DNA of 64,000 nt, taken from NCBI GenBank assembly GCA_903918375.1, contig CAIXED010000008.1, positions 186,001 to 250,000 on the forward strand, in the 5' to 3' direction. Positions 1 through 64,000 of this stretch are shown here, in pieces. The stretch is from an uncultured Pseudomonadota bacterium. Lineage in GTDB: Bacteria; Pseudomonadota; Gammaproteobacteria; Methylococcales; Methylomonadaceae. The notes under the pieces are model-generated. The model was not told the origin of the DNA, made no database searches, and saw only the letters and a program-made list of their open reading frames with translations. A program made the position numbers and the translations under genes. Numbering within the stretch: position 1 is the stretch's first letter; every line of letters starts with the position of its first letter.

Positions 1-1
1 A

Positions 2-1129
2 TTTACCCTTTACCATAATGGTGGTGATGGCAATTGGTTACAACAAAATACCTATTGGACTGGGTGGAGTGGTCAGCCATTTATGTCGGCACCTAATTCA
101 AGTTCTGACATGAAATCGCAATACAGCATGGATGGTTTTCGCTGGAAAGAGCAGTTTTCTCCATGGAAAGGCGGGACAGTGTTAGCCGGTATTGATAACG
201 AATGGCAAAACGGTCAAGTTGATAATTACGGCGCAGAATCAAGCAGCAGTGTTTATCATATTGTGACACCGACTTTTAGACTCAGCACGCCTTATGTTGC
301 ACTGAATCAAGACATTGCCCTAAATAGCGAATGGACCTTAGTGCCTTCGGTGGGTGTGCGTTATTACGACCATAGCCACTATCAATCGAAAGTATCGCCT
401 CATGCCGGTTTATCATTGGTATCACAAGACTTAACCCTGTTTGGTAATGTTTCAAATGGCGTTAACTATCCAGGTATTGATGGCGCTGCTAATGCTGGTG
501 CGCTGTCTTATGTGCCACATGGTTTTTTACCTACCGATTTCTCTGCTAATGGCTGGCAGAATATGTCACCTGAAAATGTCGATCATGCCGAAGTTGGTTT
601 AAAAGCATCGCCATTTGAGAGTACCAAAATTGATTTGAGTTTCTTTATCGATAACGTCAAAAATCGCTATGTATTTGATTTGATGTCTGGTAACTATACC
701 AATTATGGCAGCTACTGGATGCGTGGTTTTGAAGCCTCGGTTAAACAAGATTTGATTGCCGATTGGGCAATGTTTGCCAGCTTAACCATGCTTAACCCTA
801 GCATCGATAATTTACCGTACACACCTGCTCAAGCAGTGACTGCTGGTATCAACGGCCCGATTGGCCCGCTACGCTTCTCGTTTGATATGCAATATCAATC
901 TCGTGTTTGGGCGCTTAATCGTAGCCGAAATGTGGGTGCAAGCAATACCGATCAAGTCGAAGCCTTCACCGTGGCAAACACCCGTCTAGCTTACCCAATG
1001 CCGCAACTCGGTAAAAAAGGTGAGGTATTCGTTGGCGTAGAAAACTTATTCGACAAACGCTACCAATATCGCCCGGGTTATGAAATGCCAGGCATTTGGG
1101 GCCAAGTTGGTATCGCCGCGAGTTTCTAA
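2..1129 (+). CDS. TonB-dependent receptor, C-terminal part (5' truncated by window edge)
   Basis: The frame is open from the first bases of the window, so the gene starts upstream and only about 375 residues of the outer-membrane beta-barrel are visible. The tail carries the usual TonB-receptor ending: a 'VGVENLFDKRY' block followed by a last strand ending in Phe (GIAASF), the signal used for outer-membrane insertion. Such receptors import metal chelates, vitamins or other scarce ligands using TonB energy. The stop codon overlaps the start of the downstream amidohydrolase (TAATG), so the two are translationally coupled and probably handle the same ligand. The plug domain and any TonB box are outside the window, so the substrate cannot be judged. 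Confidence 0.88.
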   Translation, partial: FTLYHNGGDGNWLQQNTYWTGWSGQPFMSAPNSSSDMKSQYSMDGFRWKEQFSPWKGGTVLAGIDNEWQNGQVDNYGAESSSSVYHIVTPTFRLSTPYVALNQDIALNSEWTLVPSVGVRYYDHSHYQSKVSPHAGLSLVSQDLTLFGNVSNGVNYPGIDGAANAGALSYVPHGFLPTDFSANGWQNMSPENVDHAEVGLKASPFESTKIDLSFFIDNVKNRYVFDLMSGNYTNYGSYWMRGFEASVKQDLIADWAMFASLTMLNPSIDNLPYTPAQAVTAGINGPIGPLRFSFDMQYQSRVWALNRSRNVGASNTDQVEAFTVANTRLAYPMPQLGKKGEVFVGVENLFDKRYQYRPGYEMPGIWGQVGIAASF

Positions 1130-2349
1130 TGCAAAACCGTCGAATTAAGCTTGCTTTAATCGCTGCCAGCCTTTGGGCTGGTGGCGTTGTTGCTGCCGAC
1201 AAAACGCCCGCTGTGCTGTTAAAAGCGCAGCGGGTTTTTGACGGTGTTGAATTACATCAGGCTGCCGCTGTTTTAGTCGTCGACGGCAAAATCAAAGCGA
1301 TTGGCGATGCCAGCCAGCTTAAGGCCAAAGCCGCGCAAACCATTGATTTAGGTGATGCCACGCTGTTGCCGGGATTGATCGAGTTGCACGGCCATGTCGC
1401 CTTTCAGCATGTGCCGCAAAACACTGTGTTAGCGCATGGGATTACCACGGTGCGCGATGTTGGTGGGCCATTATTGCCAACGGCTGGCGGCAATGGTCAA
1501 TTACGTTTACTAACCGCTGGGCCGATTATCACTGTGGCTAATGGTTATCCGTTGCCGATTTTTGGCCATGGTCACGCTGACGGCCATCAAGCTCATCAGC
1601 ATGGCCATCAAAATCACAACCCGATTGCGATAACCGTTGCCAGCGAACAGCAAGCCAGACAAACGGTTAAAGACTTAATTGCTGGCGGTGCGGCGGTGAT
1701 TAAAATTGCCTTAGAACCGGGTGGGGAAGTGGGGGCGCCGTGGAGTCAACATGCTAGTGAAACGCCAACCCCTTGGCCGATGTTGAGTGTTGATTTAGTC
1801 AAAGCCATTAGCGACGAAGCCCATCAACACGGCAAGCTGGTTAGCGCGCATTTGTCAGAAGATATTGGCGTATCGATTGCCTTGGCAGGCGGGGTTGATG
1901 AATGGGCGCATATGCCGTGTTTAGCGATTTCCGATCATTTGTTGCAACAAGCTGTCCAGCAAAAGGTCAAAGTGGTTGCGACTTTAGATACGCTATCGCA
2001 TTGCTCAGGTATTTTTACCAACACCCAAAAGCTGGCGGCTTTAGGTGCGGAAATACTCTATGGCGCAGAATTGGCTCATGCTGATATTCCTTGGGGGATT
2101 GATGCTCACGAGTTGCAATTAATGATGCATTTAACCGGAAAAACCGCTGTAGAAACCTTACAAACCGCAACTTCTAAAGCAGGGCAACAGTTAGGTTTAG
2201 CACCGCTGGGCACAATAACTGCTGGTGCTCCCGCTGATTTAATCGCTGTCAAAGGCGATGCCTTACAAAACTTTAAACGCTTGGAATATCCTGATTGGGT
2301 GATGTCAGGCGGTAAAGTGGTGATTAATCAATTTTCATCCCACCGATAA
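1129..2349 (+). CDS. Exported metal-dependent amidohydrolase with histidine-rich loop
   Basis: A 406-residue amidohydrolase of the imidazolonepropionase-like superfamily (COG1228 type). The start at 1129 is chosen over an in-frame upstream codon because it overlaps the receptor stop and opens a clear signal peptide (residues 1-23, ending GVVAA). Metal-site landmarks are visible: H-G-H at 87-89 after the 'LLPGLIE' strand, a lysine in 'VIKIALEPGG', then His in 'VSAHLSED' and 'DEWAHM', and Asp in 'AELAHADIP'. Residues 147-163 form an insert with seven histidines, likely a metal-binding loop. Members of this family hydrolyse cyclic amides or peptides; the substrate here is unknown. Coupling with a TonB receptor suggests periplasmic processing of an imported compound. 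Confidence 0.85.
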   Translation: MQNRRIKLALIAASLWAGGVVAADKTPAVLLKAQRVFDGVELHQAAAVLVVDGKIKAIGDASQLKAKAAQTIDLGDATLLPGLIELHGHVAFQHVPQNTVLAHGITTVRDVGGPLLPTAGGNGQLRLLTAGPIITVANGYPLPIFGHGHADGHQAHQHGHQNHNPIAITVASEQQARQTVKDLIAGGAAVIKIALEPGGEVGAPWSQHASETPTPWPMLSVDLVKAISDEAHQHGKLVSAHLSEDIGVSIALAGGVDEWAHMPCLAISDHLLQQAVQQKVKVVATLDTLSHCSGIFTNTQKLAALGAEILYGAELAHADIPWGIDAHELQLMMHLTGKTAVETLQTATSKAGQQLGLAPLGTITAGAPADLIAVKGDALQNFKRLEYPDWVMSGGKVVINQFSSHR

Positions 2350-2409
2350 ATTTTAATCTTGTGTGACAAAGTCACTGATTAGCCACCAGCATTTACTTAT
2401 ATTGCATTT

Positions 2410-2429
2410 GCCCCGCGTCATTTCGGGGC
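2410..2429 (+). other. Short GC-rich hairpin in the intergenic region
   Basis: A perfect 6-bp stem (GCCCCG/CGGGGC, 8-nt loop) lies 60 bp after the amidohydrolase stop. It is not followed by a T-run. With the terminator-like hairpin 40 nt further on it could form an attenuator, but no riboswitch consensus that I know is recognisable. Confidence 0.35.
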
Positions 2430-2468
2430 GATCCCCATAAACCAAGGTACTTAAAAATCCTCTATTCA

Positions 2469-2504
2469 GCCGTTCCCAGCAAACTAGCTGGGGCGGCATT
2501 TTTT
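2469..2504 (+). terminator. Rho-independent terminator
   Basis: GCCG-TT-CCCAGC pairs with GCTGGG-G-CGGC around a 6-nt loop and is followed by ATTTTTT. It lies 120 bp after the amidohydrolase and 30 bp before a small membrane-protein gene, so it either ends the receptor-amidohydrolase transcript or attenuates entry into the small gene. Confidence 0.75.
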
Positions 2505-2534
2505 ACAGTACCGCCAAATCAAGGTGGACATGCA

Positions 2535-2705
2535 ATGTTAGATTTAATGTTAAAAATAGCCTCTGGTGTGTTGCAAATGAACCTCAGAGATCATCACGAT
2601 ATTCCTTTTGCCTTACCCTTAGTATTCGCGGCAGTGCTTGGCTTTGTGATTGGTTTCATTATTTTAAAATTTATCGGAGAAGAGCAAAAACAAGATGCCG
2701 AATGA
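2535..2705 (+). CDS. Small single-helix membrane protein, 56 aa
   Basis: The 56-residue frame begins with ATG at 2535, 7 bp after a good ribosome-binding site (AAGGTGG, 2521-2527). The protein has a short amphipathic N-terminus with a His pair (RDHHD), then one strong hydrophobic helix (about residues 23-46, 'PLVFAAVLGFVIGFIIL') and a charged tail ending EEQKQDAE, as expected of a cytoplasmic-facing tail. It is convergent with the Crp-family regulator, with only 3 bp between the stop codons. I do not recognise a family. The clean RBS, hydrophobic pattern and position between two genes make it a likely real gene. Confidence 0.68.
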   Translation: MLDLMLKIASGVLQMNLRDHHDIPFALPLVFAAVLGFVIGFIILKFIGEEQKQDAE

Positions 2706-2708
2706 GGC

Positions 2709-3377
2709 TTAATGCGCTTCACTAGCATCCAACAGCTTACTTAATGCCTGTAGATTGATATTGGCAATACAACCTCGGCTTAATGTCAGCCAACCATAAC
2801 TTTCAAAACGTTTAAGATGGCGAGAAACAACTTCACGAGCTGTGCCTAATTCCAGTGCCAGCTCGTTATGAGTTTTATGAATCGTCTGCTCGCCACTAGC
2901 TAACAAAGCCTTTGCCAATTTTTGATCCACCGAGCCAAAAGCTAGACTCTCCATGCGCTTAATCACATCAGCCAAGCGCTTAGAAAAATTACGGAATACA
3001 AATTCACGAAAAAAACTCGATTGCTCCAAGCAGCGATGGAAAATGTGTGCCGGAATCACAAATGCAGTCACCTCTGATTCAGTAAATCCCTCGGCAGGAT
3101 AATCATTGCCACCCAGTAAACAAGACGTGGTTAAAACACAGGATTCACCCGCTTCCACATGGTAAAGCACAATTTCACGGCCATCGGGTGACAGGATTTG
3201 TGCTTTGACACGTCCAGATAGCATCAATAGATAATTTTCACAGGCTTTGCCGGGATAAAACACATGCTGACCTAGCGGCATCGATACCAAGGTCGCGGAA
3301 GTCATGAACTGAGCAACTATCTTATCGGTGCTGGCAGCAAATTCCGGAAAATGCTGTTTCCACAGGGTTTGATTCAT
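2709..3377 (-). CDS. Crp/Fnr-family transcriptional regulator
   Basis: A 222-residue regulator with an N-terminal cyclic-nucleotide-binding beta-barrel (about residues 25-140, including 'GRVKAQILSPDGREIVLY') and a C-terminal winged helix-turn-helix (about 150-215, 'LALELGTAREVVSRHLKRF'). The N-terminal cysteine cluster needed for an FNR-type Fe-S centre is absent. Two cysteines occur in 'ESCVLTTSCLLGG', where the cyclic-nucleotide site would be, so a redox or metal signal is possible but unproven. It ends 3 bp from the small membrane-protein gene and is transcribed away from the second TonB receptor, making it a candidate regulator of this locus. Confidence 0.9.
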   Translation of the reverse strand: MNQTLWKQHFPEFAASTDKIVAQFMTSATLVSMPLGQHVFYPGKACENYLLMLSGRVKAQILSPDGREIVLYHVEAGESCVLTTSCLLGGNDYPAEGFTESEVTAFVIPAHIFHRCLEQSSFFREFVFRNFSKRLADVIKRMESLAFGSVDQKLAKALLASGEQTIHKTHNELALELGTAREVVSRHLKRFESYGWLTLSRGCIANINLQALSKLLDASEAH

Positions 3378-3435
3378 TTTAGTGGCCGCTTAGGATTTAA
3401 GAAATCGAGAGCCTATCACGAAAACAATCAGACCC

Positions 3436-3536
3436 TAAAAGCGTAGGCCGGAATAAGCGCAGCGTTTCCGGCGAAGGCTTTGGTGGTTTTGAGAAGCTTT
3501 CTGCCCGAAACGCTGCGCGTATTCGGGCTTACAGTA
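3436..3536. repeat. Dispersed ~100-bp imperfect inverted repeat, copy 1
   Basis: The left arm (GTAGGCCGGAATAAGCGCAG, from 3443) and the right arm (CTGCGCGTATTCGGGCTTAC, ending near 3532) are imperfect reverse complements around an internal segment with 'CCGGCGAAGGCT' and 'CTGCCCGAAACG'. A second copy in the same orientation lies at 9831-9935. The architecture is that of a REP/MITE-like extragenic element. It has no coding content. Confidence 0.85.
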
Positions 3537-3938
3537 ATAGGCTGAATAGCGCATTTATACTTCGCAAGTATTTGATTTTAAAAAGCGTTAGCAAGTGGTG
3601 CGTCAAATAACATAGTTTAATTATATTCAATTAAGCCACTATTGTTTCCGTGGTTGGACAGGCTGCATTAGTTTTAACTTTTAACGCGTGGTGATTGATT
3701 CTAATAGATTGATTTATAAGGGTTTTATTGTTTTTGTTATTTGATTTGTGAATAGGGTTTAAGGCGTATACCGATAAATTAGTTATGCTTAAAATCGATA
3801 AAATTACTGATAGTTATTAATTGATCTGGGTTATTTAACGCATTTCTAGTGTGTGATATCCCACAGTTTTAGTGTTAAAAATATCAAAATTGGATGCAAA
3901 AATTTCTAAGCATTTGATTTTTAATAAATTATAAAAAC

Positions 3939-3954
3939 TGGCATCATTTTTGCT
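3939..3954 (+). promoter_or_regulatory. Candidate sigma-54 (RpoN) promoter
   Basis: TGGCATCATTTTTGCT matches the -24/-12 consensus TGGCAYR-N4-TTGCW. The GG and GC dinucleotides have the required 12-bp offset. It lies 130 bp upstream of the TonB receptor start on the same strand, with room for an upstream enhancer site. The match is strong, but single matches occur by chance in AT-rich DNA. Confidence 0.5.
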
Positions 3955-4084
3955 TTATATGGATGGATATTGGCGTTTTCTAATTTTCTAAACTTAGGCC
4001 TTAGTTGGCTTATCGCTAGACAATTAGAAATCGCCCTGCATAGCAGTAGAAATATCGGAATTACTTCATATTTAAGGATTAAGA

Positions 4085-6202
4085 ATGATTAAAAAACCAT
4101 TATTGACGATTGGTGTATTAGCTCTGGCTATTTCACAAGCGGCTTATGCTAAAGATGATGATAAGAAAAAGTCTAAAGATGCAGAAACTTTGGATGAAGT
4201 GACGGTTAGTGCCGAAGGGGTAAGAGAAGAGTTATTACCTGAAAGCCCTAAAAATGCCTATCGTCTGCCGGTCAGTGCTGCAAATATTACTCAAACGATT
4301 ACCCGTGAACAAATTCAACAATTTCGGCCACGAGATGTTTTCCAATTATTGGATAACGCAACCGGTGTGATTGCTACCCAAGGCAGTCGTAAAGGATTTT
4401 CAGGTTTAACAATCCGAGGTGATTCAAATTTCCGCTATATCGTCGATGGCGCTTATCTCCAGCCGTCAATGGCATCCCGCATGATGGCATCTTTACCAGT
4501 GATGGCAATTGAAGAAGTCAAAATCGTTCGTGGCGGTAGTGCATTAACGATGGGACCCATGTCTGGTTCAGCCAGTCCCGGTGGCGCACCGGTCGATGGC
4601 TTCATTATTATTCGTACTCGCAAAACCACTAAAGATGGTGGTCAAGCCAGAGTCGCTGGTGAATCGTTTGATGGTGTCAAAGGTGACTTAATGTACGGTA
4701 AAACCTTTGGTGACCAAGAAGATAAAGGTTATGTTCAAGGTTTGATTTCACATCAACGTACCGATGGGCCAGGGCAACCATTAGACACCCCGCAGACAGG
4801 CGCAGGAACATCCAGTAGTTTTAATCGTAGCAGCATCAGAACAGATGGGATGTTCAAAGGCGGCTACGAAGGTAATGGCTTGATGGTTGATTTCATGGCA
4901 TTTAAAGACGACAGTTCCTTTGGTATTCCAAATGCCAATATTCATGGATCGGGCTCAGGTAACTGGAAGATGGCACCATCCCGAACCGAAATTTATGCCA
5001 TGAATGCTAGTTATACTTGGGATGACATTCATACCACATTGATTAATGCTTCTCATAGTACCAATAAGCAACATTTTATTTTCGGTGGCCCGATTAGTGC
5101 GGACAAAGAAAATCTCAATGAAGTGACCCATCTAAACGTTAGGCACAATATGGACATCGATAAAACCAGAGTCATGGTTGGTGGCGATTTTATGCACTGG
5201 GATGCACCTAACGGCCAGTTATATTATGAAGGTATTCAAAGAGAGGAAGACACGCTTGGATGGTTTGCTCAGGTTGAGCAGAAATTCTTTGATGATAAAT
5301 TGACACTAGATGGTAGTTACCGTGGTGATAAGGTCGATGTATTACATGGTTTAGATTATTACGCTGGCGGTAGTCAGCCACCGGGCGGGGTTAATTCCAG
5401 CTTGAAAACCACTAATAAAACCTTGCCTACAGCCACCTTTTTTAATGTTGGTGTAGGTTACGAGTTTATTAAAAATTGGAAATTGATTGGCCGTTATGGC
5501 GAAACCGATGTTTCCTCGTCTGGCATGAATGTGACAGCGGGTACCCAGCTTAAAGAACAGCATCAAATTAAGGCTGAGATTGGGATACAAGGTCAGGTTA
5601 CTTCTTGGTTTAATCCAGCAGTTAACTACTTTCATAGAGATGCACAAAATGAGCTAAATCTTTATGGTTATAGTTACGACAAAAAAGTGGGTGCTGTTAC
5701 TTCACATGTGACCTGTCAAGCGGCGAATGCGACGTCTAACGTGACAAACAATACCACTCCATTTGATCCATGCTATAGCCAATCTAACACGGTTAGAGAT
5801 GGTTTCGAAGTAACTAGCACTGGCCAGATTGGCAGTAATACCAACTATAACTTTGGTTGGACTAGCTATACCAAATTAAATAATGCTGCCTTAGGTACTA
5901 CAGCTCGTAATCAGGTGAATATGTCATTTGGGCATCGCTTTGATGTCTTGGGTGAAAATTTCAATCTGACAGGGGCTTTCAAATATCTGCCTAAATATAA
6001 AGGTACTCAAACTGACCCTGGGGTTTGGTCCGGCGGCTACACCCGCTACGATTTTGGTCTAGGTCATGATTTCAAATTAGCTCAATTTCCTTTAACGGCT
6101 ACTGTCTACGGTCAAAACCTGACCGACGAACGTTTTGAAACCAGCTCTGGTGTTCAAGACGTGGGTCGTGTTGTCGGTATTGAATTTGTTAGCAGTTTTT
6201 AG
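4085..6202 (+). CDS. TonB-dependent receptor (complete)
   Basis: A 705-residue outer-membrane receptor. It has a Sec signal peptide (residues 1-22, ending AAYA), a short charged linker, a TonB-box-like 'ETLDEVTVSA' segment, then a plug domain with 'RPRDVFQLLDNATGVIA', 'GFSGLTIRGDSN', 'IEEVKIVRGGSA', and a beta-barrel closing with 'VYGQNLTDERF' and a terminal Phe. The plug and barrel order and length fit siderophore/vitamin receptors of the FhuA-FepA kind. The next gene is a PepSY-type membrane protein 12 bp downstream, a pairing common in siderophore uptake loci. Expression may depend on the sigma-54-like promoter upstream. The ligand is not identifiable from sequence alone. Confidence 0.93.
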   Translation: MIKKPLLTIGVLALAISQAAYAKDDDKKKSKDAETLDEVTVSAEGVREELLPESPKNAYRLPVSAANITQTITREQIQQFRPRDVFQLLDNATGVIATQGSRKGFSGLTIRGDSNFRYIVDGAYLQPSMASRMMASLPVMAIEEVKIVRGGSALTMGPMSGSASPGGAPVDGFIIIRTRKTTKDGGQARVAGESFDGVKGDLMYGKTFGDQEDKGYVQGLISHQRTDGPGQPLDTPQTGAGTSSSFNRSSIRTDGMFKGGYEGNGLMVDFMAFKDDSSFGIPNANIHGSGSGNWKMAPSRTEIYAMNASYTWDDIHTTLINASHSTNKQHFIFGGPISADKENLNEVTHLNVRHNMDIDKTRVMVGGDFMHWDAPNGQLYYEGIQREEDTLGWFAQVEQKFFDDKLTLDGSYRGDKVDVLHGLDYYAGGSQPPGGVNSSLKTTNKTLPTATFFNVGVGYEFIKNWKLIGRYGETDVSSSGMNVTAGTQLKEQHQIKAEIGIQGQVTSWFNPAVNYFHRDAQNELNLYGYSYDKKVGAVTSHVTCQAANATSNVTNNTTPFDPCYSQSNTVRDGFEVTSTGQIGSNTNYNFGWTSYTKLNNAALGTTARNQVNMSFGHRFDVLGENFNLTGAFKYLPKYKGTQTDPGVWSGGYTRYDFGLGHDFKLAQFPLTATVYGQNLTDERFETSSGVQDVGRVVGIEFVSSF

Positions 6203-6214
6203 GAATAGTTAGTT

Positions 6215-7012
6215 ATGGCAAGCAAATCAAAATCATGGACTGCCCGCCGGATTCATCTTTGGATTGGGATTATTTTGGCTATCCCGATGGCACTGATGGC
6301 GATCACCGGTAGCTTAATTTCAATGCGTAGCATCGGCAATATTGATGTGCCTATGTCTTGGCTGGGCTCGGAATCGATTCCCGAACATTTACCAATCACC
6401 GCTTATTTGGAAACCAGCGACGGTGCGATTTGGTTGGGTAATGCTCAAGGTTTAACTCAAATCAAAGACCAACAAATCACACCTGTCGCCCATTTTGCTG
6501 GACAAGAAATTGTCGGTTTAGCGGCTTTACAGGGCAGTGCTTTGCCGATTGTCGCCACCAAAATGGCGGTTTGGTCACAAGCTGATGGGCAATGGAAGAG
6601 CTTGTTAAAAGGCCGTGTTCGTCAATTGTCTAGCTTAGCTAATGGTCAAGTATTGGCGATTGCTGGTGGACGAGGCGATATGGCCGACGGTAAACCAATG
6701 GTGAGTAGTGATGGTCAGCAATGGCAACCCTATCAAAACGCTTTGATGGCTAACAGCGCGATGCCGCCGTTAGACAATCCGCGGGTTGCATTGCATCAAT
6801 TTATGCGTGAAATCCATTCCGGTGCTTACTGGTTTGGTAAGGGCATAGGCGAAATGATCTGGAGCAATCTTCTCGGATTGGTTTTGGCGTCTTTATCGTT
6901 AACTGGCTTGTGGATGTGGCTGAAAGTCGAACGCCAAAAAGCCATTAAACGGGTCAAGTTCAATCAACACCCAGTTTTAAACACAGCTAATCAAATTAAC
7001 AGCGGAGATTAA
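6215..7012 (+). CDS. PepSY-associated transmembrane protein
   Basis: A 265-residue inner-membrane protein. It has an N-terminal helix (about residues 12-36, 'RRIHLWIGIILAIPMALMA') and a C-terminal helix (about 218-240, 'NLLGLVLASLSLTGLWMWL') framing a periplasmic domain of about 180 residues. The 'RRIHLWIG' start and the 'LTGLWMWL' end are hallmarks of the PepSY-TM group (COG3182 type), many of which are encoded beside siderophore receptors and reduce or help process imported ferric chelates. The middle domain contains 'DGAIWLGNAQGL' and 'SSDGQQWQ' repeats that resemble beta-propeller blades rather than a classic PepSY fold. Direct adjacency to the TonB receptor supports a shared uptake role. 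Confidence 0.8.
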   Translation: MASKSKSWTARRIHLWIGIILAIPMALMAITGSLISMRSIGNIDVPMSWLGSESIPEHLPITAYLETSDGAIWLGNAQGLTQIKDQQITPVAHFAGQEIVGLAALQGSALPIVATKMAVWSQADGQWKSLLKGRVRQLSSLANGQVLAIAGGRGDMADGKPMVSSDGQQWQPYQNALMANSAMPPLDNPRVALHQFMREIHSGAYWFGKGIGEMIWSNLLGLVLASLSLTGLWMWLKVERQKAIKRVKFNQHPVLNTANQINSGD

Positions 7013-7014
7013 TC

Positions 7015-7101
7015 ATGGGAATTTGGATAGCGCTAAGCGCAGTGTGTTTATTATCTTCTTTAGTGCTGACAATGATAGGTATATATCACATAAGTCGATA
7101 G
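7015..7101 (+). CDS. Possible 28-aa membrane peptide
   Basis: A 28-codon frame begins 2 bp after the PepSY-type gene, with AGCGGAG (7001-7007) at good ribosome-binding distance. It encodes an almost wholly hydrophobic helix (WIALSAVCLLSSLVLTMIGI) ending HISR. The position within the operon and the RBS support translation. The small size means the frame could still be chance. A short hairpin (GGAAA-CGG/CCG-TTTCC, 7116-7139) follows it, without a T-run. Confidence 0.42.
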   Translation: MGIWIALSAVCLLSSLVLTMIGIYHISR

Positions 7102-7180
7102 AAAATGGATGAGTTGGAAAACGGCTAAGACCGATTTCCAGCCAACCCCACAATAAAAAACTCATAGAGAGAAATAAAAA

Positions 7181-8512
7181 ATGACAAAAAATAACTTAGC
7201 GACTGCCGCTATTTTGCTATTGATGACTAGCAATATCACGGTTGCAGAAACCATGGCCGAAATGCCTGCTGAACATAAAATGCACATGGGTCAGCACAAA
7301 GGCCATGGTGATGGTGCTTATCATCACAGCTTTGCTGATGCTGAAAAATGGGCTAAACAATTTGATAACGCAGAACGCGATAGCTGGCAAAAACCCGAAC
7401 AGGTGTTAGACGCATTAAAGTTGTCCGCGAATACTACGGTCGCTGATATTGGCGCAGGTACTGGCTATTTTAGTAGCCGAATTGCCAAACGCGTACCGCA
7501 AGGCAAAGTCTTTGCCGTCGATGCCGAGCCTGACATGGTGCAATATCTGGATCAACGCGCTAAACGTGAAAAAATCGGCAATCTCAATCCAATACAAGGC
7601 AGCGCTACTAGCCCTAATTTGCCGGAGGCGGTCGATGTGATTTTGCTGGTTGATGCCTATCACCATATTGGCAATCGGGTCGAATATTTCAGCAAGCTAC
7701 GCGATTCGCTAAAAGCTGATGGTCGTTTGGCATTGATCGATTTCAATAAAGCAGGCCCTGGTACGCCACCGAAAGAGCACATGGTTTTAATTGAGCAGGT
7801 TAATCAAGAACTTGCTGCTGCCGGTTATAAGCCGGTAGAAAGTCATGAATTCTTGCCGAAACAATATTTTGTCGTCTTCCAAAAAACCACCGAAGCCCAA
7901 GCCGCTCATGGCGATATGCGTATGGCTGGTGAGCATAAAATGCGCTTTGCCGATGCTGAAAAATCAGCCAAACATTTCGATAGTGCCGATCGCGAAGCAT
8001 GGCAACAACCTGAAAAAGTATTGGATGAATTAGATTTAGCCAGCGATGCTTTGGTGGCCGATATTGGCGCTGGTACCGGTTATTTCAGTGCTCGAATTGC
8101 CAAACGAATACCAGAAGGCAAAGTATTTTCCGCCGATCTTGAGCCGGATATGGTGCGTTATTTAGGTGAACGGGCAAAACGCGAAAACTTAGCCAATATC
8201 CATCCGGTTCAAGCGAGTTTTGAGAGTCCTAATCTGCCGGAAGCCGTTGATGTGTTGTTATTCGTCAATGCTTATCACCTGATTGAGAACCGCGTTGATT
8301 ATTTCAGCAAGCTAAAGCAGTCATTAAAAGACGATGGTCGATTAGTGATCGTTGATTGGCGGATGAATTCCAGCGACACACCGCCGAAAATGCGCTTGGT
8401 CGCATTTGATACAGCGATGGCTGAGTTGAAACAAGCCGGCTATGACTTGCTGGAAACCAAAGAATTTTTGCCTAGACAGTACATTGCCATTCTGCAAAAA
8501 AGGGCTAAGTAA
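7181..8512 (+). CDS. Exported protein with two tandem SAM-dependent methyltransferase domains
   Basis: A 443-residue protein with an apparent signal peptide (residues 1-22, 'NLATAAILLLMTSNITVA') and a His/Met-rich mature N-terminus (MPAEHKMHMGQHKGHG). Two copies of a class I Rossmann methyltransferase domain follow, about residues 46-234 and 247-440. Both carry motif I 'VADIGAGTGYFS', the acidic 'EPDMV' loop and 'YFSKL..SLK.DGRL'. The repeats are preceded by related 'EHKM..FADAEK' segments, so the gene arose by internal duplication. Function is unknown; relatives are annotated only as methyltransferases. A periplasmic location is odd because SAM is cytoplasmic. It overlaps the downstream permease start (TAATG), so the two are co-translated. 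Confidence 0.85.
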   Translation: MTKNNLATAAILLLMTSNITVAETMAEMPAEHKMHMGQHKGHGDGAYHHSFADAEKWAKQFDNAERDSWQKPEQVLDALKLSANTTVADIGAGTGYFSSRIAKRVPQGKVFAVDAEPDMVQYLDQRAKREKIGNLNPIQGSATSPNLPEAVDVILLVDAYHHIGNRVEYFSKLRDSLKADGRLALIDFNKAGPGTPPKEHMVLIEQVNQELAAAGYKPVESHEFLPKQYFVVFQKTTEAQAAHGDMRMAGEHKMRFADAEKSAKHFDSADREAWQQPEKVLDELDLASDALVADIGAGTGYFSARIAKRIPEGKVFSADLEPDMVRYLGERAKRENLANIHPVQASFESPNLPEAVDVLLFVNAYHLIENRVDYFSKLKQSLKDDGRLVIVDWRMNSSDTPPKMRLVAFDTAMAELKQAGYDLLETKEFLPRQYIAILQKRAK

Positions 8513-9804
8513 TGGCAAAGCAAACCGCTAGTTTGCTGGATTATCGAGGCGCTATTGCCTTGGTGATTGCCAACACGATTGGCACCGGCGTCTTTACTAC
8601 TTCGGGCTTTGCATTGGCAGATTTAGGCTCACCTGCTTACGTGATGTTGGCGTGGCTGGTGGGCGGCGTTTATGCATTGTGCGGTGTGGCAATTTATGCC
8701 GACTTAGCGGCGCGATTTCCTCAATCCGGTGGTGAGTATGCGTTTCTGCGCGAAACACTGCACCCCGCGTTGGGGACGGTGGCGGGTTGGGTTTCATTAG
8801 TAGCCGGCTTTACCTCACCGATTGCCGCTGCAGCATTAGGCGCACAACTATATCTGGCGCGAGTCATGCCAATTGACAATGACCTGCCTTGGCTTGCGAC
8901 GGCGTTAATCGTGCTGTTGGGTTTATTACATGCTGCAGCGCCAAAGGTGGGGGTTAAATTCCAGAATTTGGCGGTATTAATCAAAGTCATCGCGATTATG
9001 GTGTTTATGGTTTTTGGTGTGCCGCACGTATCTGAAGCCATCGCAATCGCCCCCGCGATTGCATCAAGCAGCTTTTCCTTAATGGCGTTTGCGGGGTCTT
9101 TAGTGTGGATTTCGTTTGCCTATTCGGGCTGGAATGCGGCGGTCTATGTCACCAGTGAAGTCGATGGTGGCGGCGCTACGGTAAAACGGGCGCTTTACAC
9201 CGGCACTGGGCTAGTGATTGTGCTGTATTTGGGTGTCAGTGCGGTGATTTTGTATGGTGCACCGCAATTGGAAATTCGCGGTGTAGCAGAATCCGGTGCG
9301 GCGGCTGCTAGAGCTCTGGGTGGGATTGGTGCAGAACAGGCATTAAGCGGCTTAATTGCGCTGGCTTTGATGACCTCGGCATCATCGATGTTACTCAGTG
9401 GGCCGCGGGTTTATGCCCAAATGGCAAATGATGGTGCTTTACCGAAGTTTATGGGGCAATTGCACGGCGATCATCCGCGGATAGCGGTATTGGCACAAAC
9501 GCTACTCTGCGTGATGGTGGTTTGGAGTGCAGGGCTTCGGGAATTACTGGAGTTTGCGGGTGTGATGTTGAGTTTATCGGCTGGCGCGGTAGTGATTGGC
9601 TGGCTAAAACAAGAATTTAACAACCCAGCGCCATCATTAAGATATTTCCAATTGATTGCCGCTTTAACATTTTTAGCCGCGACGATTGGCATCGCTGTTG
9701 CCGCGTTAACAATGCGCCCCGGCTCTGCCTTAGCCGCTGTTGTGCTGATTGGTTTTGGACTGCTAGTGCATTATTGGCCTAGTCGTTCGGTAACAAAAAA
9801 ATAA
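8512..9804 (+). CDS. APC-superfamily amino acid/amine permease
   Basis: A 430-residue polytopic inner-membrane protein with about 12 predicted helices. The N-terminal helix has the APC-family signature 'ANTIGTGVFTTSGFAL', and later segments 'FPQSGGEYAFLRE' and 'SFAYSGWNAAVYVTSEV' are typical of amino acid-polyamine-organocation permeases. The start at 8512 overlaps the stop of the methyltransferase gene. It is the last gene of the uptake locus and could import the breakdown product released by the upstream enzymes. It is followed by a small GTCGAA/TTCGAC hairpin (9814-9829) with a weak T-run. Substrate specificity cannot be read from the sequence. Confidence 0.88.
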   Translation: MAKQTASLLDYRGAIALVIANTIGTGVFTTSGFALADLGSPAYVMLAWLVGGVYALCGVAIYADLAARFPQSGGEYAFLRETLHPALGTVAGWVSLVAGFTSPIAAAALGAQLYLARVMPIDNDLPWLATALIVLLGLLHAAAPKVGVKFQNLAVLIKVIAIMVFMVFGVPHVSEAIAIAPAIASSSFSLMAFAGSLVWISFAYSGWNAAVYVTSEVDGGGATVKRALYTGTGLVIVLYLGVSAVILYGAPQLEIRGVAESGAAAARALGGIGAEQALSGLIALALMTSASSMLLSGPRVYAQMANDGALPKFMGQLHGDHPRIAVLAQTLLCVMVVWSAGLRELLEFAGVMLSLSAGAVVIGWLKQEFNNPAPSLRYFQLIAALTFLAATIGIAVAALTMRPGSALAAVVLIGFGLLVHYWPSRSVTKK

Positions 9805-9813
9805 AGCTGTAGG

Positions 9814-9835
9814 GTCGAATTGATTCGACTTTAAA
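9814..9835 (+). terminator. Weak hairpin after the permease gene
   Basis: GTCGAA-TTGA-TTCGAC, a perfect 6-bp stem with a 4-nt loop, is followed by TTTAAAA. It lies 10 bp after the permease stop and directly precedes a dispersed repeat. The low-GC stem and short T-run make termination plausible but uncertain. Confidence 0.4.
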
Positions 9836-9935
9836 AGGCGTAGGCCGGAATAAGCGTAGCGTTCCGGCGAAGGCTGTGATGATTGTGACAAGCTCTCTGC
9901 CCGAAACGCTGCGCTTATTAGGGCCTACGCTACTG
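9831..9935. repeat. Dispersed ~100-bp imperfect inverted repeat, copy 2
   Basis: This copy repeats the 3436-3536 element, starting with AAAAGGCGTAGGCCGGAATAA and ending near 'GGGCCTACGCTACTG'. The arms are conserved, while the centre differs (GTGATGATTGTGACAAGCTC against GGTGGTTTTGAGAAGCTT). Conserved arms with a variable centre suggest that an ability to fold is being maintained or that the element is mobile. Confidence 0.85.
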
Positions 9936-10027
9936 AATAATTAAAATATAAATAACTCTAAGCACTTCAACAAAAGTAAATCGGCAATTACGCAAATAAA
10001 ATCTTGATCGTTTGGCAAGCAAGTTAA

Positions 10028-10127
10028 GGCTATCCCGTTCGTCCTGAGCTTGTCGAAGGATGAACGGGATAGCCGAGGTCATCGCCAACCATCGCCGCTC
10101 ATGCTTCGACAGGCTCAGCACGAACGG
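10028..10127. repeat. Paired inverted REP-like repeats
   Basis: The first unit (CCGTTCGTCCTGAGCTTGTC..., about 10034-10068) is itself a palindrome whose ends, CCCGTTC and GAACGGG, pair. The second unit (about 10095-10127) is a diverged copy in reverse orientation ('GCTTCGACAGGCTCAGCACG'). This 'TGAGCTTGTCGAAGG' motif is a repeat found between genes in many proteobacteria. It lies in the 397-bp gap between the permease and the small coiled-coil gene and has no coding content. Confidence 0.82.
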
Positions 10128-10201
10128 CTTAAGTGGCAAGCAAGATTTTTGGGTTGGCTTCATGTTTACTTTTATTTAACTACTTATTTAGGAACAAGAT
10201 A

Positions 10202-10429
10202 ATGCAAAAACAATACGGTATTGAAAGATCGATTTTAGGACCAAGAACAGTAGAGCCTTCGGAAAAACCAGCGCCGAAATTTCCATCTTCGCGTTATTTT
10301 CAAATCCATTTTGAAGCGTTGACCGAGCAGTTACAGCAAACCCAAACCAGTTTGGCGTTGTTACAAAGACAAATGCAGGACATGGAGCAAAGACTGTTAA
10401 ATAACGGCTTGAATCAAGATTCTGTTTGA
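10202..10429 (+). CDS. Small coiled-coil protein, 75 aa
   Basis: The start at 10202 is chosen because AGGAACA (10191-10197) gives a ribosome-binding site and the in-frame extension upstream runs into repeat-flanking DNA. The protein has a proline-rich N-terminal half ('GPRTVEPSEKPAPKFPSS') and a C-terminal helix with heptad spacing ('LTEQLQQTQTSLALLQRQMQ'), so it probably oligomerises or docks on a partner. No signal peptide or membrane segment is present. I do not recognise the family. It is convergent with the Kef-type antiporter gene. Confidence 0.6.
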   Translation: MQKQYGIERSILGPRTVEPSEKPAPKFPSSRYFQIHFEALTEQLQQTQTSLALLQRQMQDMEQRLLNNGLNQDSV

Positions 10430-10457
10430 TTTGATGCCGCTGTTTTTAGTGCGAAAA

Positions 10458-12005
10458 CTAATCCACTATCATCTGCTGCGCCAGCTGATTTCCCGCTTCC
10501 ACCAACGGATGAATCACAAAGCTGGCGCCTTGTCCGGTCAGTAAGCGTTCGTCGTCAACTTGGTAGCAAATCGTGCCGATTACGCCAGCAAAGCCGAGTT
10601 TGCGGAGTTGGCCAATCGCATTGATTCGGCTGTCAAATGAAGGCAAAGTCAAAATAATGCCTTTAACGCCAACCAGCGATAAATTCGCCCACATACTGCT
10701 ATCGTCAACGTCGGCATAGATGACTTTACGGCCAGCGCTAATCAGTTGCTCTAACACGGTAGGGTCAGCGTCCAGTCCTAAGACTTGTTGGTTTTGATTG
10801 CTGAGCGATTGATAGGCGGCGACGCCGGTGCGACCCATGCCAATGATTAACCATTCCGCTGCGCCAAATGAATCGGGTAATCGGTCGGAGCTACCACTAT
10901 GCCTTTCAAGGCGACTTAATAGCGGTTTGAGCAAGCCAAATAATTGATGAGAAAAACGATTCAATGGTGCGGCAATCGCTAAAGAGCCAGCGACTGCAAG
11001 GCTAATCACCGCTTTCCAGTCGGCCGGTAATAATTGTGCATCGACCACGGCGCTGGTGGTAATCAAAGCAAATTCGGAATAGGTGGTTAAGGCTAACGAT
11101 GAAATAAACGCGGTGCGGGCGCGTAAGCCGGAAACCATGAACAAACCAAAAAATAACACGCCTTGGGTTGGTAACAAGGCTAAGAGCCATAAAGCTTGAT
11201 AAACCTGTTCGCGGTTGGGTAAATCGCTGAGGCCGATTTGGAGAAAAAACGCCACTAAAAACAGTTCTTTCAAACTCCACAAGCGACTGCTTAACTCATC
11301 AATTTTCGGGTGATTGGCCAGCATAATGCCAGTTAATAAAGCGCCAATATCGGCAGCGACACCGACAGATTCAGCCAATACACCACCCGCTAATGCCAGT
11401 GAAACGCCGAGTAAAAGTTTTAATTCTGCGGTTTGGCTAACCGATAACACGCGATGGGCAATCGGTCGTAGCAAAGGCAGTAACAACAAAGTTAATGCCC
11501 AAGGCGTGGGCTGTTTACCTTCGGCATACGCTAATAATGCAACGGCGATGATGTCTTGCAAAATTAAGATACTCATCACATCGCGGCCATGTAAAGACGA
11601 TAACTCGCCGTTATCTTCCAGCACTTTTAGCGCTAATACGGTGCTGGAAAAGGCCAAACTAATCCCCAGCACCAAGCCGCCCGTGGCATGTTGATCAAGC
11701 CAGAGAAAATACAAAGCAGCGCCAACCGCCATCAGTAATAAATGTAAACCGCCAACGCTTAATACTTCGGGACGAATCAGCGAGCTGGGTTTTAGTTTTA
11801 AGCCGACTGAAAACAGCAGCAGCTCAATACCAATGTCGGCTAAATGATTAAGGTTTTGTAAGGGGGCAATGTTCAAGCAATGCATGGCATAACCCGCTGC
11901 CAGATAGCCGACTAATGGCGGCAAATACAAGCGGTTGGCAATCAGTCCACTGAAAAATGCCGCGCTAATCCAAATTAATTCCATCATATTGGTCAATAAG
12001 CTCAA
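10458..12005 (-). CDS. Kef-type (CPA2) cation/proton antiporter with RCK domain
   Basis: A 515-residue protein. Residues 1-375 form a CPA2 antiporter membrane domain of about 12-13 helices, with 'LPPLVGYLAAGYAM', 'LADIGIELLLFSVGLKL' and 'HGRDVMSILILQDIIAVALLAY' as recognisable blocks. The last quarter is a cytosolic Rossmann RCK/TrkA-N domain ('WLIIGMGRTGVAAYQSL', then 'LGLDADP') that binds a nucleotide and gates transport. It probably exchanges K+ or Na+ for H+ in pH or osmotic homeostasis. The domain order matches KefB/KefC/YbaL, but the protein is shorter than KefC (about 620 residues), so orthology is not claimed. Confidence 0.9.
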   Translation of the reverse strand: MSLLTNMMELIWISAAFFSGLIANRLYLPPLVGYLAAGYAMHCLNIAPLQNLNHLADIGIELLLFSVGLKLKPSSLIRPEVLSVGGLHLLLMAVGAALYFLWLDQHATGGLVLGISLAFSSTVLALKVLEDNGELSSLHGRDVMSILILQDIIAVALLAYAEGKQPTPWALTLLLLPLLRPIAHRVLSVSQTAELKLLLGVSLALAGGVLAESVGVAADIGALLTGIMLANHPKIDELSSRLWSLKELFLVAFFLQIGLSDLPNREQVYQALWLLALLPTQGVLFFGLFMVSGLRARTAFISSLALTTYSEFALITTSAVVDAQLLPADWKAVISLAVAGSLAIAAPLNRFSHQLFGLLKPLLSRLERHSGSSDRLPDSFGAAEWLIIGMGRTGVAAYQSLSNQNQQVLGLDADPTVLEQLISAGRKVIYADVDDSSMWANLSLVGVKGIILTLPSFDSRINAIGQLRKLGFAGVIGTICYQVDDERLLTGQGASFVIHPLVEAGNQLAQQMIVD

Positions 12006-12118
12006 GAAATAGGTGCAAGAGTTTGTTTTAACCGATTCGCAACTTTATTGCATCAAATTTACGGTTTGGTCGAGTGAGTTTGACTAGTGCTTAAATCACG
12101 GTAACTTTTGAGTCTGGT

Positions 12119-12175
12119 GGTACTGATGAAATTGGGTCTAGGTCGGGAGATAGCTAGAAACAATTCATTGGTACC
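12119..12175. repeat. Nested inverted repeat able to form a long hairpin
   Basis: The outer stem pairs 12119-12134 (GGTACTGATGAAATTG) with 12161-12175 (CAATTCATTGGTACC): 15 bp, one bulged A and two G-U pairs. An inner stem pairs TCTAG (12137-12141) with CTAGA (12154-12158). No T-run follows on either strand. It sits about 115 bp upstream of the Kef-type antiporter start, so it may be part of that gene's 5' leader on the minus strand, or a protein-binding site. Confidence 0.6.
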
Positions 12176-12194
12176 GCTTCTTTATTTGGGGGAG

Positions 12195-12222
12195 AAAAAA
12201 GGTTGGCGGGATTGCACCCGCC
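12195..12222 (-). terminator. Rho-independent terminator (minus strand)
   Basis: On the minus strand GGCGGG-TGCAAT-CCCGCC is followed by AACC and six T residues. It lies about 125 bp past the stop of the fused membrane/spermidine-synthase-like gene, which it most likely terminates. Confidence 0.82.
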
Positions 12223-12346
12223 ATAAAGGACACATCCATGTCGGTAACTTGAGGATACCTATTCCAATCACTAGAAGACATGCTCTATGAACATGGCTTG
12301 ATTCTAGCAAGTTGATTGTTTGTAATAAAACGATATTAATTGATTT

Positions 12347-14458
12347 TTATATCTTATTTTTAGTCTTTAACAGGCTAAATAAATTAGAAAAATCATCAGT
12401 CCAAATCACGCTTTTATTGGGTATTTCACTGTTATCAAGCGCTTGGCTAATCACCGGATGCTGTAAAAAAGCCTGATTGCGAGTCAGATAAGCCCAATCG
12501 GTTTTATACAAACCAAAATCATCTTCTCGGTTCGGCGTGTGAACCACTTTAAATTGATAATTTCCGCGCTGCGCCAAACCATGCAATAAAGGCCGTAAAT
12601 CCAAATGGCGATTAGCGATGTGAATCACCAACACCCCATCTGGTTGTAAGTGGCGGAAATATTGCTGCATTGCTTCCACTGTCAACAAGTGCATCGGAAT
12701 CGCATCACCGCTAAAGGCGTCCAATACCAAAATATCAAATTGTTGATCGGCTTCACGATCTAAAGCTAAGCGAGCGTCGGTAATGACAATATCGTGTTGC
12801 GCTGGGGTGTTTTTAATAAAACTGAACTGATTTTTCGCCAATTCCACGACAGTCGGATTAATGTCATAAATCCGAAAATAATCATCCGCTTTGCCATAAG
12901 ACAGCAAAGTGCCAACCCCAAGCCCGACAATGCCAATTCGCCGATTTTGTTGTTTTGGGAAATGCTGTAAAGCCAAGCCGACGCCGGTTTCTGGACGGTA
13001 ATAGGCGGTGGCTTTTTGTTGTTTGTCAGCGGCTAAAAATTGAAAACCATGATCAATCGCACCGTGGCGTAACACCCGTCTGGCTTGTTCTGGTTGCTCA
13101 ATATCGCGATCAACCACCCGCAATACACCGTAGAAATTGCGGCTGACTAAGGATTGCGCGGCACTGGCTTCATAAGCATGTGTTATTAAATGTCCGCCTA
13201 ACACTAATAAAATCAATGAGCCAAGGCTGACGATCAACGGTTTGGGGTTCTCAATCACTAACACCGCGAATACCAACGCGAAACAAGCGAATAAACCAAT
13301 ATGAAATTCAAAATACAAAGGAAAAATCAGCGGTGATAACAAGGCAACAAATAAACCGCCAATTGCACCACCCACCGAAATCGCCAAGTAATAAGCGGTT
13401 AATTGGCTAGGTTGAGGCCGTAAGCGAAACAACTCACCGTGACAAATCATGCAGCAAAAAAATAGCCCCAAGCTGTAAATGCTAATTTGCCATTCCAGAC
13501 CGATTTTTGAGCCTTGATAAAGCGCGATGACCAAGCCCAAACCACCTAATAGCGAGGCGGGGATGAAAATCGAGCGTCGATACCATTTGAATTCGGCAAA
13601 ACACAGCACAAAGCTGATTAAATAAAACGCCAGCGGCAAAATCCACAAAAACGGCACACTGGCAACGTCTTGGCAAAGTTGATTGGTCACCGCCAACAGC
13701 ATGATGGAGGTAATCGCCGGCAAGCCCAGCCAAAATAGCCAGCGTGTAACGGGTGATAAATTTTCAACCAAGCGAACTTGATTATCTAAACTGCTTGGGG
13801 TTTCGCTGATTGCATTGTTTTGTGCCAAGTGTTTGAAATACAGCCCCAAGCCGCCACACAACAATACAAATAGCCCAAAGCCTAGCGACCAGCCCAAGGT
13901 TTGTTGGCCCAATTTAAAGTAAGGTTCAAACACAAACGGATAGCTAAGCAAGGCCAATAAAGAACCTAGATTAGATAAAGCATAGAGCGGATAGGGCGAG
14001 CGAGTCGGGCAGGCTCGGGCAAACCAAGCTTGTAATAAAGGACTGGTCGCCGCCAAGACGAAAAACGGCAATCCGACACTGCGTAATAACAAAACCAAAA
14101 TCGCCCAAGTCGGTTGATCGCCATCACTGGGTTTCCAGTCGGCAGAAGGTGTAATCGGTAAATAGCTTAATGCCAATAACAGCAAGCCAATATGTAGCAA
14201 GGATTGTTGTTTGGCTTTGAGGTGGCTCAAACTGAAATGGGCGTAGGCATAACCGCCTAGCAAGAGAATCTGGAAGAACAGCATACAAGTGGTCCACACC
14301 GCCGGACTACCGCCGAACCAAGGCAAAATAAACTTGCCGATTAACGGTTCAATTTGAAACAACAGATAAGCGCCCCAGAAAACGCAGATGGCAAATAGGC
14401 CGCGACAGATTAGGTCTTGGCTGGGTTTTTGCCCGCGCAAATTAAAATCGGTAGCCAC
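12347..14458 (-). CDS. Polytopic membrane protein fused to a spermidine-synthase-like domain
   Basis: A 703-residue protein. The first about 430 residues are hydrophobic, with a dozen or so helices ('LLFQIEPLIGKFILPWFGG', 'SNLGSLLALLSYPFVFEP'). The rest is a Rossmann methyltransferase fold of the spermidine synthase type: 'IGIVGLGVGTLLSYG' for the nucleotide loop, 'DINPTVVELAK', 'DARLALDRE', and 'ILVLDAFSGDAIPMHLLT'. Proteins of this architecture are common in bacteria and usually annotated 'fused MFS/spermidine synthase'; their substrate is not established. The gene is alone on the minus strand with its own terminator downstream. Confidence 0.85.
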   Translation of the reverse strand: MATDFNLRGQKPSQDLICRGLFAICVFWGAYLLFQIEPLIGKFILPWFGGSPAVWTTCMLFFQILLLGGYAYAHFSLSHLKAKQQSLLHIGLLLLALSYLPITPSADWKPSDGDQPTWAILVLLLRSVGLPFFVLAATSPLLQAWFARACPTRSPYPLYALSNLGSLLALLSYPFVFEPYFKLGQQTLGWSLGFGLFVLLCGGLGLYFKHLAQNNAISETPSSLDNQVRLVENLSPVTRWLFWLGLPAITSIMLLAVTNQLCQDVASVPFLWILPLAFYLISFVLCFAEFKWYRRSIFIPASLLGGLGLVIALYQGSKIGLEWQISIYSLGLFFCCMICHGELFRLRPQPSQLTAYYLAISVGGAIGGLFVALLSPLIFPLYFEFHIGLFACFALVFAVLVIENPKPLIVSLGSLILLVLGGHLITHAYEASAAQSLVSRNFYGVLRVVDRDIEQPEQARRVLRHGAIDHGFQFLAADKQQKATAYYRPETGVGLALQHFPKQQNRRIGIVGLGVGTLLSYGKADDYFRIYDINPTVVELAKNQFSFIKNTPAQHDIVITDARLALDREADQQFDILVLDAFSGDAIPMHLLTVEAMQQYFRHLQPDGVLVIHIANRHLDLRPLLHGLAQRGNYQFKVVHTPNREDDFGLYKTDWAYLTRNQAFLQHPVISQALDNSEIPNKSVIWTDDFSNLFSLLKTKNKI

Positions 14459-14603
14459 AAATACTCCCCCAAGTAATCGATAGATGATGATTTTTTTTAT
14501 TATTTAGAGCCAATTCTGTATCAAGCAAAATTAGGCAGGGGCATTTTATTGCATCTTTGCTAAGCAATAAATCAGCAAAATCACATTAACTTTGGCGGGA
14601 AAT

Positions 14604-14638
14604 AAAAAATGCCCCGTCACTCGAGCAAGTGAGGGGCA
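14604..14638 (-). terminator. Rho-independent terminator (minus strand)
   Basis: On the minus strand GCCCCTCACT...AGTGACGGGGC forms a stem of 10 bp with one bulge and a 6-nt loop, followed by ATTTTTTATTT. It lies 55 bp after the stop of a 52-residue membrane-protein gene on the same strand, which supports that small gene. Confidence 0.82.
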
Positions 14639-14693
14639 ATAGAGTATGCAGTACTATGAAACCTGCTTTAACACGAGGAGGTACAACAAAAAA

Positions 14694-14852
14694 CTATGCG
14701 TCAACTGAATCAGAAAAATCCAAGTTGCTGAGTAAAGAGGCAGCGCCAAACAAGGTGGTAGACACGATAAATGCGCCAGAAACAAAGCCGAAAATGCCAG
14801 TTACAAAAAATAGGCCGGTTGCAATATCTTTAAATTTGTTTGATTCGTTCAT
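14694..14852 (-). CDS. Small membrane protein, 52 aa
   Basis: This minus-strand frame starts with ATG at 14852, behind AGGGGAAAAGAG (a strong ribosome-binding site), and stops at 14694, with a strong terminator 55 bp downstream. The product has a short polar N-terminus (MNESNKFKDI), a long hydrophobic stretch (about residues 11-42, rich in Gly, Phe, Ala) that could form one long or two short helices, and an acidic tail (NLDFSDSVDA). I do not recognise the family. RBS, terminator and composition make this a well-supported gene. It lies downstream of the DUF2721 gene on the same strand, 123 bp away, and may share its transcript. Confidence 0.72.
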   Translation of the reverse strand: MNESNKFKDIATGLFFVTGIFGFVSGAFIVSTTLFGAASLLSNLDFSDSVDA

Positions 14853-14975
14853 CTCTTTTCCCCTAATTCATCTTAAATTCTTGAAGTTGGGTACAGTGTA
14901 GGACTTTGTTTATTTGTTGACAATAGCTTAAGCAGTTTATGGATTGTTTCAAAAAGAGAAACAATTCGACTTAGG

Positions 14976-15431
14976 TTACTCAGATTTTGATTTTTCAAGC
15001 CAAGTAGGAATATCGATAGTTTCTTGAGTGGCTAAAGCAATCTCCCGCAAAAAACACAATAGCCCGCAAACTAAAGAGAACATCGTCAAAATAAATAGCG
15101 ATGACACCATCATCGAAAAATCGACACCAAATTCCACAGCAATAAAAAACGATGCCACCGTTAAGCTAATACTCAAAATTGAAAACGTGCACAAACCAAC
15201 CGCACGTCTGATCCAGCGTATTCGCTGAATAATCGTTTCAACTTCATCACGATAGGAATCAGAAATTGCTTCCGGTTTTAACTCATTCAGCTTTCGATAA
15301 CGGTCAACTGCTCTACCGAGACGATTGGTTAAAACCCCCAAAATAGAACCTACGCCAGTGATTAAAAACACCGGTGCAACTGCGTCGCGGATTGCGTGGG
15401 AAACGGTTGGAATATCAGCAATAGCTACCAT
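14976..15431 (-). CDS. DUF2721 family membrane protein
   Basis: A 151-residue protein matching the DUF2721 pattern: an N-terminal helix starting 'AIRDAVAPVFLITGVGSIL', the 'TNRLGRAVDRYR' block, a basic amphipathic segment (QRIRWIRRA), then two C-terminal helices (about 80-100 and 108-130). No molecular function is established for this family. It is divergent from the mlaC-like gene, with a 164-bp AT-rich spacer containing a possible promoter for the latter. Confidence 0.82.
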   Translation of the reverse strand: MVAIADIPTVSHAIRDAVAPVFLITGVGSILGVLTNRLGRAVDRYRKLNELKPEAISDSYRDEVETIIQRIRWIRRAVGLCTFSILSISLTVASFFIAVEFGVDFSMMVSSLFILTMFSLVCGLLCFLREIALATQETIDIPTWLEKSKSE

Positions 15432-15551
15432 AAAGATTCGTTTTAAGTGGATAACGCTATCAATAGTACAAAAAATGTACCGATTTGGTATAAAAATATC
15501 GTGCTATTTACTTTTTAAAATTTGCAGAAAATATTTAATTTTTGGATTTTA

Positions 15552-15580
15552 TTATCGCGATATAGTGCTGTTTTTATAAT
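15552..15580 (+). promoter_or_regulatory. Possible sigma-70 promoter of the mlaC-like gene
   Basis: A perfect -10 hexamer TATAAT (15575-15580) lies 17 bp after a weak -35 (TTATCG, 15552-15557) and about 15 bp before the mlaC start. The surrounding AT-richness makes chance matches likely, so this is tentative. Confidence 0.3.
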
Positions 15581-15595
15581 GATGAAAATATAAAG

Positions 15596-16201
15596 ATGTT
15601 TAGTAAATTATTAATGACTTGCGTTTTAGCATTATTTAGTCTCAATGCTTTATCGGATGACCCTAGACAAGCGCAACAAATTGTCGAAGATACCGCTATC
15701 CAAATTAAAATGAGAATGCGTGATGAGGTCTTTGCTAAGGATTTCAAAAAAGTAACGGTTTATGTCGATGGTTTAATCGAAACTCATACCGATTTTGAGT
15801 TAATAGCCAATTTGGTGTTGGGAAAACAATGGAAGGAGGCGACAGATAATCAAAAACAACAGTTTAAAACTGAGTTCAGAAAATTATTAGTTAGAACCTA
15901 TTCAAGAGCTTTTATGGAGATTAATAACTGGACCATTAACTATCTACCAATCACAGCGATGAGCGATGAAAAAAAGATAGTGATAAAAACTCAAGTCATA
16001 CAATCAGGCCAAAAACCGATCAGTATTGATTACAAGATGTATAGCGAAGGCCAACAATGGAAGATTTATGACCTGATAATTGAAGGCGTTAGCTTAGTCA
16101 CCAACTACAGAACTATTTTCAAAAACGACAATGAAAAATCGCAATCCTTAGATAGCATTATTGACGATTTGAAGGTTAAAAATACTAATGCCTTCAAATA
16201 A
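15596..16201 (+). CDS. mlaC: MlaC/Ttg2D-like periplasmic phospholipid-binding protein
   Basis: A 201-residue protein with a signal peptide (about residues 1-20, ending NALS) and the MlaC fold. Conserved pieces are visible: 'LVLGKQWKEATDNQKQQF', then 'FRKLLVRTYSRAF', and 'SIDYKMYSEGQQWKIYDLIIEGVSLVTNYR', the last split here only to mark positions about 150-180. MlaC shuttles phospholipids between the outer-membrane MlaA complex and the inner-membrane MlaFEDB ABC transporter. None of mlaFEDB is beside it, so it is an orphan copy. It converges tail-to-tail with a small coiled-coil gene, 1 bp apart. Confidence 0.85.
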   Translation: MFSKLLMTCVLALFSLNALSDDPRQAQQIVEDTAIQIKMRMRDEVFAKDFKKVTVYVDGLIETHTDFELIANLVLGKQWKEATDNQKQQFKTEFRKLLVRTYSRAFMEINNWTINYLPITAMSDEKKIVIKTQVIQSGQKPISIDYKMYSEGQQWKIYDLIIEGVSLVTNYRTIFKNDNEKSQSLDSIIDDLKVKNTNAFK

Positions 16202-16202
16202 G

Positions 16203-16469
16203 CTAAGCAGATAATATTTTTGAAATACGCTGATAGGTTTTTTGTAATTCTTTAGCAATGTGTTTAGTTTTATCGACAAATTCTTCAGAATTTTGTTTCG
16301 AGTCATCGGCTATTTCATTGAACTTATTTTTTACTTCCTGCCATTGTTTTTCCGCTGCTTCAAATTCATCACGTACTTCCATAGAAGCAAGATGCAGTTT
16401 TAAATTCAGTTCCTCACGGGCATCATCTAAGGTATTTAATAAAGTTTCTAATTCTGAATTTAATGACAT
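16203..16469 (-). CDS. Small coiled-coil protein, 88 aa
   Basis: The start at 16469 is preferred over an upstream ATG at 16529 because GGCGAGG lies just upstream of it and the extension is not consistent with the rest of the protein. The whole product is charged and helical with heptad character ('LETLLNTLDDAREELNLKL', 'AAEKQWQEVKNKFNEIA'). There is no signal peptide or membrane helix. I cannot assign a family. It may be a structural or stress-related helical protein. Confidence 0.62.
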   Translation of the reverse strand: MSLNSELETLLNTLDDAREELNLKLHLASMEVRDEFEAAEKQWQEVKNKFNEIADDSKQNSEEFVDKTKHIAKELQKTYQRISKILSA

Positions 16470-16631
16470 ATACACCTCGCCGTTAATTAAAAAACAATGG
16501 GTTAAAACCATTGCTGCAATTCGGATCACTGTATCAGTATGTTTTTTAATTGGCTAAATATTAAGAACACATTTGTGTTTAAAACCGATCGATATTAGGA
16601 GTCAGTTGGTTGGCTTCTGACAGCGATAGGC

Positions 16632-17309
16632 TTACCAATAATCTGGTTTGATAGCTGGTTTCTTTTTGGTTGGGACTCTGTCGGGCATTTGAAATTTAGC
16701 TAACTCGTCATCAAGGATGTATTGCCGCGTCCAATCTGCCAAGTTAGATAAACTGGCATTCGCGGGTCTGCTTTTTTGACCTTGAGATTGTTTACGAGGC
16801 AGGATTAATCCAAGTTGATGTTCTGGAAAGTCGTGGTTTAGAAATTTCAAGGAGGTTTCAAGGTCTGAGTCGCTGGACACTAGAACGGATTGCTCACAGC
16901 TATTAATCATAGCGTCACGGTAAAGGTGTAACGCAATGTTGACATCGGTCTGTTTTTCTTCCAGTTTCCAGACCTCGACGCGGTCTTGCTTATCAACTGG
17001 CGTTTTGTATCGGGGTGGGGTGCTTTTCTCCATCAGATAGTAACCTTCGATTATCTCAAGTGTGTCTGGATGGCGATTAATCAGAGCTCTATGGTAAGTA
17101 TTTTGTGATTGACCAGCCCTTTCGCCCTTGGTTGCTAATCGAGTAATCACCGGTGCGGTAAAAAACTTAACCGTCACGATTTCAATATCGGGATTTTGGA
17201 CTCGACAGATATGCTTAACTAAGCCGACTAGATCTAACCATTTGTATGGTGTATTTCGTAGCACGCCAAAATAGAAGTTAAAGCCGTCGATATAGACGAT
17301 GGTTCGCAT
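16632..17309 (-). CDS. NYN-domain (PIN-like) ribonuclease
   Basis: A 225-residue protein with the NYN fold. The first strand ends with the catalytic aspartate in 'MRTIVYIDGFNFYFG' (D8), a second acidic cluster is 'EKQTDVNIALHLYRDA', and the third is 'SVLVSSDSDLE'. Together these are the metal-binding residues of NYN/PIN nucleases, which cut RNA. The C-terminus is basic (PTKKKPAIKPDYW), suiting nucleic-acid binding. An RBS (GGATAAGGA) precedes the ATG at 17309. A terminator-like hairpin stands just upstream of that RBS. No partner gene for a toxin-antitoxin pair is visible nearby. Confidence 0.85.
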   Translation of the reverse strand: MRTIVYIDGFNFYFGVLRNTPYKWLDLVGLVKHICRVQNPDIEIVTVKFFTAPVITRLATKGERAGQSQNTYHRALINRHPDTLEIIEGYYLMEKSTPPRYKTPVDKQDRVEVWKLEEKQTDVNIALHLYRDAMINSCEQSVLVSSDSDLETSLKFLNHDFPEHQLGLILPRKQSQGQKSRPANASLSNLADWTRQYILDDELAKFQMPDRVPTKKKPAIKPDYW

Positions 17310-17709
17310 TTTCCTTATCCTAGAAATGAAAAAACCGCCCGAAGGCGGTCTTTCCGTCTTACAGTGAAGTCAACTTAATGACAGCCCCATAAGATGAGTT
17401 GTGCGGCGATTCTATTGTCATATATTGCCAATTGCAATGATTTATTACGAGTTAGTTTGAATTTGTTATATCGACTGATAATAACAAGTGGTTTTCTGAG
17501 CGCTATGCAGTTTTTGCAAATTCCAATAGTGTATCTTGGGTGTAAGGTCGTTGGCGCTTTTGCGGGAATGATGACGTTAATAGCTAAGTAACATCACCTA
17601 TTCCATTTTCATAATCGCTCAAAAACCACAATACAATCAGCACCTCCCGCCAGTCCGCGATAAAATCCCCCTCTAATCGGCATTACGCCGTCTTTATCTC
17701 AAAATTACC
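17310..17709. other. 400-bp intergenic region without a convincing gene
   Basis: The region separates the divergent NYN nuclease and yheS-like genes. Apart from the hairpin at 17329-17349 I see no tRNA, no conserved structure and no frame with an RBS. A 65-codon plus-strand frame (17394-17591) lacks an RBS and has no recognisable composition. Confidence 0.6.
17329..17349 (-). terminator. Terminator-like hairpin just upstream of the NYN gene
   Basis: On the minus strand ACCGCC-TTCG-GGCGGT is followed by six T residues. It ends only about 20 nt before the NYN start codon, on the same strand. It could end an unrecognised minus-strand transcript or act as an attenuator of the NYN gene. On the plus strand it is followed only by CTTTCC. 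Confidence 0.7.
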
Positions 17710-19596
17710 ATGCTCAATTTTAAAAATATCGCCATTCGTCGTGGCAGTCGTTTGTTGTTTAGTGAAGCCAGTTTTACCATTCATAAAGGCCAAAAAATCG
17801 GTTTGACCGGTGCTAATGGCGCGGGGAAATCCAGTTTGTTTGCTTTGTTGCGCGATGAGTTACACGCCGATGAAGGCGAGTTTTCGATGCCGCCGAATTT
17901 GGAAGTGGCGCATGTGGCGCAGGAAACACCGGCTTTAAGCTGTTCGGCGATTGATTATGTTTTAGATGGCGACCGCGAGTTGCGGCAGTTGCAGCAACAA
18001 TTGCAAGCGGCAGAGCAAGCGCATGATGGACTCAAGCTGGCCGATTTACATACACAGCTGGAGCATATCGGTGGTTACACCGCTCAGGCTCGCGCTTCAC
18101 GGTTGTTGAATGGTTTGGGTTTTAGCACTCAACAAGAATCACAAGCGGTTAGCTCGTTTTCCGGTGGTTGGCGGATGCGTTTGAATTTGGCGCAGGCTTT
18201 GATGTGTCGTTCTGATGTTTTATTGCTCGACGAACCGACCAACCATTTGGATTTGGACGCGGTGATTTGGTTACAAGAATGGCTGATTAAATATCTTGGG
18301 ACGTTGATGTTGATTTCGCATGACCGCGATTTTCTCGACACCATCACCGACCACATCGTTCACATCGAACAAGCTAAAGCCGAAATCTACACCGGCAACT
18401 ATTCCGATTTTGAACGGATGCGTGCCGAAAAACTGGCGCAACAACAAACCGCTTACGAAAAACAACAGCGGGAAATGGCGCATATTCAAAGCTTTATCGA
18501 CCGTTTCAAAGCTCAAGCCACTAAAGCCAAACAAGCGCAAAGTCGGATTAAATCGTTGGAGCGGATGGAGTTGATTGCTCAAGCCCATGTTGATTCGCCG
18601 TTTAGTTTTAGTTTTCCGCCGCCGAAAAAAATGCCGAATCCCTTATTAAAACTCGATGAAGCAGACATTGGCTACGGCGACAAAATCATCATTAATAAAG
18701 CTTCATTGTCGATTAGTCCCGGTGATCGAATTGGTTTGCTGGGGCCGAATGGCGCGGGTAAATCGAGTTTAATTAAGGTGCTTTCAGGGCAAATGCCAGC
18801 GTTGAATGGTAAGCTGCAAACCGCACAGGATTTACACATTGGTTATTTTGCACAGCATCAATTAGAGCAATTACGTTTGGATGAAAGTCCGTTGTGGCAT
18901 CTGCAACAGTTGGATAAGCAGGCCACTGAAAAAGATTTGCGGAATTTCTTGGGTGGTTTTGATTTTAGAGGCGATAAAGTCAACGATGCGATTGGGCCGT
19001 TTTCCGGTGGTGAAAAAGCCCGTTTGGTGCTGGCGTTATTGGTCTATCAAAACCCGAATTTGCTGTTGCTGGACGAGCCAACCAACCATTTGGATTTGGA
19101 AATGCGTCATGCTTTAAGTGTCGCGTTGCAGGAATATCAAGGCGCGTTGGTGGTGGTATCGCATGATAGACATTTGCTGCGTTCGGTGACTGACCAATTG
19201 TTATTGGTGGCGGGTGGTGCAATTCAGCCGTTTGATGGTGATTTGGATGATTACAAAGTCTGGCTGGCCGAGCAAAAACGCGCTGCTGATGAGCCGCTGG
19301 CAAGCGATAATCAAGGCGGTGTATCGCGTAAAGATCAGCGCAAACTCGATGCTGACCGTCGTCAGCGTTTAAAGCCATTGCTGGATGCGGTTAAAAAAGC
19401 CGAAGCTGCAGTGGAAAAATACCATCAGCAACAACGCGAATTAGAAGAAAAACTCGCCGATCCTGAAATTTATAGCGAGGACAACAAACCGCAGTTAAAA
19501 CAATTGCTCAGCCAGAAAAGCCAAGTCGATGCGGCGTTAGAGCAAGCCGAGCTGGATTGGATGACGGCTGAAGAAAACTTACAACAACAGGAATAA
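17710..19596 (+). CDS. yheS: ABC-F family ATPase, YheS type
   Basis: A 628-residue soluble protein with two ABC ATPase domains. Domain 1 has Walker A 'GLTGANGAGKSS', signature 'SSFSGGWRMRLNLAQAL' and Walker B 'VLLLDEPTNHLD'. Domain 2 has 'GLLGPNGAGKSS', 'GPFSGGEKARLVLALL' and 'LLLLDEPTNHLD'. A charged linker between them (about residues 235-290) fits the P-site tRNA-interaction motif region of ABC-F proteins, and a coiled C-terminal extension follows. ABC-F proteins act on the ribosome rather than in transport. The length agrees with E. coli YheS (about 637). No RBS is obvious before the ATG. The next gene starts 3 bp downstream. Confidence 0.92.
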   Translation: MLNFKNIAIRRGSRLLFSEASFTIHKGQKIGLTGANGAGKSSLFALLRDELHADEGEFSMPPNLEVAHVAQETPALSCSAIDYVLDGDRELRQLQQQLQAAEQAHDGLKLADLHTQLEHIGGYTAQARASRLLNGLGFSTQQESQAVSSFSGGWRMRLNLAQALMCRSDVLLLDEPTNHLDLDAVIWLQEWLIKYLGTLMLISHDRDFLDTITDHIVHIEQAKAEIYTGNYSDFERMRAEKLAQQQTAYEKQQREMAHIQSFIDRFKAQATKAKQAQSRIKSLERMELIAQAHVDSPFSFSFPPPKKMPNPLLKLDEADIGYGDKIIINKASLSISPGDRIGLLGPNGAGKSSLIKVLSGQMPALNGKLQTAQDLHIGYFAQHQLEQLRLDESPLWHLQQLDKQATEKDLRNFLGGFDFRGDKVNDAIGPFSGGEKARLVLALLVYQNPNLLLLDEPTNHLDLEMRHALSVALQEYQGALVVVSHDRHLLRSVTDQLLLVAGGAIQPFDGDLDDYKVWLAEQKRAADEPLASDNQGGVSRKDQRKLDADRRQRLKPLLDAVKKAEAAVEKYHQQQRELEEKLADPEIYSEDNKPQLKQLLSQKSQVDAALEQAELDWMTAEENLQQQE

Positions 19597-19599
19597 ATC

Positions 19600-20127
19600 A
19601 TGTACCCATTGCTACAACTATTTTTAGAAATCACCGCATTTCGCAAAGGGCCGCAGGATGTACCTAGTGTTGGATGGTTATTGCCTTTTGTATTGCTGAT
19701 ATATGTGGCAATTAATGTCGCGATTGTGCTGTTAAATGGTGATTTTCTGACCGCCTTAATGCAGGTGGCTTTGGATTTTGGATTAATGATTGCTTTTATT
19801 TGGCCGTTGTTGTTTGTTTCTGACAAACTAGCGCGATTTCGTCAAACATTAACTGCTTTATTGGGTGTTGATGCAGTGATTAATTTTTTTGCATTGCCAG
19901 CAGTGCTTAGTTTGAATAACGAAGCCACAGATTTAGGTTTTTTTGCCATGCTATTAATGATGCTGTGGCATTGGGCTGTTACTGGGCATATTTTGCGTTA
20001 TGCCTTGGATAGACCATTATTTTTTAGCTTAGGCTTGGCGTTTTTATATTTGCTGATTTCATCGCAAGTAATGGAGGCTTTATTTCCAGTGCCGGTGGTG
20101 GCTATTGCACCGAGCGCAGATTTGTAA
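19600..20127 (+). CDS. Uncharacterised inner-membrane protein, 175 aa
   Basis: A hydrophobic protein with about five membrane helices ('SVGWLLPFVLLIYVAINVAI', 'DFGLMIAFIWPLLFVSD', 'SLGLAFLYLLISSQVM'). It starts 3 bp after the yheS-like gene and is probably co-transcribed with it. I do not recognise a family; the fold outline recalls YIP1-type small membrane proteins, but no diagnostic motif supports that. No catalytic residues stand out. Confidence 0.75.
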   Translation: MYPLLQLFLEITAFRKGPQDVPSVGWLLPFVLLIYVAINVAIVLLNGDFLTALMQVALDFGLMIAFIWPLLFVSDKLARFRQTLTALLGVDAVINFFALPAVLSLNNEATDLGFFAMLLMMLWHWAVTGHILRYALDRPLFFSLGLAFLYLLISSQVMEALFPVPVVAIAPSADL

Positions 20128-20164
20128 GACATGTTTTTATAACAATAATAAAAAGGTAAACATA

Positions 20165-20578
20165 ATGTTAGGACAGGTAGACAGTTACGATGAAACAACA
20201 CAATCCGGTGTGGTTAAGTACCAAGAGGAGTGTTATGAATTTCATCTTCAACAATGGACTTCTGAATCGACACCGAAAATTGGTGATGACGTCGATTTTG
20301 ATCAAGAAGATGGCAAAATTACCGATGTGAGTTTAGCGGGAGCTTATTTAACCGATACTCAGCCTGTAAAAAGTCAGCTAGTAGCCGGTATTTTAGGTTT
20401 GCTGTTTGGGGCGATAGGTTTACATCGGATTTATTTAGGATTTTGGGGGCTAGGAATTGCACAAGCCGTGATTACTTTTGTTACAGGTGGTTTTGGTGTT
20501 GTGTGGGGATTCGCAGAAGGTGTTTTGATTATTACCGGTCATATTTATAAAGATGCAAAAGGGCGACCTTTAAAATAA
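20165..20578 (+). CDS. TM2-domain protein with N-terminal OB-like region, 137 aa
   Basis: The start at 20165 has AAAAGGT at RBS distance; a longer reading begins inside the previous gene. Residues 1-60 are polar and beta-rich ('MLGQVDSYDETTQSGVVKY'), with a pattern resembling a cold-shock-like OB fold. Residues 69-137 are a TM2 domain: two helices with the diagnostic 'GLLFGAIGLHRIYLGFWG' turn and 'GGFGVVWGFAEG'. TM2 proteins are membrane proteins of poorly defined role. The same two-part architecture is found in other proteobacterial proteins. It lies 37 bp after the preceding membrane-protein gene. Confidence 0.85.
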   Translation: MLGQVDSYDETTQSGVVKYQEECYEFHLQQWTSESTPKIGDDVDFDQEDGKITDVSLAGAYLTDTQPVKSQLVAGILGLLFGAIGLHRIYLGFWGLGIAQAVITFVTGGFGVVWGFAEGVLIITGHIYKDAKGRPLK

Positions 20579-20624
20579 TGGTCTATTTTTTGTCATTTAT
20601 TTAAATTTGTTTGGGGGCAATTTA

Positions 20625-21617
20625 ATGATTGATACGCTTTATATTGAGAAAGCTGTTGAACAGCATCCTCGGGTTATGGCAATACGTCAGCGTTTTCCTG
20701 ATGCACGTGTGATTTTTTGTGAACGCTATGGCGAAGTTTTTAATCCTAAATCACAAAACTTTCGCTTACAAAAACATAAGCCTGCTTTAATTTTAGCTGA
20801 AAAATACCAAAAGTTTGTATTACCTACGCCTAGTGGCTATGGCATAGGTGGCAAACATAATTATTATTTTTCGCACATGCTCAACTGTCTATACGATTGC
20901 CGTTATTGTTTCTTGCAAGGTATGTATCAGTCAGCAAACTATGTATTGTTTGTGAATTATGAAGATTTTCATCGTCAGATTCGCGACATTTGCTACCAAA
21001 CACCTGATCAACCGGTATATTTTTTCTCGGGTTATGATTGTGATAGTTTGGCGATGGAGCCTATTACAGGCTTTGTTCAAGCATTTTTACCTTTGTTTAA
21101 TGAGTTGCCTAATGCTTGGTTGGAACTGCGCACTAAAAGCACTCAGATTAGAAATTTGTTAAATCGTAAGCCAATAAAACAATGCGTGGTGGCGTTTAGT
21201 TTGTCGCCTGATAGCGTAGCAAATAAAGTCGAAGCTAAAGCGCCAAGTTTGGCAAAACGCATAGAAGCAGCAGCAAAATTACAGAAAAAAGGTTGGTCGA
21301 TTGGTTTGCGGTTTGACCCTTTGATTTATCAAGATGATTATTGGCAACATTACCATGACATGTTTGAACAGGTGTTTCAGCAAATTGATGCGAATCAAGT
21401 GCATTCTGTGAGTTTGGGGGTATTTCGTTTGCCAGAGCAATATTTCAAAAAAATCCAAAAACTCTATCCCGATGAAAAATTATTGGCCAGCCCATTTCAA
21501 ACCAATGCTGGTATGGTGTCTTATCGAGCAGAGTTGGAATATAAAATGATGAAAGACTGTACTGATATGCTGTTGCAATATATACCCGTTGCTAAGCTAT
21601 TCCCATGCAATCCTTGA
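20625..21617 (+). CDS. Spore photoproduct lyase-like radical SAM protein
   Basis: A 330-residue protein. The ATG at 20625 is preferred to an in-frame TTG at 20607, because GGGGGC lies between them at RBS distance. A cysteine motif 'CLYDCRYC' (C-x3-C-x2-C) in 'YFSHMLNCLYDCRYCFLQG' binds the 4Fe-4S cluster of radical SAM enzymes, and the flanking 'YYFSHMLNC' is typical of the SPL family. True SPL repairs the spore photoproduct in endospores. This organism shows no sign of sporulation, so its substrate is probably another DNA lesion or unknown. The 3' end overlaps the downstream SDR gene by 13 bp. Confidence 0.85.
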   Translation: MIDTLYIEKAVEQHPRVMAIRQRFPDARVIFCERYGEVFNPKSQNFRLQKHKPALILAEKYQKFVLPTPSGYGIGGKHNYYFSHMLNCLYDCRYCFLQGMYQSANYVLFVNYEDFHRQIRDICYQTPDQPVYFFSGYDCDSLAMEPITGFVQAFLPLFNELPNAWLELRTKSTQIRNLLNRKPIKQCVVAFSLSPDSVANKVEAKAPSLAKRIEAAAKLQKKGWSIGLRFDPLIYQDDYWQHYHDMFEQVFQQIDANQVHSVSLGVFRLPEQYFKKIQKLYPDEKLLASPFQTNAGMVSYRAELEYKMMKDCTDMLLQYIPVAKLFPCNP

Positions 21618-22306
21618 CTCGGACAGTATTAGTTACCGGCGCTAGTTCGGGAATTGGGCGAGCTATCGCAAGGCAATTATTGCAAAGGGGGCATCAAGTT
21701 ATTGGTGTTTCTCGAAATTGTCAGCAATTTCAGTCAGTCCACCCGCAATTTAGCGCTGTTGAATTGGATTTGGCAAAGCCGGCTGGTATTGCTGGCTTTG
21801 CCAAGCAACTGCAACAGGATTATCCCGCTTTGGATGCTGTGGTTTTTGCAGCGGGTTATGGTCAATTTGGTGGTTTAGAGCAGTTTTCGTTTGCCCAGAT
21901 TGAGCAGTTAATGATGGTTAATTTCACTGCTCAAGCCCATTTAAGTCGGGCTTTGTTACCAAAGTTAAAACAAAAAAGTCATAGCAATTTAATTTACATT
22001 GGCTCGGAAGCGGCTTTAAAAGGCAGTCGTAATGGCAGTATTTATTGTGCCAGTAAATTTGCTTTGCGGGGATTTAGTCAGGCTTTGCGTGATGAATGTG
22101 GTAAAACATCGGTGCGGGTATCTTTGGTGAATCCTGGAATGGTCGATACTGCTTTTTTTGATAAGCTATCTTTTGCGCCAAACCAAGCCTTGCAAGCCGA
22201 TGATGTCGCCGATGCGGTGAGTTATATTTTGCAAGCTAAGCATCATTGTATAATTGACGAAATTAATTTGAATCCTGCCAATAAAATTATTGAATTTAAA
22301 AAATAA
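21605..22306 (+). CDS. Short-chain dehydrogenase/reductase
   Basis: A 233-residue classical SDR: nucleotide loop 'VLVTGASSGIGRAIA' (TGxxxGxG), 'FAAGYGQFGG' in the NAAG-like position, and catalytic Ser...Tyr-x3-Lys in 'IYIGSEAALKGSRNGSIYC' followed by ASK. It oxidises or reduces an unidentified alcohol/ketone with NAD(P). The 13-bp overlap with the radical SAM gene means the two are coupled. It is followed 9 bp later by the potassium channel gene. Confidence 0.9.
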   Translation: MQSLTRTVLVTGASSGIGRAIARQLLQRGHQVIGVSRNCQQFQSVHPQFSAVELDLAKPAGIAGFAKQLQQDYPALDAVVFAAGYGQFGGLEQFSFAQIEQLMMVNFTAQAHLSRALLPKLKQKSHSNLIYIGSEAALKGSRNGSIYCASKFALRGFSQALRDECGKTSVRVSLVNPGMVDTAFFDKLSFAPNQALQADDVADAVSYILQAKHHCIIDEINLNPANKIIEFKK

Positions 22307-22315
22307 ATCCTCGTA

Positions 22316-23920
22316 ATGCTAACGAAACTCATCGTTTACGCTGCCTACTATTTAAAGTCTTCCGAAAGCTATAAAAACAGTAAATTGTTTTTTTATAATT
22401 TGTTGGAAAATCCTAGTAGTACCTCTAAACCCTATTTTGATATGTTCATGACGGGTTTAATTGTCTTAAGCATATTTTTCTTATTGTACGATGTCGAACA
22501 TGAAGCAAGTGCCATGGGTGGCTATATTGAACAAGGGATTTTGGCTGTGTTTGCTTGTGAATATTTGCTAAGATTTTGGATTTATTCCGATACCCATATT
22601 ATCATTCTCGAAGAGCACGAGAAATCGCAATACTTGAATATTGAGTTTAGTTTTTATAAAACACTCAGAAAAGTGATTGCTAAAAAAATGGAATACATTT
22701 TTTCACCGTTTGCGATTATTGATTTGTTAGCCATTTTGCCTAGCTATAGACCCTTGCGGATTTTACGGGTATTTTTGGTTTTTAGATTGTTTAAGTTGTT
22801 TCGATATTCTAGTAGTGCCAAACTATTTTCGGATGTTTTAGCTAGTAAGCGCTTTGAGTTATTAACGCTGATGATGTTTACTGGCTTTTTGATTTTTATT
22901 GCTAGTGTTTCTGTTTATGTTTTTGAATATCCAGAGCCAGAAAGCAAAATTAAAAGTTTGTTTGATGCGGTATATTGGGCGATTGTGACATTAGCGACAG
23001 TGGGCTATGGCGATATTATTCCGCATACCGTCGGTGGTCGATTAGTAACGATTTTGTTAATTCTCACTAGTTTGGGAATTTTGTCATTTTTTACCTCGAT
23101 TTTAATTGCCGCGTTTAACGATAAAATGCCGGTTTTGCGTGAGAATCGAGTCTATTCTGAATTAGAACGCTATAAAAGTTTTATTATTATTTGTGGCTAT
23201 GGTCGGGTCGGGCAAGAGGTTGCCAGACAATTAAGTAATGATGGTCAGAAATTTATTATTATCGATAAGAAAGCGCCTAATGTTGAGTTAGCTAAACGCG
23301 ATGGTTATTTATCGATACAAAATGATGCCAGTAAGAATGAGGTATTGCTGAGTGCCGGTATTTGTCGTGGAGCCTCGGCGATTTTATGTGTGACTGGCGA
23401 TGATGTAACTAATGTTTATGTCACTTTAACCAGTCGCAATCTTAATAAAAACATTCGTATTATTTCGAGAACTAATCGGCATGATAATGTTAGTAAACTT
23501 TATCAAGCTGGCGCTGATCATGTGATTAGGCCATTTGAAATTGCTGGTTTATTGGCGGCAGAGTTTTTAGGACAGCCTGTGGCATTTGAGGCGATTTCGG
23601 GGATTTTGCAAAATCAGGCGGATATTGTGATGGAAACAGTTTTAGTTAACGAAGGTTCCTGTTTAGATAATCAAGCCATTTCGCAATTAGATTTAGGCGA
23701 TAAAAAGTTAAGCTTAATTGGTGTCATTAGTGCTAACCCAATTCATTTCAAACATAAAAATAAATACCAAGTTAAACAGCAGCATTTTTACTTTAATCCT
23801 GAGCCAAAATTTATTTTAAGAAATGAAGATATTTTGGTAGTTTTGGGGCGTAAATACGGCATTGATCATTTTCGAGATCAAATTGAAAAGCATCGATTAT
23901 TAGCAAGGAAAGTGCTATGA
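22316..23920 (+). CDS. Voltage-gated-type K+ channel with RCK domain
   Basis: A 534-residue protein. The membrane part has six helices, with an S4-like arginine ladder ('RPLRILRVFLVFRLFKLFR') and a K+ selectivity filter 'TLATVGYGDIIP'. It is followed by a cytosolic RCK-N domain ('FIIICGYGRVGQEVARQL', about residue 290) and an RCK-C domain, so ligand and voltage gating may combine. It conducts K+ across the inner membrane. The next gene, which overlaps it by 4 bp, is a second, free RCK protein that may form heteromeric gating rings with it. Confidence 0.9.
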   Translation: MLTKLIVYAAYYLKSSESYKNSKLFFYNLLENPSSTSKPYFDMFMTGLIVLSIFFLLYDVEHEASAMGGYIEQGILAVFACEYLLRFWIYSDTHIIILEEHEKSQYLNIEFSFYKTLRKVIAKKMEYIFSPFAIIDLLAILPSYRPLRILRVFLVFRLFKLFRYSSSAKLFSDVLASKRFELLTLMMFTGFLIFIASVSVYVFEYPEPESKIKSLFDAVYWAIVTLATVGYGDIIPHTVGGRLVTILLILTSLGILSFFTSILIAAFNDKMPVLRENRVYSELERYKSFIIICGYGRVGQEVARQLSNDGQKFIIIDKKAPNVELAKRDGYLSIQNDASKNEVLLSAGICRGASAILCVTGDDVTNVYVTLTSRNLNKNIRIISRTNRHDNVSKLYQAGADHVIRPFEIAGLLAAEFLGQPVAFEAISGILQNQADIVMETVLVNEGSCLDNQAISQLDLGDKKLSLIGVISANPIHFKHKNKYQVKQQHFYFNPEPKFILRNEDILVVLGRKYGIDHFRDQIEKHRLLARKVL

Positions 23921-24621
23921 AGCAGGTGGCTGTATTTGGTTATAATCGCTTATCGGTTGAAGTCATTAGCCGTTTAGATAAAGAACAGTATCAGATAATT
24001 GTTATTGATCATATTGCTGAGCATATTCAACTAGCCGAAGAAAATGGTTTTCAAGTGGCTAATATCGATTTTCGAGTTGATGATGATTTACGCTCAGTAG
24101 GTATTGGTTCAAGTATTGATACTTTATTTTGTTTTTTTGAAGAAGATTCTGAAAATGTATTTTTAACCTTGTCTGCAAGAGCATTGGATAAAAATCTAAA
24201 TATTATTGCAATTGTCGAAACCCCTGAGTCAGCGGAAAAGCTGCGGGTAGCGGGGGCTAATAAGATTATTGATCCGTATGAGATTTGTGGGCGTAAAATT
24301 CATGACATATTAAAAAGGCCGGATATTACTAATATTTTTGATCATACGGTTTTTGGTCGCCATGATTTGAATTTGGCGGAAGTTGTGATTCCAGAAAATA
24401 GTTATTTGGATAATACTTATGTTAGTCAGTTGCAGTTGGGAACTCAGTATAATTTGATTTTAATAGGTATTGTTAACAAGCAAGTTAGTGAGCAATTGAA
24501 TTTTGTTGTAGAAGATGTCGACCGACGTTTGAGCGTTGGTGATATTTTGGTAATCTTAGGCCCATCACGGGAAATTAGAGCGTTTAAAAAGGATGTCGAA
24601 AATGATTTTAGTAAAAATTAA
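23917..24621 (+). CDS. Stand-alone RCK (TrkA-N/TrkA-C) protein with degenerate nucleotide loop
   Basis: A 234-residue soluble protein with the TrkA-N then TrkA-C order. The Rossmann loop reads 'VAVFGYNRLSVEVISRL' where intact RCK domains have GxGxxG: the second and third glycines are replaced by Asn and Ser. Nucleotide binding is therefore probably weak or altered. The C-terminal half ('LNLAEVVIPENSYLDNTYVS') fits TrkA-C. ATGA overlap with the channel gene suggests a stoichiometric regulatory subunit of that channel. Its 3' end overlaps dsbB by 20 bp. Confidence 0.83.
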   Translation: MKQVAVFGYNRLSVEVISRLDKEQYQIIVIDHIAEHIQLAEENGFQVANIDFRVDDDLRSVGIGSSIDTLFCFFEEDSENVFLTLSARALDKNLNIIAIVETPESAEKLRVAGANKIIDPYEICGRKIHDILKRPDITNIFDHTVFGRHDLNLAEVVIPENSYLDNTYVSQLQLGTQYNLILIGIVNKQVSEQLNFVVEDVDRRLSVGDILVILGPSREIRAFKKDVENDFSKN

Positions 24622-25096
24622 CCCACGTATTAGGTTTTTTTTAGGGTTTATTGTTAGTGTATTATTATTGGTTTATGGGTTTTATTTGCAATTTGTTGAA
24701 CAATTAGAACCTTGCCCATTATGTATTTCGCAGCGCTTAGCATTTATTGCTACTGGGTTAATATTTTTAATAGCCGCAATTCATAATCGCGGCATTAAGA
24801 TTTATGCGGTTTTGGCGGCTGTTTCAGCTTTAGTCGGTGCCAGCGTTTCAGCGCGTCATGTTTGGTTACAACATTTGCCGCCCGAAGATGTGCCAGAATG
24901 CAGCCCAGGCCTTGAATATGTGTTTCAGCATTTTCCTTTGGCTGACACGATTAAATTGATGCTAACAGGGACTGGCGAGTGTGCAAAAGTCGATTGGACT
25001 TTATTGGGCTTGGCGATTCCGTCTTGGGCTTTGATTGCTTTTTTAGGTTTGGCGGCGATGGCTGTTTTCGCTGGATTGACCAAAAGCCCGAATTAA
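24602..25096 (+). CDS. dsbB: Disulfide bond formation protein DsbB
   Basis: A 164-residue inner-membrane protein with four helices. The ATG at 24602 is chosen because AAGGA (24589-24593) lies 8 bp upstream; an ATG at 24593 would sit on that RBS. The two catalytic cysteine pairs are visible: C38-P-L-C41 ('EPCPLCISQR') and the later pair in 'VPECSPGLEY' and 'GTGECAKVDW'. DsbB reoxidises periplasmic DsbA and passes electrons to quinone. It overlaps the RCK gene; no dsbA is adjacent. Confidence 0.92.
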   Translation: MILVKINPRIRFFLGFIVSVLLLVYGFYLQFVEQLEPCPLCISQRLAFIATGLIFLIAAIHNRGIKIYAVLAAVSALVGASVSARHVWLQHLPPEDVPECSPGLEYVFQHFPLADTIKLMLTGTGECAKVDWTLLGLAIPSWALIAFLGLAAMAVFAGLTKSPN

Positions 25097-25394
25097 TAAC
25101 AAATTTGCACCAAAATAAACAGCCATTCAATAACTTATGCACAAAACTGGGGAGGAGTTTCTCCTGAGTTAAAAAGTAGGTGTTTTATTGATGTGGCTTC
25201 GTAAGGCATTGATTTTAAACAATAAAAAAATAGACTAATTTTTACACAATTTAACAAAACATCAGTAAAAACCGATACTAAGTGAGTTTATCCTATTGTT
25301 ATCCACAAAGTTATCCACAGCTTTTGTGGATAACTAAAATTTCTTTTATCTAGTAAGCACATAGCGCACTTTTATAAAAATATCATCAAATTGC
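25097..25394. other. AT-rich intergenic region with DnaA-box cluster
   Basis: The 298-bp spacer between dsbB and priA contains an isolated TTATNCACA match at 25135-25143 (TTATGCACA), an AT-rich stretch (about 25205-25265), and three perfect DnaA boxes at 25299-25333. No open frame, tRNA or terminator is evident. Confidence 0.75.
25299..25333. promoter_or_regulatory. Cluster of three perfect DnaA boxes
   Basis: TTATCCACA occurs at 25299-25307 and 25311-25319 in direct orientation, 3 bp apart, and its reverse complement TGTGGATAA at 25325-25333. These match the strongest E. coli DnaA-box consensus. They stand about 60 bp upstream of priA, so DnaA may regulate priA, or the spacer may be a DnaA reservoir or origin-like element. 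Confidence 0.8.
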
Positions 25395-27605
25395 ATGGCT
25401 AACTTTACTTCATCATCAACCGTGGTATTGGAACTGGCCTTAGCAGTGCCCATTGATCGAGTGTTTGATTACCTTGCACCAGATGGTTACACAGCAGCAG
25501 ATTTCTCGCCCGGTATGCGGATGTTGGTGCCGTTTGCTAATCGGCAAAAGGTGGCGGTGGTGTTGGCGGTTAAATCCAGTTCTGACTTTGAACTGGCCAA
25601 GCTGAAATCAGTGTCAGAAATTCTTGATTCAGAACCGCTGTTATCCGCTCAAGATATGCAATTATTGATTTGGGCCAGTCGTTATTACCATCATCCGCTT
25701 GGCGAAGTATTAGCCACCGCGTTTCCGGTTTCGTTAAGACAAGGCAAGCCAGCGCAATTAGATCAAGAACGCTTTTACGCCTTGACTGAAAGCGGCCAAC
25801 AAACGCCGTTGGAAAAATTGAAACGCGCCTTTAAACAGCAAGCGTTGTTGGCTTTGTTTCAAAGTCAAAATCGCAGTTTTAGTGGATCGGAATTGATTGC
25901 TGACAAAGTAGCATTGAAAGCCTTATTGGATAAAGGTTTGCTAACAGAGCAGCAAAATACGATTATCGAGCCGACAGCATTGGTGATTAATCAGCCTTTA
26001 TTAGCCAACGCCGAGCAACAAGCCGCGATTGATGCAATCATCGCTAGCCTTGGCAGTTTTAATGTCGCTTTATTAGAAGGGGTAACTGGTAGCGGCAAAA
26101 CCGAAGTTTATATGCAAGCCATCGCTGCCGCGCTTGAACAAGGTTTACAGGTGCTGGTGTTATTGCCGGAAATCACTTTAACCCCGCAGCTGGAAAATCG
26201 GTTTCGACAACGCTTTGCCGTGCCCATCGTCACGTTTCATTCCAAACTCACCGACAACCAGCGCTTAAATGCTTGGCTACAAATGCAGCAAGGCAGGGCG
26301 TCGATTATGCTCGGTACCCGCTCAGCGTTGTTTACGCCATTGGCTAGACCGGGTTTGATGATTTTGGACGAGGAGCATGACAACTCGTTTAAACAGCAAG
26401 AAGGTTTCCGCTTTTCAGCGCGTGATGTGGCGATTGCTAGGGCGAAAAATCTAAGCATTCCGGTGGTATTGGGTTCGGCAACCCCATCTTTGGAAAGCTT
26501 GTTGAATGTCGAGCGGCAACGTTACCAATTGTTACATTTGCCGACTCGAGCCGGTAATGCTGTCGAGCCGGTGTTCCAATTATTGGATATTCGCAACAAG
26601 CGGATACAAGCCGGATTATCCGAGCAATTAATTAGCGCGATTCGTAACACCTTGGATAAAGGCCAGCAGGTGTTGCTGTTTTTAAATCGGCGTGGTTTTG
26701 CGCCCGTGCAGATTTGTCATGGGTGTGGCTGGGTATCCCGTTGTCAGCGTTGCGATGCCAATTTAGTGATACACGCTGCAGACGCTTTATTACGTTGTCA
26801 TCATTGCGGTAGCGAACAGGCTTTGTTGAAACACTGTCCAGCCTGTAAAACTGGCGAATTACAAGCCTTGGGCATGGGTACTGAACGAATTGAACAAGTG
26901 TTAACTAGCCTGTTTGCCGATAAAACCGTGATTCGTTTAGACAGAGATAGCACCCAGCGCAAAGGTTCGTTGGAAAATTATCTCCAGCAAATTAATAACG
27001 GTGAAGCCGACATTATTTTAGGGACGCAAATGCTGGCCAAAGGGCATCATTTTCCATCGGTGACTTTGGTGGCGATTTTGGATATTGATAGCGGTTTGTT
27101 CAGCATTGATTACCGCAGCGGTGAGAAGTTGGCGCAAATGATCGTGCAAGTGGCCGGACGGGCAGGGCGTGCCGATAAGCAAGGCCGAGTAATTCTGCAA
27201 ACTCGTCAACCACAACACCCTTTACTGCAAACTCTGATTACCAGTGGTTACCGCGCTTTTGCCAATGCCGCTTTGCAAGAAAGGCAACAAGCGCAGTTAC
27301 CGCCATTTAGTCATCAAGCTTTATTCAGAGTTCATGCTGCTAATCGCGAAGATCCGCAGCAATTCTTACAAGCGTTGGTCGAACAGATTGCAGAAATTAA
27401 TGATGGCAAAATCAGCGTATTGGGGCCGGTGACAGCGCCAATGGCAAGACGAGCTGGGCAGTTTCGTTTTCAATTATTGCTACAAAGCCCACAGCGGCAG
27501 GCTTTACATCAGTTATTAGACGATTTATTGCCAAAGCTGGTTAAGTTAAAACACAGTAAAAAAGTGAAATGGTCGTTGGATGTCGATCCGCAGGATTTGT
27601 ATTGA
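25395..27605 (+). CDS. priA: Primosomal replication protein PriA (3'-5' helicase)
   Basis: A 736-residue replication-restart helicase. It has the N-terminal DNA-binding '3'BD' domain with 'VFDYLAPDG', then helicase motifs 'LLEGVTGSGKTEVYMQ' (Walker A), 'LMILDEEHDNSFKQQE' (DEEH box), 'VVLGSATPSLES', and a zinc-binding domain with paired CxxC motifs ('CHGCGWVSRCQRC', 'RCHHCGSE', 'KHCPAC'). The later motifs 'GTQMLAKGHHFPSVTLVAIL' and 'VAGRAGRAD' complete it. PriA reloads the replisome at stalled forks. The upstream spacer carries DnaA boxes. The length matches the family (about 730). Confidence 0.96.
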   Translation: MANFTSSSTVVLELALAVPIDRVFDYLAPDGYTAADFSPGMRMLVPFANRQKVAVVLAVKSSSDFELAKLKSVSEILDSEPLLSAQDMQLLIWASRYYHHPLGEVLATAFPVSLRQGKPAQLDQERFYALTESGQQTPLEKLKRAFKQQALLALFQSQNRSFSGSELIADKVALKALLDKGLLTEQQNTIIEPTALVINQPLLANAEQQAAIDAIIASLGSFNVALLEGVTGSGKTEVYMQAIAAALEQGLQVLVLLPEITLTPQLENRFRQRFAVPIVTFHSKLTDNQRLNAWLQMQQGRASIMLGTRSALFTPLARPGLMILDEEHDNSFKQQEGFRFSARDVAIARAKNLSIPVVLGSATPSLESLLNVERQRYQLLHLPTRAGNAVEPVFQLLDIRNKRIQAGLSEQLISAIRNTLDKGQQVLLFLNRRGFAPVQICHGCGWVSRCQRCDANLVIHAADALLRCHHCGSEQALLKHCPACKTGELQALGMGTERIEQVLTSLFADKTVIRLDRDSTQRKGSLENYLQQINNGEADIILGTQMLAKGHHFPSVTLVAILDIDSGLFSIDYRSGEKLAQMIVQVAGRAGRADKQGRVILQTRQPQHPLLQTLITSGYRAFANAALQERQQAQLPPFSHQALFRVHAANREDPQQFLQALVEQIAEINDGKISVLGPVTAPMARRAGQFRFQLLLQSPQRQALHQLLDDLLPKLVKLKHSKKVKWSLDVDPQDLY

Positions 27606-27633
27606 TTACCTTGGACAAAATAGTAGCTATAAA

Positions 27634-27670
27634 TTGAATTAAATGCTTAAAATGGATCTTATTGTATCCA
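27634..27670 (+). promoter_or_regulatory. Candidate hipB promoter and operator
   Basis: An inverted repeat TGGAT-N8-ATCCA (27653-27670) lies 16 bp before the hipB ATG. It overlaps a weak -10-like hexamer (TCTTAT, 27657-27662) that is 17 bp from TTGAAT (27634-27639). HipB proteins bind TATCC-N8-GGATA type palindromes with the same 8-bp spacing, here with the half-sites in the opposite order. Autorepression is plausible. Confidence 0.45.
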
Positions 27671-27685
27671 TAATGGCCAGATGCT

Positions 27686-27973
27686 ATGTTGTCTTTACTA
27701 TCAGTTACCGACGTTCAATTAGCATTGCGTGAGCACATTAAGCAGCAACGCAAAAACTCAAAATTATCCCGTGACGCTTTGGCCGAGCGCAGTACCGTTC
27801 CTGCCTCCACGATTAAAAAATTTGAAACCACTGGGCAAATCTCGTTACGCCAATTTTTGTTGTTATGGCAAAGCGTTGATGAGCTTTCTAGTTTGCATCA
27901 ACTCACACAAATCGAGCGGAAATCTCAAGCCAAAATGCCGACCAGCATTGACGAGGTGCTGAATGCAGATTAA
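27686..27973 (+). CDS. hipB: HipB-like XRE-family antitoxin/repressor
   Basis: A 95-residue protein with one helix-turn-helix of the XRE/Cro type (about residues 12-65: 'IKQQRKNSKLSRDALAER', 'VPASTIKKFETTG', 'SLRQFLLLW'). Size, HTH placement and the 11-bp overlap with a hipA-like start identify it as the HipB partner of a HipBA toxin-antitoxin module. HipB dimers repress the operon and neutralise HipA. Because the downstream hipA is only a fragment, this may be an orphan antitoxin. Confidence 0.78.
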   Translation: MLSLLSVTDVQLALREHIKQQRKNSKLSRDALAERSTVPASTIKKFETTGQISLRQFLLLWQSVDELSSLHQLTQIERKSQAKMPTSIDEVLNAD

Positions 27974-28151
27974 TCCCGTAAAACAATTAAAAGTCTGGCG
28001 CACTCTCAGTGATGGCAATCGTTGTTTGGTTGGGACGTTGGCGCAAAATCGACAAGGTGTTTCAAAAGACATCAGCAACTCGCCCAAGTCTATTAAGAGA
28101 ATAAGCAACTATTGCCGTGAAATTGAGCTGTTGGATTACAACAAGTCTTAA
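27963..28151 (+). pseudogene. Truncated hipA remnant (N-terminal ~35 residues)
   Basis: The 62-residue frame overlaps hipB by 11 bp, the normal hipBA arrangement. Its first about 33 residues ('LKVWRTLSDGNRCLVGTLAQ', then 'NRQGV') match the start of HipA kinases, which normally continue for about 400 residues. After 'NRQGV' the sequence diverges ('SKDISNSPKS') and stops. The kinase core is absent. This is a deletion remnant that cannot phosphorylate a target. It could still be translated, so a regulatory role of the fragment cannot be excluded. Confidence 0.72.
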
Positions 28152-28230
28152 AAATCAGCATTTTGTGTGATAATCAACGGCTTTTTTGTGGTTTACGCCA
28201 CCTTGATAATTAAAACAAAGGGGTTTTGCA

Positions 28231-28983
28231 ATGTGTTGGAGTGGAGAAGCGTCGGCTGTGTTGGCTGCTGCGGGTTTAACAACAGCGGTTTATGTCGCTT
28301 ATAAAGGTGAATCTAAAGAATTATGGATTCCATTAACCTATTTTGCCTTGATGGAATTGTTGCAAGCAGCAACTTACGTTTACATCAATTTATGTGACGA
28401 CCCCCATAATCAAGTGCTGACGCTGTTAGGCTATTTACACATCGCTTTCCAGCCGTTTTTCGTCAATATGGTGGCGATGTACTTCATTCCAGAAAGCGTC
28501 AAACTCAAAATCAGAACCGCGGTTTATACCTTGTGCAGCATCAGCACCTTGGCGATGTTGATTAAAATGTATCCATTTGCTTGGGCGGGAAGCTGCGTAC
28601 CAGGTATCGAAGGTTTCTGCGGTATCCAAACTTGTTCAGTATCCGGTGATTGGCATATCGCTTGGCAAATGCCTTTAAATGGCTTGATGTCGGGTAATGT
28701 CAGCTGGTTGCCTGGTTATACTTGGGGTTTACATGCGTTCTCTTACATTTTATCGGCGTTCTATTTGCCGTTGATGTACGGTTCATGGCGTTTTGTGGCG
28801 TTCCACTATTTAATCGGCCCTTGGATTTCTGACGTTACTACTGATGATCCCAATGAATACGCAGCGGTTTGGTGCTTGTTCTCGATTGCTTTGTGCGTAT
28901 CGGTGATTAAAACCCCAATCAGAAAATACCTGCATGTTAAAAAATGGCCTTTTTATAACCGTGAAGTAGGCGATAGCCTGTAA
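28231..28983 (+). CDS. DUF5765 family multi-pass membrane protein
   Basis: A 250-residue membrane protein with about seven helices. It begins 'MCWSGEASAVLAAAGLTTAV', the recognisable DUF5765 opening with an invariant early cysteine and WSGEAS. Conserved internal features are 'FALMELLQAATYVY', 'HIAFQPFFVN' and 'GPWISDVTTDDPNEYAAVWC'. Several cysteines ('GSCVPGIEGFCGIQTC') lie in a probable periplasmic loop. No function is established for the family. RBS AAAGGGG (28216-28222). It is followed 5 bp later by a nitroreductase, so the two may form an operon. Confidence 0.8.
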   Translation: MCWSGEASAVLAAAGLTTAVYVAYKGESKELWIPLTYFALMELLQAATYVYINLCDDPHNQVLTLLGYLHIAFQPFFVNMVAMYFIPESVKLKIRTAVYTLCSISTLAMLIKMYPFAWAGSCVPGIEGFCGIQTCSVSGDWHIAWQMPLNGLMSGNVSWLPGYTWGLHAFSYILSAFYLPLMYGSWRFVAFHYLIGPWISDVTTDDPNEYAAVWCLFSIALCVSVIKTPIRKYLHVKKWPFYNREVGDSL

Positions 28984-28988
28984 AAACG

Positions 28989-29660
28989 ATGACGATTAGC
29001 AAACCAGAGATTCTTCAAGCCTATCAATTTCGCCACGCCTGCAAAGAGTTTGATGCAGAGCGCAAAATTAGCGAGGATGATTTTAGTTTTATTTTAGAAA
29101 CCGCCCGTTTGTCGCCAAGTTCGTTTGGTATCGAGCCGTGGAAGTTTTTAGTCATCCAAAATCCAGCCTTGCGCGAGACGTTAAAGCAATCTACTTGGGG
29201 TGGGCAAAAACAATTGCCTACCGCTAGTCATGTGGTAGTAACGTTGGTGAGAAAAAGCCATTTCATGAAGTATGACAGTGCATTTGTTCAGCACTTTATG
29301 CGCGAAGTGCAGCAATTTCCAGAAGATATTATTGCTTTGCGGTCGTCATTTTTAGAACAATTCCAACGCGAGGATTTTGATTTATTAAGTTCTGAGCGTG
29401 CAATGACCGATTGGTCGGGTAAGCAAACCTATATCGCTCTCGCTAATATGATGACAGCGGCGGCGATGATAGGCGTGGATTCTTGCCCGATTGAAGGCTT
29501 TACCCAAAAGGCTGTTGAGCAAATTTTAGCGGATGAAATCGGCTTGGATTTGCAGCAATGGGGCGTAGCGTATTTAGTGGCGTTTGGTTATCGTAAGGAA
29601 CAACCAGCGAGGGATAAAACTCGCCAGAGCTTGGATGCTGTGGTGGAGTGGGTTAATTAA
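28989..29660 (+). CDS. NAD(P)H-dependent nitroreductase-family flavoprotein
   Basis: A 223-residue FMN-dependent oxidoreductase of the nitroreductase fold. Its N-terminal block 'AYQFRHACKEFDAERKISED' is the FMN-binding start, followed by 'ARLSPSSFGIEPWKFLVIQN' and the C-terminal 'IALANMMTAAAMIGVDSCPI'. It reduces nitro compounds, quinones or flavins with NAD(P)H as a homodimer; the physiological substrate is unknown. The gap to the DUF5765 gene is 5 bp. Confidence 0.9.
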   Translation: MTISKPEILQAYQFRHACKEFDAERKISEDDFSFILETARLSPSSFGIEPWKFLVIQNPALRETLKQSTWGGQKQLPTASHVVVTLVRKSHFMKYDSAFVQHFMREVQQFPEDIIALRSSFLEQFQREDFDLLSSERAMTDWSGKQTYIALANMMTAAAMIGVDSCPIEGFTQKAVEQILADEIGLDLQQWGVAYLVAFGYRKEQPARDKTRQSLDAVVEWVN

Positions 29661-29678
29661 CTATCCTGATAATCAATC

Positions 29679-30575
29679 ATGAAACACCAAATCGACCCAA
29701 AAATTGACTGTGTTTTCAAGGCGCTATTGGGAGCCGAAGAAAATCGTAATTTGTTGATTCACTTTCTGAATGCGATTTTAAGTTCAGATTTGCTGGCGCC
29801 GATAGAAACGGTTGATATTATTAATCCTTACAATGACAAAGAGTTTCTTGAAGACAAATTGAGCATTGTCGATGTTAAGGCTAAGGATGCTCGTGGTGCG
29901 ATTTATCAGATTGAAATTCAACTGGTGAACTTTGCCAACTTGCCAGAACGCATTTTGTACAATTGGGCTGATATTTATAGCCAACAGCTGCAAAGTGGCG
30001 ATAGTTACCATGAATTACGTCCAACTTATTCGATTTGGCTTTTGGCCGAAAATTTGATTAAGGCTGATACCGACTATATCCACACCTATAAAATTAGAGA
30101 CAATAAAGGTCGGGTATTAAATGATCATTGTGGCATTTGGCTATTAGAGCTTGATAAATTTAGTATCCATCAGATAGATACAGAGCAGCAGCGTTGGTTA
30201 CGCTTTTTTAAAGAAGGTGACCAGTTAAACGACGAAGCTGGATTGCCGGATTGGATGACCACTGGAGAAATGAGGCAAGCGATGAGTACATTACGTCAGT
30301 TTTCAGAAAAAGAACGCGATTATCACGCCTATCAAGCACGTCAAAACTACCTGCGTGAACAATTGACTAGGCAGTATGAGTTTGATGAAGAGCGAAAGGC
30401 TAAGCTTGAGGCTTTACAACGAGAGCAGGTAGCGAAAGAGCGTGAAAAAGTAGCATTAGCCGAAAAGCAAGCCGCTATAGATGAAAAGCAAGCCGCAATA
30501 AATGAAAAGCAAGCTGCTCTCGAGGAAATCGAGCGATTGAAATCGTTATTGGCGAAAAATCATCTTGATTCATGA
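29679..30575 (+). CDS. Rpn-family PD-(D/E)XK nuclease (recombination-promoting nuclease/putative transposase type)
   Basis: A 298-residue protein. The N-terminus has the Rpn signature 'KIDCVFKALLGAEENRNLL' and 'HFLNAIL', and the nuclease core 'SIVDVKAKDARGAIYQIEIQL' supplies the D...E-x-Q-type catalytic residues, here written in part. The C-terminal third is a long charged helix ending with three 7-residue repeats (EKQAAID, EKQAAIN, EKQAALE), encoded by three 21-bp DNA units at 30462-30524. These proteins (PF12784/COG5464) cut DNA and promote RecA-independent recombination in E. coli relatives. They spread horizontally and are often multi-copy. A remnant of another copy follows. Confidence 0.87.
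   Translation: MKHQIDPKIDCVFKALLGAEENRNLLIHFLNAILSSDLLAPIETVDIINPYNDKEFLEDKLSIVDVKAKDARGAIYQIEIQLVNFANLPERILYNWADIYSQQLQSGDSYHELRPTYSIWLLAENLIKADTDYIHTYKIRDNKGRVLNDHCGIWLLELDKFSIHQIDTEQQRWLRFFKEGDQLNDEAGLPDWMTTGEMRQAMSTLRQFSEKERDYHAYQARQNYLREQLTRQYEFDEERKAKLEALQREQVAKEREKVALAEKQAAIDEKQAAINEKQAALEEIERLKSLLAKNHLDS
30462..30524 (+). repeat. Three 21-bp tandem repeats inside the Rpn gene
   Basis: Three units beginning GAAAAGCAAGC encode EKQAA(I/L)(D/N/E). In-frame units of 21 bp allow the coiled-coil tail to lengthen or shorten by seven residues without loss of frame. Confidence 0.82.
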
Positions 30576-30609
30576 TGCCCCAGTTTTAAAAAGTGAGTAG
30601 TTAGACCAC

Positions 30610-30645
30610 GAAAATGGATTACCGGATTGGATGACGGGGGGATAA
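30610..30645 (+). pseudogene. Remnant of a second Rpn-type gene
   Basis: The frame reads ENGLPDWMTGG then stop. It is nearly identical to 'EAGLPDWMTTGE' within the intact Rpn protein (about residue 188), at both DNA and protein level. Only about 12 codons survive. It probably marks a recombination or deletion involving Rpn paralogues. Confidence 0.6.
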
Positions 30646-30681
30646 AGAAGATGATTTATGGAAATAAAATAAGCAAAGCGC

Positions 30682-31248
30682 TTAATTAGAACGAACGTGC
30701 GATAAGTTTTTATCAGAATGCGGCCTACGCACAGCAGCAAAACGCTGACGCCAATATGGTTGGTTCAAATCAGACATCATCACCCGCCCTGTATGCGTAC
30801 TAGGGGCATGAACAAAACGATCTTCGCCGATGTAAATCCCGACATGGGAAAAATCCCGATTAGTGGTGTTAAAAAACACCAAATCACCTGGTTGGCGGTG
30901 TTCCATCTGCACTGAAGGTAATTGAGTAGCAAGTGACCAAGTGTCGCGCGGTACTTTTACCCCATGCTTGTTATAGACGTAATACACCAAACCACTACAA
31001 TCAAATCCCTCGGTTGGTGATTCACCGCCTGTTACATAGCGATGGCCTTGTAGTTGTAGTGCTTCATTAGCGGCTTTGTGATTGTTATTGCTAATGTTGT
31101 TGAGGGGGCTTGCGTGAGCTGATGGAGCAACAATAGCTTGGGACAGTTTTTTTTCATTGCTGGCACAACCAAACAGCTGGAATAAGGCAAGGCTTAATAG
31201 CAGGAGTTTGGATAAAGATCGAAAAGGGCTGTAACGAATGTTCATCAA
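30682..31248 (-). CDS. NlpC/P60 lipoprotein (peptidoglycan endopeptidase)
   Basis: A 188-residue lipoprotein. Its N-terminus is a lipobox signal peptide ('LLLLSLALFQLFGC', Cys about residue 28). The NlpC/P60 catalytic domain has Cys in 'GFDCSGLVYYVYN', His in 'DFSHVGIYIG' and the third residue in 'RFVHAPSTHTG'. The domain cuts peptide crosslinks in peptidoglycan (D,L-endopeptidase, as in Spr/MepS). Compared with MepS (188 residues in E. coli) the size is the same. It stands alone between the Rpn gene and the glycan locus. Confidence 0.92.
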   Translation of the reverse strand: MMNIRYSPFRSLSKLLLLSLALFQLFGCASNEKKLSQAIVAPSAHASPLNNISNNNHKAANEALQLQGHRYVTGGESPTEGFDCSGLVYYVYNKHGVKVPRDTWSLATQLPSVQMEHRQPGDLVFFNTTNRDFSHVGIYIGEDRFVHAPSTHTGRVMMSDLNQPYWRQRFAAVRRPHSDKNLSHVRSN

Positions 31249-31660
31249 TGATCTTAAAACTTAGGATGCAGCTGATTTTAGCCCAGTTTTGCTATTTTTG
31301 ATAAGATTTGTAAAAAACTTATCAATTTTCAAATTCAGAGTAGCCTTACGTTGTAAATTTGTAGGCTTGTATAATGAAGATCGTAAATGCTGTGTATAAT
31401 CCAAAACGGCATAAAAAAATTGTCATGTTGTCTTTTAGATTCTATGAACGATTGAATGTTCTTAGTCATTAACTAGTCAATAGAAAAAACTAAGTTTTTC
31501 AAAAAAATTCTTAAAAATGTTTATTAGAACACCTGTATTTGACCTTTTGAAAGTGTATTAACGTCACATATCGCTAAGATCCAAAAGGTTTTGAGTAAGT
31601 AGTTTCGACGATCTGCAAGCTCTTAATAAATTAAAAGCTACAAATCGTAATTCAAAATTT
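31249..31660. other. 412-bp AT-rich leader of the glycan locus
   Basis: No open frame, tRNA, JUMPstart or ops element is recognisable. Two TATAAT hexamers occur at 31370-31375 and 31395-31400. The first has a poor -35 (TTACGT, 31346-31351, 18-bp spacer). If used, the leader before the ABC transporter gene would be about 280 nt, so there is room for unseen regulation. Confidence 0.5.
31346..31375 (+). promoter_or_regulatory. Possible sigma-70 promoter for the glycan operon
   Basis: Perfect TATAAT (31370-31375) is 18 bp from TTACGT (31346-31351). A second TATAAT lies at 31395-31400. Chance matches are expected in such AT-rich DNA, so the call is weak. Confidence 0.3.
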
Positions 31661-33424
31661 ATGAAAAATCAGTCTATATCTCACCTTCTGCATCGCCTCT
31701 GGCTTCATATAAGTCCACGTCGGCGAGGACAATTTAGTTTGCTACTTATTTTAATGTTGCTTGCTTCGTTTGCAGAAATTCTCAGTATAGGTGCGGTGTT
31801 GCCGTTTCTCGGTGTGTTAACTGCTCCAGAGCAAGTTTTTAATCATCCATTTGCTCAGGGCATAATCCAAGCGCTAAATTTAACATCGCCATCACAGCTT
31901 CTACTGCCGTTGACCATATGTTTTGGCATAGCGGCACTTATAGCAGGTGTAATGAGATTGACACTGCTATGGGCTAGTACCCGATTATCCTATGCAACAG
32001 GGGCCGATCTAAGCATCAGTATCTATCGACGCACACTGTATCAACCTTATGAAGTACATTGCTCTCGCAATAGTAGCGAAATAATTAACGGCATTACTAG
32101 TAAAACCAATAGTGTTATATACATAATCACCATGCTGCTTACTCTGGTCAGTTCCACCGCTATGCTGACCACCATACTCATTACTCTGTTGTCTGTAGAT
32201 CCTTTAGTTGCGATGACTGCTTTTGGCGGTTTTGGGTTGATCTATGTCGTCATCATTAGGCTTACTCGCAAACAGTTATTGGTCAATAGTGAGCGTATGG
32301 CCCGAGAATCAACCCATGTCATAAAATCTTTGCAAGAAGGCTTAGGTGGGATTCGTGATGTGTTGATTGACGGTAGCCAAGCGGCCTATTGTCAGATTTA
32401 TCGTAACGCAGATTTGCCGTTGCGACGTGCTCAAGGAAGTAATGCTTTTATCACTGTCAGTCCACGTTACGTGATGGAGGCTTTGGGTATGGTTCTTATT
32501 GCAGCGTTGGCGTATTCACTCGCTGAACAAGATGATAGCATTGCCAAAGCTATTCCTGTGCTTGGTGCTTTGGCGCTCGGTGCTCAGCGCTTATTACCGG
32601 TTTTGCAACAAGCCTATGCGGCATGGGTAGGTATTAGAGGAGGGCAAGTTTCGCTTCAAGATACCTTGGATCTCCTTGATCAACCTTTGCCTAGCCACGC
32701 AGATCAACCGGTTACCCAACCATTGCCCTTTAATCGTTGTATTACTTTCAAGCAAATTGGCTTTCGTTATAGTTCGGAAACACCTTATGTCCTAAAAGAC
32801 TTCAATCTAACGATTGCTAAAGGCAGTCGCATAGGGTTTATTGGTTCTACCGGTAGCGGTAAAAGTACGCTACTAGATATCGTTATGGGCTTGCTACAGC
32901 CCACCGATGGAAGCGTAGAGATTGATGGACAAGCCTTAACACTTGCTAATCAGCGTGCTTGGCAAACTCATATTGCACATGTACCTCAGGCGATATTTCT
33001 AGCTGATAGTACTATTGCAGAAAATATCGCTTTTGGCGTTCCCAAGGATCAAATAGATATTCAGAGAGTGCGTTATGCTGCACAACAAGCTCAGATCGCT
33101 GAAAGCATCGAAAGTTGGCCTAAGCAATACGAAACTTTTGTTGGAGAGCGCGGTATTCGTTTATCTGGTGGTCAGCGTCAGCGGATTGGAATAGCTCGTG
33201 CATTATATAAACAAGCTGATGTTATTATTTTTGATGAAGCTACTAGTGCGCTTGACAATGAAACTGAGCGAGCCGTAATGGAGGCTATTGAGGGACTAAG
33301 TAATAATCTTACAATACTCATTATTGCTCATCGCTTAACTACACTGAAAAATTGCACTCAAATTGTTGAGTTGGCAAATCAAGGAATTAGTCGTTTTGGT
33401 TCTTATACAGACATACTGAACTAG
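31661..33424 (+). CDS. ABC-type flippase/exporter, PglK-like
   Basis: A 587-residue half-transporter fused as membrane domain then ATPase. The first about 330 residues contain six helices ('LILMLLASFAEILSIGAVLP', 'VLPFLGVLTAPEQVF'), a pattern shared with PglK, the lipid-linked oligosaccharide flippase. The ATPase has Walker A 'GFIGSTGSGKSTLLD', signature 'IRLSGGQRQRIGIARALY' and Walker B 'VIIFDEATSALD'. It probably moves a lipid-linked glycan or other precursor from cytoplasm to periplasm. It is the first gene of the surface-glycan cluster, 60 bp before pseC. The absence of a clear RBS before the ATG leaves the start slightly open. Confidence 0.87.
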   Translation: MKNQSISHLLHRLWLHISPRRRGQFSLLLILMLLASFAEILSIGAVLPFLGVLTAPEQVFNHPFAQGIIQALNLTSPSQLLLPLTICFGIAALIAGVMRLTLLWASTRLSYATGADLSISIYRRTLYQPYEVHCSRNSSEIINGITSKTNSVIYIITMLLTLVSSTAMLTTILITLLSVDPLVAMTAFGGFGLIYVVIIRLTRKQLLVNSERMARESTHVIKSLQEGLGGIRDVLIDGSQAAYCQIYRNADLPLRRAQGSNAFITVSPRYVMEALGMVLIAALAYSLAEQDDSIAKAIPVLGALALGAQRLLPVLQQAYAAWVGIRGGQVSLQDTLDLLDQPLPSHADQPVTQPLPFNRCITFKQIGFRYSSETPYVLKDFNLTIAKGSRIGFIGSTGSGKSTLLDIVMGLLQPTDGSVEIDGQALTLANQRAWQTHIAHVPQAIFLADSTIAENIAFGVPKDQIDIQRVRYAAQQAQIAESIESWPKQYETFVGERGIRLSGGQRQRIGIARALYKQADVIIFDEATSALDNETERAVMEAIEGLSNNLTILIIAHRLTTLKNCTQIVELANQGISRFGSYTDILN

Positions 33425-33484
33425 GAATCATTAGATGAACATTGGAACTATTAAAGTTAGATATTCTTATATTGGAATTTGTAA

Positions 33485-34663
33485 ATGACTATGATCCCTT
33501 ACGGACGACAAGACATTAATCAGGCTGACATTGATGCAGTAGTAGCTGTATTGAAGTCAGATTTTTTGACTCAAGGTCCTGTCGTACCTGCTTTTGAAAA
33601 GGCGGTGTCAGATTATTGCGGTGCTAAATATTCCGTAGCAGTTAATAGTGCAACAAGTGCACTTCATATAGCATGTATAGCATTGGGTGTCTGTAAGGGG
33701 GACATTGTTTGGACAACCCCGATTACTTTTGTAGCTAGTGCAAATTGCGCCATTTATTGTGGTGCAACGGTTGATTTTGTTGATATCGATTCGCGTACTT
33801 ATAATCTCAGTGTTGATCGCTTGGCGGACAAACTAGCTTTAGCAGAAAAGATTGGTAAGTTGCCTAAAGTTGTAATTCCAGTGCATCTGTGCGGCCAATC
33901 TTGTGATATGGCTGGTATTTACGCTTTAAGTCAACAATATGGCTTCAAAATTATCGAAGATGCATCTCATGCCATTGGGGGGAAGTATAAAGGAGAGCCA
34001 ATAGGCAGTTGCCGTTACAGCGATATTACTGTATTCAGTTTCCACCCGGTCAAAATCATCACGACTGGTGAGGGTGGTGTGTCAGTAACTAATGATCCAG
34101 AACTTGCGAACCAAATGGTGCGTTTGCGTAGTCATGGCATCACTCGGGATCCAGCTGAGATGACCCGTCCGCCAGATGGCCCTTGGTATTACCAACAGAT
34201 TGATTTAGGTTTTAACTATCGCATGACTGAGCTTCAAGCTGCGCTCGGGTTAAGTCAAATGAAGCGGTTAGATCAATTTGTTTCTAAGCGCCATGAGCTT
34301 GCTAAACATTATGATCAATTATTGCAACGTTTAGGCGTGGTCACACCATGGCAACATGATGACGCCTACTCTGGTCTGCATCTTTATGTTGTTAGATTGC
34401 CAAAAACTAATCGGACTTTTAATCATCGCGAAGTCTTTGAGCGATTACGTACTAACGGAATTAGTGTGAACCTGCACTACATTCCTGTTTACAGACATCC
34501 TTACTATGAGCGTATGGGGTTTAATCCGAATGATTTTCCAGAAGCGGAACTTTATTACTCGGAAGCAATTACATTGCCAATGTATCCTGGACTTACAAAG
34601 TCACAGCAAATTGAAGTAGTAAATAGTTTAACTACTCCAATAGGGCATCAGACAATTTTTTAA
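33485..34663 (+). CDS. pseC: PseC: UDP-4-amino-4,6-dideoxy-AltNAc transaminase
   Basis: A 392-residue PLP aminotransferase of the DegT/DnrJ/EryC1 family. The N-terminus 'IPYGRQDINQADIDAVVAVL' and 'LKSDFLTQGP' are typical of PseC, and the PLP lysine is K190 in 'SFHPVKIITTGEGG'. PseC transfers an amino group to C4 of the 4-keto sugar made by PseB, giving UDP-4-amino-4,6-dideoxy-beta-L-AltNAc on the way to pseudaminic acid. No pseB is adjacent; PseG and PseI occur about 14 kb downstream. The gene is 60 bp after the ABC flippase. Confidence 0.88.
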   Translation: MTMIPYGRQDINQADIDAVVAVLKSDFLTQGPVVPAFEKAVSDYCGAKYSVAVNSATSALHIACIALGVCKGDIVWTTPITFVASANCAIYCGATVDFVDIDSRTYNLSVDRLADKLALAEKIGKLPKVVIPVHLCGQSCDMAGIYALSQQYGFKIIEDASHAIGGKYKGEPIGSCRYSDITVFSFHPVKIITTGEGGVSVTNDPELANQMVRLRSHGITRDPAEMTRPPDGPWYYQQIDLGFNYRMTELQAALGLSQMKRLDQFVSKRHELAKHYDQLLQRLGVVTPWQHDDAYSGLHLYVVRLPKTNRTFNHREVFERLRTNGISVNLHYIPVYRHPYYERMGFNPNDFPEAELYYSEAITLPMYPGLTKSQQIEVVNSLTTPIGHQTIF

Positions 34664-34702
34664 ACAAAATCCTAAATATTTATTCGTTCAATATAAAAAG
34701 AT

Positions 34703-35572
34703 ATGAGTAGACTTGCGCTTGGTACAGTTCAATTCGGCTTGCCATATGGTATAGCCAACCAAACAGGACAAGTTTCACGATTGGAAGCCAAGGCTATATT
34801 GCAATCAGCTCTTATTAATGGTGTTGACACACTTGATACTGCAATTGCATATGGTGATAGTGAAGTTTGTTTGGGCGAATTAGGGGTGCAAGATTTTAAA
34901 ATAGTTACCAAATTACCTGAATTACCCGATGATTGTCTTAATGTTCATGCTTGGGTTCAACAACAGTTTAACTTGTCGTTATCTCGATTAGGTGTCAAAA
35001 AAGTCCACGGATTATTACTGCATCGGCCTCAGCAGTTACTAGGGGCAAACGGTGTTGCTATTTATAGAGCGTTACTAGCATTAAAAGATACTGGGCAAGT
35101 GAAGAAAATAGGTGTCTCAATATACTCACCTAACGAACTTGAATTACTAATGCCAAAATTTGATTTTGATTTAATACAAGCACCTTTTAATTTAATTGAT
35201 CAACGGCTAAAAAGTACTGGACTTATGCAGAGACTTAAAGACCAGGATATTGAAATTCATACTCGGTCAGCTTTTTTACAAGGGTTATTGTTGATGCCAA
35301 AAACTATGATACCGACAAAATTTTCAAAATGGGATTCATTATTGGATACTTGGCATCAATGGCTTGAATGTCATAACTTTACCGCAGTTCAAGCTTGTTT
35401 GGCTTTTCCATTAAGCTTTCCTGAAATTGATCGCGTTGTTATCGGTGCAGATAGCTTAAGCCAATTTGAGCAAGTCATCAGCGCGGTAAGTAATCTACCA
35501 AATATTAATATGCCGAATTTAAATTCAGACGATGAAATGTTGATTAATCCAGCAAATTGGAATCGATTATGA
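34703..35572 (+). CDS. Aldo/keto reductase-family protein
   Basis: A 289-residue TIM-barrel reductase. It has the family start 'MSRLALGTVQFGLPYGIANQ', 'DTLDTAIAYGDSE' (Asp and Tyr of the catalytic tetrad region) and 'HGLLLHRPQ' (His-like position). It likely uses NAD(P)H to reduce a carbonyl or acts as a sugar-modifying enzyme. AKR-family members next to SpsF-type nucleotidyltransferases and aminotransferases recur in nonulosonic acid/spore-coat-like sugar loci, and here the stop overlaps the start of such a fused gene (ATGA). The substrate is unknown. Confidence 0.82.
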   Translation: MSRLALGTVQFGLPYGIANQTGQVSRLEAKAILQSALINGVDTLDTAIAYGDSEVCLGELGVQDFKIVTKLPELPDDCLNVHAWVQQQFNLSLSRLGVKKVHGLLLHRPQQLLGANGVAIYRALLALKDTGQVKKIGVSIYSPNELELLMPKFDFDLIQAPFNLIDQRLKSTGLMQRLKDQDIEIHTRSAFLQGLLLMPKTMIPTKFSKWDSLLDTWHQWLECHNFTAVQACLAFPLSFPEIDRVVIGADSLSQFEQVISAVSNLPNINMPNLNSDDEMLINPANWNRL

Positions 35573-37596
35573 AATTCTTAGCCATTGTTCAGGCTCGCAT
35601 GGGCTCTACACGACTACCTAATAAAGTAATGAAGCTTATAGGTGGGGTTCCTATGATTGAAATTCTTCTTTCTAGGCTTTCAATGTCTGAAGAAATAGAT
35701 CAAATAATAGTCGCAACCTCGGTCGATGAGCGCAATATTCCATTGGTTAATCACGTTGAAAAGCTTGGGTACGCTTGTGAACAAGGCAGTGAGAACGATG
35801 TATTAGATCGATATATTAAGGCAGCAGCAAAGCATAGTGCAGACGTTATTATTCGCATAACAGGCGATTGTCCACTAGTTGATCCTTATTTAGTTGATCA
35901 GGTTATATGTCAGTTTAAAGCCACAAATGTAGATTACTTGAGTAATACCAATCCACCGACATATCCAGATGGATTAGATATTGAAGTTTTCACTTTCAAA
36001 GCGCTACAACAAGCTAATCAAGAAACATCAGATGTTTTCGATAGAGAGCATGTTACGCCTTATTTGCGTAAACCAAATAGATTTAAAACGGAAGCCTTGC
36101 AACACGGCGAAGATTTATCTGATCTGCGTTGGACGGTTGATGAGCCTTCTGATTTCGAGGTAATTGAAAAAGTTTTTCAATACTTCTATCCCAAAACAGA
36201 TTTTACTTGGCGTGAAGTATTAGATTTACAAAAACAGCAACCAGAACTGTTCAATATTAATCAACACCTAATTCGAAATGAAGGAGCAATGATGGGTACA
36301 GGTCAGAAACTGTGGAAACGTGCAAAGCAAGTGATCCCTGGTGGCAATATGCTTTTATCCAAGCGTGCCGAGATGTTTTTGCCTGATCAATGGCCCGCCT
36401 ATTTCAGTAAAGCTAAAGGATGTAAAGTTTGGGATTTGGATGGTAATGAATACATCGATATGTCCATTATGGGTATTGGTACTAACATCTTGGGTTATGG
36501 ACATCCAGAAGTCGATGCCGCAGTCCAACAAACAGTTATTACTGGCAATATGTCTACTTTTAATTGCCCAGAGGAAGTTTACTTAGCTGAAAAATTAATT
36601 GAGTTACATCCATGGGCGGATATGGCAAGGCTTGCTCGATCAGGTGGCGAAGCTAACGCTCTAGCAATTCGTATTGCTCGTGCTGCATCAGGTAAAGATA
36701 AAGTAGCTATTTGTGGTTACCATGGTTGGCATGATTGGTATCTATCCGCTAATTTGGGAGATGACGCTGGATTGGATGGGCATTTATTACCAGGACTACA
36801 ACCTAATGGCGTACCTCGCAATCTAAAAGGTACCGTGTTCCCTTTTAATTACAATAACTATGCTGAATTAGAAGCATTGGTTAATGCTGAGGACATTGGC
36901 GTAATCAAAATGGAAGTCGTTCGTAATATGGGGCCCGAAGATAACTTTTTACATAAAGTACGTAAACTTGCTACTGATCGCGGCATTGTGTTGATTTTTG
37001 ATGAATGCACCTCTGGTTTTCGTGAGACATTCGGTGGGTTACATAAAAAATATGGTGTTGAGCCAGACATGGCGATGTTTGGTAAAGCTTTAGGTAATGG
37101 CTACGGTATTACCGCAACCATAGGTAAGCGAGAAATAATGGAAGCTGCGCAAACGACCTTCATCAGTAGCACATTCTGGACTGAAAGAGTCGGACCAACT
37201 GCAGCGCTAAAAACCTTAGAGGTGATGGAGCGTGTCAAATCATGGGAAACCATTACCCAAACAGGATTAAATATCCGTCAAGGATGGCAAACGCTCGCTG
37301 ATAAACATGGATTAAGTATCAATCATTGGGGCTTGGCCGCACTTACAGGATTTACCATTCAAAGCGAAAATGCACTAGCGTATAAAACCCTGATTACTCA
37401 AGAGATGCTTGCTAAAGGATATTTGGCAGGAAATAGTGTTTATGTCTGTATTGACCATACACCAGATGTTTTAGTTGGCTTTTTTGAAGCGCTTGATCCT
37501 ATATTTGCACTTATTAAGCAATGTGAAGATGGGCGAGACGTTATGGGGTTGCTAAAAGGTCCTGTGTGTCATGGTGGTTTTAAAAGGCTAAATTAG
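35569..37596 (+). CDS. Fusion: SpsF-type nucleotidyltransferase + GSA-type class III aminotransferase
   Basis: A 675-residue fusion; the ATG at 35569 overlaps the AKR stop. Residues 1 to about 240 form a CTP-transferase (SpsF/PseF/NeuA family) domain with 'IVQARMGSTRLPNKVMK' and 'ITGDCPLVDPYLV'. Residues about 250-675 form a class III aminotransferase related to glutamate-1-semialdehyde aminomutase, with 'ARSGGEANALAIRIARAAS' and PLP lysine K506 ('MFGKALGNGYG'). The nucleotidyltransferase could activate pseudaminic acid with CTP, as PseF does; the aminotransferase may aminate another sugar or precursor. The two domains are normally separate proteins. It is followed 3 bp later by a membrane-protein gene. 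Confidence 0.85.
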   Translation: MKFLAIVQARMGSTRLPNKVMKLIGGVPMIEILLSRLSMSEEIDQIIVATSVDERNIPLVNHVEKLGYACEQGSENDVLDRYIKAAAKHSADVIIRITGDCPLVDPYLVDQVICQFKATNVDYLSNTNPPTYPDGLDIEVFTFKALQQANQETSDVFDREHVTPYLRKPNRFKTEALQHGEDLSDLRWTVDEPSDFEVIEKVFQYFYPKTDFTWREVLDLQKQQPELFNINQHLIRNEGAMMGTGQKLWKRAKQVIPGGNMLLSKRAEMFLPDQWPAYFSKAKGCKVWDLDGNEYIDMSIMGIGTNILGYGHPEVDAAVQQTVITGNMSTFNCPEEVYLAEKLIELHPWADMARLARSGGEANALAIRIARAASGKDKVAICGYHGWHDWYLSANLGDDAGLDGHLLPGLQPNGVPRNLKGTVFPFNYNNYAELEALVNAEDIGVIKMEVVRNMGPEDNFLHKVRKLATDRGIVLIFDECTSGFRETFGGLHKKYGVEPDMAMFGKALGNGYGITATIGKREIMEAAQTTFISSTFWTERVGPTAALKTLEVMERVKSWETITQTGLNIRQGWQTLADKHGLSINHWGLAALTGFTIQSENALAYKTLITQEMLAKGYLAGNSVYVCIDHTPDVLVGFFEALDPIFALIKQCEDGRDVMGLLKGPVCHGGFKRLN

Positions 37597-37599
37597 ATA

Positions 37600-39342
37600 A
37601 TGCAAAGTAAAATTATAAAACTTTACGGAGCTTACTCTTTATCCTTGATTTTGGTATCAGGTATTCTTGCTCATGATGCACTTACATTAAAAACATTTAT
37701 TCAAATATTACTTGCGTGTGTATGTTTGATCGGAGGAGCTTTTTTTGTACATAGGTTGTGTGCAAAAATCAGTCTATCGCTGGTATTGCTTGTTGTTATA
37801 TTAGTTGTTTTGCCATTGGTGCCATACTTAAAATTTGTTTTTTGGATAATCGGATTTACGGGGGTTATCCAAATAATTAAAATTTCTGATAAGGTTAATA
37901 AGCGTGATTTTTATGCGCTACCTATTGTTTTATTAGTGATATTAAGTTCTGGTATATATGCTGATTTCGAATATGAAAATAAACTAGCCAGCGGGAAAAT
38001 GGCAATTGATACGCTATTTCATGCCGATATTGCCGCAATGTATTTGCATAACGGCGTAGCATCAATTGGCATGAATGGGTTGGTTCCAATTCTATATCAC
38101 ACGCTATCACATAAAATGATGGCGGGGGTATCCTTGATAAGTGGTTTGGAAGTATTAGCTACTTATTCTTATATTTATTTAGCTTTGGCGCCTTTGTTAC
38201 TGATATTTTCATTGGCAAGCTTAACTTGCAAAATTAATGAAAAAGTACAGTTTTCCGCGTCTTTGTTAGGTATTGCTTCGATCTTTTTAACGATTATATT
38301 TTTTGAGATATTCTCAAGAGTAGCAATGTGGGATAGTTTTTTCATATCAGAATCTTACTTATTCGCACTGGTGTTTTTTAGCTATTCAATCTCGTCGCTA
38401 ATTGACTGGGATAAAAAAAGTCGATATTTTGATTTGCTATTGGCTTTGGGGTTGGTTGTTTTATCTGCTCTGACAAAAGGAAGTGTAGGTGTACTCGGAT
38501 TGATAATGTTTGGTTTCCTGGGATTATCTCGCTACAAGTCAATTGGTTATTGGGGAACCCTTGTGGTTGCTGGGATAATAGTTTATTTTGCCATGCATTC
38601 CGTAGCTACCAATATGCAACAGTATTCCCCGATTGCATTTTTCGGTTTTATTAATAGCTATGTTAATGTTCCTTATGCTTCTTCAATAGGTGGTAAGTTA
38701 ATATTTTTTGTTTTATTTCATTTTCTGTTTATTTGGTGTTGTTTCTTTATTGGATTTCGGTGTGCTGGTTATTCTTATATTAGGTCACTTGAGTTTCAGA
38801 TTATATCTGCAATATTTTTGCCAGCATTTGTGATTGCCTTGGTTTATGATTTTGGTGGTGGCGCTGGCTATTACTTTTCTAGTGTGCCTGTTGTGATTGC
38901 TTTTGCCTTTTTTAGCTCACATATTAGTCCTGTAATGCGGCGAGTTAAATTTGTACATATAATTATTATTGTATTGATCGGGTTTAGATTTCTTTATCCA
39001 GTTATAAATTCTAGGAGTTTTTTATTTAAAGACGACAAGTATTCTCAAAGTGCTGAGTTAAAAACTATAATTAAACAACTTCAAAGTGTTCGAGATGATG
39101 CTCCGAAGAACTCTATGGTTAAAGTATTAAATTCTGAAAACCTACAACGCATTGTTGGTTGCAATGCTTATTGGATGATCCCTGCAGTTATGGAGCACCC
39201 AGTTGTTGATGGGTTGCCAGATACAGAGCTTTGTCCACAGTACAGTACTACTCAAAAAGGTACTTATGGTTTGTCTGAATACTATGTTGAATATAATCAA
39301 AAAACCAACTCTAATACTTTGTTGTTGAGATTGGGTCAATGA
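37600..39342 (+). CDS. Large polytopic membrane protein of the glycan locus
   Basis: A 580-residue hydrophobic protein with about 11-13 helices. The soluble C-terminal tail (about 485-580) contains two cysteines ('[11 protein letters not shown]', 'DTELCPQYS'). A loop near residue 145 ('[18 protein letters not shown]') holds Asp and His residues as in GT-C glycosyltransferases, where an acidic motif in the first large loop binds the lipid-phosphate sugar, so a GT-C or polymerase-like role is a guess. I cannot name the family. It overlaps the WbqC-type gene by 4 bp. Confidence 0.7.
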
Positions 39343-40031
39343 AAAAAGTAGCCATTCTTCAATCAAACTACATCCCTTGGAAAGGGTATTTCGATATGAT
39401 TGCATCTGTAGACGAGTTTATTATCTACGATGACATGCAATATACTCGGCGTGATTGGCGAAATCGCAATCAGATTAAAACACCTCAAGGCTTACAATGG
39501 CTAACAGTCCCTGTACAAGTTAAAGGTAAGTACGAACAAAAAATTAATGAAACGATCATTGATGGCACTGAATGGCAATCCAAACACTGGAAGACCATTG
39601 TGCAAAATTATAGTCGTGCGTCACATTTTAAAGAGATAGCTAATTTTTTAGAGCCACTTTACTTAGCAAATACCTATACTCATATATCAAAGCTAAATCG
39701 TTGTTTTATTGAAGCTGTTTGTACTTATTTAGAGATTAAAACTACCATTTTAGATTCTAGTGGTTTTTGCTTGGTTGATGGAAAAACAGATCGTTTAGCT
39801 GAGCTTTGTAAACAAGTTGGTGGAACAGAATATATTTCTGGCCCAGCTGCTAGAGATTATATTGATAAGCAGGTATTTGATGACATGGCAATTACATTAA
39901 CTTATTTTGATTACAATGGTTATCAGAAATATCCGCAGCTTTGGGGTGAGTTTATTCATGGGGTTTCTATTTTAGATTTGCTTTTTAATTGTGGTAAAGA
40001 TGCTCCGAAATACATGAGGTATGTTGGTTAA
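39339..40031 (+). CDS. WbqC-family protein
   Basis: A 230-residue soluble protein with the diagnostic opening '[20 protein letters not shown]', then '[19 protein letters not shown]' and 'LTVPV', which identify the WbqC family (PF08889). WbqC proteins occur in O-antigen and capsule loci, often beside sugar aminotransferases and methyltransferases; their reaction is not established. The start overlaps the preceding stop (ATGA) and its own stop overlaps the GT2 start (TAATG), placing it firmly in the same operon. Confidence 0.87.
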
Positions 40032-40975
40032 TGAAACTTTCCATTGTATCTACCCTTTATCGGTCTACACCTTTTATTAGAGAGTTCCACCGTCGAGTAT
40101 CATTTGCAGCCTTTCAACTTGTCGGCGATGAGTTTGAAATTGTATTTGTCAATGATGGCTCGCCTGATGACTCATTGAAGCTAGCATTGGATTTGCAAGC
40201 CACCGATTCTCATATACAAATCGTAGATTTATCAAGGAACTTTGGGCATCACGCCGCCATTACTGCTGGCCTTGCACATAGCAAAGGAGAAAGAGTTTTG
40301 CTGATGGACTGCGATTTAGAAGAACAGCCAGAATGGTTAGCCCTATTTGCGGAAAAAATGCAAGATTCTGGTGCAGATGTAGTTTTTGGTGTTCAAGAGG
40401 AACGAGTCGCCTCCGGCTTGTCGAATCTTTTCGGTGAGATATTTTGGTCGGCTCTCAACGTAATGTCTGTAGTACGTATTCCTCACAACCCAATGACATG
40501 TAGGTTGATGACGCGCAGGTATGTAGACTCTTTAATGGCAGTTGGTGACCGTGTTCTGTATCTGGCTGGCACATTTGCTTGGACGGGCTACACACAGACA
40601 TCAATTTTTCTGAAAAAAATCCCTCGTCCAAAGACGCAAAGGTCAACTTACAGTCTTGGCAGAAAACTTATGCAGGTTGTTGACTCAGTTAGTTCATTTA
40701 GCGTGGCACCGCTGACATTAATTTTTTTTATTGGTCTGTTAATTTGGTTAGGCTCCATTTTTTTTGCTGTGATGCTCTTAATTAAGAAAGTTCTATCCCC
40801 TGAATTGGTGCTCTCTGGCTTTACATCTGTAATGCTGTCAATCTGGTTTCTAGGAGGCACAACGATTCTGGCTCATGGCATTATTGGAATGTATGTTGCC
40901 AAGATTTTTCAAGAAGTAAAACGACGTCCGCTCTATATCGTCAGGAGCATTTATAAAGGTGGCAACAGTGAATAA
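40031..40975 (+). CDS. Family 2 glycosyltransferase (GtrB/DPM1-like, with two C-terminal helices)
   Basis: A 314-residue GT-A enzyme. The catalytic part has 'LSIVSTLYRSTPFIREFHRR', 'VFVNDGSPDDSLKLAL' and 'MDCDLEEQPEWL' (a DxD-like acidic site). Two hydrophobic helices near the end ('LTLIFFIGLLIWLGSIFF', 'MLSIWFLGGTTILAHGII') match undecaprenyl-phosphate glycosyltransferases such as GtrB/ArnC, which make lipid-linked monosaccharides. It probably charges a polyprenyl carrier for a periplasmic transferase. The stop lies just beyond the start region of the next gene. Confidence 0.88.
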   Translation: MKLSIVSTLYRSTPFIREFHRRVSFAAFQLVGDEFEIVFVNDGSPDDSLKLALDLQATDSHIQIVDLSRNFGHHAAITAGLAHSKGERVLLMDCDLEEQPEWLALFAEKMQDSGADVVFGVQEERVASGLSNLFGEIFWSALNVMSVVRIPHNPMTCRLMTRRYVDSLMAVGDRVLYLAGTFAWTGYTQTSIFLKKIPRPKTQRSTYSLGRKLMQVVDSVSSFSVAPLTLIFFIGLLIWLGSIFFAVMLLIKKVLSPELVLSGFTSVMLSIWFLGGTTILAHGIIGMYVAKIFQEVKRRPLYIVRSIYKGGNSE

Positions 40976-41696
40976 TTATTTGGACAATTTTGTTAATGCA
41001 TATGGCGCTGAATTTAATTATGCCTTTGATAACAATATTATGCTGAATTGGTATCCAAAACGAATTATGCAGCTTTGTCCAAGTAAAGGTCGTTTACTTG
41101 AGCTTGGAATTGGCCATGGATTTACAACTAATCGGTTTTCGCAGCATTTCTCAAGACATGTAGTTATTGATGGCTCAACATCTGTAATTGAACAATTTCG
41201 CAATCAGTTTCCCGATTGTAAGGCTGATGTTGTGCAATCCTATTTCGAGGACTTTCATACTGATGAGCGTTTCGATGTTATCGTGATGGGTTTTGTTCTG
41301 GAGCATGTCACGAACCCTCAGTTAGTTCTTCAACATTTCAAACAATTTCTCGCGCCTAAAGGTAGATGTTTTATTGCAGTTCCCAATGGTAAGTCGCTCC
41401 ATAGGCGCTTTGGTCATGCCGCCGGGATGCTCGATGATCTAATGAAATTGGGGGAATGTGATCTTGAACTAGGACATCTTCGGCAGTATTCAGTAGAGAC
41501 TCTTACCAACGAGATTCAACTAGCTGATTATCATGTCGTGCGTCAGGAGGGAATATTCTTGAAACCTCTGACAACGTCGCAGTTGCAATTGCTACAACTT
41601 GACGAAAATATCATTAAAGCTATGTGTACGGTTGGAGTTGATTATCCTGATTTAAGTTGTGCACTACTGTTTGAAGTTGAGGTCGCTCCTGGATGA
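40968..41696 (+). CDS. Class I SAM-dependent methyltransferase
   Basis: The GTG at 40968 is preferred because AAAGGTGG (40955-40962) lies at RBS distance, although an in-frame GTG at 40959 is possible. The 242-residue product has motif I 'LLELGIGHGFTTNRFSQHF', the acidic loop 'VIDGSTS' and 'FDVIVMGFVLEHVTNPQLVL', a Methyltransf_11/23 pattern. It methylates an unidentified locus product, probably a sugar or its precursor. The gene overlaps the GT2 gene at its start and the epimerase at its end. Confidence 0.85.
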   Translation: MNNYLDNFVNAYGAEFNYAFDNNIMLNWYPKRIMQLCPSKGRLLELGIGHGFTTNRFSQHFSRHVVIDGSTSVIEQFRNQFPDCKADVVQSYFEDFHTDERFDVIVMGFVLEHVTNPQLVLQHFKQFLAPKGRCFIAVPNGKSLHRRFGHAAGMLDDLMKLGECDLELGHLRQYSVETLTNEIQLADYHVVRQEGIFLKPLTTSQLQLLQLDENIIKAMCTVGVDYPDLSCALLFEVEVAPG

Positions 41697-42541
41697 AAAT
41701 TCTTATAGTCGGTAACTCATCTGTTATTGGGCAAGCTTTCGCTACTGCACTTAAGCCCTACGGTGAGATATGTATGGCTGGAAGAAAAAACGCCGACATT
41801 TTCTTCGATCTTGCTGAATGTAACAAAACACCAGAAACTGATGAGAAGTTTGATGTAGTTCTTCATGTGGCTGGGGATTTTGGTGGCTGTACGGACGATG
41901 ATTTTGTCCGGGCAGAAACAGTTAATGCCGTTGGAACTTTGTCAGCGTGCAGATTAGCTCATCATGTGCAGGCAAAACATTTTGTACTTCTGTCGTCAAT
42001 TTTTGCTAATTATCACAATGATGACCCCTTCTACGGAATTTATGCTTTGTCTAAACGACATGGCGAGGAAGTGGCTAAGTTTTTTTGCTCTGAACGCAAT
42101 ATTGATTTAACTATTTTGCGTCCTTCACAGGTTTATGATGACGCAGGTGCCTGTCGCAAACATCAGGCACTTCTTTATGTCATGGCTGACCGTGCCGAAG
42201 CTGGAGACGAAATTAATGTGTTTGGTACTCATGATGCTAGACGTAACTATATTTACCTAGATGATCTTGCTCAAATTTGCCGTCGTGTTATTCAACAGTC
42301 ATTTACAGGTACCTATATTTGTGCTCATCCTCAATCAGTAACATTAAGTGAAATGGCTAATGCTGCTTTCGCAGCATTTGGAAAGGAAGTTAAAATAAAA
42401 TTTCTTTCAGAAAAGCCCAACCTTTCTGATCTTCCTCCACTTAATTTAGATGGACTTTATCAACAAATTGATTATTGGCCTACTGTTAATATCAATGAAG
42501 GCTTCATACGAATCAAACAATACAGGGAGATTAACTTTTGA
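41693..42541 (+). CDS. NAD(P)-dependent epimerase/dehydratase (extended SDR)
   Basis: A 282-residue nucleotide-sugar epimerase-type protein with Rossmann loop 'MKILIVGNSSVIGQAF' (the GxxGxxG is modified to GNSSVIG), 'LHVAGDFGG', and catalytic Tyr-x3-Lys in 'GIYALSKRHGEEVAKF' with 'LRPSQVYD'. It likely modifies a nucleotide sugar (epimerisation, reduction or dehydration). Start overlaps the methyltransferase stop and its TGA overlaps the ATP-grasp TTG start (TTGA), so it belongs to one tight block with both. Confidence 0.8.
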   Translation: MKILIVGNSSVIGQAFATALKPYGEICMAGRKNADIFFDLAECNKTPETDEKFDVVLHVAGDFGGCTDDDFVRAETVNAVGTLSACRLAHHVQAKHFVLLSSIFANYHNDDPFYGIYALSKRHGEEVAKFFCSERNIDLTILRPSQVYDDAGACRKHQALLYVMADRAEAGDEINVFGTHDARRNYIYLDDLAQICRRVIQQSFTGTYICAHPQSVTLSEMANAAFAAFGKEVKIKFLSEKPNLSDLPPLNLDGLYQQIDYWPTVNINEGFIRIKQYREINF

Positions 42542-43512
42542 CCACAATAATGGTTACAGGCGTGGGAGCTATCATTGGATATGGATTACTAAAATCTTTA
42601 CGTGAAGCAAGACCAAATATACGCTTGATTGGTACCGATATTTATGATGACGCTGTAGGTCGAGCTTGGTGTGATGACTTTGAACAAGCCCCCTATACCT
42701 CTAGTGAGCATTATCTGAATTGGCTTGAGAATGTTGTGAACAAATACCAAGTGGATTTGCTAATCCCTGGAATTGAGCAAGACAGTTATCGATTTTCGGA
42801 TGATAGAAATCGCATTAGCGAATTCGGTTGTCGAATTGTTCTCAATAATGATCGATTGTTGAATTTGTCTCGTGATAAATGGGCTATGCACGAAGAGTTA
42901 TTTGCACTAGGTGATGAAAGCAGAATCCCAAGCTACCTTGACGGTGATTACGATAGTCTGTCTGATGAATTGGGGTTGCCTTTTATGCTAAAACCACGCC
43001 GGAGTTATGCTTCCAAAGGAATCGTGCGGGTAAAATCTAGAGCCGATTTCGATGAACACAAATCTCGACTTGGGGAACATCTTATGGCTCAACCTATTAT
43101 AGGCAGTGATGATGAAGAGTATACAGTAGGTGTATTCGGGAATGGTCAGGGTGGCGTTTGTGCGTCTATTACTTTGCAACGACGTCTAGCGCAGGATGGT
43201 TCAACCGCTAAGGCATGGGTTCGTACTATCGAAAGTTTAGACGCAGTTGTATCAAAACTATGTACACATTTTAAGCCTATTGGACCAACCAACCTACAGT
43301 TTCGCCGTGATGGTGATGGTTGGAAACTTTTAGAAATAAATCCAAGAGTGTCCTCTACGAGCTCTATGCGTACCGCCTTTGGCTACAATGAAGCAGATAT
43401 GAGCATTACTTATTTCCTTGAAGGAAAACTCCCTGATCAGCCGTTAATTCGTAGTGGTTTTGCAACACGCTTTATAGAAGAGTATGTGATTTATGATCGG
43501 AATAATTTCTGA
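42538..43512 (+). CDS. ATP-grasp enzyme, carbamoyl-phosphate-synthase-like
   Basis: A 324-residue protein. The TTG start at 42538 is supported by GGGAGA (42525-42530) and by overlap with the previous stop. The N-terminal pre-ATP-grasp fold begins 'IMVTGVGAIIGYGLLKSL' and the ATP-grasp core shows 'LPFMLKPRRSYASKGIVRV' and 'LLEINPRVSSTSS', the E-x-N-x-R metal/ATP motif. ATP-grasp enzymes join a carboxylate to an amine or thiol, so this one may attach an amino acid or acid to a sugar. It overlaps the phosphoesterase gene by 20 bp. Confidence 0.83.
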   Translation: MTTIMVTGVGAIIGYGLLKSLREARPNIRLIGTDIYDDAVGRAWCDDFEQAPYTSSEHYLNWLENVVNKYQVDLLIPGIEQDSYRFSDDRNRISEFGCRIVLNNDRLLNLSRDKWAMHEELFALGDESRIPSYLDGDYDSLSDELGLPFMLKPRRSYASKGIVRVKSRADFDEHKSRLGEHLMAQPIIGSDDEEYTVGVFGNGQGGVCASITLQRRLAQDGSTAKAWVRTIESLDAVVSKLCTHFKPIGPTNLQFRRDGDGWKLLEINPRVSSTSSMRTAFGYNEADMSITYFLEGKLPDQPLIRSGFATRFIEEYVIYDRNNF

Positions 43513-44170
43513 TATCCACGGTAACTATAATGCCCTTTCCTCTGTTCTACTTAGAATGGAAGAAATTGGAGTATCCGAAATAGTTTGCCTAGGTGATATA
43601 GGCGGGTATTACTGTCAAATTAATGAATGTTGCGACGCCCTCCGTACCCACAATATTTTTTCATTGATGGGGAATCATGATTTTTATCTTGCTACCGGAG
43701 AAGCATGTCCACGCTCTAATAGCGCCAATGCGTGTCTCGATTATCAACGTAAAATACTATCGTATGAAAACCTAGCGTGGCTTTGTGGACTACCTAGCGA
43801 GGCGGAGCTTTATGGTATTCGAATGATCCATGGAGGCTGGAATGATGCGCTCGACGAATATCTAAAACCATCACAAGAATATTTTGAGACATTGCAGGGA
43901 CAATATTTTGTCTCTGGTCATACCCACGTCCAGACAATTTGGGTAGGTAATGGAAAAACTTATTGCAATCCTGGCTCAGTCGGACAGCCTCGTGATGGAG
44001 ATCCTCGAGCTGGTTTTGCAACTTGGGATGGGGATTCGTTTTTCTTACATCGCGTTGATTACGATATAACGAGAATTCAAAAGGAAATGGCTAGAGCTGG
44101 TTTTTCACCTTACTTCTATGAAAATCTGACGAAAGGGGTAAGAATTGGCGGAAAAATTGATACTTATTGA
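43493..44170 (+). CDS. Calcineurin-like metallophosphoesterase
   Basis: A 225-residue phosphoesterase of the YfcE/MPE superfamily. The metal ligands are visible in order: D7 and H9 in 'IISDIHGNYNA', Asp in 'CLGDIGGYY', Asn-His in 'LMGNHDFYL', and 'VSGHTHVQTIW'. The family removes phosphate from esters or cyclic nucleotides, so a sugar-phosphate or lipid-linked intermediate is a possible target. The gene overlaps the ATP-grasp gene by 20 bp, which makes a coupled function likely. Confidence 0.87.
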   Translation: MIGIISDIHGNYNALSSVLLRMEEIGVSEIVCLGDIGGYYCQINECCDALRTHNIFSLMGNHDFYLATGEACPRSNSANACLDYQRKILSYENLAWLCGLPSEAELYGIRMIHGGWNDALDEYLKPSQEYFETLQGQYFVSGHTHVQTIWVGNGKTYCNPGSVGQPRDGDPRAGFATWDGDSFFLHRVDYDITRIQKEMARAGFSPYFYENLTKGVRIGGKIDTY

Positions 44171-44272
44171 GGAATTTGAGTATCTTAATTTTCGCAAGAG
44201 CAATAATTAAAACATTAATTATAAATATTTTTTAAAATAAAATTAATAAACAGAAAATATATAAGATATCGA

Positions 44273-44638
44273 ATGAAGATTTTTTTATACACAATTCCAG
44301 TAGCTTTTTTGGTAGCTTACAGCCAATTAGTAGTAAAATGGAGAGTAACGTCAAACTACCAAGGCGTTCTTTTTAATAGTAATTATGAAAAATATTTGGC
44401 CTATTTTTTGGATCCTTATATTTTATCGGCCTATTTAACTGCACTGCTTGCTTCCTTTGTTTGGCTTATAGTTATTCAACAAATATCTCTTTCTATAGGC
44501 TTCCCGATTTATATTGGGAGTACATTTTTACTGGTGATGATTGGTAGCAGGTTGCTTCTTGGAGAGGATATTTCCGGCACAAGAATATTTTCTGTATTTT
44601 TAATATTTATCGGAATTATTATAGGTGGTTTAAGTTGA
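44273..44638 (+). CDS. Small EamA/ArnE-type membrane protein, 121 aa
   Basis: A 121-residue membrane protein with four helices, of the small DMT type ('IPVAFLVAYSQLVVKWRVT', 'SIGFPIYIGSTFLLVMIGS', 'LLGEDISGTRIFSVFLIFIG'). ArnE/ArnF and similar small DMT proteins flip lipid-linked sugars, so a flippase-like role is plausible here. It follows a 102-bp AT-rich gap after the phosphoesterase and overlaps the next methyltransferase start by 4 bp. Confidence 0.78.
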   Translation: MKIFLYTIPVAFLVAYSQLVVKWRVTSNYQGVLFNSNYEKYLAYFLDPYILSAYLTALLASFVWLIVIQQISLSIGFPIYIGSTFLLVMIGSRLLLGEDISGTRIFSVFLIFIGIIIGGLS

Positions 44639-45519
44639 TATTATCATCCAAAAAAGAAATTGATCTCTGGTTGAACATCTTACGTGAACATATAAATATA
44701 GCTGCACCTGAGTTAATAAGTATTTTTGAAGTTTATGCCGCTGAAGCAAAGTTTGGTAGAGCTTTCATTGAGGATGATTTGAAAGAACTTAGTGCAGGAG
44801 CATCTATTTTAGAAGTTGGAGCGGGGGCAATGATTTTAAGTTGCCAGCTAGTTTTCGAAGGTTTTAGAGTTGTCGCACTTGAACCAACAGGAGAGGGATT
44901 TTCACACTTTAATCAGCTTCGTGAAATTGTTTTAGAACAGGCTAATCGTTTTGGGCAAACACCTGAAATATTGTCGATATATGCAGAAAACTTAAATCTT
45001 CACGACCATTTTCAATTCGCTTTTTCTATCAATGTTATGGAGCATGTTTCAGATGTAGAGTCAGTTATTCGTAATGTTTATAACTCATTACATAAAGGAG
45101 CAACATATCATTTCACATGCCCAAATTATCTTTTTCCTTATGAACCGCATTTCAATATACCTACATTATTTAATAAAAAGCTAACAGAAATTATTTTTAG
45201 TAAAATCATTAAGCAACACAATGACTTGCTTGATCCTTTGGGAACATGGCATTCTTTAAACTGGATATCCGTGACACAACTACTAAAAATGGCGAAAAAA
45301 AACAAAAACATATCGCTAATATTAAATAAAAGAATTCTTTCCGAAACTTTACTTAGAGTCACAACTGACAATCAATTCGCTAAACGTAGATCATACTGGA
45401 TGAGAGTATTGATTAGATGCATAGTTACAAGTAGATTGCAGCTTTTCTTGGCACATATGCCACCACATCTCCAGCCCATTATAGATTGTAAAATAAAAAT
45501 AATTAATAAAATCGGTTAG
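44635..45519 (+). CDS. Class I SAM-dependent methyltransferase
   Basis: A 294-residue methyltransferase starting at TTG 44635, with AGGTGG (44622-44627) as RBS. Motif I is 'ILEVGAGAMILSCQLVFEGF', then 'VVALEPTGEG' and 'FAFSINVMEHVSDVESVI'. The C-terminal 100 residues are basic and hydrophobic, possibly a membrane-associated or substrate-binding extension. The gene is notably AT-rich. The start overlaps the small DMT-type protein and the end is 4 bp before another methyltransferase. Confidence 0.83.
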   Translation: MILSSKKEIDLWLNILREHINIAAPELISIFEVYAAEAKFGRAFIEDDLKELSAGASILEVGAGAMILSCQLVFEGFRVVALEPTGEGFSHFNQLREIVLEQANRFGQTPEILSIYAENLNLHDHFQFAFSINVMEHVSDVESVIRNVYNSLHKGATYHFTCPNYLFPYEPHFNIPTLFNKKLTEIIFSKIIKQHNDLLDPLGTWHSLNWISVTQLLKMAKKNKNISLILNKRILSETLLRVTTDNQFAKRRSYWMRVLIRCIVTSRLQLFLAHMPPHLQPIIDCKIKIINKIG

Positions 45520-45523
45520 CATC

Positions 45524-46135
45524 ATGCAAATTACAACTGGCATCAGAAGCATCTTATCAATTCCTTTAATTTATAGTTTTTTTCAGTATTTAATGGGTTC
45601 AAAAAAAGGCTGGAAAATGGTTGTGAATGAATATATTCGTCCACATCATAATTGTCTGATTTTAGATATTGGTTGTGGGCCTGCTGATATTCTTAATTAC
45701 TTACCAGAGGTTGACTACTGGGGGTTTGATATTAGTGATGTTTACATATCTAAGGCTAAAGAGAAATATGGTAACAGAGGTCAATTTTTCTCAAAAATTC
45801 TTACTTGTAAGGATTTGGACAATATGCCTACATTTGATTTGGTAATTGCTAGCGGTCTTTTACATCATGTCGATGACGAAGGAGCAAAGTCTATTTTTAC
45901 GATTGCACATAATGCACTCAAGCCCAATGGACGAATGATAACAATTGACCCTTGCTTTATTCCTAAACAAAACTTGATTGCACGTTTTTTAATTTCTAAA
46001 GATCGGGGACAAAATGTTCGCAATCAATTAGGCTACGAGACGCTAGCTAATGAGGCTTTTTCACATGTTAATGTTCATATAAAACATAAGGCGTGGATAC
46101 CGTATACACATTGCATAATGGAATGTACTAAATGA
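45524..46135 (+). CDS. Class I SAM-dependent methyltransferase
   Basis: A 203-residue methyltransferase with motif I 'LILDIGCGPADILNYLPE', the acidic 'GFDISDVYISKAKE', and 'FDLVIASGLLHHVDDEGAK', typical of the Methyltransf_11/25 group. It directly precedes the sugar aminotransferase gene with an ATGA overlap. The three-way adjacency of methyltransferase, methyltransferase and aminotransferase suggests an N- or O-methylated amino sugar, though the substrate is unknown. Confidence 0.85.
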   Translation: MQITTGIRSILSIPLIYSFFQYLMGSKKGWKMVVNEYIRPHHNCLILDIGCGPADILNYLPEVDYWGFDISDVYISKAKEKYGNRGQFFSKILTCKDLDNMPTFDLVIASGLLHHVDDEGAKSIFTIAHNALKPNGRMITIDPCFIPKQNLIARFLISKDRGQNVRNQLGYETLANEAFSHVNVHIKHKAWIPYTHCIMECTK

Positions 46136-47280
46136 ACATTCCCTTTAATAAACCGTACATGACTGGAAAAGAGCTTTTCTTTATTGCGGAGGCTCATTTT
46201 AATGGGATGCTGGCGGGTGACGGCCCTTTTACAAAAAAATGTCATCAATGGCTAGAACAAAAAACAGGAAGCACTAAAGCACTATTAACCCACTCTTGCA
46301 CCGCTGCGCTTGAGATGGCTGCAATTCTTGCAGATATTCAGCCTGGTGATGAAGTGATTATGCCTTCATATACATTCGTTTCTACTGCGAATGCCTTTGT
46401 TTTGCGGGGTGGTGTGCCTGTGTTTGTGGATATACGACCAGACACTTTAAATATCGATGAGACACTGATAGAAGCAGCGATTACAAATCGAACCAAGGCG
46501 ATTGTACCTGTGCATTATGCCGGTGTTGCTTGTGAGATGGACACTATCATGGCTATTGCAAAGAAGCACAACTTATTGGTTATTGAGGATGCTGCTCAAG
46601 GCATTATGTCGACTTATAAAGGACGTGCACTAGGGTCTATAGGTCATTTAGGCTGCTATTCTTTTCATGAAACAAAGAATGTCATTTCTGGTGAGGGTGG
46701 TGCGCTGCTAGTTAATGATACTGAGTTAGTGTTACGCGCGGAAATCATTAGAGAAAAAGGTACGGACCGTAGCCGTTTTTTTCGAGGTGAAGTGGATAAG
46801 TATACCTGGCAGGAGGTTGGGTCATCATTTTTACCGGGTGAATTGATAGCCGCTTTTCTTTGGGCACAATTGGAAGAGGCGCAAGCAATCACAGATAAGC
46901 GTTTGGATGTTTGGAATGAGTATCATCGGTCTTTAGAAATTCTTGAACAGAAAGGATTATTGCGTCGTCCAATTATTCCAGATGGCAGTAGTCATAACGC
47001 GCATATGTATTATGTGTTGTTAGATCAAAAAATTGATCGCCACTCAGTTTTAATAAATTTAAAAAATTCAGGGATTAATGCAGTATTTCATTATGTCCCT
47101 CTTCATTCATCTCCAGCAGGAAATGTTTATAGTAGAATACATGGCTCTATGGATAATACAAATATTAAATCCTCTCAGTTAATAAGATTGCCTATATGGG
47201 TGGGTATGACAAAAGAGCAGCATCAAATTATTTGTAGGCAATTGATTGATAGTATATGTGATAATGAATATTGCATTTAG
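46132..47280 (+). CDS. Sugar aminotransferase, RffA/WecE type (dTDP-4-keto-6-deoxyglucose transaminase-like)
   Basis: A 382-residue PLP enzyme of the DegT/DnrJ/EryC1 family, distinct from PseC. The opening 'IPFNKPYMTGKELFFIAEA' and the block 'PGDEVIMPSYTFVSTANAF' match WecE/RffA, which makes dTDP-4-amino-4,6-dideoxy-D-galactose (Fuc4N). The PLP lysine is K182 in 'SFHETKNVISGEGG'. No dTDP-glucose pathway genes (rmlA, rmlB) are in the window, so the substrate may be supplied elsewhere. It overlaps PseG by 17 bp. Confidence 0.87.
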   Translation: MNIPFNKPYMTGKELFFIAEAHFNGMLAGDGPFTKKCHQWLEQKTGSTKALLTHSCTAALEMAAILADIQPGDEVIMPSYTFVSTANAFVLRGGVPVFVDIRPDTLNIDETLIEAAITNRTKAIVPVHYAGVACEMDTIMAIAKKHNLLVIEDAAQGIMSTYKGRALGSIGHLGCYSFHETKNVISGEGGALLVNDTELVLRAEIIREKGTDRSRFFRGEVDKYTWQEVGSSFLPGELIAAFLWAQLEEAQAITDKRLDVWNEYHRSLEILEQKGLLRRPIIPDGSSHNAHMYYVLLDQKIDRHSVLINLKNSGINAVFHYVPLHSSPAGNVYSRIHGSMDNTNIKSSQLIRLPIWVGMTKEQHQIICRQLIDSICDNEYCI

Positions 47281-48331
47281 GGCAGACACATCCAGCCAAA
47301 TAGGCACAGGTCATTTTATGCGCTGCCTTACTTTGGCGGTTGAGCTAAAAAAACAAGGTGCTAAGGTGTGTTTTGTTAGTCGTAATTTACCTACTCATTT
47401 AAGTAATCTTCTTGATGAAAAAGGTATGGAATACGTTCCTTTGGTTGAAGATGCCATACAAGAGTCAATTGATGAACTGGCGCATGCTAGTTGGCTTGCA
47501 ACTAGTCAAGCGCAAGATGCACAAGCTACCATTCAAGCATTAGCTGATCAATCTTGGGATTGGTTGGTTGTTGATCATTACGCGTTAGATCAGCGTTGGG
47601 AAAAGTTAGTCCGTGTCTCTGCTAAGCAAATTATGGTGGTCGATGACCTTGCAGATCGATATCACGATTGCGATGTATTGCTCGATCAAAACTATTATAA
47701 GGATATGAAAACCCGTTATATCGGTAAGGTTCCTGAGCATTGTCAGCTTTTATTAGGCCCTCGATATGCTTTATTGCGTGAAGAATTTAGAAGGCTACAC
47801 GACCAGGTAAAGCCTCGTACAGGGCAAGTAAAAAAAATATTAGTATTTTTTGGTGGTGTAGATGCTGATAACTACACAAGTTTAGCGATACAGGCTTTGG
47901 CAGAATTGAAGGTTTCGGCACATGTCGATGTCGTTATTGGTGCTCAGCATCCAAATTGTGAGCAGATACAAAAGTCCTGCGTTACTTATGGATATAGTTG
48001 CCATGTGCAGACATCGCGTATGGCGGAGTTGATGGCAGATGCTGACTTTGCTATTGGAGCGGGAGGCTCTGCAAGTTGGGAGCGTTGTTGTTTGGGATTA
48101 CCTGCATTGCTTGTTGCTATTGCTGATAATCAGATTGATATAGCCAAAGAGCTTAATTCGATTGGAAGTTGTATTTACATAGGAAAGAAAGAGGGGGGCG
48201 ATTTGTTAAGTCTCTATCGAGCAATATCTCAATTGTTGCGAGAATCTGATCTGATTCGTGAAATTTCACAAAATGCTTTTTTACTTGTTGATGGATTAGG
48301 TGTAACTAGAGTTTGTCGAGAAATGTATTAA
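47264..48331 (+). CDS. pseG: PseG: UDP-2,4-diacetamido-2,4,6-trideoxy-beta-L-altropyranose hydrolase
   Basis: A 355-residue GT-B-fold hydrolase. The start at 47264 gives the diagnostic N-terminus 'MNIAFRADTSSQIGTGHFMR', followed by 'CLTLA', and a later 'IGAGGSASWERCCLGLPALL' typical of PseG and MurG-like enzymes. PseG removes UDP from the doubly N-acylated sugar, giving the free hexose used by PseI. It is followed 5 bp later by a formyltransferase-like gene and then pseI, in place of the usual pseG-pseH-pseI order. Confidence 0.88.
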   Translation: MNIAFRADTSSQIGTGHFMRCLTLAVELKKQGAKVCFVSRNLPTHLSNLLDEKGMEYVPLVEDAIQESIDELAHASWLATSQAQDAQATIQALADQSWDWLVVDHYALDQRWEKLVRVSAKQIMVVDDLADRYHDCDVLLDQNYYKDMKTRYIGKVPEHCQLLLGPRYALLREEFRRLHDQVKPRTGQVKKILVFFGGVDADNYTSLAIQALAELKVSAHVDVVIGAQHPNCEQIQKSCVTYGYSCHVQTSRMAELMADADFAIGAGGSASWERCCLGLPALLVAIADNQIDIAKELNSIGSCIYIGKKEGGDLLSLYRAISQLLRESDLIREISQNAFLLVDGLGVTRVCREMY

Positions 48332-48336
48332 TTAAC

Positions 48337-48984
48337 ATGAAAATTTCGATCTTATGCAGTGATCGCAATCATCCGATTGTTAATCAGCTATATGAATGGA
48401 TTATTGAAATGTCTGGAAAAGGACATGGAGTTTCACTTGCTTTTGATAAATCTGAGCTCACAGGTGGAGATATTCTTTTTCTTGTTTCATGTAGTCAAAT
48501 AATTCGAGATGCTGAGCGAAATAAATACAAGGCAGTTTTAGTGTTGCATGCAAGTGATTTACCAAAGGGTAGGGGTTGGTCTCCGCATGTTTGGTCTATT
48601 TTGGATGGCGAAAGTCAGATAACTGTCAGCTTGCTTGAGGCTATAGATCCATTGGATAGTGGTCCAATATGGTTGAAAACTAAATTTTTTCTCGATGGAC
48701 ATGAATTGTTTGATGAAATCAACACAAAATTGTTTGCAGCAGAGCTATATTTGATGACACAAGCAGTAGAGAATTTCCATGATATTAAACCAAGTAAACA
48801 GGTTGGTGAGTCTGGTGAATATATGAAAAAAAGAACATCAGTTGATAGTAGGCTTGACCCTCATAAATCTATTTCAAGCCAATTTAATTTATTGCGAGTG
48901 GTCGATCCTGAAAGATACCCCGCGTTCTTTGAGTATCAAGGTTTTAAATATTTGATCAAAATTGAGAAGGTTAAAAGTGAATAG
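48337..48984 (+). CDS. Formyltransferase-like protein (methionyl-tRNA/sugar formyltransferase fold)
   Basis: A 215-residue protein. The central part shows the formyl-transfer fold: 'LVLHASDLPKGRGWSPHVWS' resembles the His-x-Ser-x-Leu-Pro-x-x-x-Gly segment of formyltransferases, and 'IDPLDSGPIW' matches their acidic motif. It is shorter than typical enzymes (about 300 residues) and has no obvious N-terminal Rossmann start with a canonical NHP. It lies between pseG and pseI where pseH would be expected, so it may N-formylate the 4-amino group in place of acetylation. The activity is inferred from fold and context. Confidence 0.72.
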   Translation: MKISILCSDRNHPIVNQLYEWIIEMSGKGHGVSLAFDKSELTGGDILFLVSCSQIIRDAERNKYKAVLVLHASDLPKGRGWSPHVWSILDGESQITVSLLEAIDPLDSGPIWLKTKFFLDGHELFDEINTKLFAAELYLMTQAVENFHDIKPSKQVGESGEYMKKRTSVDSRLDPHKSISSQFNLLRVVDPERYPAFFEYQGFKYLIKIEKVKSE

Positions 48985-50038
48985 CCAAACTGAAATCACA
49001 ATTGCAGGCAGAACAATTGGTGGTAGCCACCCGCCATTCATAATTGCCGAAATGTCAGGTAATCATAATCAATCTTTAGATCGTGCTTTAGAAATTGTCG
49101 AGGCGGCAGCTAAAACAGGCGCACATGCTTTAAAAATCCAAACCTATACTCCCGATACCATGACGTTGGATTTGGATGAGCGCGAGTTTCATATTAGCGA
49201 TCCAAAAAGTTTGTGGAAAGGTAATTCACTTTATAAATTGTATGGTGAGGCTTATACGCCTTGGGAATGGCACAAACCGATTTTTGATCGGGCACGCCAA
49301 CTCGGCATAATTCCCTTTAGTACACCATTTGATGATACAGCGGTCGACTTTTTGGAAAGTTTGGATGTGCCATGTTACAAAATTGCATCGTTTGAGAATA
49401 CTGATTTACCGTTGATTCGGCGTGTTGCTGCAACGGGTAAGCCGATGATTATTTCAACCGGTATGGCAAGTGTGGCCGAGCTTGATGAAACCGTTCGCAC
49501 AGCTCGCGAAGCCGGTTGCAAAGATTTAATTCTACTCAAATGCACTAGCACTTATCCTGCTACTGCAGACAATACCAATATTTTGACCATTCCCCATATG
49601 CGAGATTTATTTGGTTGTGAAGTTGGTTTGTCAGATCACACTATGGGCGTGGGGGTTTCGGTAGCAAGCGTGGCTTTAGGTGCAACTGTCATCGAGAAAC
49701 ATTTTACGCTCAATCGCGCTGACGGAGGGGTTGATAGTGCCTTCTCGATGGAGCCAGACGAGATGGCCCAGCTGGTGGTAGAGACTGAACGAGCGTGGCA
49801 GGCGATGGGCAAGGTCAGCTATGGCGCTACTGAGGCGGAGAAGAAATCTATAGTATTTAGACGCTCGCTTTATGTGGTGAAGGATGTGAAAGCAGGTGAA
49901 ATTTTGACGTCTGAAAATGTTCGTGCAATTAGGCCGGGTTTGGGTTTGCCAACAAAGTATTTAGATGTCGTTTTGGGTAAAATAGTTAAGCAAGATATCA
50001 AGCAAGGTACTGGTTTGAGTTGGAATTTGTTGCAGTAA
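48977..50038 (+). CDS. pseI: PseI: pseudaminic acid synthase
   Basis: A 353-residue NeuB-family synthase. The GTG start at 48977, after GAGAAGG, is preferred to an in-frame TTG at 48962. The N-terminal TIM barrel has 'FIIAEMSGNHNQSLDRAL' and 'HALKIQTYTPDTMTLD', 'FENTDLPLIRRVAATGKP'; the C-terminal SAF (antifreeze-like) domain is present from about residue 285 ('SLYVVKDVKAGEILTSENV'). It condenses phosphoenolpyruvate with the altrose-derived sugar to make pseudaminic acid. It overlaps the formyltransferase-like gene by 8 bp. This is the clearest marker of nonulosonic acid biosynthesis in the window. Confidence 0.93.
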   Translation: MNSQTEITIAGRTIGGSHPPFIIAEMSGNHNQSLDRALEIVEAAAKTGAHALKIQTYTPDTMTLDLDEREFHISDPKSLWKGNSLYKLYGEAYTPWEWHKPIFDRARQLGIIPFSTPFDDTAVDFLESLDVPCYKIASFENTDLPLIRRVAATGKPMIISTGMASVAELDETVRTAREAGCKDLILLKCTSTYPATADNTNILTIPHMRDLFGCEVGLSDHTMGVGVSVASVALGATVIEKHFTLNRADGGVDSAFSMEPDEMAQLVVETERAWQAMGKVSYGATEAEKKSIVFRRSLYVVKDVKAGEILTSENVRAIRPGLGLPTKYLDVVLGKIVKQDIKQGTGLSWNLLQ

Positions 50039-50112
50039 ACTAACAGATATTTGATATATATTGTATGAATTTTCCTCATTTAAGGTAATATTTTTATTAT
50101 AGGAATTGGTAA

Positions 50113-51411
50113 TTGAATTTTAGTGTTGTCCCTGTGCTGACAGTCGGATTTGATGGGGCTGTCTTGAGTGAATTACGTAACGTTTTTCATGTGGTTTGTG
50201 CCATTTCTGAGGATCCGACTGCAGATGTAAATTGGAGAGATCTGCATGAGCTTAGTTTATCGGTAGATGCTCCTTTGATGACAGCTGAAATGAGGGCTTG
50301 TCTTGCTGTAGTAAGGGGGTGTTATCTTCAGTTCAACGATATTAATTCTCGTCGTTACTATTATGTACCTGGGCGTGAGTCAGAGACCTACAATGGGTTT
50401 ATGCTGACTTTTTACAAGGTATTTCATTTGCTTAAGTCGCATCAAATTGGTTTGATCCTCCATTCAAATATTCCGCATGAAGGCTTTGATTTCATTTTGC
50501 ATCAAGTGGCGTGTTTTCTCGGAATTCGAAGTGTGATGTGTTATCAGGCATTGATCCCAAATCGTTTTTGGTTAACTGACTCAATGAGTGAGTTCGGATA
50601 TTTCAAACGTAATCCTGTGTTATTCGATAGAGAGCCTTCTGGTTACTCTTTGCCATCGAATTGGTTTTACATGAAAGGGAGTGATAAAGATGCCGCTTAT
50701 GGATTGAGTGTTTTGTTATGTGAATTGGCGCGTCGGCCTTATCGCTTACCACTTGCGATGGTGCGTTATATATATGCTCGCCAGTATCGAGCTCAAGTCG
50801 CTGATTTAACGCAGGAGCGGGTTATCGGGGAATCGTATTTGTATTTCCCGCTACACTTACAGCCGGAATTGACTACTTCGGCATTAGGGGGGGATTTTGC
50901 TGATCAGTTGCTTGCCTTAGAAACTTTGAGTGGTTGGCTGCCTGAGGGTTACAAGATTTATCTAAAGGAAAATCCCAAGCAAACCGAAAAACAGCGAGAT
51001 CCCCATTTTTACAAGAGACTTGCAGGGCTTCAAAATGTTCGTTTGCTAGGTCGACATGAAAACTCGGTCGAACTTATCCGTCATAGCTTAGGTGTTGTTA
51101 CTATTACTGGAACAGCTGGCTGGGAGGCCTTGTTTTATGGGAAGCCAGTTATTACTTTCGGGGCTGCATGGTATCGGAGTTTTCCAGGAGTGTTTGAGTT
51201 TTCCTTGTCTCTAAAATTTGATGATTTTGTACAAAGTCCTGCTTTGGTAAGCGAGCTTTTGGTTGATGCACTAGATGAAGCTCTCCAGACTGCTGGTAAG
51301 GGGGTTATTGATTCTGCTTATGCTGAGTTGGTTGATGGCTTTGATCAAGAATCCAATGCGACGCAGGTTGTGGATAGTCTTATGCGCTATGTTTCAAGAT
51401 CAATGGCTTAA
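50113..51411 (+). CDS. Capsule-biosynthesis (KpsC/KpsS-like) glycosyltransferase-type protein
   Basis: A 432-residue protein starting at TTG 50113 behind AGGA (50101-50104). The C-terminal half resembles GT-B enzymes of capsule loci: 'YLYFPLHLQPELTTSALGG', 'GYKIYLKENPKQTEKQRD' and 'GTAGWEALFYGKPVITFGAA'. These belong to the KpsC/KpsS-type 'capsule polysaccharide biosynthesis' group that in classical systems adds Kdo linkers. The linker chemistry here is unknown. It is followed by a second protein of similar design, suggesting two successive transfers. Confidence 0.74.
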   Translation: MNFSVVPVLTVGFDGAVLSELRNVFHVVCAISEDPTADVNWRDLHELSLSVDAPLMTAEMRACLAVVRGCYLQFNDINSRRYYYVPGRESETYNGFMLTFYKVFHLLKSHQIGLILHSNIPHEGFDFILHQVACFLGIRSVMCYQALIPNRFWLTDSMSEFGYFKRNPVLFDREPSGYSLPSNWFYMKGSDKDAAYGLSVLLCELARRPYRLPLAMVRYIYARQYRAQVADLTQERVIGESYLYFPLHLQPELTTSALGGDFADQLLALETLSGWLPEGYKIYLKENPKQTEKQRDPHFYKRLAGLQNVRLLGRHENSVELIRHSLGVVTITGTAGWEALFYGKPVITFGAAWYRSFPGVFEFSLSLKFDDFVQSPALVSELLVDALDEALQTAGKGVIDSAYAELVDGFDQESNATQVVDSLMRYVSRSMA

Positions 51412-51428
51412 CTATCGGTATTGATATT

Positions 51429-52988
51429 ATGAATTTAGATTTTTTGATCCGCTGTTTGCCGACAAGGTTGCGAAGTCGCTGGGGATTTGATGCTAATGAG
51501 CAAGAGTTTTTTAGTACGATTAGCCAGTCAGTAGGCCTCATGCAAAGTTCAGATGGTCCTCGAATGCTGTTGCAAATGCCCACAGATTATTTTTGTTTGT
51601 CGCTTTTTACTGTAGCAGTTATGCAATTGCGACCATCTCTTCTGGTTGGTCTATGGCATCAGAATATCATGTCGGCACCTCGGGCCGAACGGTTCCAAGA
51701 GGGGCGTCGGTTACTACGACGAATCTTTAATCTTCTTGATAGATTGAAGTGGCAGCGTCTTTATGCAGTTATTGGTGTGGAGCGATATTGTTCTTTAGAG
51801 GTAGGTGTTCTGACTGCTCTAAGACATGCTTGGTTGGCTAGAAGTATCTGGCGAGGTCTTAGCAGTAAAGAGGAGCTGCTGGGTTTAGTATTGCGTGGTA
51901 CTCATTGCGGTGATCTTATATATGACACTTATCTTCGTTACCGTGTACAGCCAACGTTAGACTTAGATGATCCCTATTTGTGCACTATTATTACTCAGGC
52001 ACTTAATGCCCAGACAGCGATGCGTCGTTTGCTAGCTGTTGGGGAATTTGAAATTTTCCTTACTAGTTACACTAGTTATGTCCAGCATGGCATTCCTGTT
52101 AGGGAAGCTCTGCGTGTTGGTGTAAATGTGTATTCGTCAGGGAATTTGTCACAATATTTCAAGAGACTCGATTTGGATGATGTGTTGCATACTGCAGCCC
52201 ATTGGCGTTATCTGGAACAGTTTGAATCACTACCTAAGCCATCGACTGCCTTGGAGCAGGCACGCCAGCAACTTGAAAGTCGCTTTAAGGGCGGTGTTGA
52301 TCAAGCAACTCTGTATATGAAAACGAGCGCCTTTTTAAGCAGTGATGCTTTGATGCCTGAGGGTGTTGAGGCAGTGGTTTTTCTGCATGATTTTTTTGAC
52401 AGTCCTCATTGTCATCGTAATATGTTGTTCGTTGACTTCCTTGAGTGGGCAAACTTTACGCTAGGAGTGATTCAGAAATACGATTTACCAATAGCGGTAA
52501 AACCTCACCCTAATCAGCTTGAGGAGAGTCGTGAGGTTGTACTTGAGTTACAAAGGATGTATCCAGAAGTGAAGTGGTTACCAGTGACTTTATCTAATCG
52601 AACTATCTTTAATTCCGGAATTAAGTGCGGTATCTCTGTGTACGGTACTATTCTGCATGAGTTAGCTTATCATGGTATTCCAGCATTGGCCGCTGGAGAT
52701 CATCCTCATACAGCATTCGGAATAGCTATTACGCCAGATAGTATTGAATCATATGAGCGGTCATTACGCGATTTTCGGACGTTACCTTTGACAACTGATG
52801 TGCAGAAGCAAGTTCTATCTTTTTATTACATGCACAATTTATATAACAGCGAAGGGTTAGCTCTTGATTTCTGTGGTCAGAATTTGCGGGATATTGATGT
52901 TGTTAATAGCAGTGGGCTACAGAGATTTATGACTATGTATCCTCGATTTTTGTCGCTTTTGCGCAAAAAACACTCGGAAAGTAAATGA
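51429..52988 (+). CDS. Second capsule-biosynthesis-like GT-B protein, 519 aa
   Basis: A 519-residue protein whose C-terminal part repeats the capsule-type signature: 'DLPIAVKPHPNQLEESREVV' and 'GISVYGTILHELAYHGIPAL'. A 'KPHP' and a 'G(T/S)...E.A..GIP.L' block are shared with KpsC/KpsS relatives and with the preceding gene (there 'KENP' and 'GTAGWEALFYGKP'). The N-terminal about 250 residues are not recognised. It begins 18 bp after the preceding gene and ends just before a frameshifted methyltransferase. Confidence 0.7.
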   Translation: MNLDFLIRCLPTRLRSRWGFDANEQEFFSTISQSVGLMQSSDGPRMLLQMPTDYFCLSLFTVAVMQLRPSLLVGLWHQNIMSAPRAERFQEGRRLLRRIFNLLDRLKWQRLYAVIGVERYCSLEVGVLTALRHAWLARSIWRGLSSKEELLGLVLRGTHCGDLIYDTYLRYRVQPTLDLDDPYLCTIITQALNAQTAMRRLLAVGEFEIFLTSYTSYVQHGIPVREALRVGVNVYSSGNLSQYFKRLDLDDVLHTAAHWRYLEQFESLPKPSTALEQARQQLESRFKGGVDQATLYMKTSAFLSSDALMPEGVEAVVFLHDFFDSPHCHRNMLFVDFLEWANFTLGVIQKYDLPIAVKPHPNQLEESREVVLELQRMYPEVKWLPVTLSNRTIFNSGIKCGISVYGTILHELAYHGIPALAAGDHPHTAFGIAITPDSIESYERSLRDFRTLPLTTDVQKQVLSFYYMHNLYNSEGLALDFCGQNLRDIDVVNSSGLQRFMTMYPRFLSLLRKKHSESK

Positions 52989-53008
52989 TTTGATGCTTCG
53001 GAGGTGTT

Positions 53009-53835
53009 ATGGATGAATATTTGAGTGGTCGGCGTTTGTATGGTGATGATTTTTCTGCCGATCAAATCTCTGCGTGGTATGTGGACGAAGTAGAAGGCTA
53101 TGCCAGCTTGGGCTCAGCCGATAGTAGCCAGTATCGGTATGTTTATCATGCATTGAATTGGTATCATGCTTTTCGTTTTAAGGGGCTTCCTGAATGCACG
53201 AAAGTACTGGGGTTTGGTAGTGCTTATGGTGACGAGTTGCTTCCGATTCTAGGGAGTACAAATGAACTGACTATTATTGATCCATCCGATGCATTTTACA
53301 GCGAAAAGGTACACGGTGTTTCCTGTCGTTATATAAAGCCTGTACCTAGTGGGTTATTGCCCTTGAGAATAGCGAGTTTGATGTGTTGACTGCATTTGGC
53401 GTACTTCATCATGTACCTAACGTGACGGTTGTAATTCATGAATTTTCGCGAGTGTTGAAACCCGGTGGATATTTTTTGTTTCGTGAGCCAATTGTATCGA
53501 TGGGTGACTGGCGTAGGTCTAGATTTGGTTTAACTAAGAACGAACGGGGTATTCCGTTGCCAATTTTGCGCAATTTGCTTAAAGATGCTGGTTTTGAAGT
53601 TGTCCGTGAGGGGGTGTGTGTGTTTCCTCCGTTAACACGGTTATGTAAGTTTATTTGTCCGGATGTATATAACAGCCGTCTGATTACGTTGATTGATGCT
53701 GTGTTGTGTCGATTGTTCGCCTGCAACGTAAATTATCATCCCCGAGTATGGTGGCAAAAAATCCGCCCAACTTCTGTATTTTATGTTTTGCGTAAGCTTC
53801 CTGTCAAAACTGTCATTGGTAACTGTGCAAAATGA
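53009..53835 (+). pseudogene. SAM-dependent methyltransferase broken by a frameshift
   Basis: Two overlapping frames form one methyltransferase. The upstream piece (53009-53389, 126 aa) carries 'VLGFGSAYGDELLPIL' (motif I) and ends abnormally; the downstream piece (53383-53835) carries 'DVLTAFGVLHHVPNVTVVIH' and 'FSRVLKPGGYFLFREP'. Around 53358-53368 the reading shifts by one base, restoring '...LPL-ENSEFDVLTAFGVL' if one base is inserted. The RBS GGAGGTG (52999-53005) is good. A sequencing/assembly error, a recent mutation or programmed shifting are possible; the slippery site is not canonical. Confidence 0.8.
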
Positions 53836-54965
53836 AACTTTGTATTATTCAGGCTGTTTTGCCTCTTTACGCTATAGCTTTTTTTAACCGTATTGTTGAG
53901 CTATATCCGGACATTGATTTGGTGGTACTGGCTGATCTTAAGACATCTCAGCCACTTAATCAGTATCGCCAGGAAATTTGTGTTTTTAGAGCACTTCACC
54001 TCGATAACATTGAGCATTTTGGTGTTGTATTTCGACCAGGGATATTGGGTGTTCTGCGATCCTTACAGCCTGATATTGTCATTTTTAGTGGTTCTACTAG
54101 GGATTTAAGTCAGCTGTGGGTTATGTTTTTATTTCGCTTGTCAGGCATTGCTTTTGGTGCTTGGGGCATGTTTCACAGGGTAGGCGGACCTAGGTTCGTG
54201 TCGAAATTGTATTACCGTTTTGTGGGAATGTTAGCGACTTGTTGTTTAACTTATACGAGAACGGGAGCCACTAATCTCGTGAATATTGGAGTCTCGAAAC
54301 ATAAGATAGTAGTAGTCGGAACGGCTATTGACGAACGTATTCCATTTGCTGAGGCTAGAGCACTAACGCCAGAAGCGTTGGCTACTTTTAAGCTAGATAA
54401 GGGGGTCAATGGTAAGCATATTATCTTGCAAGTGGTCCGCCTTTCAAGAATCAAGCGTCCTGAGCTGTTGATTCTTGCAGCATCTGAATTACTGATAAAA
54501 CGCAAGGATTTTGTGTTTATTCTAGTTGGCGATGGCGAAATGAGGGAAGAATTGGAGCAGATGATTGCTGAGCGTAATTTGCAAGATAACTTTCGCCTAT
54601 TGGGAGCTATCTATGATGAATCAGTTTTATCATATTGGTATATGTGCGCAGAAGCTTTTGTTGTGCCTACTTTCATTGGATTAAGTGCTCACCATGCCAT
54701 GAGTTACGGTGTTCCTGTTGTGACTGACGACAGTCTGGATAGCCAAGGCTCTGAGTTTGATATTCTCGCGGAAGGCTTGAACTCGCTAACTTATCGCGAG
54801 GGTGATACACATGATTTAGCGTTAGTCCTCGAAAGGATCATTTCAGATAAAGCTTTGCAGGCCTCTTTGTCATCGAATGCGCGTAGAACAGTGGAATTAA
54901 TTCATAATCTGAATAATAAAACGCATCGATTTGTTAATCATGTACTAGAACTTAATCACTCATGA
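53832..54965 (+). CDS. Family 4 glycosyltransferase
   Basis: A 377-residue GT-B enzyme of the GT4 kind. The N-terminal half binds acceptor and the C-terminal half has 'ILQVVRLSRIKRPELLI', 'FILVGDGEMREELEQMI' and 'AEAFVVPTFIGLSAHHAMSYGVPVV', which fit the nucleotide-sugar donor site. It adds one sugar to the growing repeat unit; donor and linkage are unknown. It overlaps the frameshifted methyltransferase at its start (ATGA) and the next GT at its end. Confidence 0.87.
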   Translation: MKLCIIQAVLPLYAIAFFNRIVELYPDIDLVVLADLKTSQPLNQYRQEICVFRALHLDNIEHFGVVFRPGILGVLRSLQPDIVIFSGSTRDLSQLWVMFLFRLSGIAFGAWGMFHRVGGPRFVSKLYYRFVGMLATCCLTYTRTGATNLVNIGVSKHKIVVVGTAIDERIPFAEARALTPEALATFKLDKGVNGKHIILQVVRLSRIKRPELLILAASELLIKRKDFVFILVGDGEMREELEQMIAERNLQDNFRLLGAIYDESVLSYWYMCAEAFVVPTFIGLSAHHAMSYGVPVVTDDSLDSQGSEFDILAEGLNSLTYREGDTHDLALVLERIISDKALQASLSSNARRTVELIHNLNNKTHRFVNHVLELNHS

Positions 54966-56119
54966 CTAAGTCCATGAACCTGTTAATTTATGCTGCGAAT
55001 CTTCATGTCGGTGGTGGTGTGCAGGTGGCGACATCTGTGATTGATGAGTTGTCTCAAATTAGTGATGATGCAGTAGATTTCACTGTTTGGGTGTCAAGTG
55101 CAGTTGATGTGAACTTACGTCAGTTGAATGTGAACAAAGCTGTGTTTGCAAAATACGAGATAATTGACCATTTCGGTATTTCAGCGTTTTGGTCTAGAGA
55201 AATGGTTTTAGAGAAAGCTTATGATGGCGTATTAGTGATCTTTGGACCACATTATTTGGGTTGGTTGTCTGTGCCCATCGTTGTCGGCTTTGCACAGCCT
55301 TGGATTATTTATAATAATTCTGATGCCTATAAGCGAATAAAATCTCTGAAACGGATTTTTTTACGAGTTAAATACTGGCTCCAAGGAAAGCTTTTTCGTT
55401 TAGCAGATATCTTATTGGTCGAGTTAGAACATGTACGAGTTGGTTTGATTTCTTCCGGTATAGCGTCTGGTGATCATATTCGAGTTGTGCATAATTGCAT
55501 TTCATCGATTTATTTAGAGCCAGGGCAATGGATTCCCGTTGAGTTGCCGTACCCGAGAGCAGCTTATCGTTTTGGGTTTCTTGGGCGTAATTATGGACAT
55601 AAAAATACAGAAATATTTCCGGAAATTATTTCATTGTTGCGTTACAGCTATGGACTTGATGTAGAGCTGATCGTTACCTTCACAGAAAAAGAATGGAACG
55701 ATTGTAGTGACAAATTTCGTGCCAATGTGGTGAATATTGGTCCATTATCAGTTGCACAGTGCCCATCGTTTTATAAAAACTTAGATGGAATTTTGTTTCC
55801 GAGTCTTTTGGAGTGTTTCTCTGCAACGCCACTTGAGGCGATGGCCATGAGATGTATGGTATTTGCTTCAGATCGTTCGTTTGTTCATGATGTCTGTGGT
55901 GAATATGCGGATTATTTCGACCCTCTTGATCCTGCTAGTGCAGCCGCAATGATTGCCTGGCGATTAGGACTGCCTAAAGATGAAAGTAGATTGGATAATG
56001 CACAGATATATGCCAGAAATTTTTCAAATGCAAAGCGGAGAGCCCGCGAATACATACAATGTTTGAAAGAACTAGTTCTGGAACGAGATATGAAGCCTAG
56101 GAGATCCGAGGATGTTTGA
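54962..56119 (+). CDS. Family 4-like glycosyltransferase
   Basis: A 385-residue GT-B protein starting 'MTKSMNLLIYAANLHVGGGV', with GGG at the acceptor-side loop. The donor-side C-terminal domain has 'FGFLGRNYGHKNTEIFPEII' and 'GILFPSLLECFSATPLEAMA', in which the E-x7-E motif of GT4 retaining transferases is visible. It probably adds the next sugar of the repeat unit. Its stop is 8 bp beyond the fnlA start region, showing tight coupling to the fnlABC cassette. Confidence 0.84.
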   Translation: MTKSMNLLIYAANLHVGGGVQVATSVIDELSQISDDAVDFTVWVSSAVDVNLRQLNVNKAVFAKYEIIDHFGISAFWSREMVLEKAYDGVLVIFGPHYLGWLSVPIVVGFAQPWIIYNNSDAYKRIKSLKRIFLRVKYWLQGKLFRLADILLVELEHVRVGLISSGIASGDHIRVVHNCISSIYLEPGQWIPVELPYPRAAYRFGFLGRNYGHKNTEIFPEIISLLRYSYGLDVELIVTFTEKEWNDCSDKFRANVVNIGPLSVAQCPSFYKNLDGILFPSLLECFSATPLEAMAMRCMVFASDRSFVHDVCGEYADYFDPLDPASAAAMIAWRLGLPKDESRLDNAQIYARNFSNAKRRAREYIQCLKELVLERDMKPRRSEDV

Positions 56120-57155
56120 TGGAAAAAAATTGATGATTACAGGTGGGACAGGATCATTTGGTACTGCTGTACTTAAAAGGTTCTTGAATAGCAATATTGC
56201 TGAGATTCGAGTTTTTAGCAGGGATGAAAAAAAGCAGGATGATATGCGTAAGCGATTTGCTCATCCTAAATTGAAGTTTTATTTGGGTGATGTTCGTGAC
56301 CAAACAAGTGTTGCATCAGCCATGCGTGGTGTAGATTACGTATTTCATGCTGCCGCTTTGAAACAGGTCCCGTCTTGCGAATTTCATCCTATGGAGGCTA
56401 TTAGGACAAATGTGTTAGGAACGGAAAATGTCCTACAAGCGGCTATAGCTGCTGGAGTTACTAGAGTTGTGTGTCTAAGTACTGATAAAGCTGTCTATCC
56501 GATCAATGCTATGGGGATTAGCAAGGCCATGATGGAAAAAGTTATGGTTGCCACCAGTCGAAATCTTGAGGGTACGAATACCATTATATGTGGTACGCGG
56601 TATGGCAATGTTATGGCTTCTCGTGGCTCGGTGATTCCGTTATTTGTGAATCAAGTACGTGCAGGTGAACCTATTACCATTACGGATCCAAGTATGACCC
56701 GTTTCATGATGACGCTGGACAATGCTGTTGATTTGGTACTTTATGCATTTGAGAATGGTAATAATGGGGATATTTTTGTGCAGAAAGCTCCTGCTGCAAC
56801 AGTACGAGTGTTGGCGGAGTCTGTCTTGGAGTTGATGAATAAAAAGGACCATCCTATAAGTGAGATTGGGACTCGTCATGGTGAAAAACTTTACGAAGCA
56901 TTATTGGCTCGTGAAGAGATGGCTTGTGCCGAAGACTTGGGGGACTACTATAGGGTGCCGCCGGATGGACGAGACCTTAACTATGCTAAGTTTGTAGAGC
57001 ACGGTGAACGGCGTCTTACCCAGAGTACACATGGAGAAGATTACAATTCACATAACACAACAAGACTTGATGTTATTGGAATGAAAGAGTTGCTCTTAAA
57101 ATTAGAGTTTATGCGACGAATTGCCCGCGGTGAGTACGCAGAAGCTGAGGATTAA
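56112..57155 (+). CDS. fnlA: FnlA/CapE/WbjB: UDP-GlcNAc 4,6-dehydratase/5-epimerase
   Basis: A 347-residue extended SDR of the CapE/WbjB/FnlA type. The nucleotide loop is 'KLMITGGTGSFGTAVLKRFL', then 'IRVFSRDEKKQDDMRKRF', a sequence characteristic of this branch rather than PseB, and the active site has 'CLSTDKAVYPINAMGISKAM', with Met in the position usually Tyr (M-x3-K). It converts UDP-GlcNAc to the 4-keto-6-deoxy-L-arabino sugar, the first step to UDP-N-acetyl-L-fucosamine. The same kind of intermediate is PseC's substrate. It is followed directly by fnlB. Confidence 0.92.
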   Translation: MFDGKKLMITGGTGSFGTAVLKRFLNSNIAEIRVFSRDEKKQDDMRKRFAHPKLKFYLGDVRDQTSVASAMRGVDYVFHAAALKQVPSCEFHPMEAIRTNVLGTENVLQAAIAAGVTRVVCLSTDKAVYPINAMGISKAMMEKVMVATSRNLEGTNTIICGTRYGNVMASRGSVIPLFVNQVRAGEPITITDPSMTRFMMTLDNAVDLVLYAFENGNNGDIFVQKAPAATVRVLAESVLELMNKKDHPISEIGTRHGEKLYEALLAREEMACAEDLGDYYRVPPDGRDLNYAKFVEHGERRLTQSTHGEDYNSHNTTRLDVIGMKELLLKLEFMRRIARGEYAEAED

Positions 57156-57156
57156 G

Positions 57157-58287
57157 TTGATACGAATTCTTATTACTGGTGCTCATGGGTTTATCGGTGA
57201 AAACTTTCAGTTATTCTTGCGTGATCGAGCAGATGTTCAGGTCAGGCTTTATTTGCGCCAAGACGGCTCAAAGAAGTTAGCTGATTTACTTAATGATACA
57301 GATATTGTCTATCATTTGGCTGGTGTTAATCGTCCTCAAGATACGCTAGAGTTTCAAGCTGATAATGTCGACCTGACATCGCTGTTAGCAGAAAATTTGG
57401 TACGGATATTTAGATCAACGGGTAAGGGCATCCCCGTGGTATTTACTTCTTCTATTCAAGCTACTCTGGATACGCCTTATGGATTGAGCAAACGACAGGC
57501 TGAGGATATTCTTTGGAGGTTGGCTGAAAACTATCCAGTTCCAGTATATATATTCCGTTTGCCCAATGTGTTTGGTAAATGGTGCCGCCCAAACTATAAC
57601 TCGGTTGTTGCAACATTTTGTCACAACATTGCACGAGACCAAACAATTCAAATTAACGACCCTGAGGCTAAATTGACATTAGTCTATGTCGACGATGTTA
57701 TGAAGGAGTTCGTTGAGATATTAGAGGGAAATATGTCTGCGCCAATTGTTGGTACGTTTGTTGAGGTTGGTCAAAAATATCAAACAACCGTTGGTTTACT
57801 TGCCGAGCTTTTGAAGGGGTTTCGGAAGAGTAGAGACACATTGATGAGCGATCATGTCGGATGCGGTTTGGTACGAGCATTGTACTCCACTTATGTGAGT
57901 TATTTGCCGGTGGAAGACTTCTCTTATGCTGTTCCACAACATTCCGATTCTCGAGGAAAGTTTGTGGAAATACTAAAAACACCTGATTCAGGCCAATTTT
58001 CTTACTTTACTGCTCATGTTGGCGTTACCCGAGGAGGACATTATCACCACAGTAAGACCGAGAAATTTTTGGTTATCAGGGGGCAAGCGCTATTTAGATT
58101 CAGGCATATGCAAACAGGTGATAGTCATGAGTTAAGAACTTCTGGGGTGGTGCCGCAAATAGTTGAAACCGTTCCAGGGTGGACTCATGACATTACCAAT
58201 GTAGGCTCAGAAGAGATGATTGTGATGTTGTGGGCCAATGAAGTTTTTGATCGAGATAACCCTGATACTTTCAGATGTCCTCTGTGA
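57157..58287 (+). CDS. fnlB: FnlB/CapF/WbjC: reductase/epimerase (SDR + cupin)
   Basis: A 376-residue protein. The TTG start at 57157, 1 bp after the fnlA stop, with GAGG (57147-57150) as RBS, places the Rossmann loop at the N-terminus ('IRILITGAHGFIGENF'); an earlier in-frame TTG would add an irregular leader. The catalytic 'YGLSKRQAED' (Y-x3-K) follows at about 110-120. The last about 110 residues form a cupin ('FTAHVGVTRGGHYHHSKTEK', 'GWTHDITN') with the His ligands of CapF. It completes C3 epimerisation and C4 reduction in the UDP-FucNAc pathway. It is followed by a 146-bp gap and fnlC. Confidence 0.9.
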   Translation: MIRILITGAHGFIGENFQLFLRDRADVQVRLYLRQDGSKKLADLLNDTDIVYHLAGVNRPQDTLEFQADNVDLTSLLAENLVRIFRSTGKGIPVVFTSSIQATLDTPYGLSKRQAEDILWRLAENYPVPVYIFRLPNVFGKWCRPNYNSVVATFCHNIARDQTIQINDPEAKLTLVYVDDVMKEFVEILEGNMSAPIVGTFVEVGQKYQTTVGLLAELLKGFRKSRDTLMSDHVGCGLVRALYSTYVSYLPVEDFSYAVPQHSDSRGKFVEILKTPDSGQFSYFTAHVGVTRGGHYHHSKTEKFLVIRGQALFRFRHMQTGDSHELRTSGVVPQIVETVPGWTHDITNVGSEEMIVMLWANEVFDRDNPDTFRCPL

Positions 58288-58433
58288 ATAATAGTGAATT
58301 CAATCAAATTAAAAACTGAAGATAATTTGAAGGTTGTTGGGAATTCTAAGATTGCTAACATCGTTAGTTTGTCTGGATTGGCGTATTCCGAATACATATA
58401 CTTATCTTTGTGAATAAAAATGGATAGTCAAAC

Positions 58434-59576
58434 GTGGTGATAAAAAAACTCAAAGTAATGACGGTAGTGGGGACTAGACCAGAGATTATCCGATTATCTC
58501 GTGTCTTGGCGTTGTTGGATAAATACTGTGATCACGTGTTGGTGCATACTGGACAGAATTATGATTACGAACTTAATCAGGTTTTCTTTGATGATCTTGG
58601 TGTGCGAAAGCCTGACTACTTTCTTGATAGCGCCACTAATTCATCAGGTGCAGGGCAAACGATAGGTAACGTGATTATCAGTGTGGATCAAGTGCTTAGT
58701 AAAGAACTCCCTGAGGCAATGCTTGTTTTAGGTGATACAAATAGCTGCCTTGCAGTCATTCCAGCTAAACGTCGTAAAATTCCAATTTTCCATATGGAAG
58801 CAGGAAATCGTTGTTTTGATATGCGAGTGCCAGAAGAAACAAACCGACGTATTGTGGATCATACAGCCGATGTAAATCTTACTTATAGCACTATCGCACG
58901 TGATTATCTTTTGCGTGAAGGCTTGCCGCCAGATTTGGTCATTAAAACAGGTAGTCCAATGTATGAGGTATTGACACATTATCGACAACAAATTGATGCA
59001 TCTGATGTGTTGGTTCGTCTAGGGCTCGAGGATAATGGTTACTTCATTGTGAGCGCGCACCGTGAGGAAAATATAGAGTCATCACTGAACTTTGCAAAGT
59101 TAGTTGAAATACTCAATACAATTGCAGAGGATTATAAGTTACCCGTAGTTGTTTCAACACATCCCCGAACTCAAAAACGTATTGATGAAATGCAACCACA
59201 ATTTCATGGAAATGTGCGTTTATTGAAACCACTAGGTTTTCATGATTATGTAAAGTTGCAGTTTTCAGCGCGAGCATGTTTATCAGATAGCGGCACAATA
59301 AACGAGGAGTCGTCTATATTAAATTTTCCAGCACTTAATCTACGCGAAGCTCATGAGAGACCTGAAGGCATGGAAGAAGCTTCGGTTATGATGGTTGGTT
59401 TAGAGATTGATCGTGTTCGTCAAGGGCTTGCTATATTAGCTAATCAACCCCGTGGAGAAAATCGTAAATTTAGGCAGGTGTCCGATTATAGTATGCCAAA
59501 TGTATCAGATAAAGTGGTTCGTATACTTCATAGCTATACCGACTATGTTAATCGTGTTGTTTGGAAAAAGTATTGA
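58434..59576 (+). CDS. fnlC: FnlC/CapG/WbjD: UDP-N-acetyl-sugar 2-epimerase
   Basis: A 380-residue GT-B-fold epimerase of the WecB/CapG family. The start is GTG at 58434 or 58437; both leave the N-terminal 'VMTVVGTRPEIIRLSRVLAL'. Further motifs are 'HTGQNYDYELNQVFFDDL', 'PIFHMEAGNRCFD' and 'DSGTINEESSILNFPALNLR'. It inverts C2 to give UDP-N-acetyl-L-fucosamine, completing the FnlABC pathway. A 146-bp gap after fnlB holds no gene. Its stop overlaps the wbuB-type start (TGATG). Confidence 0.92.
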   Translation: MVIKKLKVMTVVGTRPEIIRLSRVLALLDKYCDHVLVHTGQNYDYELNQVFFDDLGVRKPDYFLDSATNSSGAGQTIGNVIISVDQVLSKELPEAMLVLGDTNSCLAVIPAKRRKIPIFHMEAGNRCFDMRVPEETNRRIVDHTADVNLTYSTIARDYLLREGLPPDLVIKTGSPMYEVLTHYRQQIDASDVLVRLGLEDNGYFIVSAHREENIESSLNFAKLVEILNTIAEDYKLPVVVSTHPRTQKRIDEMQPQFHGNVRLLKPLGFHDYVKLQFSARACLSDSGTINEESSILNFPALNLREAHERPEGMEEASVMMVGLEIDRVRQGLAILANQPRGENRKFRQVSDYSMPNVSDKVVRILHSYTDYVNRVVWKKY

Positions 59577-60772
59577 TGATTAGTTTGCGAATTGCCTTAA
59601 TAGCAGATGCATACCCTCCGCTTAGATCTTCAGCAGCAGTTCAAATAAGAGATTTATCTTTAGCTTTTGCAAAGGCGGGTCATGATTTAACTGTTTTTAT
59701 CCCTTATCCTGAATTAAAAGAATCTTTTGATATCGAGACTCAGAGTGGGGTTACTATTGTCAAGATAAAAGCTTTAAAAACTAAAGATATTGGATATTTA
59801 GGCAGAGTTTTTGCAGAGTTTATGATGCCTTATTTAATGATGTTAAATCTCAGGTATAGCAATATTAAGCTTGATGGGTTTGATGGTGTTGTATGGTATT
59901 CACCTACTATTTTTTTAGCCCCTTTTGTTCATGTGCTTAAATTAAGAAGTGGTTGTAAAGCATATCTTATAATACGTGATATTTTTCCTGAATGGGCGTT
60001 AGATATGGGATTAATGCGAATAGGTATTTCATACTATTTTTTAAAATTAATAGCTTATTATCAATATTCTGTTGCAGATGTTATAGGTGTGCAGACAAAA
60101 GGAAATGAGTTTTATTTTTCTACATGGAGAAATAAAATCAATAGAAGGCTTGAGGTTCTACAGAATTGGCTATCTAGTACAGCCAATGTGGGATGTAGTA
60201 TTAATATATCAACCACTAAATTGGCTAATAGAAAAGTTTTTGTGTACGCTGGTAATATGGGGGTGGCGCAGGGTGTTGATGTGTTAATCGATCTGGCTGA
60301 ATCAATGAATGAATTAGATAGTGTCGGTTTTATTATCGTTGGTCGTGGTAGTGAGGTACAAAGAATTAAAGAAGATTCTGTAAGACGCGATCTAAAAAAC
60401 ATACTGTTCTACGATGAAATAGATCCAACAGAAATACCGGGACTTTATGCTCAGTGTCATATTGGTTTGGTTTTATTGGATTCAAGGCATAAAACACATA
60501 ATATACCTGGAAAATTTTTGTCTTATATGCGAGCAGGGCTTCCAGTGCTTGCAAAAGTAAATCAAGGTAATGATTTGGTTGAATTAATTAATAGATATAA
60601 GGTTGGTCAAACTTTTACACAAGGTTCTATTTCTGAGTTGTCTGAGTTAGCCGAAGCTTTGATGAATGAAGTTGATCTAGACTTATCAATTAGCATTAGA
60701 TGTAAAGAACTAGCGGATAAAATGTTTTCATCTGAAGTTGCTGTAAAGCAAATAGTAAATGCTTTAATCTGA
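59576..60772 (+). CDS. wbuB: WbuB-type L-fucosamine glycosyltransferase
   Basis: A 398-residue GT4 enzyme starting at ATG 59576, which overlaps the fnlC stop. Donor-site motifs include 'VFVYAGNMGVAQGVDVLIDL' and 'HIGLVLLDSRHKTHNIPGKF', as in WbuB, the transferase that follows fnlABC in E. coli O26-type loci. It is the likely L-FucNAc transferase. Context (fnlABC then wbuB then wbuC) supports the call more than sequence alone. The gene is AT-richer than its neighbours. Confidence 0.86.
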   Translation: MISLRIALIADAYPPLRSSAAVQIRDLSLAFAKAGHDLTVFIPYPELKESFDIETQSGVTIVKIKALKTKDIGYLGRVFAEFMMPYLMMLNLRYSNIKLDGFDGVVWYSPTIFLAPFVHVLKLRSGCKAYLIIRDIFPEWALDMGLMRIGISYYFLKLIAYYQYSVADVIGVQTKGNEFYFSTWRNKINRRLEVLQNWLSSTANVGCSINISTTKLANRKVFVYAGNMGVAQGVDVLIDLAESMNELDSVGFIIVGRGSEVQRIKEDSVRRDLKNILFYDEIDPTEIPGLYAQCHIGLVLLDSRHKTHNIPGKFLSYMRAGLPVLAKVNQGNDLVELINRYKVGQTFTQGSISELSELAEALMNEVDLDLSISIRCKELADKMFSSEVAVKQIVNALI

Positions 60773-60777
60773 TAGGT

Positions 60778-61290
60778 ATGAAAACTTACTCAAATTCAAA
60801 ATTAGATGATTTGGTTCAGAAAGCCAAAGATTCTGAGCGTAGTAGATTAAATCTAAATCTTCACCAAAGTTATGAAGAGCCATGCCAACGTTTATTAAAT
60901 GCAATTGGGTTATCTAGTTATATTAGGCCTCATCGTCACCAGTTAGATCCTAAGCTTGAAACCCTAATTGCTGTGCGTGGTTTGTTTGCATTAATAACAT
61001 TCGATGATCATGGAAAAATTCTTGATGTAGTTAAGTTCGGTACTGAGAGATATTTAGAAGTGAATGGAGTTTGCGTAGGAGTTGAAATACCGCCAAATGT
61101 TTGGCATACAGTAATAGCATTAAAAGATAATTCTGTGCTATTTGAAGTAAAAGAGGGGCCTTTTGATCCCCTTGTAGCTAAAGAGTTTGCTGAATGGGCT
61201 CCTGCTGAAACTGATTTTGATGTTTTTGATTATCTTGGTCTACTTAGGAGCGCGTTGCTAGACGATATTTCTATAAAAACTGCCGATTGA
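60778..61290 (+). CDS. wbuC: WbuC-family cupin protein
   Basis: A 170-residue protein with a cupin fold and the metal-ligand pattern 'SYIRPHRHQLDPKLETLIAV' (His-His-Glu), matching WbuC. WbuC follows wbuB in L-FucNAc-containing O-antigen loci of E. coli; its function is not established but it may modify the L-FucNAc sugar or act with wbuB. It lies 5 bp after wbuB. Its 3' end converges with wzx, 19 bp apart. Confidence 0.87.
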   Translation: MKTYSNSKLDDLVQKAKDSERSRLNLNLHQSYEEPCQRLLNAIGLSSYIRPHRHQLDPKLETLIAVRGLFALITFDDHGKILDVVKFGTERYLEVNGVCVGVEIPPNVWHTVIALKDNSVLFEVKEGPFDPLVAKEFAEWAPAETDFDVFDYLGLLRSALLDDISIKTAD

Positions 61291-61309
61291 AAAGCTGTGC
61301 AGGAAATAG

Positions 61310-62521
61310 TTAGTTGACGTGGAAAATATCTTTGTTGATATATAGTTGGATTAGCATGGTAGATATATAGAATAAACTGAAAATTAAGCTTGCCGCTAAT
61401 ATGCCCCAAGTCGGTATTGTAAGGGTGGCAATGATTAAGAAAAATGAAAATATTGATAAATTTAATTTTGCTGATACTTTTATAAAATTATTCTCAAGTG
61501 TGATCGGGTATAAAAATTGATATCCCATGTATCCTGGTATAGAAAAAAATAAAACAAGAAATGATGTGTGTAAGTTATTGAAATCGGGAAAAAACAAATA
61601 AAAAGTATTGGATTGTAGAGTAAGAAATACGATTAATGAGGATGTTAAAGATAATCCTATAGTTATAGCTAATAGCTTTTTGATTTTATCAAGATGAAAT
61701 AATGAGCCATCTGAGGAAACGTAAGTTTTAATTCGAATACTTGCTACAACAGATATAAGGAAAATAAAGTTCACCAGTTGAATTGTAAAATTTAATCTAC
61801 CAACTTCAGGTAGGCTTAAGTAGAATCCAGTTATCAATAATAAAATTAAAGGAAATGTATTGAAGGCTATATAGTCAAGATGTGGCCAAATTGTTTTTTT
61901 AATTTGGGTGACGAGTTTTGTAATTTCTTTATATGTTATGTGTGTTTTGACTGGTTTCGTCAGTATAAGCATTTCGAATAAAGCACTACCACCTAAGATC
62001 GAGTTTGTTGTGAAAATAAAGTTATTTATTTCTGGGGGGGTGTAAAGAAGAAATATAAGTGCAATTATTAATAATGTTCTTGTGTATAAAATAATTTTTT
62101 CTTGTAGGTGGGTTTGGTTCATTACTGCAAAAATTACAGTGCCATTAATTGACCATAGGTAATAAGGTGTAATGGTTAGGAAATAAATGAAATCATGTTC
62201 ATTGATGATTTCTTCAGGAGGGGGTAATAGGTGCCAGTATAGGAAAGCGGAAAAAATAGATAAAAATATAAGAATAATGTTGAAAAAAATGTAACTACTT
62301 AATAGTTTTTCTTTGAGGTTGTTATTTTTAGCGGTTTCAATGAGAAACATTCTTCCAGTGCTAAGCGAAAATATTGTAGCAAAAATTGATATCTGTGTAT
62401 TTCCATACGCTATTAAGCCTCTGCCTTCTGAGCCGTATATTCTTGCGCTTACTATAAATATTAGAAAACCTGTAAAAGCAATGAAAAATCTTGTGAATAA
62501 AGAAAATATATAGTTTTTCAA
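61310..62521 (-). CDS. wzx: Wzx-type flippase (oligosaccharide transporter)
   Basis: A 403-residue polytopic membrane protein with about 12 helices, the Wzx/MATE-like arrangement ('SLFTRFFIAFTGFLIFIVSA', 'LLIALIFLLYTPPEINNFIF' and others). It probably flips the lipid-linked repeat unit to the periplasm. It is strongly AT-rich (about one third G+C by eye), unlike the genes upstream. The start overlaps the wzy stop by 4 bp (ATGA on the minus strand). Family assignment rests on topology and context; weak sequence identity is usual for Wzx. Confidence 0.75.
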   Translation of the reverse strand: MKNYIFSLFTRFFIAFTGFLIFIVSARIYGSEGRGLIAYGNTQISIFATIFSLSTGRMFLIETAKNNNLKEKLLSSYIFFNIILIFLSIFSAFLYWHLLPPPEEIINEHDFIYFLTITPYYLWSINGTVIFAVMNQTHLQEKIILYTRTLLIIALIFLLYTPPEINNFIFTTNSILGGSALFEMLILTKPVKTHITYKEITKLVTQIKKTIWPHLDYIAFNTFPLILLLITGFYLSLPEVGRLNFTIQLVNFIFLISVVASIRIKTYVSSDGSLFHLDKIKKLLAITIGLSLTSSLIVFLTLQSNTFYLFFPDFNNLHTSFLVLFFSIPGYMGYQFLYPITLENNFIKVSAKLNLSIFSFFLIIATLTIPTWGILAASLIFSLFYISTMLIQLYINKDIFHVN

Positions 62522-63954
62522 ATTGTTTGTCTCTTTTTGGCTTGTAAGTCCTGTGATTTTTTTTGCAAGGCATAAATTATTGTTATATTTAATAAGATTG
62601 CTCCAAAAATCATATATGTCTGTGATGGCGCGTAGCCGAAATTCGAAAGCCTATATGCGATTACTTGCGAAATCAATGACGTTATTATAAGGTTTTTGCT
62701 CGTTAGTGTGTATGTTATATACTCAAATATATAAGCAATTGTTCCTATGAAAAACATCGCAATAAATAGAAATGATAATGAGCCTGGGTAATATAAAAAT
62801 GCAACTATGCCTGGTAGTGTGACAAAATGATGTTTTGATGTATCGGTCTTTAAATAAGGGCTGTCTTTAATTATGTTTTTGTCGTAAAAGCTTATATTGT
62901 TCTCGTTATATTTTTCATTAATGGCTTTACTCCATAGTTTCCAACCTAAGTCGGGGTGGCTACTGACAGCAAGTACGCCTTCAATACCAATCCATCTATC
63001 TGTAAACATCTGTTGGGTTACATAGTTAGTGCTAGATATCATTGAATTGATATTGGTTTTATTGTCGTTAAATTGATTCTGTCTAATTATGTTAACTGCT
63101 TGCAGGGAGGTTGTAAATAGAACAATAAAAAATAAGGCGCTTCTTATGATTAATTGGATATTTTGATTTTTCCTTTCAATATTGTAGCTGACCATTATTC
63201 CGTACAATAGTGATGATGAATTTAATATCATGCCGCGACTTAATAATGATATGTTTGTTAAACAGGTTTCAAGCAATGATATAAAAATTGCCAGTGTAGA
63301 AATGTTGTTTTTTGATCTTAGTTCAATATTTAATAAAGTAGCAGAAAAAGATGATAAGCCAAAAAGAAGAAGCCATTTATAAATGCCTTGTAATATTATT
63401 GGTGTATCGGCTTGGGTTATTGTTCCTTTTTGGTAAATTGAATAGGCTGCATTAGTGTAGCTTATAAACAGTATTGTTGCAGTGAATAATAGTATAATTA
63501 GTGGTTTTTTCTTTGTATATAAATCAATCAATATAGGGTTTATATTATTTGGTTCTTTTTTATAGACAAAGAAATTGGCCCTAATGAGTCGTGATGCTAA
63601 TAACCCTGAAATGCCTGTGATTGCTACTAATAGTCCGTTATCAAAAGATGTTGGGCTACCATTAAATAGTCCAATTGGTTCAGGGAAGCTTCTAGCGTAT
63701 AAGCTTATCTTGATGGTTAGTTTTAGCCAAAACCCAAGCCATAAAAATATAGATATAAAGGCATCAAAAAATGTCGATCTAGTGCTAAATCCAGTATAAA
63801 GAAATACATGAAATACTAGGGAAAAAAATATATAAACTAGCTTGTTGCCTATGTAATTAATATAGCCGTAACCAGTTAGAGTTAAAACTAATAACCAAAG
63901 TGTTATCCATATGCAATAAATGCCTTTGTTTTTAGTGTTTATTGCTAGTAACAT
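62518..63954 (-). CDS. wzy: Wzy-type O-antigen polymerase
   Basis: A 478-residue protein with about 11-12 helices and a large periplasmic loop (about residues 300-375, 'MFTDRWIGIEGVLAVSSHPD', 'FVTLPGIVAFLYYPGS'). This is the Wzy layout, with the catalytic region in the large loop. It would polymerise the flipped repeat unit into a chain. The gene is very AT-rich and follows wzx in the opposite direction to the main locus. The ATG at 63954 has no obvious RBS, so the true start could be slightly downstream. Only 46 bp of the window remain upstream. Confidence 0.76.
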   Translation of the reverse strand: MLLAINTKNKGIYCIWITLWLLVLTLTGYGYINYIGNKLVYIFFSLVFHVFLYTGFSTRSTFFDAFISIFLWLGFWLKLTIKISLYARSFPEPIGLFNGSPTSFDNGLLVAITGISGLLASRLIRANFFVYKKEPNNINPILIDLYTKKKPLIILLFTATILFISYTNAAYSIYQKGTITQADTPIILQGIYKWLLLFGLSSFSATLLNIELRSKNNISTLAIFISLLETCLTNISLLSRGMILNSSSLLYGIMVSYNIERKNQNIQLIIRSALFFIVLFTTSLQAVNIIRQNQFNDNKTNINSMISSTNYVTQQMFTDRWIGIEGVLAVSSHPDLGWKLWSKAINEKYNENNISFYDKNIIKDSPYLKTDTSKHHFVTLPGIVAFLYYPGSLSFLFIAMFFIGTIAYIFEYITYTLTSKNLIITSLISQVIAYRLSNFGYAPSQTYMIFGAILLNITIIYALQKKSQDLQAKKRQTI

Positions 63955-64000
63955 AGTGTTTTTTAGGTGTTATAAGTCGCTGTGTGATTAATTGACGGTA

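Follow-up and report, generated by a model that had tools for sequence, protein, structure and literature searches.

Introduction

The described proteins closest to the genes analyzed here are class I SAM-dependent methyltransferases (SAM-MTs), protein-L-isoaspartate methyltransferases (PCMTs; PF01135), LAT/SLC7 transporters, and the SAM/SAH transporters of obligate intracellular bacteria. PCMTs take isoaspartyl protein as their substrate and serve protein repair. Transporters of the y+LAT2, Xc- light chain, and LAT2 type are exchangers, y+LAT trades a cationic amino acid for a neutral one, and in LAT-type transporters a GxG motif in transmembrane segment 1 (TM1) holds alpha-amino acids. The SAM/SAH transporters of obligate intracellular bacteria, Sam from Rickettsia and SAMHT from Chlamydia, are SAM importers of the DMT/EamA superfamily. 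In the titles and the opening parts of abstracts retrieved from the open-licence PMC literature, neither a periplasmic supply of SAM nor a pairing of an exported methyltransferase (MT) with a permease of the kind described below is mentioned.

In this work, a stretch of 64,000 nucleotides from an uncultured member of the Methylomonadaceae that is a near relative of the methanotroph Methylomonas (contig CAIXED010000008.1), called the window throughout, was analyzed for an MT gene and the permease gene that follows it. The window MT resembles class I SAM-MTs in its domain matches (Methyltransf_31, 25, and 11), its SAM loop, and its beta-2 acidic residue, whereas it differs from them in being apparently exported, in its tandem architecture, in an arginine (Arg66) ahead of motif I, and in a His/Met-rich linker. 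The exported PCMTs found here are like the window MT in that they are exported-looking SAM enzymes, followed by the permease in nine loci, but they constitute a separate MT family. The permease is related by sequence to LAT/SLC7 transporters along nearly its whole length and has the GxG motif of TM1 in common with them; in contrast to them it carries the signature Y[SA]G[WF]NA in TM6 and has an exported MT as genomic partner. With Sam and SAMHT it would share the cargo and the exchange mode proposed below, whereas it is an APC protein and would export SAM.

Results

A tandem methyltransferase with a predicted signal peptide

The window MT and its parts are as follows, with the basis of each assignment in brackets.

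7181–8512 (+): predicted exported tandem class I SAM-MT of 443 aa with an ATG start (full-length relatives with 95% identity at L002 and L003)
7181–7246 (+): predicted signal peptide, residues 1–22, ending in ITVA before ET (hydrophobicity, family-wide export, dN/dS)
7247–7330 (+): His/Met-rich linker, residues 23–50 (His and Met counts across family linkers)
7331–7888 (+): N-terminal MT domain, residues 51–236 (Pfam, motif conservation, dN/dS)
7943–8509 (+): C-terminal MT domain, residues 255–443 (Pfam, intact SAM motif, dN/dS)

The initial annotation of this gene, made from its sequence, had noted a signal-peptide-like N-terminus followed by two near-repeats of a class I MT fold, and both observations are borne out. 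By composition the N-terminus, MTKNNLATAAILLLMTSNITVA followed by ET, is a Sec signal with a positive n-region, a hydrophobic core, and an A-x-A-like end, and the 11-residue Kyte-Doolittle mean of the core is 2.33. The N- and C-terminal halves are 58% identical across 199 aligned positions (E 2e-87), and the Pfam families Methyltransf_31, 25, 12, and 11 each matched two stretches of the protein. The segment 'EHKM..FADAEK', said to precede each repeat, is present in the C half as EHKMRFADAEK; in the N half the words EHKM and FADAEK lie 16 residues apart with a His-rich insert between them, so that this part of the description holds for one half only. A His/Met-rich N-terminus had also been pointed out, and a His/Met-rich linker follows the signal peptide. 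In 8 family members chosen by eye, the window among them, His and Met make up 50 of 191 linker residues, against 21 of 704 in the 35 other members counted.

The tandem form is also present at L002 and L003 (95% identity) and is therefore not an artefact of the window assembly; among 47 family members it occurs only in these two and in the window. The solved MT structures nearest by sequence, 3dh0 and 3i9f, are named only as SAM-dependent or putative methyltransferases. Two AlphaFold models, built on three rows each, reached pLDDT values of 43 and 36 and were too poor for use.

Predicted export throughout the methyltransferase family

With profile A1, made from six MT domains, relatives at E ≤ 1e-30 turned up in 29 genomes of the window's class (369 searched) and in 5 of the phylum (398 searched), the window's own genome being counted in both, and 37 neighbourhoods of A1 relatives were examined. 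Matches to the window MT itself at E ≤ 1e-10 were confined to 3 of the 201 genomes of its taxonomic family, the window's included, and were absent from the 20 other genomes listed for the same genus. The gene set is patchy across genomes and plasmid-borne in one case, a single-domain relative being located on the Methylosinus plasmid pMSC49c. No described function was found for this family of exported MTs.

A crude, composition-based caller assigned an export signal to 44 of 47 family members, mostly of the cleavable type and in four cases of the lipoprotein type; this caller is permissive and was also positive for 139 of 432 control ORFs (32%). Two of the three uncalled members show a lipobox by eye and the third is masked. 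The large contrast between family members and controls indicates that, as read from predicted signals, export is an ancient, family-wide trait, and the window MT itself is very probably exported. The paradox of an exported SAM-MT, raised by the initial annotation, is thus real and extends to the family, whose members do not in general lack the N-terminal segment.

The paradox would vanish if the window MT were cytoplasmic, or remained anchored in the inner membrane with the domains facing the cytoplasm. Such a location is compatible with a signal judged by composition alone, using a caller that marks control ORFs as well, but it is hard to reconcile with signals in nearly all members of the family, four of them of the lipoprotein type. 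It also conflicts with the positive n-region, which by the general rule leaves the N-terminus in and places the following domains outside. We consider a cytoplasmic or inward-facing enzyme quite improbable, and a cytoplasmic protein with an anchor helix, as the initial annotation had offered, is unlikely because most signal calls are cleavable and four are of the lipoprotein type.

Conservation of the SAM site and origin of the duplication

The motif I glycines G91, G93, and G95 are kept in 46 of 46 aligned family domains, D89 (the Asp ahead of these glycines), D114 (the beta-2 Asp), and H161 (the Y-H motif histidine) in 45 of 46 each, and Y160 (the tyrosine of that motif) in 44 of 46. Both window domains retain every one of these residues, and thereby possess the glycine-rich motif I and the acidic residue closing beta-2 that characterize class I SAM-MTs; in the C domain the second His of YHH is replaced by Leu. 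Arg66, ahead of motif I, is present in all 46 family domains. When the window is compared with L003, the N and C domains have dN/dS values of 0.042 and 0.046, the permease has 0.07, and the signal peptide 0.20; in the comparison with L002 the signal peptide reaches 0.24 against about 0.04 in the domains. By these ratios both MT domains are under purifying selection. It is likely that the window protein is an active SAM enzyme, whose activity would be exerted in the periplasm. Re-adaptation of the domain to another ligand, which the initial annotation had considered, is not favored because SAM-binding residues are conserved, in 45–46 of 46 domains and in both window domains.

A variant of this idea is that the exported domains no longer methylate and have become periplasmic binders of SAH, nucleosides, or a metal chelate, which pass their cargo to the permease. 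A binding protein next to a permease is a familiar arrangement, duplicated domains and the Leu in the C domain would suit binding, and we know of no periplasmic SAM pool on which an enzyme could draw. Set against this, the domains have kept the SAM loop as well as the beta-2 Asp and Y-H motif, the other permease-linked MT family is a clear PCMT (Pfam E 1e-63), and APC exchangers need no binding protein. On balance we regard such a conversion as improbable and retain the reading of the window MT as an enzyme.

The two domains of the window protein are sisters in the MT tree (96/73, the SH-aLRT support being weak) and the single MT of genome G048 branches just outside, a placement by which the domain duplication probably arose inside the window lineage.

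The putative operon and its relatives

The genes around the window MT are the following.

2709–3377 (−): Crp/Fnr-type regulator, divergent from the operon (Pfam cNMP_binding and HTH_Crp_2)
4085–6202 (+): TonB-dependent receptor, first gene of the putative operon (Pfam Plug, E 2e-13)
6215–7012 (+): PepSY_TM protein of the same putative operon (Pfam, E 9e-9)
7015–7101 (+): putative small ORF of 28 aa, MGIWIALSAVCLLSSLVLTMIGIYHISR, membrane-like (read directly from the sequence)
8512–9804 (+): LAT-type (SLC7-like) APC permease (Pfam AA_permease_2, E 2e-43)

As had been described initially, the MT gene lies between a PepSY gene, whose product we take to be kin to siderophore-reductase-like proteins, and a permease gene, the ATG of which shares one base (8512) with the stop codon of the MT. 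The order TonB receptor, PepSY, MT, and permease, together with the Crp/Fnr gene, recurs at L003, and it is also kept in the available part of L002, which carries the label Methylomonas koyamae. TonB and PepSY_TM genes thus stand beside the MT in the window and at L003, partly at L002, and as remnants at L078 in genome G048. There, an ORF at L078:1189–1446 fuses the start of a TonB receptor to a PepSY-like end and adjoins an intact single MT, and 3' of this MT a permease fragment can be recognized by eye, as can another start that resembles a signal peptide. Judged in this way, the G048 locus is a decayed copy of the window operon.

On plasmid pMSC49c (L041) the MT gene is followed by an amino acid permease gene overlapping its stop codon, in a stretch that contains PepSY, an outer-membrane barrel, FeoB, and FeoC, and mbnF is located about 7 kb beyond the MT-permease stretch. 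Around the L090 and L138 pairs no metal-uptake genes were seen by eye, the stretch at L138 extending 1.5 kb to either side of the permease. The His/Met-rich linker and the TonB, PepSY, and Feo neighbours make a metal link plausible for part of the MT family. Fur-box matches at ≥13/19 in the window (25 listed) were not above simple shuffles (17–32), the intergenic stretch before the TonB gene contained no Fur-box match at ≥13/19 (best 12/19), and a promoter and terminator scan of the window returned fewer matches than shuffles.

Further genes of the window were noted in passing. At 83–2349 (+) the C-terminal part of an apparent TonB receptor precedes an amidohydrolase (Pfam) whose N-terminus is signal-like and which carries the His-rich insert HGHADGHQAHQHGHQNH, and the order of these genes is the same at L003. 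At 12347–14458 (−), 2.5 kb past the permease and on the opposite strand, a large membrane protein is encoded that has about 10 hydrophobic segments and no Pfam match at 0.001; its C-terminal part resembles a spermidine-synthase-like Rossmann domain. At 35557–37596 (+), near apparent surface-glycan genes, an apparent fusion of a nucleotidyltransferase (NeuA/KdsB-like) with a glutamate-1-semialdehyde-type aminotransferase was recognized by eye.

A rare LAT-type permease

The solved structures nearest to the permease are y+LAT2 (9ky5), the light chain of the cystine/glutamate transporter Xc- (7p9u), and LAT2 (7b00), with E values from 4e-37 to 7e-36, and the bacterial transporter 6f2g, presumably BasC, is found lower on the list. 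Similarity to SLC7 LATs over nearly the full length and the GxG of TM1 classify the protein as LAT-type. Both this GxG and the TM6 signature Y[SA]G[WF]NA are present in all 19 permeases compared. At E ≤ 1e-60 the permease was detected in 1 of 121 genomes of the window's taxonomic family, which was the window's own, and in 1 of 289 genomes of a second class (the class of G859, which we guess to be Alphaproteobacteria), namely G1025. Profile A2, made from four permeases that are all MT-linked, found it at E ≤ 1e-90 in five genomes (the window's own, G336, G343, G377, and G455) out of 303 searched in the window's class, and at E ≤ 1e-70 in 11 of 38 genomes of f2, the family of G336.

The permease is a recurrent partner of exported methyltransferases

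The new result of this work, which has no counterpart in the initial annotation, is that this permease subfamily is a recurrent partner of exported MTs. An exported SAM-dependent MT lies directly upstream of the permease in 16 of 19 loci, a proportion that may be flattered since A2 was built from MT-linked permeases and then used for searches, and that is inflated by near-copies (L002 and L003; five f2 genomes of one genus). Seven of these 16 pairs involve the window's MT family (the window, L002, L003, L041, L090, L138, and L139) and nine involve exported PCMTs (L098 and L130–L137), a signal-like hydrophobic segment being present in each of the nine. The distance between the two genes is short: in G336 the permease follows about 20 bp past the exported PCMT, and in G1025 a signal-bearing MT of the window's family is located 7 bp upstream of the permease. 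In family f2 all 11 permeases (E 1e-70) are paired, nine behind a PCMT and two (L138 and L139) behind an exported MT of the window's family, and within a single genus of f2, g698, both arrangements occur, the PCMT pair in one genome (L137) and the pair with the window-family MT in two.

In draws that were not chosen for MTs and from which the window's genome was excluded, an exported MT stood immediately upstream of the permease in 3 of 6 cases (G336, G1025, and the Methylosinus plasmid) and not in G343, G377, and G455, the cut-offs of the draws differing (E 1e-90, 1e-60, and 1e-15). The presence of an MT neighbour is not constant, since three of the 19 permeases (L096, L097, and L099) have no adjoining exported MT, and a search at E ≤ 1e-15, run without a positive control, found no member of the window MT family in G336 or in the three genomes that carry L096, L097, and L099. 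The closest MT-less permeases, L096:9070–10389 and L097:9187–10494, from two genomes of one genus, adjoin a TPR protein that looks exported and DUF1415, and thus show the permease subfamily in another genomic setting.

In the permease tree the nine permeases linked to PCMTs group in a single clade, and those linked to the window's MT family appear in three places; this tree is unrooted because a search of plasmids for a broad outgroup retrieved nothing beyond the Methylosinus record. In the MT tree, adjacency to the permease likewise appears in three places, L138 and L139 not having been sought by way of their MTs. The neighbourhood of the two genes might nevertheless be a coincidence, or result from shared mobility without a common function, considering that the gene set is patchy and once plasmid-borne, that three permeases have no such neighbour, and that the search profile was made from MT-linked permeases. 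This is contradicted by the adjacency, which recurs at three positions in the MT tree and extends to a second MT family, and by its low expectation: exported MT genes of both families were estimated at roughly 0.2–0.3 per genome, from which chance adjacency would occur about once in 10,000 per permease. Coincidence therefore appears very improbable, and functional coupling of exported MT and permease, as judged from gene order, highly likely.

Exported methyltransferases without the permease

The proposition that all MTs of the family use the permease was rejected, as the permease was found in 4 of the 44 MT loci first examined, several of which lie on short contigs while L078 holds a permease remnant only. 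Likewise rejected was the proposition that all exported PCMTs use it, because it was present in 1 of 30 PCMT loci, that of G336 itself. With the permease in so few loci, most exported MTs would either obtain SAM in another way or not be SAM enzymes. No shared partner of the other family MTs emerged, as no Pfam family occurred in more than 2 of 40 neighbour genes (40 of 107 genes, 25 of 66 families listed).

Among the 30 PCMT loci, 19 encode exported-looking PCMTs, and in 12 of these (L101, L103–L107, L112–L115, L117, and L120) the PCMT is followed on the same strand, at a distance of 0–101 bp, by a member of a homologous membrane protein family. These proteins have 5–7 hydrophobic segments by a crude count, the genes extending past the examined loci, and in 7 of 12 a spermine-synthase-like domain was detected by Pfam, one lying just below the curated cut-off. 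The position taken by the permease in family f2 is thus often occupied by this other membrane protein family. A membrane partner beside an exported MT is thus not unique to the permease, and the second membrane family is possibly another SAM-related membrane partner.

Discussion

We propose that the window MT would be a periplasmic, enzymatically competent tandem SAM-MT that works as a unit with the adjoining LAT-type permease. The permease would exchange cytoplasmic SAM, which is cationic, outward for periplasmic SAH, which is neutral, inward, and the exchange would both supply the exported enzyme with its cofactor and clear the inhibitory product SAH. What the two paired MT families have in common is SAM and SAH, and together with the LAT kinship of the permease and its GxG motif this would make SAM-out/SAH-in exchange the simplest common cause of the pairing. 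Both molecules bear an alpha-amino acid moiety and are thus compatible with the GxG of TM1. Drawn from neighbouring genes, the assignment of SAM and SAH as cargo is tentative, and we would place it somewhat below an even chance; the entire chain, in which methylation in the periplasm would be served by a dedicated cofactor exchanger, is to be taken with the same reserve. In the window lineage this unit would stand behind a TonB receptor gene and a PepSY_TM gene, with a methyl acceptor linked to the uptake or handling of metal chelates, as the position of the genes and the His/Met-rich segment suggest a substrate that is probably tied to a metal chelate.

The same metal context can be read differently. 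The permease might carry the methyl acceptor or the methylated product, for instance an amino-acid-like metal ligand, the enzyme modifying this cargo in transit and SAM arriving by another route. The TonB, PepSY, and Feo genes found near the MT in the window and near its relative on the Methylosinus plasmid agree with this, as does the His/Met-rich linker, and kinship to LATs suits an amino-acid-like cargo. Yet the same permease subfamily is found behind exported PCMTs, whose substrate is a protein and not a small molecule, and at the L090 and L138 pairs no metal-uptake genes were seen by eye in the stretches read. Transport of the acceptor or product is, in our estimation, unlikely, though the least so of the alternatives considered, and SAM/SAH exchange remains the reading that we prefer.

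In general terms, SAM-dependent methylation may take place in the periplasm of some bacteria, where a LAT-type permease might serve as a dedicated SAM/SAH exchanger for at least two families of exported MTs and where other exported MTs might use the partner with 5–7 transmembrane segments and a spermine-synthase-like domain in a similar way, a generalization that we advance with still more caution than the proposal for the window itself. The MT and the permease make up a two-gene unit that is open to laboratory testing. If the proposal is true, SAM chemistry would not be confined to the cytoplasm and the supply of SAM outside the inner membrane would have a concrete transporter gene, which would help to explain why apparently complete MTs of many proteobacteria, including some copies of PCMT, carry signal peptides.
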